A stretch of 39,457 nt of DNA from an archaeon. Its GTDB lineage: Archaea > Thermoproteota > Nitrososphaeria > Nitrososphaerales > Gagatemarchaeaceae. Location: assembly GCA_021851265.1 (NCBI GenBank), contig JAJZIG010000004.1, forward strand, positions 1 through 39,457. The letters run 5' to 3'. Shown piece after piece: positions 1 through 39,457 of this stretch; the first letter of the stretch is position 1, and every line of letters begins with the position of its first letter. The position numbers and the translations under genes were made by a program. The notes beneath the pieces are model-generated. The model was not told the DNA's origin. It ran no database searches and saw nothing but the letters and a program-made list of their open reading frames with translations.

Positions 1-174
1 CAGGTCTCCCTGGGTCACTCCGCCCTTGAAGTAGCCCGCCGGGGTGATCAGGATCTGATCCTTCGTGCGGACGCGTGCGCTGGCGTTCCCTCCCACACCG
101 GAGACTAGGCCCCGTTCGTAAAGCCTCCTGATGGTGCGGGCAATGTCCTCTTTCAGGGACTGTGTTCCGTCCAT
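1..174 (-). CDS. Class II aldolase/adducin family protein, N-terminal fragment
   Basis: This is the first 58 codons of a minus-strand gene that runs off the left edge. The translation contains the pattern GLVSGVGGNASARV, then ILITPAGYFKGG, which matches the phosphate-binding N-terminus of class II aldolases (fuculose-1-phosphate aldolase and methylthioribulose-1-phosphate dehydratase types, family motif SGxxGNxSxR followed by ITPSG). These are zinc enzymes that act on sugar phosphates in the cytosol. The zinc-binding histidines would lie beyond the edge, so the substrate cannot be inferred. The ATG at 172-174 is preceded by GAGGAGA at a few bases' distance, a good Shine-Dalgarno match that supports this start. 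The family call is fairly secure and the exact activity is unknown. Confidence 0.75.
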   Translation of the reverse strand, partial: MDGTQSLKEDIARTIRRLYERGLVSGVGGNASARVRTKDQILITPAGYFKGGVTQGDL

Positions 175-587
175 GTTCTCCTCAACCGGCGCTCGGTGCT
201 TATTATGGTGCGTCTGGGGCACAGGCTGCTGGCCACGGGCGACGCTCAGGCGTCCTGCCCCGCCGCTTTCCAGCGGAGTGGACGCACCCCGCGGAACAGG
301 ATTCTCCAGGGCTGGGTCCACTGGTTCAATAGTCCGCCAGCCACGAAGCCGCTTCAGGGTCTGCGCGGCGTCGGTCTAGTTCAGGCGTTATGTAACAGGT
401 GTACCCCGCTCACCAGGCTGGGTGACTGGACGGTCCGCGGGACCGAAGTCGCAGATCCACTTCCACGCTTCTCCCGTCCCGCGCTTCAGCCCACGTATAA
501 CCAGCCGACCCGCCCAAGTGAATGCCGCGCCCGCTCTTTCCGGCCGCCATGAGTCTGCCCATGGCAATCAGTGGACAGCTTCGTCGG
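175..587. other. Intergenic stretch without a recognisable gene
   Basis: About 410 bases lie between the aldolase start and the stop codon of the short-chain dehydrogenase. The open frames here look like non-coding GC-rich sequence. A TTATTATGG element near 200-209 could be part of the aldolase promoter on the minus strand. I looked for tRNA arms, SRP RNA and RNase P signatures and found none. Confidence 0.4.
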
Positions 588-1427
588 CTAGGCTAGCCCG
601 ACCAAGTTTGCGCTCGTATCCCAGAGCCTCCGCGCCAGGGCCCTGTCATAGGACGCTGCGGCCGGCCTCTTCTCCCTCTTGCGGTCGAAGTACTTGCCTG
701 TCACGCCTTCTAGGTCAGGCGACGAAGCGAGGAGTACCGGAGACTCTGCCCCTTCTTCAGGGCTGATGAGGAAGAGCCTGGTGACCTTTGCCAGGAACGA
801 CAGCCGCCCGAGAGGCCTCCCCCAGATGTTCGTTGCCACGGCTCCGGGGTGGAGGCAGTTCGCCGTGACCCCCGTCCCTTTGAGCCTCTCAGCGAGCTCG
901 CAGCTGAAAAGGACCTGGGCCAGCTTCGCCCGCGAGTATGCCTTCATCACACTGTACCCTTCAGCCATCTGCAGGTCGTCCAGGTCAATACGTCCGTCGT
1001 AGTGGGCGACAGACGACACAAATACGATGCGCGAAGGCGCGCTCTTCTTCAGTACACTCAGGAGCAAGTTGGTCAACAGGAACTGCGACAGGTAGTCGAC
1101 TTGGAGCGTGGTCTCGAACCCATCCATTGTCACCGACCGCGTCAGCTTGGCCATCCCTGCGTTGTTGACGAGTACGTGGAGCGTGCCGTGACTCTTGAGA
1201 TACGCCCTGGCGAGCTCCCTGACCGACTGGAGAGAGCTGAAATCGGCGAGGAGGAGCTCCATGGGGCCGATGGCTCCTTTCTGTCTGATGTGGGTGACTG
1301 TCTTCTCGCCCTTTGCCCTGTCTCTGCAAACAAGAATCACCGTCGCCCCGAGCAGCGCGAGTTTCTCGGCCGTTGCCCTGCCAATCCCGGAACTCGCTCC
1401 TGTTACCATGCAGACCTTGCCTGCCAT
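588..1427 (-). CDS. Short-chain dehydrogenase/reductase (SDR), retinol-dehydrogenase-like
   Basis: This is a classical SDR oxidoreductase that reduces or oxidises a carbonyl/alcohol with NAD(P)H. The Rossmann cofactor motif TGASSGIG is near the N-terminus, NNAG appears around residue 90, the catalytic serine is in VFVSSVAH, and the YxxxK pair is in YSRAK around residue 165. The PG motif after it (HPGAVATN) is also typical. The arginine after the second strand (VCRDR) suggests an NADP preference. A TTG at 1442 would give five extra residues, but the ATG at 1427 starts MAGKVCMVTG exactly where SDRs normally begin. The length (279 residues) is normal. The closest general pattern is the retinol dehydrogenase/WW-domain oxidoreductase type, and the substrate is unknown. 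It reads in the same direction as the aldolase, but about 410 bases separate them. Confidence 0.88.
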   Translation of the reverse strand: MAGKVCMVTGASSGIGRATAEKLALLGATVILVCRDRAKGEKTVTHIRQKGAIGPMELLLADFSSLQSVRELARAYLKSHGTLHVLVNNAGMAKLTRSVTMDGFETTLQVDYLSQFLLTNLLLSVLKKSAPSRIVFVSSVAHYDGRIDLDDLQMAEGYSVMKAYSRAKLAQVLFSCELAERLKGTGVTANCLHPGAVATNIWGRPLGRLSFLAKVTRLFLISPEEGAESPVLLASSPDLEGVTGKYFDRKREKRPAAASYDRALARRLWDTSANLVGLA

Positions 1428-1542
1428 CGATCCGGAGTCCAAAGCTATGTCTTCACGCTCCGGCGCAGGGGCTCCTAAGCCTTCGCAACTACAGATAACC
1501 TGACTACGGTGTTACTCCAGCATCCCCGGGGTTCCGTCCCAG

Positions 1543-1818
1543 CTACGCCCGTTCGACCTCGATAAGGGCTCCTACCACAGAATAGGCCCTTAGGAACTCG
1601 TATCCTCGGGGCGTCATCATATAGTCTACTCCGTCGTCGCCTTCCTGCGCTCGGAGCAACCCTTTGTCTGCAAGGAATTGCAGATACTTTTTCGTCCTGT
1701 CCAGGGGCGTATTGGACGCGTATGAGAGATGGGTTATCCGCCCCGAGCCGCCATAGGAGTCCATGGCACGAAGCAGGGAGTTGTAGATGTCCAGCTTCGA
1801 CCTTTTGACCTTCTTCAT
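1543..1818 (-). CDS. Winged-helix DNA-binding protein, ArnR1-like
   Basis: This is a 91-residue archaeal one-domain regulator. The pattern is a helix (YNSLLRAM), then GRITHLSYASNTPLDRTKKYLQFLADKGLL as the helix-turn-helix, then a wing and YMMTPRGYEFL. That is the usual layout of ArnR1-like/PF14947 winged-helix proteins in Crenarchaeota and Thaumarchaeota. Its ATG overlaps the TGA stop of the upstream bactofilin-like gene (ATGA at 1815-1818), so the two are almost certainly one transcript with coupled translation. The target genes are unknown. A role in the expression of its partner is an inference from the overlap only. Confidence 0.8.
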   Translation of the reverse strand: MKKVKRSKLDIYNSLLRAMDSYGGSGRITHLSYASNTPLDRTKKYLQFLADKGLLRAQEGDDGVDYMMTPRGYEFLRAYSVVGALIEVERA

Positions 1819-3029
1819 ACCGGAGGGCTTGGAAGGTCGGAGACCTTCTCAGGCTGGCTGGCTAGGCTGACATCTTTGCTCAGGCGGACGGCTTCGGTAT
1901 ACTGCAGCACTCCAGATATTTTGCACCCCCTGCCGACTTCGGCCCTCCTGACGTAGACGCTCCTGAGAGAACAGCCGGCTTCGGCCCAGAGGCTTTCTGC
2001 ATAGATGTCCTCCGCCTCGGCATTTTCCTTGATTCTGACGGTCTCCCCTACGATTGGTCCTTTCACCTTGGCTCTCCTGGCTATGTCAACCTCCTGGGCC
2101 CTGGACCCTACCGAGGCAGAAAGGCCTCCGCCAATCTCCAGCTTTTCATCTGCCACCACCCTCGTTGCCTCTAGCTCCCCGCCCACGCCTATGGAACCCG
2201 CCTCCACCGCTCCCCCGATCTTCGCCTTACCTCCGACCGAAAGCTGGTCTTCGAGTTTCAGGTCTCTGGCTACCTCCAGAATACCTCCAACAGAGACTTT
2301 CTCCCCCTTCCCCGAGTCGATGGTGAGTTGCCCTCCAACGCGTATCTCTTCAAAGGCCAGGCCTCCCGTGGACTTGAGGGTTCCGCCGATTCTGACGTCC
2401 TCCACCTCTCCGCCGCCCACCACGGCAGTCCCTCCCACCGCAAGATCCTCGATCTCCACGTCGCCGGAGACCTCCATCGTCCCTCCTACGTCCACATCTT
2501 CCGCTCTGATGGTCTCAGCACGGAGGCTCCCACCTACCCGGATGTCATCGCAGATCAGGGTCTTGGCTTGGAGAGCCCCGCCAACCCTCACGTCGTCCGA
2601 TTCCAGCTTCGCTTTCGCTTCCAGCGTCCCTCCTACTTTCACGTCTTCCACTTTGGCGTCGCCGGTCAACACCACCGTCCCTCCAACTCGCATATCATTC
2701 ACTTCGGTCCTCCCGCCTATCCTGACGGAGTTAGGCACATCCAAGTAGTCGGCCCTGAGATCGCCTCTCACCTCGAGGCTCGCGCCGTCGTCGAGCCTTA
2801 TGTCGCTGGCTTCCAGGTCCCCCTCCACCAGAAGATCTCCGTCTCCCCGCACTTCGTCCGCCGCTAGGTTCCCTTTGACCGTAGACCGCTTCCTGACCAC
2901 GAGGGTTCCGTGTACCACCACCTTCTTTCCTGAGGGCACCAAGGTGGAGCCTTCGAGGAGCAGGTCGCCATCCACCTCTGAGATGGTAGCCGTCTTTCCA
3001 CGCTCAACTCTTTCTTCGAATCCGCTCAT
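1815..3029 (-). CDS. Bactofilin-like polymer-forming repeat protein
   Basis: This 404-residue protein is built almost entirely of short hydrophobic repeats of about 16-19 residues, most carrying a VGG or IGG core (for example VKVGGTLEA, VRVGGALQA, IRVGGSLRA, VDVGGTMEV, VSVGGILEV, IGVGGELEA). I count about eleven such units between residues 110 and 310, flanked by more degenerate ones. This is the signature of the right-handed beta-helix of bactofilins (polymer-forming cytoskeletal proteins, DUF583), which polymerise without nucleotide. It is much longer than a typical bacterial bactofilin of roughly 150 residues. There is no signal peptide or membrane segment, so it is presumably cytosolic. 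A TATA-like AATATATC lies about 27 bp upstream of the ATG at 3029. Its stop overlaps the start of the winged-helix gene. Confidence 0.75.
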   Translation of the reverse strand: MSGFEERVERGKTATISEVDGDLLLEGSTLVPSGKKVVVHGTLVVRKRSTVKGNLAADEVRGDGDLLVEGDLEASDIRLDDGASLEVRGDLRADYLDVPNSVRIGGRTEVNDMRVGGTVVLTGDAKVEDVKVGGTLEAKAKLESDDVRVGGALQAKTLICDDIRVGGSLRAETIRAEDVDVGGTMEVSGDVEIEDLAVGGTAVVGGGEVEDVRIGGTLKSTGGLAFEEIRVGGQLTIDSGKGEKVSVGGILEVARDLKLEDQLSVGGKAKIGGAVEAGSIGVGGELEATRVVADEKLEIGGGLSASVGSRAQEVDIARRAKVKGPIVGETVRIKENAEAEDIYAESLWAEAGCSLRSVYVRRAEVGRGCKISGVLQYTEAVRLSKDVSLASQPEKVSDLPSPPV

Positions 3030-3051
3030 GAGACCCTTGCCAGCATAGTGG

Positions 3052-3062
3052 TGATATATTGG
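3052..3062 (-). promoter_or_regulatory. TATA-like box of the bactofilin-like operon
   Basis: On the minus strand the sequence reads CCAATATATCACC, centred about 27 bp upstream of the ATG at 3029. This is the spacing expected for a leaderless archaeal transcript. Confidence 0.5.
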
Positions 3063-3128
3063 CGACTCACATAAAGTGATTACTTCACGTGCCCTGAGTA
3101 TTTAGAATCGCGAACCCAATTCGCGCCC

Positions 3129-3221
3129 ATGTCAGACGAAAACGACGAGAGGAAGAGAGAATCCGAACGCAACCGGGAGACAGCCCGGGCGTCAGGCTAC
3201 GCCTTGTTCCTACACCGATGA
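3129..3221 (+). CDS. Possible 30-residue charged micro-protein
   Basis: The short frame begins MSDENDERKRESERNRETAR and ends 10 residues later. It is extremely rich in Glu, Arg and Asn. The only support is position: a TATA-like TATTTAG near 3099-3105 lies about 27 bp upstream of its ATG, as for a leaderless archaeal gene, and no other start codon is so placed. It could instead be the leader of a transcript carrying the DUF1059 gene 130 bp downstream. No family is recognised. Confidence 0.25.
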   Translation: MSDENDERKRESERNRETARASGYALFLHR

Positions 3222-3352
3222 AACCCGAGCCTTGCCCGGGATCCCTGGGGATGGGATGCACGTGCCGTCGAGTAGGCGCCTACCTGGGCCAGCCGGCAAG
3301 GACCGGCTGAACGCTTTTACCGGAGTGGGACCAGATCAGGATAGAAGAAGAC

Positions 3353-3529
3353 TTGACATACGCATTCAAATGCAAAGACATCGGCATGCAGTGTGGATTC
3401 GAGGTGCATGGCGTCTCGTCGAGAGACGAGGTAATGCAGTTGGCAGTCGTGCACGCCAAGGCCGCGCACAACATGCAGACTGTCTCCCCAGACGTAGCCA
3501 ACAAGGTCAGTTCAGCGATAACGGGCTGA
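3353..3529 (+). CDS. DUF1059 family protein, TTG start
   Basis: This is a 58-residue protein, short enough to be missed by most length cut-offs. After the initiator the sequence runs TYAFKCKDIGMQCGFEVHG, then an acidic helix with VVHAKAAHNM and a C-terminal VANKVSSAI. This matches DUF1059, in which proteins of this length start with FxCKDxGxDCxFEV and contain a HAKxxHGM segment. The two cysteines and two histidines could bind metal, but the function of the family is unknown. The TTG is chosen because it puts the conserved FKCKD motif at residue 5, as in the family. The frame is closed by a TGA 15 codons upstream and offers no ATG or GTG in between. Confidence 0.75.
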   Translation: MTYAFKCKDIGMQCGFEVHGVSSRDEVMQLAVVHAKAAHNMQTVSPDVANKVSSAITG

Positions 3530-3742
3530 GCTGGCCCTCCAAACGTTCTTCGCCTCTTCTTCGCGCAGAGCCTGCAACCCGTCGGATTCCAAGCCAAGCC
3601 TAGAGGGCGCCGCCCAGGTTTAAGCCTCTGTCATGGCTGGCTGTTAGCAGGTCGTTGTATGATGTCGGTTCAGTTTTTCTAACACGTTGTTCAAATCAAT
3701 CACTCACCCGACCCTATAGGTTCCGGGTCCACTCGGAGGGGC

Positions 3743-3997
3743 ATGTCTCTGCTGGCAACGACCGATGACGCCGAGCAAGTGGCGAAGTCTTGGTTGCAGA
3801 GGAAGTACGGAAAGAGGCTCGGCAAGGTGAAGTTCATCGAGGTCATGAAAGAAAGCGACTACTGGACGGTGAAGGCCAACGTCAAACTCGCCTCCGGGGT
3901 CCTGTTGGTCAAGCCTCACCTGGTCCAGGTCAAGATAGACTCGAACTCTACCCAGGTCCTCGGCTACTCCGAGGTCGAATTCGAGACGCCCTCCTGA
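3743..3997 (+). CDS. Small conserved-looking protein of unknown function
   Basis: This 84-residue soluble protein has an N-terminal helix (DDAEQVAKSWLQRKYG), then alternating strands (GKVKFIEVMKESDYWTVKANVKL, HLVQVKIDSNSTQVLGYSEVEF). This resembles the helix-plus-sheet fold of PepSY-like or cystatin-like small domains, but that is only a shape argument. The ATG follows GGAGGGG at short distance, a plausible ribosome binding site. It lies 83 bp upstream of the threonine dehydratase-type gene in the same direction. No family name can be given. Confidence 0.65.
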   Translation: MSLLATTDDAEQVAKSWLQRKYGKRLGKVKFIEVMKESDYWTVKANVKLASGVLLVKPHLVQVKIDSNSTQVLGYSEVEFETPS

Positions 3998-4079
3998 AAC
4001 CCTTATCGGCCGCGCCGGCCAAATATGGTTGATTGCACGATGAGCTGCAACATGTACGGCATCCTATTCGGACGACCAG

Positions 4080-5042
4080 GTGACATCTAGCTTGGGCCAA
4101 GACGGCCTACCTGGCATCAAGGAAATCGAGGACGCCTCCGGGCAGATTGCCGGCGTGGCGAGCCGGACGCCCCTGGTCGAATCCACTGCCCTGTCGCGGC
4201 TGACCGGGAAGCAGGTCTTCCTCAAGCTGGAGTGCTTCCAGCCCATCAAAGTCTTCAAGATCAGGGGCGCCTACAACAAGGTGTCCAGGGTGAAGGAAAG
4301 GAGCGTGGTCGCAGCGTCATCCGGAAATCACGGGATTGCGGTGGCGTACAGTTCCCGACTGTTGGGCAAGAAGTGTACGATAGTCGTACCCGAGACTGCC
4401 GTTCAGGAAAAGATCGAGGCGATTGAGGACTGTGGAGCCAGCGTGGTCAAGGCGGGGCGGTCCAGCGAAGAGCGCGAAGACATGGCAAGAGAGATTGCGC
4501 GCACAGACGGGTCAGCCTTCATACACCCATTCAACGATCGCGACGTGATCGCAGGTCAGGGGACCTGCGGTCTTGAAATCGTGCAGCAGTTGCCAGACTT
4601 CGACACGGTACTTGTTCCCGTTGGCGGAGGGGGTCTGATATCTGGGGTTTCAATAGGGCTGAAGGGGATGGGAGCGGCTGCCAGGGTGGTTGGGGTAGAG
4701 CCTGCTGTAGCACCGAAGCTGACCGCCGCCCTCTCCGCGAAGAGGATAGTCCACGTCGACCCAGCGGGCTCCATCGCCGATGGCCTCATCCCTTCAGCTC
4801 TGGGCGAGCTTACCTATCTGGCCTGCTCGAAGTATGTCGACGCCGCTCTGACTGTCTCAGAAGAGGAGCTAATGGGCGCCACCAGTGTCATGGTGAACAA
4901 GGCAAGAATCTTCGCCGAGCCTTCGGGGGCAGCCACCCTCGCGCCGCTGCTGTCCAACAAGGAAGGACTCGGTGGCAGGGTCGTCCTCGTGGTCTCTGGG
5001 GGAAACGTCTCCAGGGACGTCCTCAGAAAGGTCCTGGCTTGA
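4080..5042 (+). CDS. Threonine/serine dehydratase, PLP fold type II
   Basis: This enzyme removes ammonia from threonine or serine to give 2-oxobutanoate or pyruvate. The PLP-binding lysine is Lys60 in FKIRGAYN. The phosphate/substrate loop SSGNHG is at about 80-85, and the glycine-rich PLP-phosphate loop VGGGGL at about 181-186. A C-terminal SGGNVS motif is also present. At 320 residues it lacks the regulatory ACT-like domain of biosynthetic IlvA, so it is of the catabolic TdcB or serine racemase-like size class. Biosynthetic use in isoleucine synthesis is still possible in archaea. The start is a GTG at 4080. The next in-frame candidate is a TTG four codons later, and neither has a strong Shine-Dalgarno. 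Confidence 0.88.
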   Translation: MTSSLGQDGLPGIKEIEDASGQIAGVASRTPLVESTALSRLTGKQVFLKLECFQPIKVFKIRGAYNKVSRVKERSVVAASSGNHGIAVAYSSRLLGKKCTIVVPETAVQEKIEAIEDCGASVVKAGRSSEEREDMAREIARTDGSAFIHPFNDRDVIAGQGTCGLEIVQQLPDFDTVLVPVGGGGLISGVSIGLKGMGAAARVVGVEPAVAPKLTAALSAKRIVHVDPAGSIADGLIPSALGELTYLACSKYVDAALTVSEEELMGATSVMVNKARIFAEPSGAATLAPLLSNKEGLGGRVVLVVSGGNVSRDVLRKVLA

Positions 5043-5171
5043 TAAGGGCGCGCGGAGAGGCAGCAGTGCAGTCCCACAGCGTCGAGCCGTGCCGTACAAG
5101 GGGATTGAACGGGGCCCGCTGGAACTTTCAAAGTTGCCGCTTCAAAAACCCACCCGACGATACCACATGCC

Positions 5172-5582
5172 ATGATTGGCGGACTTAGGCGGATGCTCTC
5201 AGGGGACGTCGAATACGTTTGGAGCACAGACCAGGAACTCAAACCTGAGATTTCAGGTAGCCCCGAGTTCCATGACGGAGCGGCAGTCTTGCTTACGACG
5301 CCGAAACCGACCGGTGTAGGGGGTACGAACGACGTCAGCATGAAAGAGTACTACAAAGCCGTACTGGGAATCGCCATAGAGAACGGCGGCTGGTATCAGG
5401 GGCAGACAATGTCTGTAGCCTGGCTAAGGATGACACTCGCTGGCCTAGAGTCACGGCCTTTCCCACCCGAAGCTATGTGGGGGGAAGAGCGAGGACCTGT
5501 CACAGACGAGCCTGGCAGAGCTCTGCCTTCATACGCAGACTTGTTTCCTGAAGAGAGGAGTCCGGCTTCCAGGCTCAGCTAG
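5172..5582 (+). CDS. Hypothetical protein
   Basis: This 136-residue protein matches no family I recognise. The first half is predicted mixed alpha/beta, and a central segment MKEYYKAVLGIAIENGGWYQGQTM looks like a helix followed by an aromatic turn. The C-terminal 40 residues are proline- and glutamate-rich and probably disordered. There are no cysteines, signal peptide or membrane helices. The frame has the codon bias of the neighbours, and the gene sits in a plus-strand run between the dehydratase and the Bat-type regulator. The start codon ATG at 5172 has no clear ribosome binding site. Confidence 0.5.
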   Translation: MIGGLRRMLSGDVEYVWSTDQELKPEISGSPEFHDGAAVLLTTPKPTGVGGTNDVSMKEYYKAVLGIAIENGGWYQGQTMSVAWLRMTLAGLESRPFPPEAMWGEERGPVTDEPGRALPSYADLFPEERSPASRLS

Positions 5583-5667
5583 GGCTGGACAACGCCGCCG
5601 GCGCCGGGGCTCCATGGCGACGGTTGGCCCTGAAGATGAATCGGGCGTGCACGACAGACTTTGGCTT

Positions 5668-5710
5668 GCGAGGCTTACTTCAGTATGGAAACCATTTAGC
5701 GAAGCCTCGC
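5668..5710 (+). promoter_or_regulatory. Inverted repeat flanking the TATA-like box of the Bat-type regulator
   Basis: GCGAGGCTT at 5668-5676 is matched by its exact reverse complement AAGCCTCGC at 5702-5710. A TATA-like CATTTAGCG lies between them at 5692-5700, about 28 bp before the ATG at 5723. The placement suggests an operator, possibly autoregulatory. Confidence 0.45.
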
Positions 5711-5722
5711 TGAAGCGCTCGC

Positions 5723-6424
5723 ATGTTCGACGTATCGCTGAGGCTGGAGCATTCTCTCCCTTTCTGCAACTTCTCCAAACTCTTCCCGGGGGTTGGGATT
5801 CAAAGATGGTGCAACTTACAGGTTGACATCTTGGAGTTCCAAGTCTCCAAAGAAGAGGACGCTGAGAAACTAGAACCCGCCCTAGGCACGCTGCTGAAGT
5901 CACTGGGCGCCCGCCTAATCAAGTTCAACCGATACTCTTCCAGGAACATGGAAGCGGTGATCGGATGTAAGTGCGCCACGGAGAACTCCACAGTCGCCAT
6001 AATCGAGTGGGCTGAATGCATACCGGTCATGCCCGTCACCTACCGTGGAGGGTTTGAGTACTGCCGCCTGCTGGCCTTCACCAAAGATGCCCTGAGTGGC
6101 GCCCTAAACGCCCTCTCGCGGGTCTCCAAGGTAGAGATCGAGAGCAAATCAGTGGTGCCAAGGGAATCTGCGAGGGGAGCCATCACCGTACCCGTCGACC
6201 AGTTCCTGGGGACTCTGACGAAGAAGCAACTCGAAGCGTTCATCGTCGCCCTGCAGATGGGCTACTACGGAATGCCCAAGGGTGCGACCATGGATCAGAT
6301 TGCGGCGAAGCAGGGGATGAGGAGGTCGACCTACGAAGAACACCTCAGGAAGGCTGAGCTGAAGATATTGCAAGCAGTCAGGCCGTATGCGCGGCTAGCT
6401 TACGTGACATCCCAAGAAGGCTAG
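5723..6424 (+). CDS. Bat-type transcriptional regulator with HTH_10 domain
   Basis: This 233-residue regulator resembles the bacterio-opsin activator (Bat) C-terminal family that is abundant in haloarchaea and Thaumarchaeota. The C-terminal segment LTKKQLEAFIVALQMGYYGMPKGATMDQIAAKQGMRRSTYEEHLRKAE is the HTH_10 domain (PF04967), with its typical 'LT.rQ...l..A...GYy..Pr' opening. The N-terminal 150 residues form an alpha/beta sensor-like domain like that of other Bat-family proteins. No signal peptide or membrane segment is present. The signal and target genes are unknown. The ATG at 5723 is about 28 bp from a TATA-like box, consistent with leaderless transcription. Confidence 0.85.
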   Translation: MFDVSLRLEHSLPFCNFSKLFPGVGIQRWCNLQVDILEFQVSKEEDAEKLEPALGTLLKSLGARLIKFNRYSSRNMEAVIGCKCATENSTVAIIEWAECIPVMPVTYRGGFEYCRLLAFTKDALSGALNALSRVSKVEIESKSVVPRESARGAITVPVDQFLGTLTKKQLEAFIVALQMGYYGMPKGATMDQIAAKQGMRRSTYEEHLRKAELKILQAVRPYARLAYVTSQEG

Positions 6425-6431
6425 CCAGTTT

Positions 6432-6872
6432 TCACTGGTAGGGTGAGCCTTTCGTTTCCGAGGCGTATGGCCTAATCCTAGCCTCGATCATGTGCTTCGG
6501 TGCGGCGCCAACCAGACCGTCCACAGGTTCGCCGTCCTTGAAGACCATGATCGTCGGGATTCCTTGGATCCCGAACTGCTGAGAGGTCAGCGGGTTGTCG
6601 TCAACGTTCAGCTTCCCGAAAGTGACTTTGCCCACCATCTCAGACGCGAGTTCCTCCAGCACGGGGGACACCATCCTGCACGGACCGCACCAGGGAGCCC
6701 AGAAGTCTACGACCACCACCGGGTGCCTGCCCAACGCTTCGCGGAAGTTGGCGTCTGTCAATTCGATAGGTTTTCCGTCATCCACGGCATTGCCTGCCTG
6801 GGGTTTCGTTCGTTTCAGCATCTCTTCGAACCGCTTCTCGTTGATTTTCTGCACTTCATCGTCGAACGTCAA
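6432..6872 (-). CDS. trxA: Thioredoxin
   Basis: This is a cytosolic disulfide reductase of the thioredoxin fold. The active site is WCGPC with cysteines at about 62 and 65, preceded by VVVDFWAP, and the cis-proline motif is GIPTIMVF. It carries an N-terminal extension of about 35 residues (charged, helical) before the core domain, which makes it longer than the usual 105-110 residues. It starts at TTG 6872, where the frame has no nearby ATG. It ends 8 bp from the stop codon of the Bat-type regulator (convergent). It could serve the methionine sulfoxide reductase MsrB encoded about 10 kb away, but no thioredoxin reductase is in the window. Confidence 0.92.
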   Translation of the reverse strand: MTFDDEVQKINEKRFEEMLKRTKPQAGNAVDDGKPIELTDANFREALGRHPVVVVDFWAPWCGPCRMVSPVLEELASEMVGKVTFGKLNVDDNPLTSQQFGIQGIPTIMVFKDGEPVDGLVGAAPKHMIEARIRPYASETKGSPYQ

Positions 6873-6955
6873 ACATCAATCACTTGGCAACACACCAGAG
6901 GCAGGTGGATTTAGGCATACAGCCGGCAGCCGCCGGTGAGCGCCCAGGACTAAGG

Positions 6956-7612
6956 TCACTCGAGAAACTCCTTCAGCTCCTCGAGGATAGACCTGACAGC
7001 ATACTCCCTCAGGTTGAGCGCCTCAGAGATGTGGGCCACCTCTCTGTCGTGCTCGTCAAGGATGTGATGCAGGACCTTCCGCGTGTCCAGCTCTTCGAAC
7101 CTGCTCGCCACAATGGCGGCTTCGCGCATAGCAAGGTCCCTGACTTCTAGGAGACCGGTCCGCTCACCCTCGATCTCTTCCATCCTTTCGTCAACGCCAT
7201 TCAGGACCTCAGATAAGATCGTGAGCTTCTCGCCGTCGTCCTCCCTCCGCGCAGCATCCCCAATCCGCTTCTTCAGGCGCCCAACCATCTCTGGCCGCTC
7301 AAGTCCTGTCTTGAACGTCGTTCCACTTTCCATGAAGAGGTTGGGACCGAGGTCCATCCTAATCGAGACGGTTCTTGACAGGGAGTACCACCTCTTCCCT
7401 TTGGGGCCGCTCCTCGCGTCTCTTACCACAGAAGTGACCAGGCCCGCCCTCTCCATTACATCCATGTGTTTGGCAATCAGAGACTGGCCGAGGCCCAGCT
7501 CTTTGGACAGCTGGAGCGCATATGCGGGCTCCTGGCTCAGCCGTCTGATGATTCTCCTCCGGACAGGGTTTTCCATGACCTGAAGGAGCCTGTCGAGTTC
7601 CTCGCTTTCCAT
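6956..7612 (-). CDS. ArsR-type winged-helix regulator, candidate heat-shock repressor
   Basis: The N-terminus is an ArsR-like winged helix: MENPVRRRIIRRLSQ, then YALQLSKELGLGQSLIAKHMDVMERAGLV and a wing with KRWYSLSRTVSI. The remaining 130 residues are strongly helical and charged, probably a dimerisation coiled coil. Size and layout resemble the Pyrococcus heat-shock repressor Phr and related archaeal ArsR-type proteins. The gene lies 37 bp downstream of hsp20 on the same strand, which supports a role in controlling it; this is inference. The ATG at 7612 is preferred over a TTG at 7630 because family members start MExxELDRLLxVMENPxRR. No metal-binding cysteines are seen, so it is not a metal sensor. 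Confidence 0.82.
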   Translation of the reverse strand: MESEELDRLLQVMENPVRRRIIRRLSQEPAYALQLSKELGLGQSLIAKHMDVMERAGLVTSVVRDARSGPKGKRWYSLSRTVSIRMDLGPNLFMESGTTFKTGLERPEMVGRLKKRIGDAARREDDGEKLTILSEVLNGVDERMEEIEGERTGLLEVRDLAMREAAIVASRFEELDTRKVLHHILDEHDREVAHISEALNLREYAVRSILEELKEFLE

Positions 7613-7649
7613 TCTGTCTCGCCGAATCAAGAAGAAGGTAGGGCGTCCC

Positions 7650-8150
7650 CTACTTCAGATCTACCTTTCTGGACCCTTCTTGGGCCTTCGGCTCCCGCTT
7701 AGGGAGTCTCAGCTCGAGGACGCCATTGTTCATTGTCCCACTGACTTTCTCTGAGACGACCAAGTCGGGGAGATTCACACGTCTCTGCAAGTAGGAACTC
7801 GAACTCAGCGCCTGGCTTACTCCTCCTTCTTCGCTCTCATTCTCCGTCCTTTTCTCCCCTCTCAGTTCGAGGGTGTTGTCGCTTACGCTGACTTCGACGT
7901 CCTTCTTGTCAAATCCTGGGAGCTCTGCTGTGACCACGTAGTGGTCTCCTCTGTCCTGAATGTCGATGCTAGGTTCACCGAGTTCGGCCCAAGGCGAACC
8001 GAACGACTTGAGTGACGCTCCAATGAGCTCGTCGAAAGGCTTCATGAATTCATGTAGCATTTTTGGCACATTAAACCCAAGCGGCGCTAGCGCTGTGGAA
8101 TCGAATTCGTCGTCTCTGGTGGGCTTCTCTTTCCTATTTTTGTCTGTCAT
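7650..8150 (-). CDS. hsp20: Small heat shock protein, Hsp20/alpha-crystallin family
   Basis: This is an ATP-independent chaperone that binds unfolding proteins in large oligomers. The alpha-crystallin domain runs from about residue 55 to 155 (PSIDIQDRGDHYVVTAELPGFDKKDVEVSVSDNTLELRGEKR, then YLQRRVNLPDLV and the GVLELRLPKRE signature). The N-terminal 50 residues are the usual variable arm. The ATG at 8150 follows AAAGGTG at 6-8 bases. A strong TATA box lies about 40 bp upstream, together with two direct repeats that look like operator sites. The gene appears to be first in a two-gene operon with the ArsR-type regulator. Confidence 0.92.
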   Translation of the reverse strand: MTDKNRKEKPTRDDEFDSTALAPLGFNVPKMLHEFMKPFDELIGASLKSFGSPWAELGEPSIDIQDRGDHYVVTAELPGFDKKDVEVSVSDNTLELRGEKRTENESEEGGVSQALSSSSYLQRRVNLPDLVVSEKVSGTMNNGVLELRLPKREPKAQEGSRKVDLK

Positions 8151-8162
8151 TTTTTCACCTTT

Positions 8163-8197
8163 GGTATATCACCCAATGTGGTATATCTATATAAAAT
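8163..8197 (-). promoter_or_regulatory. hsp20 promoter: TATA box plus tandem GATATACC repeats
   Basis: On the minus strand AATTTTATATAG (8186-8197) is a near-ideal archaeal TATA box about 40 bp upstream of the hsp20 ATG. The 8-mer GATATACC occurs twice (8180-8187 and 8163-8170), 17 bp apart. One copy abuts the TATA box and the other lies near the expected transcription start. Occupancy by a repressor would block TBP or polymerase. Confidence 0.6.
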
Positions 8198-8261
8198 TGA
8201 CGCTTGCCCTCTCGCAAAGTGGTCCACGCCCGCCCATTGGGAGCACGGTCGTCCACCCAGG

Positions 8262-9743
8262 TCAGTCGAGGAATTTCTGATTCAGATAGGCCAACAGCTT
8301 TTCTGCCTTGTAGGACTCCCCGAACACTCTCTCCTGAAGCTCCTTGGGAGGGTATATCGCCCCAAACCTGTGGATTTTGGACCCAAGCCACTTCTTGAGT
8401 GCTCCGATGTCGCTCCCGCTCAGTGCTTCCTTTACGAGCGCGCCTCTCCCCATCTCGTGCCATATCATGGCTGCCACAATGTTACCTAGAGTGTATGTGG
8501 CGAAGTAGCCGAAGGAGCCCCCACTCCAGTGCACGTCCTGGAGTGCGCCCTCGGCGTCGTCCTTAGGCCGAATCCCTAGGTAGCTCTCGAAGGTGTCGTT
8601 CCAGACCTCCGGGACTTCTGCAACCGCCACTTCGCCTCCGATTATCTTCTTCTCAACTTCATACCTTACTGCAGTATGGAAGTTGTAGGTCAGCTCATCT
8701 GCGTCCACCCTGATGAAGCTCTTCCTGACCGTGTTGAAGTATAGGTAGAGCTGCTCCGCATCGTACTTCTCTACGAACGGAAGATTCTGTTTCAGCATGG
8801 GGCGCACTAGTTTGACGAATCCTCTGCTCCTCCCCACGACATTCTCCCAGAACCTCGACTGGGACTCATGTATCCCATATGATGCCCCGTCGGCGACAGG
8901 CGTGTATGCAAGCTTCGGGCCGAGCCCCAGCCCGTAGATCGCATGGCCGCTTTCATGGACTGTCGAATAGAGAGACGCCTTGAAGTCCTTCCCCTCGTAT
9001 CTGGTAGTGATCCTCACATCGTCCGGCGCAATCTGTGTAGTGAACGGATGGGTCGAGACGTCCATCCGGAACCTAGTCATGGGCATCTGCAGAAGCTTGA
9101 GGACCTCTTCGTTCACCTTCCCCATGGCCGCAGCGTCGTAGATGACTGACTCCAGCGGGTGCCTCGAGGGGTACACCCCGTTTGCTGCCACCTTCTTGAG
9201 GAGCCTCTTGCTCTCCGGTATCAACACCGAGTAGACCCTGTCGGCGTCACTCACCGTAAAGCCCTCTTCGTAGAGGTCGAGCAGCGCGTTGTACGGGTGC
9301 TTCTCATAGCCTAGTTTGTCTGCTACCTTCCTCTCGAGTTCGACTATTCTCTCAAGGTGAGGCTTGAAGATTTTGAAGTCGGACTTCTCGCGCGCGGTCC
9401 GCCACACGACAGTCGCCTCCGTGGTCTCTCTCTGGATCTCGTCTACCAGCTCCGGTGGAATCTTCAGGAAGTAGTCGATGCTCCTCCTTAGTACCCGTAC
9501 GATTCCTTCCTCCATGTCATCTAGATCCCTTGCCTTCTCTGCCTTCCCCACCAGTGCTTCTAGATCGATGGTTGCCTTCTGGACCATCATGGCGAGTTGG
9601 CCGGACGCAATCCCTCTTGCCTTCGCCCCAGCTTCGGGCATGTGGGTCTCAGTGTCCCACCCGAGCACGGCCATCGAGTGACCAAGGGCCCACACCCGAT
9701 GGTATCCCTTCAAGATGTCTCTGACTACAGGATTCTGAGCCAA
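8262..9743 (-). CDS. Carboxypeptidase Taq-type metallopeptidase (M32 family)
   Basis: This zinc metallocarboxypeptidase removes C-terminal residues from peptides in the cytosol. The HExxH zinc motif is HESGH at about 263-267, and the family-specific HESQSR is at about 292-297. The third ligand region (NFHTAVRYEVE) and DVHWSGGSFGYFATYTLG near the C-terminus are also characteristic of M32. Its 493 residues match the usual size. It starts at TTG 9743, which a TATA-like CATAAAAGG supports at about 30 bp upstream. It may recycle peptides released by the proteasome; that is general knowledge of the family rather than something the context shows. Confidence 0.93.
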   Translation of the reverse strand: MAQNPVVRDILKGYHRVWALGHSMAVLGWDTETHMPEAGAKARGIASGQLAMMVQKATIDLEALVGKAEKARDLDDMEEGIVRVLRRSIDYFLKIPPELVDEIQRETTEATVVWRTAREKSDFKIFKPHLERIVELERKVADKLGYEKHPYNALLDLYEEGFTVSDADRVYSVLIPESKRLLKKVAANGVYPSRHPLESVIYDAAAMGKVNEEVLKLLQMPMTRFRMDVSTHPFTTQIAPDDVRITTRYEGKDFKASLYSTVHESGHAIYGLGLGPKLAYTPVADGASYGIHESQSRFWENVVGRSRGFVKLVRPMLKQNLPFVEKYDAEQLYLYFNTVRKSFIRVDADELTYNFHTAVRYEVEKKIIGGEVAVAEVPEVWNDTFESYLGIRPKDDAEGALQDVHWSGGSFGYFATYTLGNIVAAMIWHEMGRGALVKEALSGSDIGALKKWLGSKIHRFGAIYPPKELQERVFGESYKAEKLLAYLNQKFLD

Positions 9744-9831
9744 AGTTGCTCCAACGGTCCGTCCCCTGGCCTTTTATGTCTGCCAGGACCGGAAAAGTTC
9801 TAGTTAGTCCAGGTCAGAGTTCTGGGCTGGT

Positions 9832-10377
9832 GTGACACCCGAAGACCAGGAGACCTGGAAGAGAGCGCTCAGCCGGTTCAGACAGGAGAAGGACGAATTC
9901 TTCAGGTCAGACCCTGATTCGCCCTTCCCACCAGAGACTAGGCTTGCTTTCTCAGGCCTGAGCTACTTCGACCCTGACCATGACTATCGATTCGAAGCGA
10001 GGCTGCAAAGGTCCCCCAGCCCGGAGGGGGCGGCCATGAGAACCAGCAAAGGGACCCGCCAGCTCTTCAACACGGTGGGGTACTTCGACCTGTCGATGGG
10101 AGGAAAGGACTTCAGGGTCAGCGCTTACCAGTCGGCTGAGCGCCTCGAACCCGGCCTATTCATCCCATTCAGAGATGTAACCTCGGGGAAGGAGAGCTAC
10201 GCCTCGGCCCGCTATCTCGACATGGAGGTTGAGCACGACGACGAATACGCGGTCGACTTCAACTACGCGTACAACCCCTACTGCGCCTACTCGGAGGACT
10301 ACGTCTGCCCCCTGCCTCCTCAGGAGAACTGGCTGAAGGTCCCGATAAGGGCCGGGGAAATGAAGTACCACGGCTAG
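9832..10377 (+). CDS. DUF1684 family protein
   Basis: This 181-residue protein belongs to DUF1684. The family signature FRDVTSGKESYASARYLDME is followed by DFNYAYNPYCAYSEDYVCPLPPQENWLKVPIRAGE, which matches the family's C-terminal block closely. It is a soluble protein of unknown function in bacteria and archaea. The N-terminal helix includes FRQEKDEFFRSDPDSPF, also typical. It starts at GTG 9832. Its TAG stop shares three bases with the stop codon of the convergent SIS gene through the palindrome CTAG at 10374-10377. Confidence 0.88.
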   Translation: MTPEDQETWKRALSRFRQEKDEFFRSDPDSPFPPETRLAFSGLSYFDPDHDYRFEARLQRSPSPEGAAMRTSKGTRQLFNTVGYFDLSMGGKDFRVSAYQSAERLEPGLFIPFRDVTSGKESYASARYLDMEVEHDDEYAVDFNYAYNPYCAYSEDYVCPLPPQENWLKVPIRAGEMKYHG

Positions 10378-11303
10378 TAAATCATCGAATCGCTGACTCT
10401 GAGCCTCTTCGCGCCTTCGAGAAAGCCTGGCTTCACCAGACCGGCCCTCTTCGCCTCGGCCAGGGCCCAGAGCTGCGCGGCGAAGACGCAATGGAAGAAA
10501 CTCTCAAGGGGCGCCCGGCCGCGGACAGGGACCGTCGCCGCGCGGTAACCCTCCCTTGACAGGGCAAGGCTCAGTCTCCTGGCCATCCCGCCTGGGTCGA
10601 AGCAAGAGAACAGGTTCACAGAATCGGAGGGCCTGAGAGAGAAGAGCTCCATGTGACTGAATTCCTCCAGCGCCTCGGCGTGGGCACGGGCCCCCAGGAG
10701 CTCATAGACCTTCGCGGATGCGTAGAGCGCTGCAGCATGGGCGAGCGAGTTCCCGAGGAAGTATGTGGTGCCTTTGGCGAGCGAAAGCCTCCTGCTGTCT
10801 GCCTTCGCCCTCTCGAAGATCTTTTGGAAGTCGAAGGAGCCGGTCGCTCCGACCATCCGCAGGACGGCCATGGCGGAGAGGCTGAACGAGAGCAGCCCAG
10901 GCGTTCTGGGAACGTAGTCAATCGGCAGCGCCACCACCTCGTCCGCGCCCATGGCGAGGGGACTCCGTCCTACCGCCGTCATGGCGGTAGTCTTCCTCGC
11001 CACGCGCCTGACCCTGGAAAGCGCGAGCAGGTTCGACTTCGTCCTCCCCGAGACCGAGATGAAGATGACCTCGACCCCCCGGGCCACCTCCGGATCGCTC
11101 GCTACGGTGTATGGGTCCAGGGCGATGCACTTTCCCCTGGAAGCGTAGAACCCGAGAAGAGCCGACGCGTAGGAGTCGCCGGCTCCGACGAAGACCGAGC
11201 CGCTGGGCGCCTTCGGCAGGCTGGCTCTCGCATAACATGCGAGCTCTTCAGGCTGCCGGGCCACCTCAGAGACTAGCTCTTCCACGGTACATCGCGCCCC
11301 CAA
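10374..11303 (-). CDS. SIS-domain phosphosugar isomerase-like protein
   Basis: It contains two SIS (sugar isomerase) domains. The first opens SVFVGAGDSYASALLGF and has the hallmark FISVSGRTKSNLLAL. The second covers TYFLGNSLAHAAALYASAKVYELLGARAHAEALEEFSHMELFSL, with the catalytic-type glutamate and histidine of the phosphoglucose/phosphomannose isomerase and GlmS-like families. It probably isomerises or binds a phosphosugar in the cytosol, but the substrate is not clear. The frame opens with TTG at 11303. A GTG at 11285 (MEELVSEVARQPEE) better resembles family N-termini and better fits the TATA-like element near 11320. Its neighbour sfsA is divergent. Confidence 0.78.
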   Translation of the reverse strand: MGARCTVEELVSEVARQPEELACYARASLPKAPSGSVFVGAGDSYASALLGFYASRGKCIALDPYTVASDPEVARGVEVIFISVSGRTKSNLLALSRVRRVARKTTAMTAVGRSPLAMGADEVVALPIDYVPRTPGLLSFSLSAMAVLRMVGATGSFDFQKIFERAKADSRRLSLAKGTTYFLGNSLAHAAALYASAKVYELLGARAHAEALEEFSHMELFSLRPSDSVNLFSCFDPGGMARRLSLALSREGYRAATVPVRGRAPLESFFHCVFAAQLWALAEAKRAGLVKPGFLEGAKRLRVSDSMIY

Positions 11304-11315
11304 GAGGCTCCCAGA

Positions 11316-11324
11316 GGCTAATAA
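11316..11324. promoter_or_regulatory. A/T element shared by two divergent genes
   Basis: GCTAATAAC is the only A/T-rich element in the 44 bp between the SIS gene and sfsA. It lies about 28 bp before the sfsA ATG, and its complement GTTATTAG could serve the SIS gene if that starts at the GTG at 11285. Confidence 0.4.
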
Positions 11325-11347
11325 CGGCAGCCCGAATCTAAACGCCC

Positions 11348-12088
11348 ATGCGATTCACCGCCACCTTCAGGTTCCCCAGGCGGCTCGACGAGGGGAGGGT
11401 GCTGTCAAGACCCAACCGCTTCATCATGATGGTCGGGGCTGGAGGAAGAACCCTCAGGTGTCACTGCCCCACCACCGGGCGGCTCGGGGACTTGAAGCTC
11501 GACGGCCTTCCTTGCCTGTATTCGACCGCGGAGAACCCCGGCAGGAAGACTGCCCACACCGTGGAGGCGATCTCCATCTCCCGGTCAGAGCGGAAGTGGG
11601 TCGGTATCAACCAGACCGCGGCCAACAGGTACTTCGAGTTCTTCCTCAGAAACGGCTCCCTGTCGAAGCTTGCGACGGGAGAGGTGCGGCGCGAAGTCCG
11701 GCTTGGGGAATCGAGAATCGATTTCCTCGTCGGAGACACCTACGTCGAAGTGAAGACGCCTTTGATATCGCTCCCGGCGGGCCCGCGCGAAGCCAGGGTG
11801 CAGAGGAGCAGGTTTGACTCTTTCGACAGGCTGATTAGGCACATGAGCGAACTGCGGGGTTCCCTCGCCCAAGGCAAGCAGGCCAAGATTGTCCTCTGCT
11901 ACCTGTATGACGCAGCGCCATTCAATCCTCCTCCTCAGGACGGCACCAACGCCGGAATCCTGGCGGCCGCAAGGTCGGCGGAGGAAGCCGGCGTCGAAAG
12001 GTGGCAGGTCAACATGAAGATGACAGCCGAGGGAGTCTCGCTAATCAGGTACTTCAGGAGCAGGCCCTACACCGGGGGCACAGACTAA
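11348..12088 (+). CDS. sfsA: SfsA family DNA-binding/nuclease-like protein
   Basis: This is a homologue of E. coli 'sugar fermentation stimulation protein A', a PD-(D/E)xK-like nuclease-fold protein that binds nucleic acid. The motifs are clear: RPNRFIMMV, then CHCPTTGRLGDL, NPGRKTAHTVEAI and WVGINQTAANRYFEFFL, then SRIDFLVGDTYVEVKTPLI with the D...ExK active-site pattern, and VQRSRFDSFDRLIRHM. The length (246 residues) is slightly above the usual 230-240. It starts at ATG 11348, with a TATA-like element about 28 bp upstream. The cellular role in archaea is not known. Confidence 0.92.
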   Translation: MRFTATFRFPRRLDEGRVLSRPNRFIMMVGAGGRTLRCHCPTTGRLGDLKLDGLPCLYSTAENPGRKTAHTVEAISISRSERKWVGINQTAANRYFEFFLRNGSLSKLATGEVRREVRLGESRIDFLVGDTYVEVKTPLISLPAGPREARVQRSRFDSFDRLIRHMSELRGSLAQGKQAKIVLCYLYDAAPFNPPPQDGTNAGILAAARSAEEAGVERWQVNMKMTAEGVSLIRYFRSRPYTGGTD

Positions 12089-12103
12089 CCTTCGCGTACT
12101 GCA

Positions 12104-12511
12104 TTAGGTGCCCGTCCTCAGGGCGTTGACGTACTCTGTGACCACCTGATGGGCAGGATTGGACTGCAGAGCTTCTAGCCTGACCTTGGGATGTACGCGC
12201 AAGACTTCCCGCAGCTTCTGAAGAAGCTCGCTCGGGTTCCTCACCAGGCTTCTCCGCGCTTCAGACACCACCGATTCATGGTCGCACACCACGGTGAATC
12301 CGCCGAGGGATCCGAGTTCTTCTATTGCAAAGAGTATCGCCAGGACTTCGGCGTCGTCACTCTCCTGGGCCTCCACGCGCCTCACATTCCTCCTTCCGCC
12401 ACCCTCGACTATGTAGCCGACGTAGGCCTCACGCGGGAGCGACGGCTCATGCATGTTCAGTATCTTCGCATCGACATAGACTCTGAGGGCCTTGTGCCTG
12501 GGAACCCGCAA
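12104..12511 (-). CDS. RNase H-like domain protein
   Basis: This small 135-residue protein has an RNase HI/reverse-transcriptase-like (RVT_3) layout. It shows an N-terminal strand with an acidic residue (VYVDAKIL), strands with GYIVEGGG, an acidic helix (ESDDAEVLAILFAIEEL), a strand with an acidic residue (FTVVCDHESVV), and a C-terminal NPAHQVVTEYVNAL. In RNase HI these positions hold the catalytic D, E, D and final D. The last position here is not clearly an aspartate, so activity is uncertain. It starts at TTG 12511, and a shared A/T element at 12543-12551 fits the promoter position. It is convergent with sfsA. A nucleic-acid-related role is inferred from the fold only. Confidence 0.6.
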   Translation of the reverse strand: MRVPRHKALRVYVDAKILNMHEPSLPREAYVGYIVEGGGRRNVRRVEAQESDDAEVLAILFAIEELGSLGGFTVVCDHESVVSEARRSLVRNPSELLQKLREVLRVHPKVRLEALQSNPAHQVVTEYVNALRTGT

Positions 12512-12542
12512 GATGTTTCCGGCCCCCGGAATCCGTGCCTCA

Positions 12543-12551
12543 CTTAAATAA
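12543..12551. promoter_or_regulatory. TATA-like element shared by divergent RNase H-like and DUF973 genes
   Basis: CTTAAATAA is centred about 26 bp before the ATG of the DUF973 gene at 12573. Its complement TTATTTAAG is centred about 35 bp before the TTG of the RNase H-like gene at 12511. One box may serve both directions. Confidence 0.45.
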
Positions 12552-12572
12552 CTCAGGTCGCTGTTAAGACAT

Positions 12573-13295
12573 ATGACCTCGGAAGTCCCTTCCGAGCCAG
12601 CTGCTCAGGCGCCAGTAGGCGCCATCGACGCTTCCGCCCTGCAGAAGATGATTTGGTTTGGTGTGCTGCAGCTCGTGGGTGTGGTGGTCGGGTGGATTGT
12701 CAGCTTCTACCTCTTCGGAACTGCGTTCTCAAACCTCGCCGCTTTCGGCACGGCCAAGAGCGTGACTTCGGCTCAGACGATGGCGGCTTTCAGACCGGCG
12801 TTCCGAGGCTTGTCCTTCGTCATCCCAGTTGCTGGCGGGGTTCAGATGGTGGCGTTGGCAATCCTCGCCATCGGTTTCTGGCAGCTTAGGAAGGTCGACC
12901 GCAGGTTCTCTGTGCCGTCTATCTTCATGATTGTCATAATAATAGGCGGCGGGTTGGCCGTGGTTGGGCTGGTCCCATTCGTAGCATCCATCGGGAGCAT
13001 CATATCACAGGCTCCGACTGTGTCCACGCCGGGCACCTCGGCGACTTTCTCATCCACTTTGGCCTCCCTGATCGTCACCTCCTTCTTGCTCGCCGCCGGG
13101 GGGCTACTGACTCTGATAGGCCTCATTGGGGGTCAGATTCTAGGCCTCTGGAGGGCGGGGAGCAGGTACAAAGAAACGCTGTTGAAGTTGGGTGCAATCT
13201 TTGCCATTATCCCATTCCTCAGCCTGATTGCACCGGTGCTGGTAATGGTCGGCGCTAACCAGGCGAGAAACAGACTCAGGGTTGGTACCGGCTGA
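12573..13295 (+). CDS. DUF973 family membrane protein
   Basis: This 240-residue integral membrane protein has about five hydrophobic segments: roughly 27-48 (MIWFGVLQLVGVVVGWIV), 80-105, 118-140, 162-190 and 205-230. A Thr/Ser/Gly-rich loop lies between the third and fourth. The pattern, including FWQLRKVDRRFSVPSIF and the terminal IAPVLVMVGANQARNRL, fits archaeal DUF973 proteins known from Sulfolobales, Thermoplasmata and Thaumarchaeota, whose function is not established. The N-terminal 20 residues are a soluble Pro/Ala-rich tail. It starts at ATG 12573, about 26 bp after a TATA-like box, so probably leaderless. Confidence 0.8.
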   Translation: MTSEVPSEPAAQAPVGAIDASALQKMIWFGVLQLVGVVVGWIVSFYLFGTAFSNLAAFGTAKSVTSAQTMAAFRPAFRGLSFVIPVAGGVQMVALAILAIGFWQLRKVDRRFSVPSIFMIVIIIGGGLAVVGLVPFVASIGSIISQAPTVSTPGTSATFSSTLASLIVTSFLLAAGGLLTLIGLIGGQILGLWRAGSRYKETLLKLGAIFAIIPFLSLIAPVLVMVGANQARNRLRVGTG

Positions 13296-13338
13296 GGTCA
13301 GGGAGTCCTTCTGACTGACTCCCAAGGCAGGACGAGGT

Positions 13339-13630
13339 TCATCCGCATCCTCTCTCCTCTCCTAGGGAACAGATACTTGACGTCGGTGCCTGGAGGGGAG
13401 AAGTGGCTGTCGGGTGATGGCGTCCAAAGACGCGCAGGTCTACGCGGTCGATCCAAACAAGGAGCGTATCGCTTCCATGAAGTCTTTCCTCTCTGGCAGG
13501 GCGCAGGTCACCAGCGCCGAACGACTTCCAGCCTAGGACGCTGAGTTCTATCGAGCCTAGGTGACTATGGCGATGCACCGCTTCGCTCTGTGGCGGCTCT
13601 GGACGCTGGCAAATCCGCTGGCAACTTGAA
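13339..13630 (+). pseudogene. Decayed class I SAM-dependent methyltransferase
   Basis: Joining reading frames recovers a methyltransferase. One frame gives EQILDVGAWRGEVAVG and then a stop at 13415-13417. The next frame continues with MASKDAQVYAVDPNKERIAS, then a stretch ending SAERLPA at a stop near 13535. Beyond it come fragments such as DAEFYRA and VTMAMHRFA. The joined order is motif I (DVGAxxGEVAV), the acidic loop after strand 2 (YAVDPNKERI), an AExLP segment, and the VxMAxHHF region of ubiquinone/menaquinone-type methyltransferases. There is no start codon at the front, at least one frameshift and two in-frame stops. The gene lies between two intact plus-strand genes. The original substrate cannot be known. 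Confidence 0.65.
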
Positions 13631-13645
13631 ATCCGACCTATCTGG

Positions 13646-14350
13646 ATGAGAGGCCGGGACAGATTGCCATATTTCAAACTCGGTCCGAACCCAGTGAAGT
13701 ATTCGGTTGTCAGAGGGACAAGCCGCAGGTACACTTACTTCCGCTTCCGACCTGATCTGACACTAGAGGTGGTGCTCCCCAGGGGGAGGTCTGTGGACGT
13801 CGAGAGGGCCATCAAAGGCAAGGCATCATGGCTGCTGAGAGAGTACGAGAGAATGTCGATGACCAAGTCGATTTTGCATGCGGACGCGATGATGATAGGC
13901 GGCATAATGCTCAGGGCCGTGTTCCACGACCGCGCCGCGGACATGCTGGTCCCAGACATCTCCCGAGGGGTGGTGGATGTCTACACCGACGACCGAAGGA
14001 GATTCAAGGAGCTCGTCCGAAGATGGTTCCTCCGCGAGACGTCAGCCTACGTCGTGCGGAAGGTGGCCGAACTGGCACCGAGGGTGGGCGCGAAGCCAGC
14101 CAAGGTGGACGTAAGGGAGATGGGCAAATGGGGGTACTGCACCAGGAGCGGGAGGCTTTCGTTCAGCTGGCAACTCATAGCCCTACCGGATCGGCTCAGG
14201 GTGTATGTGGTCCTCCATGAACTCACCCACCTGCTCGAGTTCAATCACTCGGCCGCCTTCAGAAGAAGGCTCGGGGCTGTCCTCCATGACTTCCGAGACC
14301 TGGAGAAGGAGCTGGCTCTCTTCGCCCCCTACGACCGGTTCGCGCCCTAA
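13646..14350 (+). CDS. YgjP-like (DUF45/M48-type) metallopeptidase
   Basis: This 234-residue protein has the zinc motif HELTHLLEFNHSAAFRRRL near the C-terminus, where HExxH is followed by a second histidine (NHS). This is the YgjP/WSS1-like DUF45 family pattern. Upstream are the family features RRYTYFRFRPDLTLEVVLPRG and WGYCTRSGRLSFSWQLIALP, the latter matching 'WGSC...G.i.lnw.L...P'. The glycine-to-tyrosine change in WGSC (here WGYC) is mild. There is no membrane segment. The substrate is unknown; some relatives act on DNA-protein crosslinks. The ATG at 13646 directly follows the methyltransferase relic. Confidence 0.82.
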   Translation: MRGRDRLPYFKLGPNPVKYSVVRGTSRRYTYFRFRPDLTLEVVLPRGRSVDVERAIKGKASWLLREYERMSMTKSILHADAMMIGGIMLRAVFHDRAADMLVPDISRGVVDVYTDDRRRFKELVRRWFLRETSAYVVRKVAELAPRVGAKPAKVDVREMGKWGYCTRSGRLSFSWQLIALPDRLRVYVVLHELTHLLEFNHSAAFRRRLGAVLHDFRDLEKELALFAPYDRFAP

Positions 14351-14383
14351 CTCCACGACCCGAGCGGCAGGGTCATCTCTCGT

Positions 14384-14560
14384 TCAGGTACCCTTCTCCT
14401 GCTTTCTGAACTTCCGCCTGTTTCTAAGGCTGATGGCGACGTAGAGTGCGAAGATGGCAGCGACGGCCACGGGGCTGGCGAAGAGCCTGAAGTAGACGAG
14501 TACAATCACGATTGCGGCTATGACCGGAAGGACGACGAGGAGCTTGGCTCTCGGGGACAT
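14384..14560 (-). CDS. Small two-helix membrane protein
   Basis: This 58-residue frame is too short for most gene callers. It encodes MSPRAK followed by the hydrophobic helix LLVVLPVIAAIVIVLVYFRL, then FASPVAVAAIFALYVAISL and a very basic tail (RNRRKFRKQEKG). Two membrane-spanning segments with a positively charged C-terminus predict both ends in the cytoplasm. A TATA-like CTTTTTATC sits about 30 bp upstream of the ATG at 14560, the normal promoter distance. It is convergent with the metallopeptidase gene. The function is unknown. Confidence 0.65.
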   Translation of the reverse strand: MSPRAKLLVVLPVIAAIVIVLVYFRLFASPVAVAAIFALYVAISLRNRRKFRKQEKGT

Positions 14561-14664
14561 CAGGGCTACCCATGGGTGCTTGGCGGTGATAAAAAGCCTG
14601 AATGCAACGCCTGAAAGTGGTTCGGCGTCAGCTTAATACGCGCACGATTCCAATGCTCCCAATC

Positions 14665-15645
14665 ATGAAGTATAGAAGACTCGGCAGCGCTGGAATCAGG
14701 CTCAGTGAGCTTTCGCTTGGCGCCTGGGTAACCTATGGCGGGCAGGTAGGTGAGGAGGAGGCGGCGAAGTGCATGTCGACGGCTTTCGACCTAGGCGTGA
14801 ACTTCTTCGACAACGCTGAGGCGTATGCGGGAGGGAACGCCGAGACCGTGATGGGCAACGTCATCAAAAAGCTTGGATGGACTAGATCCGACATAGTGGT
14901 CTCAAGCAAAGTCTTCTGGGGAGGAGACGGCCCCAATGACACAGGGCTCTCGAGGAAGCACATCTACGAAGCCTGTAGGAGGTCGTTGAAACGCTTGCAG
15001 CTCGACTACCTAGATCTATTCTTCTGCCACCGCCCGGACCCGAACACGCCAATAGAAGAGACGGTCAGGGCCATGGACGACTTGGTGCGTGGGGGCCTGG
15101 TGCTCTACTGGGGGACGTCTGAATGGAGCGCAGCAGAGATCATGCGCGCGCACGGCGTCGCGAAGGAGTTGGGGCTTACTCCTCCGCAGATGGAACAGCC
15201 GCAGTACAACATGCTTCATCGCGAACGTGTAGAGAAAGAGTATCTCCCTCTCTATAGAGAGATAGGGCTGGGCACTACGATCTGGAGTCCTCTCGCATCG
15301 GGCCTGCTGAGCGGCAAGTACAACGCGGGAATCCCTCCTGGAAGCAGGGCTTCCCTCGACGGCTACAAATGGCTCAGAGAAGAGGTCATTACTCCAGCGA
15401 ACATCGAGAAGGTCAAAGCCCTAGAGCCCATCGCAAAGGAGTTTGGCTGCACGATGGCGCAACTCGCGCTAGCCTGGTCAAGGAAGAACGAAGACGTGAG
15501 CACCGTCATGACAGGTGCCACCAAACCTGAGCAGGTAGAGGAGAACATGGCGTCATTGGACTTCGTTTCCGCCCTGAAACCCGATGTGATGGAGCGCATC
15601 GACAGGGTCCTCCAGAACAAGCCAGACTTGGGCGCCGGCGACTAG
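14665..15645 (+). CDS. Aldo/keto reductase, voltage-gated potassium channel beta-subunit type (AKR6-like)
   Basis: This NADPH-dependent oxidoreductase has a TIM-barrel fold. The catalytic tetrad is visible: Asp and Tyr in [15 protein letters not shown], Lys in [10 protein letters not shown], His in LFFCHRPDP. Cofactor-binding segments include [37 protein letters not shown] and the C-terminal [13 protein letters not shown]. These agree with the Kv-beta/AKR6 subfamily. ATG at 14665 ([15 protein letters not shown]) is where family members begin. In-frame starts further upstream (from 14602) would add unconserved residues, and a TATA-like CTTAATA near 14633 lies about 30 bp before this ATG. The physiological substrate is unknown. 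Confidence 0.9.
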
Positions 15646-15646
15646 G

Positions 15647-15998
15647 CTGGATGTCTACGACGCAATCTCGACCAAGCTCGACGCGAGGGAGTCCGCCGCA
15701 AGGCACGCAGCTGGCGGCCAGCGACCCCTGTCGGCCCCATGCTCTTGGGACCAGCGCGTGACCTCCAGCAGGCAACCAAACATCGTTTCCAGGAGCGGCT
15801 CTGACCACGGCGTGGGATGCGCCGAAGCGAGGGCGGTACAGAGACTACGCGCGTCTACTTCCTAGCGGACCGCATAGTATGCGGAGTTGGGAACAGCGGT
15901 GGATCATCTCGAAGCTAGAGAAATGCCCTGTCCGCCGAGTGCTCCACAATGCACAGGTCGGTCGGAGACTGGTGGACTGACCGCCGATCCGCGTCGGG
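15647..15998 (+). pseudogene. Possible nitroreductase relic; otherwise gene-free stretch
   Basis: Directly after the aldo/keto reductase stop, one frame reads LDVYDAISTKLDARESAARH, which closely resembles the N-terminus of nitroreductase-family proteins (DVYEAIxTKxDxREF). The similarity then disappears, and the remaining 290 bases show no consistent frame. I interpret the stretch as a truncated and degraded nitroreductase, with the FMN-binding remainder missing or scrambled. No start codon is visible. The match is short, so this is a modest-confidence call. Nothing else is seen up to the parB stop codon. Confidence 0.35.
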
Positions 15999-16901
15999 TC
16001 AGGCGTAGCGTTGCTGCCTGAGCCAGGAGTGTATGGCGAGGGTGGCCACAGCTTCCATGGTGGTGTTCCTCTCTTCGGCCGCCTTGCGAAGGCCATCGGC
16101 GACCCTCGGGTCAAGAAGTATCTCCAGCTTGACTGCATGGAGATATGTTGCCTCCTTCTTGATGTCCTCCATGGGACGCTGCGGGGCCATGACAAAATGG
16201 CTGACCACATTCTCTGCCTCGGGACTAGTCAGGGGTGCGATGGTCTCCGCCAGTTCCTTCAATTGCGTCGCCCTCTCCCTTCGGGGAAGCTCTTGGACGG
16301 TGGCCGCCTCTTCGGCACGGTGAAGGAATGTCGCATGCCTCACTGGCAGGACGCCTTCTTTCCTCTCGCTTGGAAGAGGGGCGTGCTTTACCGTGATGTC
16401 GGCTCTTGTCTCGCGCCTGATCTTCCGTACTACCTCGACTGCGCTTATCCTGTCATCCACATATTTTCTCGACTTGCCCAAGGCCCTGGCGACCTGGTCT
16501 GATGTACCGTAGGCGCGCGGGTTCGCCTTCTTCAGAGCTAGGATTGCATCATACTCCTCCTCGGGTTCGATTTCTTTTCTCTGTATGTTCTCGACTAGGG
16601 AGACTATGATTGCTTCCTCGTCAGTCATGGGCCTGACTATCGACGGGATTTTCTTGAGCCCCGCAATCTTCGATGCTTCAAACCGCCGCGACCCGACGAT
16701 CAGCTCATATCTTCCGCCGATGGGGCGGACGAGGACCGGTTCAAGAACCCCCTTCTCCTTCACCGAGTCTACTAGGTCTCCCACGTCTCCAGGGGACCTA
16801 CGGACATTGGTTTTCCCGACGAAGAGCTTCGATATCTCGACCGACATTATGCTCCCAGTTTGCTCCTTCCAGTTCTCCTGAGCTGAACTGAACTTCACCA
16901 T
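15999..16901 (-). CDS. parB: ParB/RepB/Spo0J family protein
   Basis: This 300-residue protein has the ParB N-terminal CTP-binding domain: an opening ISKLFVGKTNVRR, the GxRRxxA motif as GSRRFEASKIAGL at about 70-82, and ENIQRKEIEPEEE at about 104-116. It is followed by an HTH (TSDQVARALGKSRKYVDDRISAVEVV). Bacterial relatives bind parS sites and slide on DNA with ParA; archaeal ParB-like proteins are less studied. The C-terminal region ends in a ribbon-helix-helix-like segment (LEILLDPRVADGLRKAAEERNTTMEAVATLAI) rather than the usual ParB dimerisation helix. No parA is adjacent. It starts at ATG 16901; an ATG 18 codons later (MSVEISKL) is an alternative. Confidence 0.82.
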   Translation of the reverse strand: MVKFSSAQENWKEQTGSIMSVEISKLFVGKTNVRRSPGDVGDLVDSVKEKGVLEPVLVRPIGGRYELIVGSRRFEASKIAGLKKIPSIVRPMTDEEAIIVSLVENIQRKEIEPEEEYDAILALKKANPRAYGTSDQVARALGKSRKYVDDRISAVEVVRKIRRETRADITVKHAPLPSERKEGVLPVRHATFLHRAEEAATVQELPRRERATQLKELAETIAPLTSPEAENVVSHFVMAPQRPMEDIKKEATYLHAVKLEILLDPRVADGLRKAAEERNTTMEAVATLAIHSWLRQQRYA

Positions 16902-17003
16902 GGAGGTCGAAAATCAGGGGTTTGCGGCTCCTCTTAAGACTATCCAGCCACTCTACACCGGATGGCCTCGGTTTTAATACTCGGGTTCCCCGTTCCCTAG
17001 TTG

Positions 17004-17387
17004 ATGCTCACGAAGGAGGAGATGAAGAAGAAGAGGGCACAGCTGGACCGGGAAGCGGTGAACGTCTGCTTCCTCAAAGGGACTGAAGCACCTTTCACAG
17101 GCAAGTACTGGGACAACCACGATGCCGGGACGTACCACTGCGTGGTCTGTGGCACTTCGCTCTTCAGCTCAGACGCCAAATTCGAGTCTGGCACAGGCTG
17201 GCCCAGCTTCTTCCGGCCGGTCTCCGGCGACATAATCAAGGAAGAGACAGACCACAGCTTTGGGATGGTCAGGACCGAAATTTCATGCGCCAGCTGTGGC
17301 GTCCACTTGGGCCACGTCTTCGACGACGGTCCCAAACCGACCGGACTACGATACTGCATAAACTCGGCAGCCTTGGAATTCAGATAG
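17004..17387 (+). CDS. msrB: Peptide methionine (R)-S-oxide reductase MsrB
   Basis: This enzyme reduces methionine-R-sulfoxide in proteins using thioredoxin. Two CxxC zinc pairs are present (CVVC at about 46-49, CASC at about 95-98), together with the substrate motifs SGTGWPSFF and [10 protein letters not shown]. The catalytic cysteine is in RYCINSAAL at about 118. All family landmarks are present in 127 residues. ATG 17004 is preferred to the TTG one codon upstream; a TATA-like GGTTTTAATAC at about 28 bp upstream supports leaderless expression. It is divergent from parB. The thioredoxin at 6432-6872 is a possible electron donor. Confidence 0.95.
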
Positions 17388-17589
17388 GGAATCAGGTGAA
17401 GGCAGGCCGCAGGCACCCCTGACACGGCAACGATCCCCCATTGCGGGCCGGCGGCGGCCGTCTGACGCGTCTCAATCTCTCTAGAGACCCCTAGTTAATT
17501 GGTTTGACAATCAGCGAATAAGCGTCGAAGAATTCATCGGCAGTTAACGATGTAGATAACCAGAGACGGCACCACTGAGCCTGGCTAAA

Positions 17590-17603
17590 TTTGGTTAACC
17601 AAA
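17590..17603. repeat. Perfect 14-bp palindrome
   Basis: TTTGGTTAACCAAA reads identically on both strands. It sits in the 278-bp intergenic space between msrB and the HExxE protein. Related GTTAA/TAACC words occur nearby (about 17513, 17542 and 17557). It looks like an operator, but no regulator can be assigned. Confidence 0.5.
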
Positions 17604-17665
17604 AAGGGATGCCGTTTTGACAGCCTATCCCTTAGGGTCGTTGCACGGGGGATTTTCTGGCGAAC

Positions 17666-18208
17666 ATGTCTTCCCAAGGCTTGCGACGTCCTTCGATTCG
17701 CTCCGGCGGGCTCGTCCGCAGAGAGTCCCCTGCCACACTCCATGACCGGAGCCTTAGGAAGACGGGGAACATTCGCCCGATTTTCACCATCTCACAGGTG
17801 CCGCACAGAAAGCAGAGGTACGAGACGGTTGGCGACTGGATTCCGGGCAAACCTGCCCAGATCAGGGTCAGCAGGATGAGAGATCAGAGGTACGTGTTCC
17901 TGGTGGCTCTGCACGAGATGATTGAGTACGAGCTGTGTAAGATGCACGGCATCTCAGATAAAGAGGTTGTAGCCTTCGACGTCAACTTTGAGGCGGAGCG
18001 CAAGATGAACCTCCACCCGATTGACGCGGAGCCTGGAGACCATCCGAAGGCGCCGTACAGGAACGAGCACGCGTTCGCTACTACAATTGAGATGATGGTA
18101 GCCCAGAAGCTCGGGGTGAGGTGGTCCGATTATGAGAAGACGGTCCTTTCCCTCGGGCCGAAGCCAAAGAAAGTCCTAGTCCGTCCCCGCCTGAGAAGCC
18201 GAAGATAG
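17666..18208 (+). CDS. Putative metalloprotein with HExxE motif, unknown function
   Basis: This 180-residue protein has a conserved-looking core from about residue 40: VPHRKQRYETVGDWI, then YVFLVALHEMIEYELCKMHGI with an HExxE motif, VVAFDVNFEAER, and EPGDHPKAPYRNEHAFATTIEMMVAQKLGVRWSDYE with a further histidine. The helix-embedded HExxE plus downstream EH suggests metal binding of the type seen in small phage- and archaeon-encoded hypothetical proteins. Proteolytic activity is unproven. The first 40 residues are basic and low-complexity, so the real start may be internal, but no ATG or GTG occurs near the core. It is convergent with the cysteine synthase-like gene. Confidence 0.6.
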   Translation: MSSQGLRRPSIRSGGLVRRESPATLHDRSLRKTGNIRPIFTISQVPHRKQRYETVGDWIPGKPAQIRVSRMRDQRYVFLVALHEMIEYELCKMHGISDKEVVAFDVNFEAERKMNLHPIDAEPGDHPKAPYRNEHAFATTIEMMVAQKLGVRWSDYEKTVLSLGPKPKKVLVRPRLRSRR

Positions 18209-18274
18209 TTCCGGTTTGTGGCTGGCGCCCTGCTAAGTTCCCGGCTGCCGACAGATTGCCTTGGCTGGACGGGG

Positions 18275-19816
18275 TCAGTTCGCTGCAATTTGGACGAGGT
18301 CGAACATCTGTTTCCCCTTAGACCCAGGCAGTCCTGATATGCCGCCGACGAGACTCTCAGCAGCTACCCCTTTCCTCTCCAGCACCTTAGCAATCATCAT
18401 CGACGTGCTTCCGCCAATGCACACAAGTAATAGGGGCCTATCGCCATTCTGCAGCAAACCTTCGAATGCTTCAGACGGGTCGGCGCCATTGAGCACCGCC
18501 TGGACGTCCTTGGCGTCAGCCACTTTGATGCTCTTCTCTTCTACGCCTAAAGCCGAAGCGATGACGCTCCTCCCTTCTCCCCTCGGAATGAACGTATTGT
18601 GAACCCACACAACGCCTCCATACTCTTTGATGCTTGAAACGGCCTCGTCTAGCCTGACCTGGTCCCTTCTTCCCCTCTTCGCCACTGCGCTGACCTCTGA
18701 GAGGTACTTGGAAGAGCCGTCAGCCACCATGACAACGAAATTCGTCCCCACCCCAAAGTTCGCCAGCTGCATGGTCGCATAGAGGGCAAGCGCCCCGCTT
18801 TCGCCAACGTCGTACCCTTTCCTGTTCATGAACTCGAAGAATTTGCTCGCCTCCTCGAAGTCTACTTCATGCTCTCCGGCGTAGGAGTTCGGTTCGTAGA
18901 ACTTCAGGCCTAGGGCTTTCTCTCTAGTCCTTATGCCAGCTACGTCTTGGCCAGAAATCGGGAAGATTACCCTCACGCCCTTCCTCCCATATTTGGACCT
19001 GACGTACCTGCTAACACCAGTAGCGGTCCCACCAGTGCCGAACGCGCAGACAAAGTCAGCCTCTCCGAGAGAAACCCCCTTGTCTCGTAACTGCATGTCC
19101 ACCTCCGGTCCGGTCACCGTCCTGTGGACCTCAACGTTCAGGTCGTTCTCATACTGCTCGGTGCAGAATCCTCCATACGCCCTGGCCAGCAGCTTGGCAA
19201 GCCCGATTGCATCTTGCCTTGTGAGCAGGGTTTCAGCTTCTCCTCTGACCCCTTCGAACGCAGCCGGGTCCAGGCCGAGTTCGGCAAGCTGTTGTCTGAC
19301 GCTCGACGCGACTCCCTTCGCGACGGCCAGGTTCGCGTCGCCTCCGAGTCCTGGTGTAGGGCAGATGTCGATATCCAGATTCACGAGCCTGGCCCCACTA
19401 GCACGCAGGCCGTCTACCACGCCCTGCTGCAGCCTCCTTGAGACCAGGACTATGACCTCGAGGCCTAGTCTGCGGAGGGCGCTGAGGGCGAGTCCGAAGT
19501 TACCTGACGTCGCCTCGAACACGGTCTGCCCCTTGGTAAGTCTCCCAGAGGCTATCGCGTCGTGCAAGATGGCGACCGCAGGTCTGACCTTGACCGACCC
19601 TCCATCCAGTTTCGAGTCCATCTTGGCAAACACCCTGACTCCCTTCGCATCCAGTTTGACCCCATATTCTGAGTCGGCACAACTGACGAAGTCGTCAGTC
19701 ACCTCAACCAATGGAGTAGGGTTACCCACCGTTCCTTCCTTCAGCTGGGGGACCCCGCTCATGACCTCTGAATCGAATCTGTTGAGGAGGTCTATATCGA
19801 CAGCTGGTGACGGCAT
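18275..19816 (-). CDS. Cysteine synthase-like PLP enzyme fused to a rhodanese-like domain
   Basis: Residues 30-390 are a fold-type II PLP enzyme of the cysteine synthase/cystathionine beta-synthase group. The PLP lysine is Lys76 in GGSVK, the substrate loop TSGNFG is at 103-108, and the phosphate loop FGTGGTATGVSRY follows around 250. Residues 400-513 look like a rhodanese domain: VVWVHNTFIPRGEGRSVI, then LLLVCIGGSTSMMIAKVLERKG with a candidate persulfide cysteine at about 466, and ESLVGGISGLPG like the rhodanese 'nLeGGi..W' end. The fusion would put sulfur transfer next to cysteine chemistry. It starts at ATG 19816, about 26 bp after an AATTTATAG box. The enzyme domain is secure and the rhodanese call is moderate. 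Confidence 0.8.
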   Translation of the reverse strand: MPSPAVDIDLLNRFDSEVMSGVPQLKEGTVGNPTPLVEVTDDFVSCADSEYGVKLDAKGVRVFAKMDSKLDGGSVKVRPAVAILHDAIASGRLTKGQTVFEATSGNFGLALSALRRLGLEVIVLVSRRLQQGVVDGLRASGARLVNLDIDICPTPGLGGDANLAVAKGVASSVRQQLAELGLDPAAFEGVRGEAETLLTRQDAIGLAKLLARAYGGFCTEQYENDLNVEVHRTVTGPEVDMQLRDKGVSLGEADFVCAFGTGGTATGVSRYVRSKYGRKGVRVIFPISGQDVAGIRTREKALGLKFYEPNSYAGEHEVDFEEASKFFEFMNRKGYDVGESGALALYATMQLANFGVGTNFVVMVADGSSKYLSEVSAVAKRGRRDQVRLDEAVSSIKEYGGVVWVHNTFIPRGEGRSVIASALGVEEKSIKVADAKDVQAVLNGADPSEAFEGLLQNGDRPLLLVCIGGSTSMMIAKVLERKGVAAESLVGGISGLPGSKGKQMFDLVQIAAN

Positions 19817-19935
19817 TAATCTGATGGCTTCGCGCCGCCGCTATAAATTACATGTGTTGCTTTGAGCTGTCCAGAGATCCCTTCCGGGCCTGATTTTCAC
19901 CATTGCATGAAGTTCTACTACACGTAAGGACTCTG

Positions 19936-20394
19936 CTACGACTCTCCGTTCTCGCTCGGTTCTCTATGGAACTTGTCGGGAGGGCCCAAATACAGATTGG
20001 TGGGGAATACCTTCGGGAGCACATACCTGATGTGCGGGTACCCCCTCTTGTCGTGGTAGATGTCAGAACCAATTTCGCCGTTCCTGAACGCGCTCTCGAA
20101 CTTCTTCCAGTCTTGATTGTGGATAGCCTGGAAGATGGGGAGGAGATACTCCTTATCGAACGCCGCGAGGTCGTCAGTGTACTTCGGCCTCGTCACCTTC
20201 GCGGTCCGGAAAGACGTCCTCACCTGGTTCAGATGATGGGCAGCCAGTTTCCAGTTGCCTCCCTTCGCAGCGTAGTAGGTCTGCGTGAACCTATCCCCTG
20301 CTTCCTTCATGAGGGCTGCCATCCCAGGCTGGATTGCCGCGAGCTGGTCGATGGTGATTTCACCGTGGGGGGTCTTAGCCTTGATTTCGCTCAC
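19936..20394 (-). CDS. Hypothetical helical protein
   Basis: This 152-residue soluble protein is mostly alpha-helical: AIQPGMAALMKEAGDRFTQTYYAAKGGNWKLAAHHLNQVRTSF, then DDLAAFDKEYLLPIFQAI and WKKFESAFRNG. It ends in a distinctive GYPHIRYVLP and LYLGPPDKF. The helix spacing recalls four-helix cytochrome c' folds, but there is no CxxCH haem site, so haem binding is unlikely. It starts at GTG 20394, with a TATA-like TTGAATAG about 27 bp upstream and a 14-bp palindrome just beyond that. Related proteins are, to my recollection, scattered in bacteria without a known role. No function is assigned. Confidence 0.6.
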   Translation of the reverse strand: MSEIKAKTPHGEITIDQLAAIQPGMAALMKEAGDRFTQTYYAAKGGNWKLAAHHLNQVRTSFRTAKVTRPKYTDDLAAFDKEYLLPIFQAIHNQDWKKFESAFRNGEIGSDIYHDKRGYPHIRYVLPKVFPTNLYLGPPDKFHREPSENGES

Positions 20395-20430
20395 AGGTGA
20401 CGCCTCTCCGGGCCCCCCTATTCAATCCAG

Positions 20431-20444
20431 CTAGGTCGACCTAG
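20431..20444. repeat. Perfect 14-bp palindrome upstream of the 152-residue protein
   Basis: CTAGGTCGACCTAG is self-complementary. It lies just upstream of the predicted TATA-like element for the gene starting at 20394, the position where archaeal activators often bind. Confidence 0.5.
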
Positions 20445-20483
20445 AAAGGAGGTCGGAGGGGAGGTAGGGGCTCCCTGGGGCTC

Positions 20484-20510
20484 CCCGGCTGAGGGAAGCC
20501 GGGTTCCCTC
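20484..20510. repeat. Two overlapping, mutually exclusive hairpins
   Basis: CCCGGCT (20484-20490) pairs with AGCCGGG (20497-20503), while GAGGGAA (20491-20497) can instead pair with TTCCCTC (20504-20510). The loop of the first hairpin is an arm of the second. A direct repeat GGGGCTCCC (20467-20475 and 20477-20485) precedes them. The sequence lies between the relic htrA gene and the 152-residue gene. Confidence 0.4.
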
Positions 20511-20565
20511 GGGAAAGACGCCTGGGCGTTGTCGAGCCTCACGCTTCAGACTCCTTCGGTGTCAT

Positions 20566-20990
20566 CTACAGCTCGACGACCTTCTCAGCCCTCAAGATGA
20601 GTCTCATTTCCCTCCTGACCACGTCACCCTCGAGCGCCTGGTACAGGGAGTACTCGTCGGTAGCCTTCGCCTCGCCGAGGCTCCGTAAGATGTCTCCCGA
20701 GGCCACGCCTGCGGCTCTGGCAGGGGACCCGGGGTCCACAGACGTGACTGGACGCCCCTCGCCATGGCTTACCTCTGCCGATCTAGACAATTCTTGCGGG
20801 AACTCTATGGCTTCGACCATCACTCCAAGGTATCCCGTTTTCATTCCGCTTCCCTTCGATAACCTGGCCACATTCTTCTCCCCGCGCCTACGCTCACTAC
20901 CGACTGCGGGACACGTTCTGCAAGCGCCGTCACAGCGTCAGAGAACGACTGCAACAACAGAATCTCTTCGTTCTCTCTGTCCAGAGTCAT
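20566..20990 (-). pseudogene. HtrA/DegP-type protease relic lacking the protease domain
   Basis: Two frames on the minus strand belong together. From ATG 20990 the first gives MTLDRENEEILLLQSFSDAV, then LAERVPQSVVSVGAGRR, the usual N-terminus of archaeal/bacterial HtrA proteins just before the trypsin-like domain. It stops at 20841. The second frame, from about 20871 to 20566, gives VARLSKGSGMKTGYLGVMVE, then PVTSVDPGSPARAAGVASGDILRSLG and YSLYQALEGD, a complete PDZ domain as found at the HtrA C-terminus. Everything in between, about 150-200 residues with the His-Asp-Ser triad, is absent. The junction is out of frame. The upstream TGA and an internal ATG overlap as ATGA, so a stand-alone PDZ protein could still be made. 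Confidence 0.6.
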
Positions 20991-21044
20991 AACACACGGT
21001 CTGACGAGCGCGTTACTTGTTGAGCGGGTTCAGAGTGTATCCGG

Positions 21045-21665
21045 TCACATGGCAGTGGGGGCGATGTACCCTAAGCGCGTGAGCGCCGTCTTGTTCCCAG
21101 GCTTCGCGCCGTTGTAGAGCCTCGAAATCCTCCCCATCAGCTGATGGGCTGCACGTATGGCCTTGGGTAGATCTGAGTCCCGAGAGATTTTGGCTTTGAT
21201 GTCGAGCTGATCCGACGAGAACTTCGCGTCGATAAGGGCTGTCCCGTCGTCCGTGACCCACTTCATGACGAATCCGTCTTCAACCTCTGCCATGCCGACC
21301 CACCTGGCATTGTCAAACCATCTCCCTTTCAGCGCGTCCGCAATCTTGCCTGCGCTCGCAGGATAGGGAAGAAACGTGTGGAGTATGGATACGCTCTTTG
21401 AGCCGGCAGCGGCAGCCTTGGGCGGGAGAGGCCCCCTGGCTCTCTCTGCGAGGGTATAGCCTTCTGGAGATCTCACGACCATGCCGCTTTCCTCCAGTCT
21501 TTCCAAGGCCCTGGAGAGCGTCTCCGGGTGCGCCCGGGTGATTCGCCGCAGTCCATCGAAAGTGAAGACGGCGAGCTTTTCGCCCTCTATCGTCCGCAAG
21601 ACCTCGGCGTCTCTCGGATTATCAACACCGTCGCCAACAGCAAGACGGTTCTCGCGGGCCGACAA
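21045..21665 (-). CDS. Winged-helix regulator, TTG start
   Basis: This 206-residue protein has an N-terminal winged helix. The segment DAEVLRTIEGEKLAVFTFDGLRRITRAHPETLSRALERLEESGMVVRSPEGYTLAER is a helix-turn-helix with wing. The C-terminal two thirds contain FDNARWVGMAEVEDGFVMKWVTDDG, a sensor-like alpha/beta region unlike any ligand domain I can name. An upstream in-frame extension to 21821 exists, but the TTG at 21663-21665 is preceded at 5 bases by AAGGAG (21671-21676), the best ribosome binding site here, and by a TATA-like TTTTTTAAGG near 21698. The extension would also overlap the divergent DUF192 gene. The regulatory target is unknown. Confidence 0.7.
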   Translation of the reverse strand: MSARENRLAVGDGVDNPRDAEVLRTIEGEKLAVFTFDGLRRITRAHPETLSRALERLEESGMVVRSPEGYTLAERARGPLPPKAAAAGSKSVSILHTFLPYPASAGKIADALKGRWFDNARWVGMAEVEDGFVMKWVTDDGTALIDAKFSSDQLDIKAKISRDSDLPKAIRAAHQLMGRISRLYNGAKPGNKTALTRLGYIAPTAM

Positions 21666-21793
21666 AGAATCTCCTTGTTGTTCCCTTCTGGGTCCCTTAA
21701 AAAACAAGCGCGAGTTGAGCCCAATACGTCGGCCCAGCTCTGCTATCCAAGGGCAAAAATAGTCCCTCCGGCGAAACCTCTTTGGTTGTCCGG

Positions 21794-22276
21794 ATGAAAG
21801 GTGTCTTGCTGGTGATAGCACTGCTGGGAGTTTCCGGCATCGTTCTGCTCTCCTACAACTTCTATTCTATGCTTTCTCTGCCGGGAACCGTCACCACCCC
21901 GGTGCCGTCGACCTTCACCGTAAACGGAAGGACGTTCGGTTTCAATTTCACTGCCACGACCCAGGCAGAAAGGGAGTCTGGGCTCATGAACACGAAAGTG
22001 ACTAGAGCCACAACAATGCTCTTCGCATTCCCCACCTCCGGCAAGTGGGCGTTTTGGATGTATGACACCAACACCAGCCTTGACATCATATGGGTAACCG
22101 CGTCAGGCGACTCTGGTCAGGTTGTTTACCTCGTGACGACTGCTCCGCCATGCTACAGCAGCGTGGCCTGCGCCGTCTACAGGCCCACTTCCGGGGCGAA
22201 CTATGTCATCGAAGCCAGAGGGGGATTCGCGGCAGCCAACGGGATAACCATCGGCACTACCATCGAGTTTGGGTGA
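21794..22276 (+). CDS. DUF192 family protein with N-terminal membrane anchor
   Basis: The protein begins with a hydrophobic segment (MKGVLLVIALLGVSGIVLLS) that should act as a signal or membrane anchor, placing the rest outside the cell. The outer domain is DUF192: FNFTATTQAERESGLMNTKV, TTMLFAFPTSGKWAFWMYDTNTSLDIIWVTASG and YVIEARGGFAAANGITIGTTIEF. This matches the family signature of surface/exported proteins of unknown function. Two cysteines (PCYSSVACAVY) could form a disulfide outside the cell. ATG 21794 is chosen over TTG 21782 because it starts the anchor directly. Confidence 0.85.
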   Translation: MKGVLLVIALLGVSGIVLLSYNFYSMLSLPGTVTTPVPSTFTVNGRTFGFNFTATTQAERESGLMNTKVTRATTMLFAFPTSGKWAFWMYDTNTSLDIIWVTASGDSGQVVYLVTTAPPCYSSVACAVYRPTSGANYVIEARGGFAAANGITIGTTIEFG

Positions 22277-22381
22277 GCTGGATTCGTCTGTTTTCCCAAA
22301 TCGTCAAGTGAATTCGACACGCTTTTCTTTTGCCTCAACCGATTCCGCCATGAAGACGTGCAGCCATCTCCTAGGCCTCCA

Positions 22382-22669
22382 ATGAATCGTGCTCAGAAGC
22401 TCAACTGGTACTCGCAACAGCTGATTTCCGAGGCTGAGACCGCAGAGAAAGCAGGAAACGGAGAGCATGCGGTCGCGCAGTATCTTCAGGCGGCGGAGAT
22501 CCTGCTGCTCCTGGCCAAGGTGGAGGCGAGTTATGCTGCTTGGAAGAACTACACTGACAAGGCATCCCTCTGCCAGCGGAAGGCAAGGATGCTGATTGCC
22601 CAGTCGCCGAGCGACACTGGCTGGCATGCCCCCTCGGTCTCTCCCACCGGCGCCTCCCCGCGCTCTTAA
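22382..22669 (+). CDS. Stand-alone MIT-domain protein
   Basis: This 95-residue protein forms a three-helix bundle: NWYSQQLISEAETAEKAGNGEHAVAQYLQAAEILLLLAKVEASYAAWKNYTDKASLCQRKARMLI. The pattern of an EKAGN turn, then A..Y..AAE.LL and a final helix with K.SLCQRKARMLI is that of MIT domains, which in archaea usually form the N-terminus of the CdvC/Vps4 AAA ATPase and bind tails of ESCRT-III (CdvB) proteins. Here no ATPase follows, and a short Ser/Pro tail ends the protein. Its TAA overlaps the TATA-like element of the next gene. A CdvB paralog is encoded 15 kb away. MIT assignment is moderate and ESCRT linkage is inferred. Confidence 0.6.
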   Translation: MNRAQKLNWYSQQLISEAETAEKAGNGEHAVAQYLQAAEILLLLAKVEASYAAWKNYTDKASLCQRKARMLIAQSPSDTGWHAPSVSPTGASPRS

Positions 22670-22697
22670 TATAAGACGGCAAGCCATTTTGTCACTA

Positions 22698-23210
22698 ATG
22701 GCAAAATGGCAGTGCTACCGCTGTGGGTACATCTTCGAAGGGGACAGGACCCCCGACGAGTGCCCGAACTGCCAGTACTCCCTCGCATTCTGGATTGAAG
22801 CTACGGAGACGAAACCCCCCACGATCAGGAGCTTCGTCAAGACCGATCCTCTTACGATTGACGCCAACGAGACCGTCCTGAGCGCGGCCCAGAAAATGCG
22901 CGAGAAGGGCGCAGGGAACATATTGGTTCTCGTGAACGGAGAACCGAAGGGGATTATGACTGAGCGAGACATACTGAACCACGTGGCAGCAGACGACCTG
23001 GTCGCTTCAATTGTGCTTGTACGGAAGATAATGACTTCCCCTATGGTCTCGATTGAGGCTGACGAACCACTGTCCGAAGGAATAAAACTAATGGCGAAGC
23101 ACAAGATAAGGACGGTCTTCGTGACTGACCACGGCAAGCCCCTCGGACTGCTCAACATGCGGTCTGTGGTAGGTGACCAGTTCAAAGTGGCGAGGAACCT
23201 GGAGTCCTGA
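22698..23210 (+). CDS. Zinc-ribbon protein with two CBS domains
   Basis: This 170-residue protein has a rubredoxin-like N-terminal zinc ribbon (cysteines at about 6, 9, 22 and 25: WQCYRCGYIF and DECPNCQYS) and then a CBS pair. CBS1 is at about 46-100 (FVKTDPLTIDANETVLSAAQKM, GNILVLVNGEPKGIMTERDIL), and CBS2 at about 108-165 (IMTSPMVSIEADEPLSEGIKLM, IRTVFVTDHGKPLGLLNMRSVV). Such pairs bind adenine nucleotides and usually sense energy state. The ATG at 22698 is 27 bp from a TTAATATAAG box, which overlaps the stop codon of the MIT gene, so it has its own leaderless promoter. Its partner is unknown. Confidence 0.85.
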   Translation: MAKWQCYRCGYIFEGDRTPDECPNCQYSLAFWIEATETKPPTIRSFVKTDPLTIDANETVLSAAQKMREKGAGNILVLVNGEPKGIMTERDILNHVAADDLVASIVLVRKIMTSPMVSIEADEPLSEGIKLMAKHKIRTVFVTDHGKPLGLLNMRSVVGDQFKVARNLES

Positions 23211-23269
23211 GCTTCCAAGGAGACCGTCCCGCCGAAGCCGCGGGGAACATCGAAGAGAGGCGCGAAGCA

Positions 23270-23629
23270 TTGCTTGGAGTGGAAAACCTGAGACAAGAAC
23301 TCCTGAAGGCAGCCAAATCCCATGGGACGCTCACCTATGGGCGGCTGATGAAAATCACGGGAGTTTCAAGAGGGAAACCCCTCTTCGCCGCCATCGTCGC
23401 CGTTGACAGAGCGGAATACGCTAGGGGAGCTCCCGGATTCGCCGCCATCATCGTCCGCAAAGACACTGGCTTCCCCGGTGGGGGGTTCTTCTGCGACGAC
23501 GAACTCCCTCCTTCCCTGAGGCGTCCCTATTCGAGGGCCTCTGACCCCGTACTCTCTACTGCGGAGATGAACTACGTCAAGAGCGCCCAGAAGAGGATTT
23601 GGGATTACTACTCAAGCGCCCAGACATAG
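23270..23629 (+). CDS. Conserved-looking small protein, possible winged-helix fold
   Basis: This 119-residue protein begins with a helix (ENLRQELLKAAKSHGTLTYGRLMKITGVSRGKPLFAAIVAVDRAEYARGAPGFAAIIVRKDTGFPGGGFF). The order of helix, TYGRLM turn and GKPL helix followed by two strands suggests a winged-helix-like module. Proteins with the 'VVRKDTGxPGxGFF' ending occur in bacteria and archaea without a known role, from my recollection. The start is uncertain: TTG 23270 or GTG 23279 (VENLRQELL) are possible. It follows the CBS gene by 59 bp on the same strand. Confidence 0.6.
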   Translation: MLGVENLRQELLKAAKSHGTLTYGRLMKITGVSRGKPLFAAIVAVDRAEYARGAPGFAAIIVRKDTGFPGGGFFCDDELPPSLRRPYSRASDPVLSTAEMNYVKSAQKRIWDYYSSAQT

Positions 23630-23659
23630 CTCTCCGGGTCGGTGCCGCGGAGCCGCCGC

Positions 23660-24406
23660 CTAGGAAGACTTCAGCCCGGCGGCAATCTTAGCCGGGTCGC
23701 GAGACTCCGTAATCGACCTCCCCACGAGCACGAAATCCGCCCCAGCCGAAATCCCCAGTGCGGCGTCCCCGCCTTGTGCGCCTACACCTGGCGAGAGTAT
23801 CAGGCACCTCTCGCCCACTATCTGCCTGGTCTCGGCTATCTTATCAGACGACTTGGCAGATACGATTACCCCGTCCGCGCCCCACTCTCTTGCCCTATGC
23901 GCGAAAACGCGGTACAATCGTTCGCCTCCTTCGAGGCGGAGCGAGTACCCCTCCTCTGCGCCCTTGTGGCTCATGTAGACAAGGAAGAGTATCCCGCCGT
24001 TCTTGGAGTGAACTCTCTCAATCACCCTTCCAAGACCTTCTTCCCTGCCTATGAAGGGGTTCGCTATGACGGAGTCGAAACCGTAGTCGATGAGCGAATC
24101 GACAATGTTCAGGTTGGTGGACTCTATGTCGTTAATCTTCAAATCGGCTATCAGAGGGAGCCCTTCCTCTTTACAGACACTGATGACGCCTCGTATGCCA
24201 TGGAGGCCGTATGGAAGCAACAGGTGGTGATTCACCTTCACCGCGGCCAGATGCTCCTTGGTCGCGTTGAGCACCCGCAGTGCGTTGTCCAGTCTCTCCT
24301 CGTAGGGGCCGGAGAAGTCGAGGGCAAGGATGAGCTTCGACCCCCTCTTTCTTGAGGCGTCAAGAAGCCTCTGTCTGAAGCCCGGTGCCACTTTCTCAGA
24401 ACTCAT
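23660..24406 (-). CDS. pyrF: Orotidine 5'-phosphate decarboxylase
   Basis: This enzyme catalyses the last step of UMP synthesis, OMP to UMP plus CO2. The catalytic DxKxxD motif is present as ADLKINDIES, and a lysine sits in the upstream strand motif VKVNHHLLL. The phosphate-binding C-terminal loop is LSPGVGAQGGDAALGISAGADFVLVGRSI. The 248-residue length is normal for the archaeal form. Its ATG overlaps the stop codon of pyrD by one base (TGATG at 24404-24408), so the two are translated together. It is the third gene of the pyrE-pyrD-pyrF cluster. Confidence 0.95.
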   Translation of the reverse strand: MSSEKVAPGFRQRLLDASRKRGSKLILALDFSGPYEERLDNALRVLNATKEHLAAVKVNHHLLLPYGLHGIRGVISVCKEEGLPLIADLKINDIESTNLNIVDSLIDYGFDSVIANPFIGREEGLGRVIERVHSKNGGILFLVYMSHKGAEEGYSLRLEGGERLYRVFAHRAREWGADGVIVSAKSSDKIAETRQIVGERCLILSPGVGAQGGDAALGISAGADFVLVGRSITESRDPAKIAAGLKSS

Positions 24407-25296
24407 CAGGCGTGCGCCTTCCCGACGAGGTCTTCAAGCTTTGCAAACCCCTTCCTCTCCAGGTATGAGATGATTCCAAGATTGACATCGTTGAACCTGT
24501 CAAATTTCTTGATAGTCGAAGTACCGAACTGCACCATGTTCGCGCCAGCCAGGAAGAATTGCACTGCGTCCTCCCAGGTGGCCGCTCCGCCGCATCCGAC
24601 GATAGGGACATCAAACTGCTCCCTCAGCTCATAGACACAGCGCAGTGCGATCGGTCTAATCGCTGCCCCAGACAGCCCACCGAAGCCATTTGAAAGGGCA
24701 GGTCCCGCTTTCTCAACATCGATGGGGAACGACCTCACAGTGTTGATGGCAGTCAAACCGTCGGCCCCCGCGTCCACGGCAGCTCTGGCGACCTCGACTA
24801 ACCTCTCCGTATTGGGGGAAAGCTTGGCGAAAACCGGTTTGTCAGTGGCAGTTTTCACCACCCTGGTGACCCTGCTAACTTCCTCAGGGAGGTGTCCGAC
24901 CTCGGTGCCGACGCCTGAAACATGCGGGCAACTGAGATTGAGTTCGTAGGCGGCGAAGTCGTTACCGTCCAGAATTCTGACCACGCGTTCGAACTCCTTC
25001 TCGTCCCCTCCGAACACAGAGACGAATATCGGCAGCCCCTTGCCGTTGATCTGGGCAAGCCGTTCCGCGAATTCCTCCGCGCCTGGGTTCGGCAGCCCGG
25101 CGGCGTTCACCAACCCGCCCTCCACATCGACCAGGGTCGGTTCAGGGTACCCTTCCCTGGGCTCGAGTCCAATCGACTTCGTGACGGCGGCGCCTGCCCC
25201 CACCCTCAGAGCCTGGATTACCTTCTCGAGGGAGCTTCCGTGCACTCCGGAAGCCAGCATGGTGGGGTTGTGCAGATGCAAACTTCCTATTTTCAC
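24406..25296 (-). CDS. pyrD: Dihydroorotate dehydrogenase, class 1B-like catalytic subunit
   Basis: This FMN enzyme oxidises dihydroorotate to orotate in the cytosol. The class 1 catalytic cysteine is in YELNLSCPHVSG, and FMN contacts are in ASGVHGSS, AVTKSIGLEPREGYPEPTLVDVEGGLVNAAGLPNPG, KLSPNTERL and the C-terminal IVGCGGAATWEDAVQFFLAGANMVQFGT. The extended 'EPREGYPEPTLVDVEGGLVNAAGLPN' block is typical of the class 1B enzymes that use NAD through PyrK. No pyrK is adjacent in the window, so the electron acceptor is open. It starts at GTG 25296, 22 bp after the pyrE stop. Confidence 0.93.
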   Translation of the reverse strand: MKIGSLHLHNPTMLASGVHGSSLEKVIQALRVGAGAAVTKSIGLEPREGYPEPTLVDVEGGLVNAAGLPNPGAEEFAERLAQINGKGLPIFVSVFGGDEKEFERVVRILDGNDFAAYELNLSCPHVSGVGTEVGHLPEEVSRVTRVVKTATDKPVFAKLSPNTERLVEVARAAVDAGADGLTAINTVRSFPIDVEKAGPALSNGFGGLSGAAIRPIALRCVYELREQFDVPIVGCGGAATWEDAVQFFLAGANMVQFGTSTIKKFDRFNDVNLGIISYLERKGFAKLEDLVGKAHA

Positions 25297-25318
25297 TTCG
25301 ATTGCATCGGCGTCCAGG

Positions 25319-25936
25319 CTACCGCGCCCCCATCTGCTTCATGACTGCTTCATAGTTGCCTTTCGTGACCTTCTTCTGGACATACAACGTCTCTACGAGG
25401 TCCTTGATATCAGTAAACGAGCGGAGCTTCACTCCAGCCTTCGCCAAGCTCTCTTTTCCGCCTTCGAGCCTGTCTACCAGCACCATCACATCGCTGACCA
25501 CGCATCCTGCCATCCTAAGATTCTCAACCGCCGCGACTTTACTTCCTCCATCGGTAATCAAATCGTCGACCACCAACGCCCGCCAGCCCGGGGCGACAGC
25601 CCCTTCGACGAGCTTGCCCAATCCATGCCCTTTCCGCTCGCTCCTCACGTAGACCATAGGTTTCTTGAGGATGTAGGCCAGGGGCGAAGAGATGGTTATG
25701 CCAGCTGTAGCCACCCCAGCCACGACGTCGAAGCTCAGTTCAATTGTCTCCTTGACCATGGCCAGGTATGCCGCGACCGCTAATTCGTAGGTCCTAGGGT
25801 CGCTTGGGACCACCCTCAGGTCGAGGTAGTATGAGCTTACTTTGCCGCTGGCCAGAGTAAATTTCCCGAACCTGAGGGATCCTATCCGGAAGAGGGCTTC
25901 TGCGAGTGCGACCCTTCCGCTTCCCTGGTCAGTCAA
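25319..25936 (-). CDS. pyrE: Orotate phosphoribosyltransferase
   Basis: This enzyme transfers the phosphoribosyl group of PRPP to orotate, giving OMP. The type I phosphoribosyltransferase signature is ALVVDDLITDGGSK, and the orotate-specific N-terminal features are FGKFTLASGKVSSYYLDLRVV and GVATAGITISSPLAYILKKPMVYVR with an RSERKGHG loop. It is 205 residues, usual length. It starts at TTG 25936. It is first in the pyrE-pyrD-pyrF cluster. A T-rich TTTTTAGA near 25948 could be the TATA box, although it is closer to the start than in neighbouring genes, so the real promoter or start may differ slightly. Confidence 0.94.
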   Translation of the reverse strand: MTDQGSGRVALAEALFRIGSLRFGKFTLASGKVSSYYLDLRVVPSDPRTYELAVAAYLAMVKETIELSFDVVAGVATAGITISSPLAYILKKPMVYVRSERKGHGLGKLVEGAVAPGWRALVVDDLITDGGSKVAAVENLRMAGCVVSDVMVLVDRLEGGKESLAKAGVKLRSFTDIKDLVETLYVQKKVTKGNYEAVMKQMGAR

Positions 25937-26009
25937 GAATCACGCCTCTAAAAACGGGTCCTGTCTGCTTGCATGTACTCGCGAAATTGAACCCGCGCTA
26001 CCTCGGGTT

Positions 26010-26684
26010 TCAGCGTGGATTTAAGCCTTGGACGGTCCGGTGCCAATCCAAGACAGACATTGCCATCCTGTCGTACGTCTCGGGATCGATTTCTTGAACG
26101 CTCGCCGAGTCGATGTCTATGAGAAACACCATGTGAAGCCTCGCTTGCATCAGGTCATCTATCGAGATTTCAGGCCTGTTGTACGTGACATCGGTCCGCG
26201 CCTTTATTCGAACGGCTTCTTCACGAGTCCTATTCCGAGAGGGCTTGATGAAGAAGCGGGGGAGATCCAACGTGTATGAGGGGGTGGTCCCCAGGGCGAA
26301 CTTACCTGCATATTTGCTATATCGGGCGATCTTACTGGAAATTCTGTTCTGTGCGTACGCCGAAGGTTCCAGGGCCGCTTCGGGTGGTATGAACCCGGTT
26401 TCTATCTCGACTATGAGGCGCCCGTCCCCTCTCGACCCCATCACGTCACAGACCAAGATCTTGTCCAGCCTGTGCTCCACCTTCACATCATATCCTTGTT
26501 TTATCAAGGTCCTGGCGCACACCAGCTCAAGGGCCGAGTGGTTGATCTTCACGAGGTTCTTCCTGTAAAGGTTCACCAGGATGTCTGTGATGGCAAAGAC
26601 TTTCGACCTCACCTCTTCGCCGTCCTCATGGCAGGCTCTCCCGGCCAGTTCATAGAGGTCGTCCTTGAACCTGCGGACGTCCAA
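26010..26684 (-). CDS. Uncharacterised protein with nuclease-like core
   Basis: This 224-residue soluble protein matches no named family that I recognise. The central region YDVKVEHRLDKILVCDVMGSRGDGRLIVEIETGFIPPEAALEPSAYAQNRISSKIARYSKYAGKFALGT has a D...ExE arrangement on adjacent strands, followed by a helix with YAQNR/KIARYSKYAGKFALGT. This is compatible with PD-(D/E)xK nuclease-fold proteins, where the last acidic or lysine position varies. The N-terminal third is helical. It starts at TTG 26684. It lies 73 bp upstream of pyrE on the same strand. The nuclease idea is an inference from a weak motif. Confidence 0.6.
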   Translation of the reverse strand: MDVRRFKDDLYELAGRACHEDGEEVRSKVFAITDILVNLYRKNLVKINHSALELVCARTLIKQGYDVKVEHRLDKILVCDVMGSRGDGRLIVEIETGFIPPEAALEPSAYAQNRISSKIARYSKYAGKFALGTTPSYTLDLPRFFIKPSRNRTREEAVRIKARTDVTYNRPEISIDDLMQARLHMVFLIDIDSASVQEIDPETYDRMAMSVLDWHRTVQGLNPR

Positions 26685-26723
26685 GCCTAGCTGAACCCTC
26701 GCTGTGTCAGGGTGTAAAGGCCC

Positions 26724-27368
26724 TCAGCGTCGCCGGGAGGCGTTCTCGTCAAGTATCCGCTTCACTTCGATGTCTTCCACCTGTCCGAAGTCCTCGTAGA
26801 ACTCTCCGATGGACAAGAACGGCCCTGGGGTCGATAGGCAGACGACCTTGGTCCCATCCTCAGATAGCGCCTGCACGGCATCGGCCGGCGCAACTGGGGC
26901 TGCTATTATCACTTCCTTTGGTCCCCTCTTCTTCACCGACATCACTGCGGCGCTGACTGAGCTCCCGGTAGCGATACCGTCGTCCACTACGACCACCACT
27001 TTGTCGCCCAATCTAGGGTAAGGTGCCGACCCCCGAAGTCTCTGCATTCGATCCTTGACCTCCTCTCTCTTCAGGCGGATCTGGTCGTCCAAGTACGCCG
27101 CGCTCGCCCCCAGCGACTCGGCAGCCTGCCTGTCCATCATCACGTCTCCTTCCTGAGTGACCGCTCCGAGGGCGTACTCGGGTTCCCCTGGTGCTTCGAT
27201 TTTTCTGGTGACCACCACGTCCAGTGGAGCCTCCAACGCCTTGGCCACTTCGTTCGCTACCACTACGCCTCCCCTGGGTATCCCGAGCACGACTACATCT
27301 TCCCCTCTGAGCCTCAGGAGGACCTCTGCGAGGCGCTTCCCTGCGTCCACTCGGTTCTTGTACCGCAA
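26724..27368 (-). CDS. Phosphoribosyltransferase-domain protein
   Basis: This 214-residue protein is of the PRT superfamily. The PRPP-binding loop is VVVVVDDGIATGSSVSAAVMSV, preceded by VVVLGIPRGGVVVANEVAKALEAPLDVVVTRKI, which matches a family of stand-alone archaeal/bacterial phosphoribosyltransferases with an IPRGG...RKI signature (often annotated as 'phosphoribosyltransferase' near stress genes). The C-terminal PVAPADAVQAL and PGPFLSIGEFYEDF are also typical. The substrate base is unknown. It starts at TTG 27368 with a GTTAATAC box about 20-25 bp upstream. It is separated from the pyr cluster by the nuclease-like gene. Confidence 0.85.
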   Translation of the reverse strand: MRYKNRVDAGKRLAEVLLRLRGEDVVVLGIPRGGVVVANEVAKALEAPLDVVVTRKIEAPGEPEYALGAVTQEGDVMMDRQAAESLGASAAYLDDQIRLKREEVKDRMQRLRGSAPYPRLGDKVVVVVDDGIATGSSVSAAVMSVKKRGPKEVIIAAPVAPADAVQALSEDGTKVVCLSTPGPFLSIGEFYEDFGQVEDIEVKRILDENASRRR

Positions 27369-27410
27369 ATATACCCCACCACGGGTATTAACCCTCTGTT
27401 ATTTGGTTGC

Positions 27411-27630
27411 CTCGCCCGGCTCTCAGGAGGGATGTGGCTTTCCTCCGACGGCGGCCTCGTAGCGTTCCTTCACCGCCGCCGTCCCGGTTCGCCCTCGGTT
27501 TGGCCTTCGTGAAGTCCGGGTTCCCCCGGCTCTACGCGCCACCATCCCGCTCGCGGATGGTATCAGGCGCCAAGGCTTTCCCCGGCACCTCTTCCTTTCC
27601 GCGAATCCATCCTTTTCCAGGCCGGACGAG
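27411..27630 (-). ncRNA. Candidate structured non-coding RNA, about 220 nt
   Basis: The ends of this interval pair. On the minus strand CTCGTCCGGC (27630-27621) matches GCCGGGCGAG (27420-27411) as a 10-bp helix with one G-U pair, while on the plus strand the same position would be an A-C mismatch. This favours minus-strand transcription. Inside, GACGGCGGC/GCCGCCGTC (27475-27483 with 27447-27455), CCGGG-GGAA-CCCGG (27516-27529, a GNRA-type tetraloop) and a CCATCC/GGATGG hairpin extended by a GCGCC/GGCGC helix (27536-27570) form more helices. A TATA-like ATTAATAG at 27653-27660 is about 27 bp upstream of the 5' end, the expected distance. Conserved blocks of RNase P and SRP RNA are not visible, so its identity is open. 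Confidence 0.5.
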
Positions 27631-27652
27631 TATCGTATTGAACGGCCTGCTA

Positions 27653-27660
27653 CTATTAAT
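27653..27660 (-). promoter_or_regulatory. TATA-like box for the candidate RNA
   Basis: Minus strand ATTAATAG, centred about 27 bp before the predicted RNA 5' end at 27630. Confidence 0.4.
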
Positions 27661-27663
27661 CGC

Positions 27664-28643
27664 TTACTTCGATTCCCAATCTTAGGAATCGTCAGTAGCG
27701 GCTGCCGCCTCCGGCATCACTGGAATTTTCGCCATTGTCGTGAGCCCGCCAAGACCCAGACGTCCCGGCTACGTCTGATTCCCACGTCGGCCAGGCAGAG
27801 CCCACCCTGCGGGATTGCGAGTATCTTCCTGACTATGCCCCCATGGCAGATGCTGGGCTGAACCACACCGCCGAACGATTTTTTGCTTCGAATCTGCCCA
27901 TGAGATTCTGCGCCTGGAAAGGGAATGTGGCACTTCCACCACCGCGAATCGCTCTCGCTCGAGCTCCAGCCCTAATGATGGCCTTCATCTATCTGTGGAC
28001 CGCCGACTCTCATACCGAAGCGGCATAGCCCTCGAGATATCATGCTTGGGCTCAAGCACGTTTCACCAGTCGTCCAAGCCCATAGACTTCGCCACGGAGG
28101 GTTGCCTACATCAGGAGGCCCCAACATTTCGGCGTGACTGATGCGGTGGTAAAGAAAATATTCGTTCTTTGTCAGCAACAAGAGTCAAGCTAGGATAACA
28201 GCGAAGGGCGCCTAGACAGTGTCAGCTCTCTCGCTGTCGGCCCTGCCGATGGCCTGGGGTGCAGCCCGAGTCGACGCCGGTTATACGCGCGAGGCTGGGA
28301 ATATTCCGGGCTGTTCTCGGGTCAGGAGTAGGGCCTTGTGCTCACCAGAGCCCGGTGCGGTCAGGCGACCGCGCCCAGGGAAAGTGGAGGAGCGCGGGCA
28401 GGGGTTGAGAAGCACGAAGGAGGAGGCACGCAGGACGGTAGACGGCCCTTCTTCGGTCGAGTGGGGTGTGGAGCTCCATGCTTAGCACCGCCTCGACCTA
28501 AGAAGAGCCCGAATCCAGAGCGCGGCCAAGCCCACAGTGCGGATTGACCTCTGCTCCGCGGTCTGAAGCCGGAACTGGGCGCTGAATCCTGACCTCGCCT
28601 GACCCTGCACGGGAGCAGACGAAGACAGCGAGGGGCGGCTTCT
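27664..28643. other. Gene-free stretch of about 1 kb
   Basis: The frames here are short, with no family motif, no promoter at the right distance and no shared codon bias. One minus-strand frame (near 27720-27850) reads KILAIPQGGLCLADVGIRRS and could be a decayed coding fragment, but I cannot name it. An AAAGAA/TTCTTT hairpin sits at 28151-28170. No tRNA, SRP RNA or RNase P hallmark was found. It may hold degraded genes or an unrecognised RNA. Confidence 0.4.
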
Positions 28644-28677
28644 CTTTAATTACCGCGATCAGGCTAGTGCCTTTGCC

Positions 28678-29010
28678 ATGAGTGAAACGAAAGCTCAGAA
28701 TGGCGACACGGTGTCAGTCCACTACGTCGGGAAATTCCCGGGCGGGAAGGTCTTCGACACTAGTATGAAGGCTGAGGCGATGAAGTCAGGACTATACACC
28801 CCAGCGCGGGACTACAAGCCACTTCAAGTCGTGCTCGGCCAGCACCAGGTGATAAGCGGCTTCGAGGAGGCGCTCGTCGGCATGCAGGTAAACGAAACCA
28901 AGGAGATTACACTCCCTCCGGAAAGAGCCTATGGGAAGACAGGCAGGCATCCCATGGCGGGGAAGACGCTTCAGTTCAGACTGCTCGTGACAAGCATCAA
29001 ACGGCCCTGA
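28678..29010 (+). CDS. FKBP-type peptidyl-prolyl cis-trans isomerase
   Basis: This is a folding catalyst of the FKBP family. The protein opens with GDTVSVHYVGKFPGGKVFDTSM and continues with a helical insert (KSGLYTPARDYKPLQV). It then has VLGQHQVISGFEEALVGMQVNETKEITLPPERAYGKTG, all classical FKBP strands and active-site residues, ending LQFRLLVTSIKRP. The 110 residues are a minimal single-domain FKBP, without the larger insert-in-flap seen in SlyD-like forms. The ATG at 28678 is about 28 bp after a CTTTAATTACC box, consistent with leaderless transcription. It is a cytosolic protein. Confidence 0.93.
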   Translation: MSETKAQNGDTVSVHYVGKFPGGKVFDTSMKAEAMKSGLYTPARDYKPLQVVLGQHQVISGFEEALVGMQVNETKEITLPPERAYGKTGRHPMAGKTLQFRLLVTSIKRP

Positions 29011-29101
29011 CTCTGCAGTACTGACTGCATTCGAGTTCATTGTGCACCCCCATTGACCCCGAAACTATTTACCATCGGCGCCGCCGCCCAGACGCCAAGA
29101 G

Positions 29102-29383
29102 ATGGCTAAGAGAGGGTTCACAATAGATACCGGCACCGAGAAGATACCAGTAGAAGGTCACGCCCACCAGAACGTGGCGGTAAAGTACCTCATGAAGCGC
29201 AGGCGGAGCCTGATATTCACCAAGGACCCCGCCAAGGTCGAGAAGCTCTTCTCTGAAGTCCCGAAGCAAGTAAGCATCATCGGGGCGAACGTCACTAAGA
29301 CATACAAGGTCACTTGGGAGAGGGTGAGCACCGGAGAGTTCGCCGGTGCCAGATTCACCTTTACTTTGGAAGAAGTGGGGTAA
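29102..29383 (+). CDS. Small uncharacterised protein
   Basis: This 93-residue basic protein begins MAKRGFTIDTGTEKIPVEGHAHQNVAVKYLMKRRRSLIFTKDPAKVEKLF and has a beta-rich C-terminal half (QVSIIGANVTKTYKVTWERV, ARFTFTLEEVG). Codon usage is like the neighbours, and a TATA-like CTATTTACC about 33 bp upstream supports the ATG. No domain is recognised. The basic helix and strands suggest an RNA- or DNA-related role, but this is speculative. It precedes the zinc-ribbon gene by 30 bp. Confidence 0.6.
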   Translation: MAKRGFTIDTGTEKIPVEGHAHQNVAVKYLMKRRRSLIFTKDPAKVEKLFSEVPKQVSIIGANVTKTYKVTWERVSTGEFAGARFTFTLEEVG

Positions 29384-29413
29384 CCTTTAGTTAAGGGCCA
29401 TCTAGGGATAGAC

Positions 29414-29608
29414 ATGGCGCCGGGTTACAGGCGTGACGCTTACAGCGATGCCATAAACAAGGTCCGTTCGGCGCACTCAGAGTCTGTGAAGCATGCGAGT
29501 ATGACCGTCGAATGTCCCAAGTGTGGCGCAAGGCAGGTCATCACAGACAAACCTGGCATGAGAGTCTGCGTTAAGTGCGGCTTCGAATTCAAACAGCCGC
29601 AGCAGTGA
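29414..29608 (+). CDS. Small zinc-ribbon protein
   Basis: This 64-residue protein has a single C4 zinc ribbon: VECPKCGARQVITDKPGMRVCVKCGFEF. It resembles the TFIIB-type ribbon at the N-terminus of transcription factor B but without the cyclin-like core. The N-terminal 30 residues are helical and basic (YSDAINKVRSAHSESVKHAS). It could be a transcription or RNA-associated accessory protein. A TATA-like CTTTAGTTAA box lies about 25 bp upstream of the ATG at 29414. Confidence 0.7.
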   Translation: MAPGYRRDAYSDAINKVRSAHSESVKHASMTVECPKCGARQVITDKPGMRVCVKCGFEFKQPQQ

Positions 29609-29671
29609 CGCTGCTCTTGCAGGATTGAAGGTTAGGCTTATGTATTGAGAACCCGAACCTGTCTTGTCTTG

Positions 29672-30094
29672 ATGCGGCCCCCCAGGCCTATGGGTATAGC
29701 TATCTTGGCAATCTTGGAGATTCTCGGTGGTTTGCTCATACTTCTCCTCGGCCTTGCCGTGGCTGCCGTAAGTGGGACGCTCTTCTCTGCCCTCGGCCTC
29801 GCCATACCAGCAGGGATAGGAGTCGCCGCAGGGGGCGTGGTGGTCATATTCGGGTTACTGGGGCTCCTTGTGGGCTGGGGCCTTTGGACCGGAAGGGGAT
29901 GGGCAAGAATACTGGCCATCATCCTTTCTGGTCTCGGAGTCTTGGCCAGCCTCGTGGGGCTCGCTTTGGGTTCGATTCCAAGCCTCGTGGGGCTCGTCAT
30001 CGACGGGTTCATACTATGGTATATGTTCCGGCCTAACGTGCGGGCATTCTTCGGACGGAGCGCCCAGCCCATGCCTCTCCAACCAACGCCGTAG
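29672..30094 (+). CDS. Small multi-helix membrane protein
   Basis: This 140-residue protein consists of four predicted transmembrane helices (MGIAILAILEILGGLLILLLGLAV; IPAGIGVAAGGVVVIFGLLGLLVGWGL; ARILAIILSGLGVLASLVGLAL; SIPSLVGLVIDGFILWYMF), separated by very short loops, and ends with a proline-rich tail. The pattern 'GRGWARILAIILSGLGVL...LVIDGFILWYMFRPNVRAFF' is common in small archaeal and bacterial membrane proteins of unknown function. ATG 29672 (MRPPRPMGIAIL) is preferred. An in-frame upstream start at 29645 would add a short unsupported segment. Confidence 0.7.
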   Translation: MRPPRPMGIAILAILEILGGLLILLLGLAVAAVSGTLFSALGLAIPAGIGVAAGGVVVIFGLLGLLVGWGLWTGRGWARILAIILSGLGVLASLVGLALGSIPSLVGLVIDGFILWYMFRPNVRAFFGRSAQPMPLQPTP

Positions 30095-30205
30095 CCTTAA
30101 ACTGCGAAAACCGGGAGAGAGCCCTCCAAGAGTCACCTGGATGCCATAGGCATACAGGGAATTACTCTGGAGGTTGCTCCCGGCCACATCTAGGCTCCGC
30201 AGGTG

Positions 30206-30427
30206 CTATTTGCTCCCCTTCCATGCTTGGGCCCGCTTGCAGAACTCCTCAGCCTCATTCGCTGCAATGTCGCAGCGCTCGTAGTGCCTCACTATCTCGC
30301 GGAGGAGCTCTTCAATGGGCGTAGGAGCCCCAGGACACTCTGAGTCCAGCTGGGACCTTATCTCCATCAAAGGTTGCCAGACATCACTCGGGATGACGAC
30401 GGGGACCCCCTGCTTGCTTGAAGACAT
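30206..30427 (-). CDS. Small hypothetical protein
   Basis: This 73-residue soluble protein has the predicted layout strand-helix-helix: VPVVIPSDVWQPLMEIRSQL, then TPIEELLREIVRHYERCDIAANEAEEFCKRAQAWKG. The start resembles a ribbon-helix-helix fold (short strand then two helices), but the fit is weak. It ends with a charged helix containing two cysteines. The ATG at 30427 lies 44 bp downstream of the end of the SPFH-zinc ribbon operon, on the same strand, so co-transcription with it is possible. Confidence 0.5.
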   Translation of the reverse strand: MSSSKQGVPVVIPSDVWQPLMEIRSQLDSECPGAPTPIEELLREIVRHYERCDIAANEAEEFCKRAQAWKGSK

Positions 30428-30471
30428 GGCCGCCCGGCGGTTCCCCGCGTATTTCTGGATTAGGCGGGGCT

Positions 30472-31488
30472 CTAAAGCCCGATGCTGTTGATAACGCCGC
30501 CAGAGTTCGCGTCAATTACCAACACAATCTTCCCATTCTTGTGCTGGTATCGCACGAACCAGACAGGGGCATGAAGCAGCTCGGCATCGCCGACGTCCGA
30601 TTCTGTGGTGAGCTTCTGAATCATGTGGTGTGCAGCATGCGCCTTTTGCGACTGCAGCTGGTCCACCAGCGTCTTGGCCTGGGTCTTAGCAACCTCCTCG
30701 CCTACATCCCCGTTGAGGACCTTGATCCCTTTCACCTTGGCCGCGTCAAACACCACCCTGTCAGCCAGGTTGAACTGGTAGTCCTTGGGCTGGTAGTCAG
30801 TGAGGGCCTTCAAGCCGACTATAGGGAAATTGTAGTCGTTGTCCAACTGGTATGCCTTCCTGTTCCCCTGGCCGCCGCCCACGAACCCTCCTCCCCCCAT
30901 CACCGTCCCGAACATCATCCCGGTGAACAAGCCTCCTCCTCCGAACCCGTTATTCCTCCCGCCGCCCAGGGCGCCCCCCATTATCCCGGCCAGGGCAGCG
31001 GTGGTTGCTATCTGGCCCGCCTCGGCAGCCATATCGACCGCCACCAGGGAGGTCCTCGCAGAGACAGGCAGCAGCCAATATGGTACCATCGCAAGGTTGA
31101 CTTCTTCCAACGTGGAGGACTCCTGAAGATGGCGATGAAGCAGTCCCCTGTCCATCAGCCCATGAATCTCCTTCATCACGTCGTCCTGCTGAGAAATCTT
31201 GACCGGGAGCATGGTGTGCTTGTCAATGCTCTTCCATCCTTCGTTCCCGAGTGAGATGCTGCTACCGCAATACTCGCAGGTGATGAACATCTCGCCGAAC
31301 TTGGGCGCTATGGGGGCGCCGCAACTAGGGCACTTCAGTGTGGTAGCACCGGTTGGGGCGATGACCTCTTGTCGTACGGTGGCTGCCTGGGGTGTCGCCT
31401 GGGAAGACTGGCCGACCTTCGCACCGCATTTGTAACAGAACTCGGCGTCGTCAGGCAGCTGGGCTCCGCACTTTTGGCAGAACGTCAA
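30472..31488 (-). CDS. Zinc-ribbon/glycine-rich protein, SPFH module partner
   Basis: This 338-residue protein has two N-terminal zinc ribbons (FCQKCGAQLPDDAEFCYKCGA; LKCPSCGAPIAPKFGEMFITCEYCG). A middle domain (KHTMLPVKISQQDDVMKEIHGLMDRGLL...VPYWLLPVSARTSLVAV) precedes a long Ala/Gly-rich hydrophobic segment (AALAGIMGGALGGG, TVMGGGGFVGGGQGN). A beta-rich C-terminus follows (APVWFVRYQHKNGKIVLVIDANSG). The glycine-zipper-like segment may insert in or lie on a membrane. Its ATG at 31488 lies 7 bp from the stop of the SPFH gene, so the two are one operon. The function is unknown. Confidence 0.7.
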   Translation of the reverse strand: MTFCQKCGAQLPDDAEFCYKCGAKVGQSSQATPQAATVRQEVIAPTGATTLKCPSCGAPIAPKFGEMFITCEYCGSSISLGNEGWKSIDKHTMLPVKISQQDDVMKEIHGLMDRGLLHRHLQESSTLEEVNLAMVPYWLLPVSARTSLVAVDMAAEAGQIATTAALAGIMGGALGGGRNNGFGGGGLFTGMMFGTVMGGGGFVGGGQGNRKAYQLDNDYNFPIVGLKALTDYQPKDYQFNLADRVVFDAAKVKGIKVLNGDVGEEVAKTQAKTLVDQLQSQKAHAAHHMIQKLTTESDVGDAELLHAPVWFVRYQHKNGKIVLVIDANSGGVINSIGL

Positions 31489-31495
31489 GAATCAC

Positions 31496-32599
31496 CTAGA
31501 GCTTGGTCCCGCAGTTGTTGCAAAACTTCGAACCTACGGTTATCGAACTCCCACAGTTAGGACAAAACTTCGCTGCCCCTGCAGGCGCAGACGAACCTTG
31601 AGGTGCAGCCATGGTGGCCCCACAGTTAGGACAAAACTTCGAAGTCATCGGGACCAAAGATCCGCAATTGGGACAGCTCCTCGACTGGATGTTCTGGCCC
31701 ATCCCCTGGGCCATCTGCCCTCCGATGGCGTAGCCGACGCCCAGACCGGCCCCGAGCCCAGCTGTCACGCCCGCTCCTCCTGAGGGATTCCTTGCCGCAT
31801 CGTCGACGGCCTTCCCAGTCTGGTACTGCATATAGTTGACGCCGAGCACCTGCATCTCCGACCTTGTGTCGATGGCTTTCTGGACGTCATCGGGGAGGCT
31901 TATCGTCAATCCGGATATCTTGTTGATTTCCATGCCAAACTGGCCGAGGTTGTCGGGACCAGAGGCGAGCACCACCTGCTCAATGTTCATGAGGTTGGCA
32001 GCCAGGTCAGTGACCTTCAAACCCTGCTGCTTCATCTTCCCCAGCGCGCTGTAGACTAGGATGACAATCTGCTCCTTCACCCTCCCTTCCACGTCATCGG
32101 AGGTGTCCGCGCCGAAGGTTCCGACGAACTGGTTGATGAAAAGCTCAGGGGAAGAAATCCTCCACCTGTACTCACCGAAAACCCGCAGGTTGATTATTCC
32201 GAAGGTCGGGTCAGTGAACTGGTAGGGCTGCGTGCTCCCGAACTTCCCATCCAGATACCGCTTGGGGACGTAGTAGACCTCGGCCCACTGTGTTACCCCC
32301 GTAAAGAACTTCAGGAGTTTACCCACCACCGGCGCGTTGAAGTCAGTCAGCGCATACCTGTTGGGTTGATCGAAGTAAGTCAGCGCCTTTCCGTCGCGGT
32401 AGAAAACCGCTATCTCGTCCTCCCTCACGACAACGTTGTCGTTGAGCCGTATCTGACGGGGCGCTTTCCAGAGCACGTTGTAGACCCCCGGTGCGGGTTG
32501 CTTGTCCTTGTCGTCCCAGGCGAACGTCGTCGAACCGAATACGCTTCCACCTGCCGCGGGGACCCCATCGTTTTTCTTGCCGAAGACCACCGCTCTCAC
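31496..32599 (-). CDS. SPFH-domain protein with two C-terminal zinc ribbons
   Basis: This 367-residue protein starts RAVVFGKKNDGVPAAGGSVFGSTTFAW and then shows the SPFH core (VYNVLWKAPRQIRLNDNVVVREDEIAVFYRDGKAL; NLRVFGEYRWRISSPELFINQFVG; VKEQIVILVYSALGKM; GLTISLPDDVQKAIDTRSEMQVLG). It is the YdjI-like (virion-core-like) SPFH subfamily, which forms membrane-associated or ring-like assemblies. A Gly/Ala-rich segment precedes two C4 zinc ribbons (CPNCGSLVPMTSKFCPNCGA; FCPNCGSSITVGSKFCNNCGT). The GTG at 32599 overlaps the upstream TGA by four bases (GTGA at 32596-32599) and avoids a 15-residue unconserved extension. Confidence 0.85.
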   Translation of the reverse strand: MRAVVFGKKNDGVPAAGGSVFGSTTFAWDDKDKQPAPGVYNVLWKAPRQIRLNDNVVVREDEIAVFYRDGKALTYFDQPNRYALTDFNAPVVGKLLKFFTGVTQWAEVYYVPKRYLDGKFGSTQPYQFTDPTFGIINLRVFGEYRWRISSPELFINQFVGTFGADTSDDVEGRVKEQIVILVYSALGKMKQQGLKVTDLAANLMNIEQVVLASGPDNLGQFGMEINKISGLTISLPDDVQKAIDTRSEMQVLGVNYMQYQTGKAVDDAARNPSGGAGVTAGLGAGLGVGYAIGGQMAQGMGQNIQSRSCPNCGSLVPMTSKFCPNCGATMAAPQGSSAPAGAAKFCPNCGSSITVGSKFCNNCGTKL

Positions 32600-33171
32600 T
32601 GACCGAGGGCTATGCCCTCTATCGCTTCTATCCTCTGTGACCACTTCTGCTTGATATCAGCCACGTCTCGAACGAACCCGCCAATCGCCGCTTGAATTGA
32701 GCTCGGAGCAGCGCTGTCATACACCAGTCTCCCAGACGACGTAGCATCGTCCAGCTGGAAGACCGCACTGACGAACGAGTAGTCATAATCATACAACTTG
32801 TTCAACTTGTCGTCCGTGACTTGAATCGGGGCGGCCCAGCCCGCATATCCCTGTCCTGCGTGCCGCACCTCTCCGCTGAGGGCCTGCACCTGAGAAATGA
32901 CCGATCCGACGCTCGTCAGGTTCGTAAAGTCGCCGCTGGACGCCACCTGCTTCCTCAACTGCTGCAGGTTGTCCCTAACCTTGTCAAGCCTGTCCGCCAC
33001 CTGATTCCTCAAGAGTTCGTCGGAGACCCTAATGTCCTCCTTGCTCCTGTATCCCCTAAGACCTGGTATGAGAAGCTCAAGCTTTTTCGCGATCCCCCTA
33101 TTGGCATCCACCTGCTGTCTGATGTCTGGACTGCCTTGTGTCAAGGACCTACGTCTCGACCTCCCTTCCAT
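32596..33171 (-). CDS. Helical protein, first gene of the SPFH module
   Basis: This 191-residue soluble protein is helical in its N-terminal 100 residues (SDELLRNQVADRLDKVRDNLQQLRKQVAS...VGSVISQVQALSGEVRHAGQGYAGWAA). A conserved-looking middle follows, VTDDKLNKLYDYDYSFVSAVFQLDDAT, then a final helix ADIKQKWSQRIEAIEGI. Translational coupling to the SPFH gene through GTGA overlap indicates a protein-protein partner. I do not recognise the family. An ATG at 33171 is used, but a TTG at 33144 (MTQGSPDIRQQ) fits the shared TATA-like element better. Confidence 0.65.
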   Translation of the reverse strand: MEGRSRRRSLTQGSPDIRQQVDANRGIAKKLELLIPGLRGYRSKEDIRVSDELLRNQVADRLDKVRDNLQQLRKQVASSGDFTNLTSVGSVISQVQALSGEVRHAGQGYAGWAAPIQVTDDKLNKLYDYDYSFVSAVFQLDDATSSGRLVYDSAAPSSIQAAIGGFVRDVADIKQKWSQRIEAIEGIALGQ

Positions 33172-33182
33172 CTAAATAAATA
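33171..33182. promoter_or_regulatory. A/T element between divergent SPFH module and DUF72 gene
   Basis: Only 10 bp separate the annotated divergent start codons. The 12-bp tract TCTAAATAAATA can act as a TATA box in both directions, about 28 bp from an internal TTG of the DUF72 gene (33203) and about 32 bp from an internal TTG of the helical gene (33144). The true starts are probably internal. Confidence 0.4.
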
Positions 33183-34024
33183 TGGCGAACGTCCGCCATC
33201 CTTTGCAAAGGTCTCCTAACACGAATCTCGATAAGGTCAGGATTGGGTGCAGCGGATGGTCCTACAAGGACTGGGACGGGGTATTCTACCCTAAGTGGCT
33301 GGCGTCAGAGGACTATCTTTCATTCTACTCCAAGGTATTCAACTGCGTGGAGGTCGACTCCAGCTTCTACAGGATTCCCAGCCAGTTCATGGTGAGCAAG
33401 TGGCGGAGCAATACCCCCGTCGGCTTCGTCTTCTCACCCAAGCTCCCCAAGAAAATCACTCACGAGAAGAAGCTGGAGGACTCAGAGTCCACTCTCATGT
33501 ATTTCTACAGTGTGATGAGCAAGCTGAAGGAGAAACTCGGTCCGATAGCGATACAGCTCCCGCCGTCCGTCAAACTGAGCACCCACCAGGACATATTGAA
33601 AGAGTTCCTCTCCACGCTCAGCCCAGAGTTCAAGCACGCCATAGAGTTCCGCCACCGATCTTGGTTCACGCCTGAAGTCTACTCACTCCTGAGAAAGAAT
33701 AACGTCTCCATGATATGGGCCTTGAACCAGTATGTCGAGAGCCCCCCAGAGGCGACTGCAGATTTCGTCTATCTCAGGATGGTGGGCGACAGAGAGATCA
33801 CAGAGTTCACAGGGGTGCAGAAAGACAGGTCTGAGGACATGGACCGGTGGGCAACCTCTGTCAAGGAGAACGCCAGCAAGTTCGAATCTGGTTATGTCTT
33901 CTTCAACAATCACTTCGCGGGTTTCAGCCCTGAATCCGCCAACGAATTCCGGAGGCTCCTCGGCATGATGGAACTCGACTGGAATGCCCAGGGGACTGGG
34001 CAGCAGACGCTGTTCGGGCAGTAG
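33182..34024 (+). CDS. DUF72 family protein
   Basis: This 280-residue protein is a TIM-barrel-like member of DUF72 (YecE). The opening VRIGCSGWSYKDWDGVFYPKWLASEDYLSFYSKVFNCVEVDSSFYRIPS is the family's most conserved block. Later blocks FVFSPKLPKKITHEKKL, PIAIQLPPSVKLS, HAIEFRHRSWFTPEVYSLLRKNNVSMIWA, VYLRMVGDRE and YVFFNNHFAGFSPESANEFRRLLG also match. The function of the family is unknown. ATG 33182 or TTG 33203 are possible starts, both before the first motif. It ends 7 bp before dinB, which suggests an operon. Confidence 0.9.
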   Translation: MANVRHPLQRSPNTNLDKVRIGCSGWSYKDWDGVFYPKWLASEDYLSFYSKVFNCVEVDSSFYRIPSQFMVSKWRSNTPVGFVFSPKLPKKITHEKKLEDSESTLMYFYSVMSKLKEKLGPIAIQLPPSVKLSTHQDILKEFLSTLSPEFKHAIEFRHRSWFTPEVYSLLRKNNVSMIWALNQYVESPPEATADFVYLRMVGDREITEFTGVQKDRSEDMDRWATSVKENASKFESGYVFFNNHFAGFSPESANEFRRLLGMMELDWNAQGTGQQTLFGQ

Positions 34025-34031
34025 CTGACAG

Positions 34032-35123
34032 ATGCACCCACAGCGCCGGTCCGTCCTCCACGTCGACCTGGACGCGTTCTACGTCTCCGCTGAGATTAGA
34101 GAGCGCCCCGAACTGAAGGGGCTTCCGGTGGTCGTAGGCGCAGACCCGGAAGGAGGGATGGGCAGAGGTGTCGTCGTCGCATGCTCCTACGCCGCCCGGA
34201 AGTTCGGCCTTCGTTCAGGAATGCCAATCACACAGGCCTACAGGCTCTGCCCCCAGGCGCAGTACATTCAACCGAACTGGGGTCTCTATGAACGTGTTTC
34301 GGAAGAAGTAATGGCTACACTGAGGAATTTTGCTGACAGGTTCGAGCAGGGGAGCATAGACGAGGCCTACCTCGACGTCACTAGCAGAGCGGGAGACGAG
34401 CATTCCGGAGCAGACTTGGCCATGGAGATTAAGAGGACCATAAGAGAGAAGCACGGCCTCACCTGCTCTATCGGGGTCGCGCCGAACAAGTCTTCGGCGA
34501 AAATCGCTTCCGACAGGAACAAGCCCGACGGCATGACCGTTGTGCCGTTCGGCGACGTACGCGGGTTCCTCGCCCCCCTCCCCGTGGGTGTCGTCCCAGG
34601 TATCGGCCCGAAGACACGCGAGTTCCTCCGTGAGAAGGGCATCGCGACCATCTCACAACTCCAGCAATTAGAGGGCAGGCAACTACTCGCATGGTTCGGA
34701 AAGAACGGGGTCTGGCTCTGGGGGGTCGTCCATGGCGAAGAAGCCATAGAAGTGAAGCAGCAGGAACTCCCGAAGTCGCTCAGCGTAGAACGAACTTTCA
34801 AGGACGATACTAGCGACTTCGGGACAGTCAGGCGAGAAGCAGCCGACGGGGTCGCCGAACTAATGCGGAGGGTGAAGTCGGCTGGCTATGCTTACAAGGT
34901 GGCTGGCATAAAAATCAGGTTCCGCGGGTTCGAGACCCACACCCGGGAGCGGACTCTCGTGAGCCGCACCGACAGCGAAGGCCCCCTGCTCGAGAGCGTC
35001 GACAGGCTTCTGGACGAGTTCGAGTCGAAGGGAAAGCCGGTGCGCCTGATAGGGGTCAGGGTCGCAGGTATTCAACGCTCATCTTCGGACCCCTCTAGAC
35101 TCGACGATTGGACCAAGAGCTGA
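34032..35123 (+). CDS. dinB: DNA polymerase IV (Y family)
   Basis: This is a translesion polymerase of 363 residues. Catalytic acidic residues are in VLHVDLDAFYVSAE (Asp12, Asp14) and in GSIDEAYLDV (Asp110, Glu111), and the steric-gate tyrosine is in AFY. YAARKFGLRSGMPITQAYRLCP and CSIGVAPNKSSAKIASDRNKPDGMTVV are typical palm/finger blocks. A helix-hairpin-helix thumb (VVPGIGPKTREFLREKGIATISQLQQL) and a little-finger domain follow. The C-terminus lacks a clear PCNA-binding QxxL(F) box but ends in a basic tail. It is likely co-transcribed with DUF72. Confidence 0.95.
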   Translation: MHPQRRSVLHVDLDAFYVSAEIRERPELKGLPVVVGADPEGGMGRGVVVACSYAARKFGLRSGMPITQAYRLCPQAQYIQPNWGLYERVSEEVMATLRNFADRFEQGSIDEAYLDVTSRAGDEHSGADLAMEIKRTIREKHGLTCSIGVAPNKSSAKIASDRNKPDGMTVVPFGDVRGFLAPLPVGVVPGIGPKTREFLREKGIATISQLQQLEGRQLLAWFGKNGVWLWGVVHGEEAIEVKQQELPKSLSVERTFKDDTSDFGTVRREAADGVAELMRRVKSAGYAYKVAGIKIRFRGFETHTRERTLVSRTDSEGPLLESVDRLLDEFESKGKPVRLIGVRVAGIQRSSSDPSRLDDWTKS

Positions 35124-35325
35124 GCCCGTTTCCGCTCCTCCGGAGCGCCCCGTTTCTGAATCCTATCGAGTGCACAGGTTCCCGTCGAGTAGGAGCGTAG
35201 AGACGTAGGACGGGGACGAGAAGAGTTCTGCCGCTATGAACCCGCGGGCATGAGCGCCAGAGATTCTCCTGGGCCGACCGCCGTTACCTGCTTCCTGCTT
35301 GGCCATGCCGGTTCATGGCTCGCAG

Positions 35326-36177
35326 TCAAACCCTCTCGCTCGCCGCTGCAAGTTGCTCCGCCAGCCATGGGAGCGCCTGCGTGATGAACGACGGCCCGTG
35401 ATGTGCAAGAAAGTCCAGCGGGCCAGGGGTCACGAACACATTTCCAAGAGCCACAGCCTTCAGCCCTGTCCAGCCTCTTGAGCGTAGCAGGGTCGCGAGG
35501 TCACCGCCTTCGAACTTGGAGTACATTTTGGGCTCATAGAAAACGGCGTCAGGGTTCCTTAATGATACTGCCTTCAGGTCTGGGACTAGCCACTCACGAG
35601 GCTCGTCTTCGTACAGATGCGAGCTGCCGAGGAGTCTGAACGCATCAGTGATGTAACTGTAGGCGCCGAAGCTCACGGGGCCCCCTAAGTTAATCTCAAC
35701 GTAGGAATCCAGCTTCGAAACCCGCGGCAGTCTCCCAAGGGACCTGAGGAGAGCCGCCCCCAACTCCCGGCCCTTTCCGGCTGCACCTGTCACCAGGCCG
35801 ACCTTTACGACGAAGTCTATGATGCCCGCCACCGACAGAGGCAACTCGAGAGGATACACTGGATACTTCTTCGACAGCCTAACTGCGAATTCGCGCTGGT
35901 ATCCTGTTACGGCAAGAATCAGATCCGGGTTGAGTTCATCGAGGATCTCTTCTCTTACCGTGTTGTAACTCCCAAGCTTTCGTTTCGACTGCGCCTCCGC
36001 CGGGCGAGCGCAGAACGCAGTGACGCCGACGACCTTCTCGCCGAGCCCGAGTTGGAAGAGCGTCTCGGTGGCCGCGGGACTAAAGCTCACGATTCTTTCA
36101 GGGGGATCGGGAACTGGTACCGCCGTCCCGAGAACTTCACTGAAGACCTTCACCATCGCACTTCGTTGAACCGCCAT
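35326..36177 (-). CDS. BtuF-like helical-backbone metal/cobalamin-binding protein, no signal peptide
   Basis: This 283-residue protein has the periplasmic binding protein fold of the BtuF/FhuD (helical backbone, PF01497) family: PPERIVSFSPAATETLFQLGLGEKVVGVTAFCARPAEAQSKRKLGSYNTVREEILDELNPDLILAV, ITDAFRLLGSSHL, and WTGLKAVALGNVFVTPGPLDFLAHHGPSFITQ. No signal peptide, lipobox or anchor is seen at the N-terminus, so it is presumably cytosolic, which is unusual for this family. No ABC transporter genes are adjacent. It starts at ATG 36177 (an ATG at 36156, MVKVFSEVLG, is an alternative). A TTATAA box lies about 33 bp upstream. Confidence 0.8.
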   Translation of the reverse strand: MAVQRSAMVKVFSEVLGTAVPVPDPPERIVSFSPAATETLFQLGLGEKVVGVTAFCARPAEAQSKRKLGSYNTVREEILDELNPDLILAVTGYQREFAVRLSKKYPVYPLELPLSVAGIIDFVVKVGLVTGAAGKGRELGAALLRSLGRLPRVSKLDSYVEINLGGPVSFGAYSYITDAFRLLGSSHLYEDEPREWLVPDLKAVSLRNPDAVFYEPKMYSKFEGGDLATLLRSRGWTGLKAVALGNVFVTPGPLDFLAHHGPSFITQALPWLAEQLAAASERV

Positions 36178-36207
36178 TGTGATATCTATTCCTGAAGACC
36201 TGGGAAG

Positions 36208-36222
36208 TTATAACAGCTGTTA
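36208..36222. promoter_or_regulatory. TATA box of the BtuF-like gene with a 12-bp palindrome
   Basis: The minus-strand TTATAA (36208-36213) overlaps TAACAGCTGTTA (36211-36222), a perfect palindrome. A repressor bound there would cover the TATA box. On the other side an AAATAAC tract could serve the plus strand. Confidence 0.45.
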
Positions 36223-36260
36223 AATAACATTCGTTGGAGTCTTTCGACCAACAGGCTTAA

Positions 36261-36620
36261 CAGATTCCAAGAAGCTGATCACCGCCACGCTTTTCGGCGT
36301 AATGATAGGCGTCGTCTATGGCGCACTTCCGTTCGAGATTGGTGACTCGTTGATAATCTTCGAAGCTATGCTCCTTTCACTCAGTTTCGTTCTTCTCAGT
36401 CCCGGTGGCGCGACACACACAGGCTCAAAGTCCATCCAAAGAGGCTCGTGGTCGTGTTGACCGCGAGCACCATCATAGTTGGAGTGGTTGTGACCTATGC
36501 TTTCATCGACTTCGGCTTTTCGGCGCCTTTTCTGGAAATATACCTGCCCATCCTGGTCGTAGAGGCCGTGAACGGAACCCTGGTGGATTCCTTGGCACCA
36601 GGCTGTGGGAGCGGAACCTC
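36261..36620 (+). pseudogene. Frameshifted membrane-protein gene
   Basis: One frame gives TDSKKLITATLFGVMIGVVYGALPFE, then IIFEAMLLSLSFVLLSPGG, and then loses sense. A second frame opens at about 36408 with RDTHRLKVHPKRLVVVLTASTIIVGVVVTYAFIDFGFSAPFLEIYLPILVVEAVNG. Joined, they form an ordinary membrane protein with three hydrophobic segments linked by a basic loop. No start codon is available at the 5' end, and the junction requires a frameshift. Either the gene is decayed or there is a base error in the sequence. No family is recognised. Confidence 0.45.
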
Positions 36621-36633
36621 AGGCACAGATTCA

Positions 36634-36864
36634 CTACCGTCCAGCCGCCTGCGAACTAGCTGGGGTGCCTCGGACCTCCCGACTCAGTTTCCTGGTGAAC
36701 CTTCGGAGGAAACCATAGAGCGCGACCCCGAGGACGACGAAGACGGCCCCTTCGACTTCGTTTGTCATAACTCTGGCGATGAGTCCAGTGAGCAAGACGA
36801 ATAGACCAATGACTATTATCAGAATCGCGGCGGTCTTCGATATCGGGCTAGCTCTTACTGCCAA
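36634..36864 (-). CDS. Small two-helix membrane protein
   Basis: This 76-residue protein has two hydrophobic helices, ISKTAAILIIVIGLFVLLTGLIARVM and VEGAVFVVLGVALYGFLRRF, followed by a basic tail (RRFTRKLSREVRG). It starts at TTG 36864 with a CGTTTAAGC box about 25 bp upstream, the usual leaderless layout. It lies opposite the 3' end of the broken membrane protein gene. The function is unknown. Confidence 0.6.
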   Translation of the reverse strand: MAVRASPISKTAAILIIVIGLFVLLTGLIARVMTNEVEGAVFVVLGVALYGFLRRFTRKLSREVRGTPASSQAAGR

Positions 36865-36921
36865 CCTGCCGACGTTTGGAAGAGGGGCTTAAACGGCTAT
36901 TGCGGCCTTCGGCTGTCATCT

Positions 36922-37167
36922 TCAGGAGGCGCCTGGGCGTTTGGGTCGTTTCTCCTCTTCCTTGAGGATCTTATACAGTCTGAACCTGTCGTTCTCTCCT
37001 GGCGAGAGGGTATAGCCGCACACCCGGCAGGAAACGCCTTGACCCGTCTCCTTCAGGTCAAAGCGTCCACACTTCGGGCACTTCATCTCGTCCCGCTGGG
37101 CCGTCATGACTCGTCTCAGGCGTAGGGCCGACTCAAAAGTGTTGGCGCCATCACCAGACCCTGACAA
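36922..37167 (-). CDS. Small zinc-ribbon protein
   Basis: The protein has a C4 zinc ribbon, MKCPKCGRFDLKETGQGVSCRVCGYTLSPGE, followed by a charged helix (NDRFRLYKILKEEEKRPKRPG). The full frame gives 81 residues and overlaps the stop of the nnrE gene by 17 bp. An internal ATG at 37107 (MTAQRDEMKCPKC) would give a 61-residue protein without that overlap. Small ribbons of this kind in archaea often accompany RNA or translation factors, but no partner is known here. Confidence 0.65.
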   Translation of the reverse strand: MSGSGDGANTFESALRLRRVMTAQRDEMKCPKCGRFDLKETGQGVSCRVCGYTLSPGENDRFRLYKILKEEEKRPKRPGAS

Positions 37168-37864
37168 CGGGCCTCACTCTGAAAAGGCTGCTCGCCTGTG
37201 AGAAGTGCGTGTAGACATTGGGTGGGAGTGAGATGTCAGCCAGGTAGAGGTCTCCGAGAAGAGTTCTGGCTTTGGGGTTAAGGAACCCGACCTTTGGAAG
37301 CCCAAAGGTCAACGTCAAGTCCGCGTCGATGCACGGGTGACCCGGTTCTCCTGACGTGGCGTCCAACCCTGAGGGTATGTCCACAGCGAGCGTCCTGGCT
37401 GCAGACTTGGTCGCCTTGGTTATGAGGGTCGCCACAGGTTCCCTGGGGTCTCCTCTTGACCCATAGCCCAGCAGCGCATCAACCAAGAGGTCGGCCTCCC
37501 CGATGTCTCCTTCGGGTCCCGCGGTTTCAATCCCAATCTTCTCGGCGGCGGCGAGCTGCCTAGCCGGGACGTCGCGGACTCCTTTCCTCGATCCCCCGAG
37601 CATCACCCGCACGCTGGCGCCCCAGTCGTACAGGTGCCTCGCAGCGACAAGGCCGTCACCTCCATTGTTTCCCCGGCCGACTAGGCAGCACACCACCTTT
37701 CCTAGGACCTCACCGCCTAACATCTCTCTGGCGACCTCGGCAGTCCTGAGGCCAGCGTTTTCCATCAGGGAGAGCACATCGATGCCACACGACTCAATCG
37801 CCATCCTGTCGGCTTCGGCCATCTCCTCAGCCGAAAGGAACGCGAACCCATGTTCCAATCTCAT
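37151..37864 (-). CDS. nnrE: NAD(P)H-hydrate epimerase (YjeF N-domain)
   Basis: This is the epimerase of the NAD(P)HX repair pathway, a Rossmann-type YjeF N-terminal domain of 237 residues without the C-terminal dehydratase (NnrD) domain. The substrate-phosphate motif is VCCLVGRGNNGGDGLVAARHLYDWGASVRVML, followed by LVDALLGYGSRGDPREP, LAVDIPSGLDATSGEPGHPCIDADLTLTFGLPKVGFLNP and GDLYLADISLP. All match the family. ATG 37864 is preferred over GTG 37867. A GAAATATGAAAA box lies about 26 bp upstream, so it is leaderless. The dehydratase partner is not in the window. Confidence 0.93.
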   Translation of the reverse strand: MRLEHGFAFLSAEEMAEADRMAIESCGIDVLSLMENAGLRTAEVAREMLGGEVLGKVVCCLVGRGNNGGDGLVAARHLYDWGASVRVMLGGSRKGVRDVPARQLAAAEKIGIETAGPEGDIGEADLLVDALLGYGSRGDPREPVATLITKATKSAARTLAVDIPSGLDATSGEPGHPCIDADLTLTFGLPKVGFLNPKARTLLGDLYLADISLPPNVYTHFSQASSLFRVRPVVRVW

Positions 37865-37955
37865 CACCTTCTGCCTCCAGGGTTTTCATATTTCAGGATT
37901 GGTCGGGCTGACGCTCCCTCTCTTGCATAGCACCTGTCAACTATATTTCTTCAAA

Positions 37956-38018
37956 ATGGCACGCGGTTTAGAGCCCGAGGTATATTCGACCTCGGGGACG
38001 CTTCAAACCCAGAAATGA
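37956..38018 (+). other. Short upstream ORF overlapping the cdvB start
   Basis: This 20-codon frame begins MARGLEPEV and ends in a TGA that overlaps the cdvB ATG as ATGA (38015-38018). It could couple translation, but the inverted-repeat TATA box sits inside it, and transcripts from that box would start downstream of its ATG. It is kept as a curiosity rather than a gene. Confidence 0.25.
37974..37996 (+). promoter_or_regulatory. cdvB promoter: TATA box inside an inverted repeat
   Basis: CCCGAGGT (37974-37981) and its exact reverse complement ACCTCGGG (37989-37996) flank the 7-bp spacer ATATTCG. The TATA-like GGTATATTC therefore lies inside the dyad, about 32 bp upstream of the cdvB ATG. It is a good candidate for a repressor site that competes with TBP. 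Confidence 0.55.
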
Positions 38019-38662
38019 GTTTCTCGTCCAAGTGGCAGAGGAAAGACCAGGGCCCTGGCTTGGTGGACAGGCTAAGGGGAACGGTCAGGCCCCCGACGCC
38101 GCTGAAATCCCAGATTGAGCAGGCAAACAGGCAAATCAGGCTGCTCATCTCTCAGCTTGATAGCACAGTCAACAGAATCAAGCAGCGCGACTCGACCATC
38201 TTCAAGAACGTGGTATCCTCTCTCGCGAAGCACGACATGCAGCATGCAGCGGTTTACGCCAACGAGCTCTCCGAAGTGCGCAAGATGGGAAAGATGGTGA
38301 CCCAGGCACAGCTGGCCATGGAGCAGATTTCGCTTAGACTAGGGACCATCACCGACCTTGGTGAGATAGCCAACACGCTGGCCCCTGCGGTCTCGGTCAT
38401 CAAGAACATGAAGGAGGGCCTGAGCAGCGCGCTTCCAGACGCCGACAGGGAAATCAGCGAGATATCTGGCCTCCTCAGCAGCGTCCTCGTGGACGCCAGC
38501 ACATCCGGAGGAATCTTCTTGAACTTCGACGCCGCCAACGAGGACGCACAGAGGGTCCTCGAAGAGGCTGCGGCTGTCGCAGAGCAAAGGATGAAGGACA
38601 GCTTCCCGGAGATACCAGTCGGGGTCTTCAGCCAGGATGAGAGCGAAGGTCTCACTGCTTAG
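38015..38662 (+). CDS. cdvB: CdvB-family ESCRT-III-like cell division protein
   Basis: This 215-residue protein is a homologue of CdvB/Snf7, which polymerises on membranes to constrict the division site or remodel vesicles in TACK archaea. Characteristic blocks are GLVDRLRGTVRPPTPLKSQIEQANRQIRLLISQLDS, RIKQRDSTIFKNVVSSLAKHDMQHAAVYANELSEVRKMGKMVTQAQLAMEQISLRLGTITDLGEI, NTLAPAVSVIKNMKEGLSSALPDADREISEISGLLSSVLVDASTSGGIFLNFDAANEDAQRVLEEAAAVAEQRMKDSFPEIPVG. It lacks the C-terminal winged helix that binds CdvA in Sulfolobus, so it resembles a CdvB1/B2-type paralog. FPEIP near the end may be a MIM2-like MIT-binding motif. ATG 38015. Confidence 0.9.
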   Translation: MSFSSKWQRKDQGPGLVDRLRGTVRPPTPLKSQIEQANRQIRLLISQLDSTVNRIKQRDSTIFKNVVSSLAKHDMQHAAVYANELSEVRKMGKMVTQAQLAMEQISLRLGTITDLGEIANTLAPAVSVIKNMKEGLSSALPDADREISEISGLLSSVLVDASTSGGIFLNFDAANEDAQRVLEEAAAVAEQRMKDSFPEIPVGVFSQDESEGLTA

Positions 38663-38735
38663 GCTGTGGATTCTCCGCGGCCACTGCACTATCATTTAAT
38701 GCAATGACCTTGACTGGCCCGCCACCTCGATTCGC

Positions 38736-38744
38736 TTAATATCG
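38736..38744 (+). promoter_or_regulatory. TATA-like box of the CAP-domain gene
   Basis: CTTAATATC is centred about 28 bp before the TTG at 38768. Confidence 0.4.
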
Positions 38745-38767
38745 GGAAGGTCGAGTCAGACCTTGGC

Positions 38768-39457
38768 TTGAAATTCGTCGGTGCGCGAACTCGCTCACTT
38801 TCAACGGACGGGCCGCCTTCATCGACGCCACCCAGCCGAAGAAGAAGGACGGGAGGGCTAATCATAGTGGTGCTGATTCTGGTGGCTGCGTCCGTGGTAG
38901 TCGACCCCTCACTGTCTGCCACTCTCGTACGTGATTACTCGGCCCTTGCCAGTCTGCTACCGGGAGGAAACTCAGCCTCGAGCATTTCAGTCGGAACAAG
39001 CACCGGAAGCTGTTCAAGCGCTGTCACAATCCTGCCACTGAGCAACCCAGACATAGTGAATGGATCCGCCGCCGTCGCATATCCTCCTGACTACTGCACC
39101 TTGGCGGAATACACACTCGCCCAGATTAACGCCGACAGGGCGGCTAACGGCACAGGGCCGGTCGCGCTTGGCTTCAACCGCGCTGCCCAGCAGCACGCCG
39201 ACTCAATGCTCTACTATTCCTACTTCAGTCACTTCGACACCCAGGGGTACAAACCGTACATGAGGTACACCCTCCTCGGTGGGCGCGGGGCTGATTTCGA
39301 GAACGTAGCATACTCGGAGTATTCGGCAGGTCTTTTTGGGCGTACGGTAGCCGTAGAAAGCGCGATTAAGAATCTGGAACACCTGATGGTCTATGACGAC
39401 GTGGTCTGCTGCAACAATGGCCACAGGGACAACATACTCAACCCACTCCACAACTTC
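38768..39457 (+). CDS. Membrane-anchored CAP (SCP/PR1) domain protein, 3' end outside the window
   Basis: The first 230 codons are present and open to the right edge. The N-terminus is a Pro/Ser/Thr/Arg-rich cytosolic tail, followed by one membrane segment (RTGGLIIVVLILVAASVVV). An outer linker rich in Ser, Gly and Thr follows, and then a CAP domain: YTLAQINADRAANGTGPVALGFNRAAQQHADSMLYYSYFSHFDTQGYKPYMRY, FENVAYSE, NLEHLMVYDDVVCCNNGHRDNILNP. The histidines, GxxxxS(H/Y)xDxxG and GHRxNIL segments match the family of cell-surface CAP proteins. It starts at TTG 38768, placed by a CTTAATATC box about 28 bp upstream. Its function in archaea is not known. Confidence 0.85.
   Translation, partial: MKFVGARTRSLSTDGPPSSTPPSRRRRTGGLIIVVLILVAASVVVDPSLSATLVRDYSALASLLPGGNSASSISVGTSTGSCSSAVTILPLSNPDIVNGSAAVAYPPDYCTLAEYTLAQINADRAANGTGPVALGFNRAAQQHADSMLYYSYFSHFDTQGYKPYMRYTLLGGRGADFENVAYSEYSAGLFGRTVAVESAIKNLEHLMVYDDVVCCNNGHRDNILNPLHNF

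Follow-up and report, generated by a model that had tools for sequence, protein, structure and literature searches.

The window, a stretch of 39,457 nucleotides, belongs to contig C17 of an assembly of 1.89 Mb, and the close relatives of this genome are archaea that bear the label Thaumarchaeota/Nitrososphaerota. The minus strand of the window carries a phosphoribosyltransferase (PRTase) gene, a gene for an uncharacterised protein that we call c0 and, upstream of both, a compact sequence that almost certainly specifies a structured RNA (Table 1). Two covariance models, R1 (built from 16 sequences) and R2 (built from 30 diverse copies), matched this sequence over their full length with scores of 248.9 and 150.4 bits, respectively.

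Table 1. Features at the RNA locus, in positions of the window.
Feature	Position	Strand	Remarks
RNA gene, ~225 nt	27408..27633	minus	model match 27635-27405; kept in relatives
P1, 5' strand	27621..27630	minus	pairs with 27420-27411; compensatory change in 10/10 pairs
P1, 3' strand	27411..27420	minus	partner of 27630-27621
P2, 5' strand	27610..27613	minus	pairs with 27428-27425; 4/4 pairs covary
P2, 3' strand	27425..27428	minus	partner of 27613-27610
P3 arm	27551..27604	minus	inner hairpin 27590-27580/27575-27565 with conserved GGGAAAGCC loop
P4 arm	27496..27549	minus	9/9 pairs covary
P5 arm	27436..27495	minus	closed by near-invariant core; GC-rich hairpin 27483-27447
TATA-like box ATTAATAG	27660-27653	minus	23-30 nt upstream of 27630, the first P1 base
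PRTase gene	26724..27368	minus	Pfam PF00156, 1e-19
c0, 224 aa, candidate partner	26010..26684	minus	co-occurrence and adjacency

An earlier note on this DNA had proposed that the two ends of the element pair as a 10-bp helix on the minus strand. This terminal helix (P1) was recovered as a pairing of CTCGTCCGGC with GCCGGGCGAG, and it includes one U-G pair that reads A-C on the plus strand, as had also been stated. The minus strand folded at -122.3 kcal/mol, compared to -91.5 +/- 5.0 kcal/mol for shuffled sequences (z -6.1, 0/200), and folding of both strands, as the note had suggested, gave a weaker result for the plus strand (z -3.0). The RNA contains many G-U pairs, which fixes the strand as minus. 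A protein-coding reading of the locus was dropped because no frame was found open in all RNA homologues on comparing them.

We used 30 divergent homologues to derive a consensus structure with RNAalifold. Compensatory double changes, for which the earlier note had suggested searching related archaea, were found in 41 of the 47 predicted pairs. Canonical pairs occupied 90.6% of the pair cells, compared to 69% after shuffling and 32-44% when the partners were slid; both sides had changed in 357 cells, against 119 +/- 10 in the shuffled controls, and the covariation score was 0.686, against 0.277 for shuffled and 0.10-0.18 for slid controls. The compensatory changes thus exceed both kinds of control, as is characteristic of a structured noncoding RNA gene, and comparison firmly supports the minus strand, the predicted structure and its conservation. 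P1 and P2 join the ends of the RNA, and the three arms P3, P4 and P5 follow. Covariation is seen in 7/7 outer and 9/11 inner pairs of P3. The description of the internal loops as GNRA-like was only loosely true, as the conserved loops are of the GGGAAAGCC and GGGAAACC types. The two core strands of P5, GAGGGCnAACC and GGAAAGCC(ACAU), are nearly invariant in the 30 homologues, and the partner of GAGGGCnAACC is also given here as GGAAAGCCACAU. These core pairs barely vary, so covariation provides no test of their pairing.

The RNA was next compared with known families. At the gathering score the window RNA had no match in Rfam, and at E<=5 the only match was an irrelevant fragment of a human lncRNA; neither the RNA nor any homologue reached the gathering score of any Rfam 15 family. 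The archaeal RNase P RNA (RF00373) is similar in that it is archaeal, 200-300 nt long, closed by a long-range helix joining its ends and built around a conserved purine-rich core, and a segment of the window RNA, GGAGGAAAGCC, bears a superficial resemblance to conserved region I of RNase P RNA. The archaeal signal recognition particle (SRP) RNA (RF01857) is likewise a stable autonomous RNA with paired ends. A very diverged RNase P, RNase MRP or SRP RNA would account for such likenesses; however, the window RNA scored above the gathering score of neither RF00373 nor RF01857, no such match appeared even at E<=5, nor was one found in relatives, and the genome encodes a genuine RNase P RNA (182 bits, G000:C100) and a genuine SRP RNA (128 bits, G000:C146) on other contigs. 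The covariance models refute a diverged copy of one of these RNAs, and we regard this explanation as extremely improbable; the impression of the earlier note that no hallmark of RNase P or SRP RNA is visible was correct. Like the window RNA, the orphan structured RNAs described previously (104 motifs, PMC2864571) were defined by covariation and conserved context; the window RNA differs from them in lacking an Rfam 15 family and in having a candidate protein partner. The main text of that study mentions neither Cenarchaeum nor Nitrosopumilus, and no earlier description of the RNA was found in the open-access literature. The suspicion that the sequence may be a new RNA is therefore well supported, and on sequence comparison, including the absence from Rfam, it is essentially certain to represent a new archaeal structured RNA family.

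The earlier note had also placed a TATA-like sequence about 27 bp upstream of the 5' end. This box is present in the window and conserved in homologues: among 41 homologous loci the A+T content peaks at -29 to -24 from the first P1 base, in forms such as TTTATA, TATAAATA and TTAATA, and comparison thereby supports the promoter position. An alignment of relatives from the TATA box on shows almost no variation at the RNA ends and in several stretches between them, and conservation breaks off sharply at both ends of the RNA. The bases after P1 are T-rich in the 41 loci (a fraction of 0.4-0.6 over most of the first 14 bases, compared with 0.27 in the background); in genus g1, which includes the window, the 3' flank has no clear T-run. 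Judged by sequence alone, the 41 loci carry both a promoter of their own and a termination signal; transcription of the RNA is inferred.

The PRTase gene of the pyrimidine (pyr) cluster starts ~40 nt downstream of the RNA in genus g1, an arrangement that would suit a cis-acting leader or riboswitch for this gene and the pyrimidine genes. Direct adjacency is seen only within family f1, however; elsewhere the genes downstream of the RNA are unrelated, differ from family to family and often converge with it (ORF calls are rough in GC-rich loci), so that the RNA holds no constant place ahead of homologous genes that share its strand. In addition, the PRTase gene occurs without the RNA in several relatives, and T-rich stretches directly follow many homologues. 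A riboswitch for the pyr genes was ruled out by synteny, and we give a cis-acting leader very little weight. Because the neighbours vary and are often convergent, and because the PRTase gene occurs without the RNA, an independent RNA gene is much likelier than a leader, and the comparison of loci indicates with high probability that the RNA is such a gene. The PRTase gene is probably a mere neighbour, outside the RNA system.

By BLAST, the sequence was detected in 18 of 61 relatives, mostly of the same genus. The covariance models extended this range considerably: among 400 genomes from the order, 42 had copies by R1, spread over nine families, and among 400 from the class, 74 had copies by R2. 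Nearly all matches were full length, with E values down to 1e-60. Further copies came from outside the class but within the phylum, in G453 (1.7e-37) and G546 (3.8e-11). Our searches covered this one archaeal phylum, from which the family is known, and sequence comparison places the RNA in many lineages of the phylum, which contains the ammonia oxidisers, and in more than one class. Closed genomes with the RNA include G109, G087 and G111, which we take to be those of Nitrososphaera viennensis, N. gargensis and N. evergladensis; the homologue in G109 lies at G109:C1:1608924-1609167, on the + strand of that assembly. Some genomes carry two to five copies of the RNA and one c0 gene. Two copies each were found in G141, G292, G038 and G096, and five (L138-L141, L085) in the Nitrososphaeraceae-like genome G179, which has a single c0 gene; some of the multiple copies may be assembly duplicates.

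A diverged subtype of the RNA was observed in genus g45 (L136, L137, L156, L227-L238). Its core reads GGCAAAGAGGG ... TTGCCATGTCCACC in place of GAGGGCAAACC ... GGAAAGCCACAT, so that the GGAAAGCCACAU core is altered and the RNA appears to be drifting; its promoter, CTATATTGATCnnnTTTTTATTCCAC, is strikingly conserved. Among the loci L132, L151 and L133, the SRP RNA was found ~1 kb away from c0 and the RNA in family f7, and the RNase P RNA ~4 kb away in the N. gargensis-sized genome; both placements are possibly coincidental.

The gene for c0 is found near the RNA in several different arrangements. In family f1 it lies downstream of the PRTase gene, in the order RNA, PRTase, c0 on one strand, and in f2 and f3 it immediately precedes the RNA, with both on one strand. 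The two are convergent in f7, f9, genus g45 of f10, and f32, an arrangement that G546 shows too, and divergent and ~1.3 kb apart in f8. In a panel of 39 genomes, 17 had both RNA and c0, two had the RNA only, four had c0 only and 16 had neither (Fisher p 1.4e-5, or 0.007 without f1, shared ancestry being ignored). The two RNA-positive genomes of the panel without c0, G036 and G052, are 88% and 91% complete. Within f1 the corresponding counts were 12, two, zero and 18 (p 4e-7, ignoring ancestry and with the genes linked), and in one of the RNA-only genomes, G027, the RNA is cut off by the end of the contig. Outside the class, c0 was present in both genomes that are confidently RNA-positive.

The strongest evidence for a partnership is predictive, in that the presence and position of c0 foretold further copies of the RNA. 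With c0 as bait in other classes, a diverged full-length RNA was detected tens of bases from c0 in six further f32 genomes (G444, G458, G472, G486, G492 and G566; E 3e-12 to 4e-9), and within the 43 kb and 129 kb that were searched no other match had an E value under 0.1. At the remaining c0 loci tested in those classes, the RNA model found no copy. The picture is different in the Nitrosopumilaceae-like family f10, in which c0 is nearly universal. Searching beside c0 with R2 in genomes of this kind, one of them N. maritimus-sized, revealed the RNA only in G228, and a model dedicated to f10 (R3) gave one further clear match, in G243; in most f10 genomes, R2 and R3 found no RNA near c0 or genome-wide. 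Either the RNA of f10 has diverged past recognition or c0 works there without it.

These observations bear on two further explanations of the association. The first is that the RNA is a genuine independent gene that acts by itself or together with general RNA-binding proteins, its link to c0 being an inherited neighbourhood within an old cluster of pyrimidine genes. The window contains pyrE, pyrD and pyrF, carB is found in f13, pyrimidine genes lie near the RNA in several families, and c0 occurs without a detectable RNA in most f10 genomes. On the other hand, the linkage is kept in four different arrangements and extends to another class, and the co-occurrence holds also where RNA and c0 are unlinked. 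We consider an inherited neighbourhood a serious possibility, though on balance less likely than not. The second explanation, in which c0 is a nuclease toxin and the RNA its antitoxin or regulator in a system like type III toxin-antitoxin, would explain the patchy joint loss: RNA and c0 are jointly present or absent within f1, c0 is nuclease-like by motif, and some genomes have multiple copies of the RNA. The RNA was seen as one unit per locus and not as an array, however, c0 is near-universal in f10, and it has no match in PADLOC, all of which make a toxin-antitoxin pair very unlikely. A functional partnership between the RNA and c0 is, in our estimate, somewhat better than an even bet.

Residues that are invariant among 29 c0 homologues include N48, H49, S50, E53, E70, D80 and E93-x-E95-T-G, followed by R114, S117, K118, R121 and Y122. 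Judged by eye, the order of these residues suggests a nuclease fold of the PD-(D/E)XK type: c0 shares with such nucleases the acidic order E, D, E-x-E and the predicted alpha-beta-beta-beta-alpha order of secondary structure, but has E-x-E rather than E-x-K and is without a profile match or a confident structural match. Profile searches with c0 gave no significant match in PDB, Pfam, NCBIfam or PADLOC, and one distant relative of c0 matched the nuclease domain of SfsA with an E value of only 0.024, below the cut-off. An AlphaFold model built from seven sequences had a pLDDT of 50, and a fold search with this model returned no useful match. We therefore hold with modest confidence that c0 is a nuclease-fold protein.

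The reading that best explains these data, to which we assign a probability of about 55%, is that the sequence is a new trans-acting structured RNA gene whose product acts as a ribonucleoprotein with c0. The RNA would be transcribed from its own TATA promoter, ending at or near a U-rich stretch, and P1 and P2 would join its two ends to give a closed three-arm RNA. It would then be bound by c0, with its PD-(D/E)XK-like residues (E53, E70, D80, E93-x-E95) and basic R-x2-SK-x2-RY helix, and would serve c0 as a scaffold or cofactor in nucleic-acid processing; the near-invariant GAGGGCnAACC/GGAAAGCCACAU core could be the contact or active site. Such an RNA-protein particle is more likely than not. 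We put at slightly less than even odds the further proposal that it is an ancient ribonucleoprotein of the phylum, in which a new ~230-nt RNA and a new PD-(D/E)XK-like protein family would form an RNA-processing machine or RNA-dependent enzyme of a new kind. Few noncoding RNAs are both large and widely conserved, and in archaea not many are known apart from rRNA, tRNA, RNase P, SRP and guide RNAs. The present RNA combines covariation over many families with an invariant core and a protein whose presence and place foretold additional copies. As it seems to occur in ammonia-oxidising archaea that are in culture, its function can be tested directly, and if the ribonucleoprotein reading is true, the machine is present in model ammonia oxidisers and has gone unnoticed.

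Several other elements were observed near the RNA in the window. A second conserved intergenic element, at 28139-28330, contains the near-invariant blocks CCGGAATATTCCC, AACAGCGAGAGAGCTG, CTGTTAT and TTGCTGACAAA. It was found in 17 aligned loci, including relatives that do not have the main RNA beside the PRTase gene; it has no match in Rfam, and its consensus fold is better on the plus strand. The region upstream of the RNA, 27690-28010, is possibly a decayed coding sequence, as short patches align with relatives and the matching place in the relative L031 seems to hold an open frame. Finally, a small ORF at 28678-29010 on the plus strand, beside the long intergenic region, resembles by eye an FKBP-type peptidyl-prolyl isomerase.
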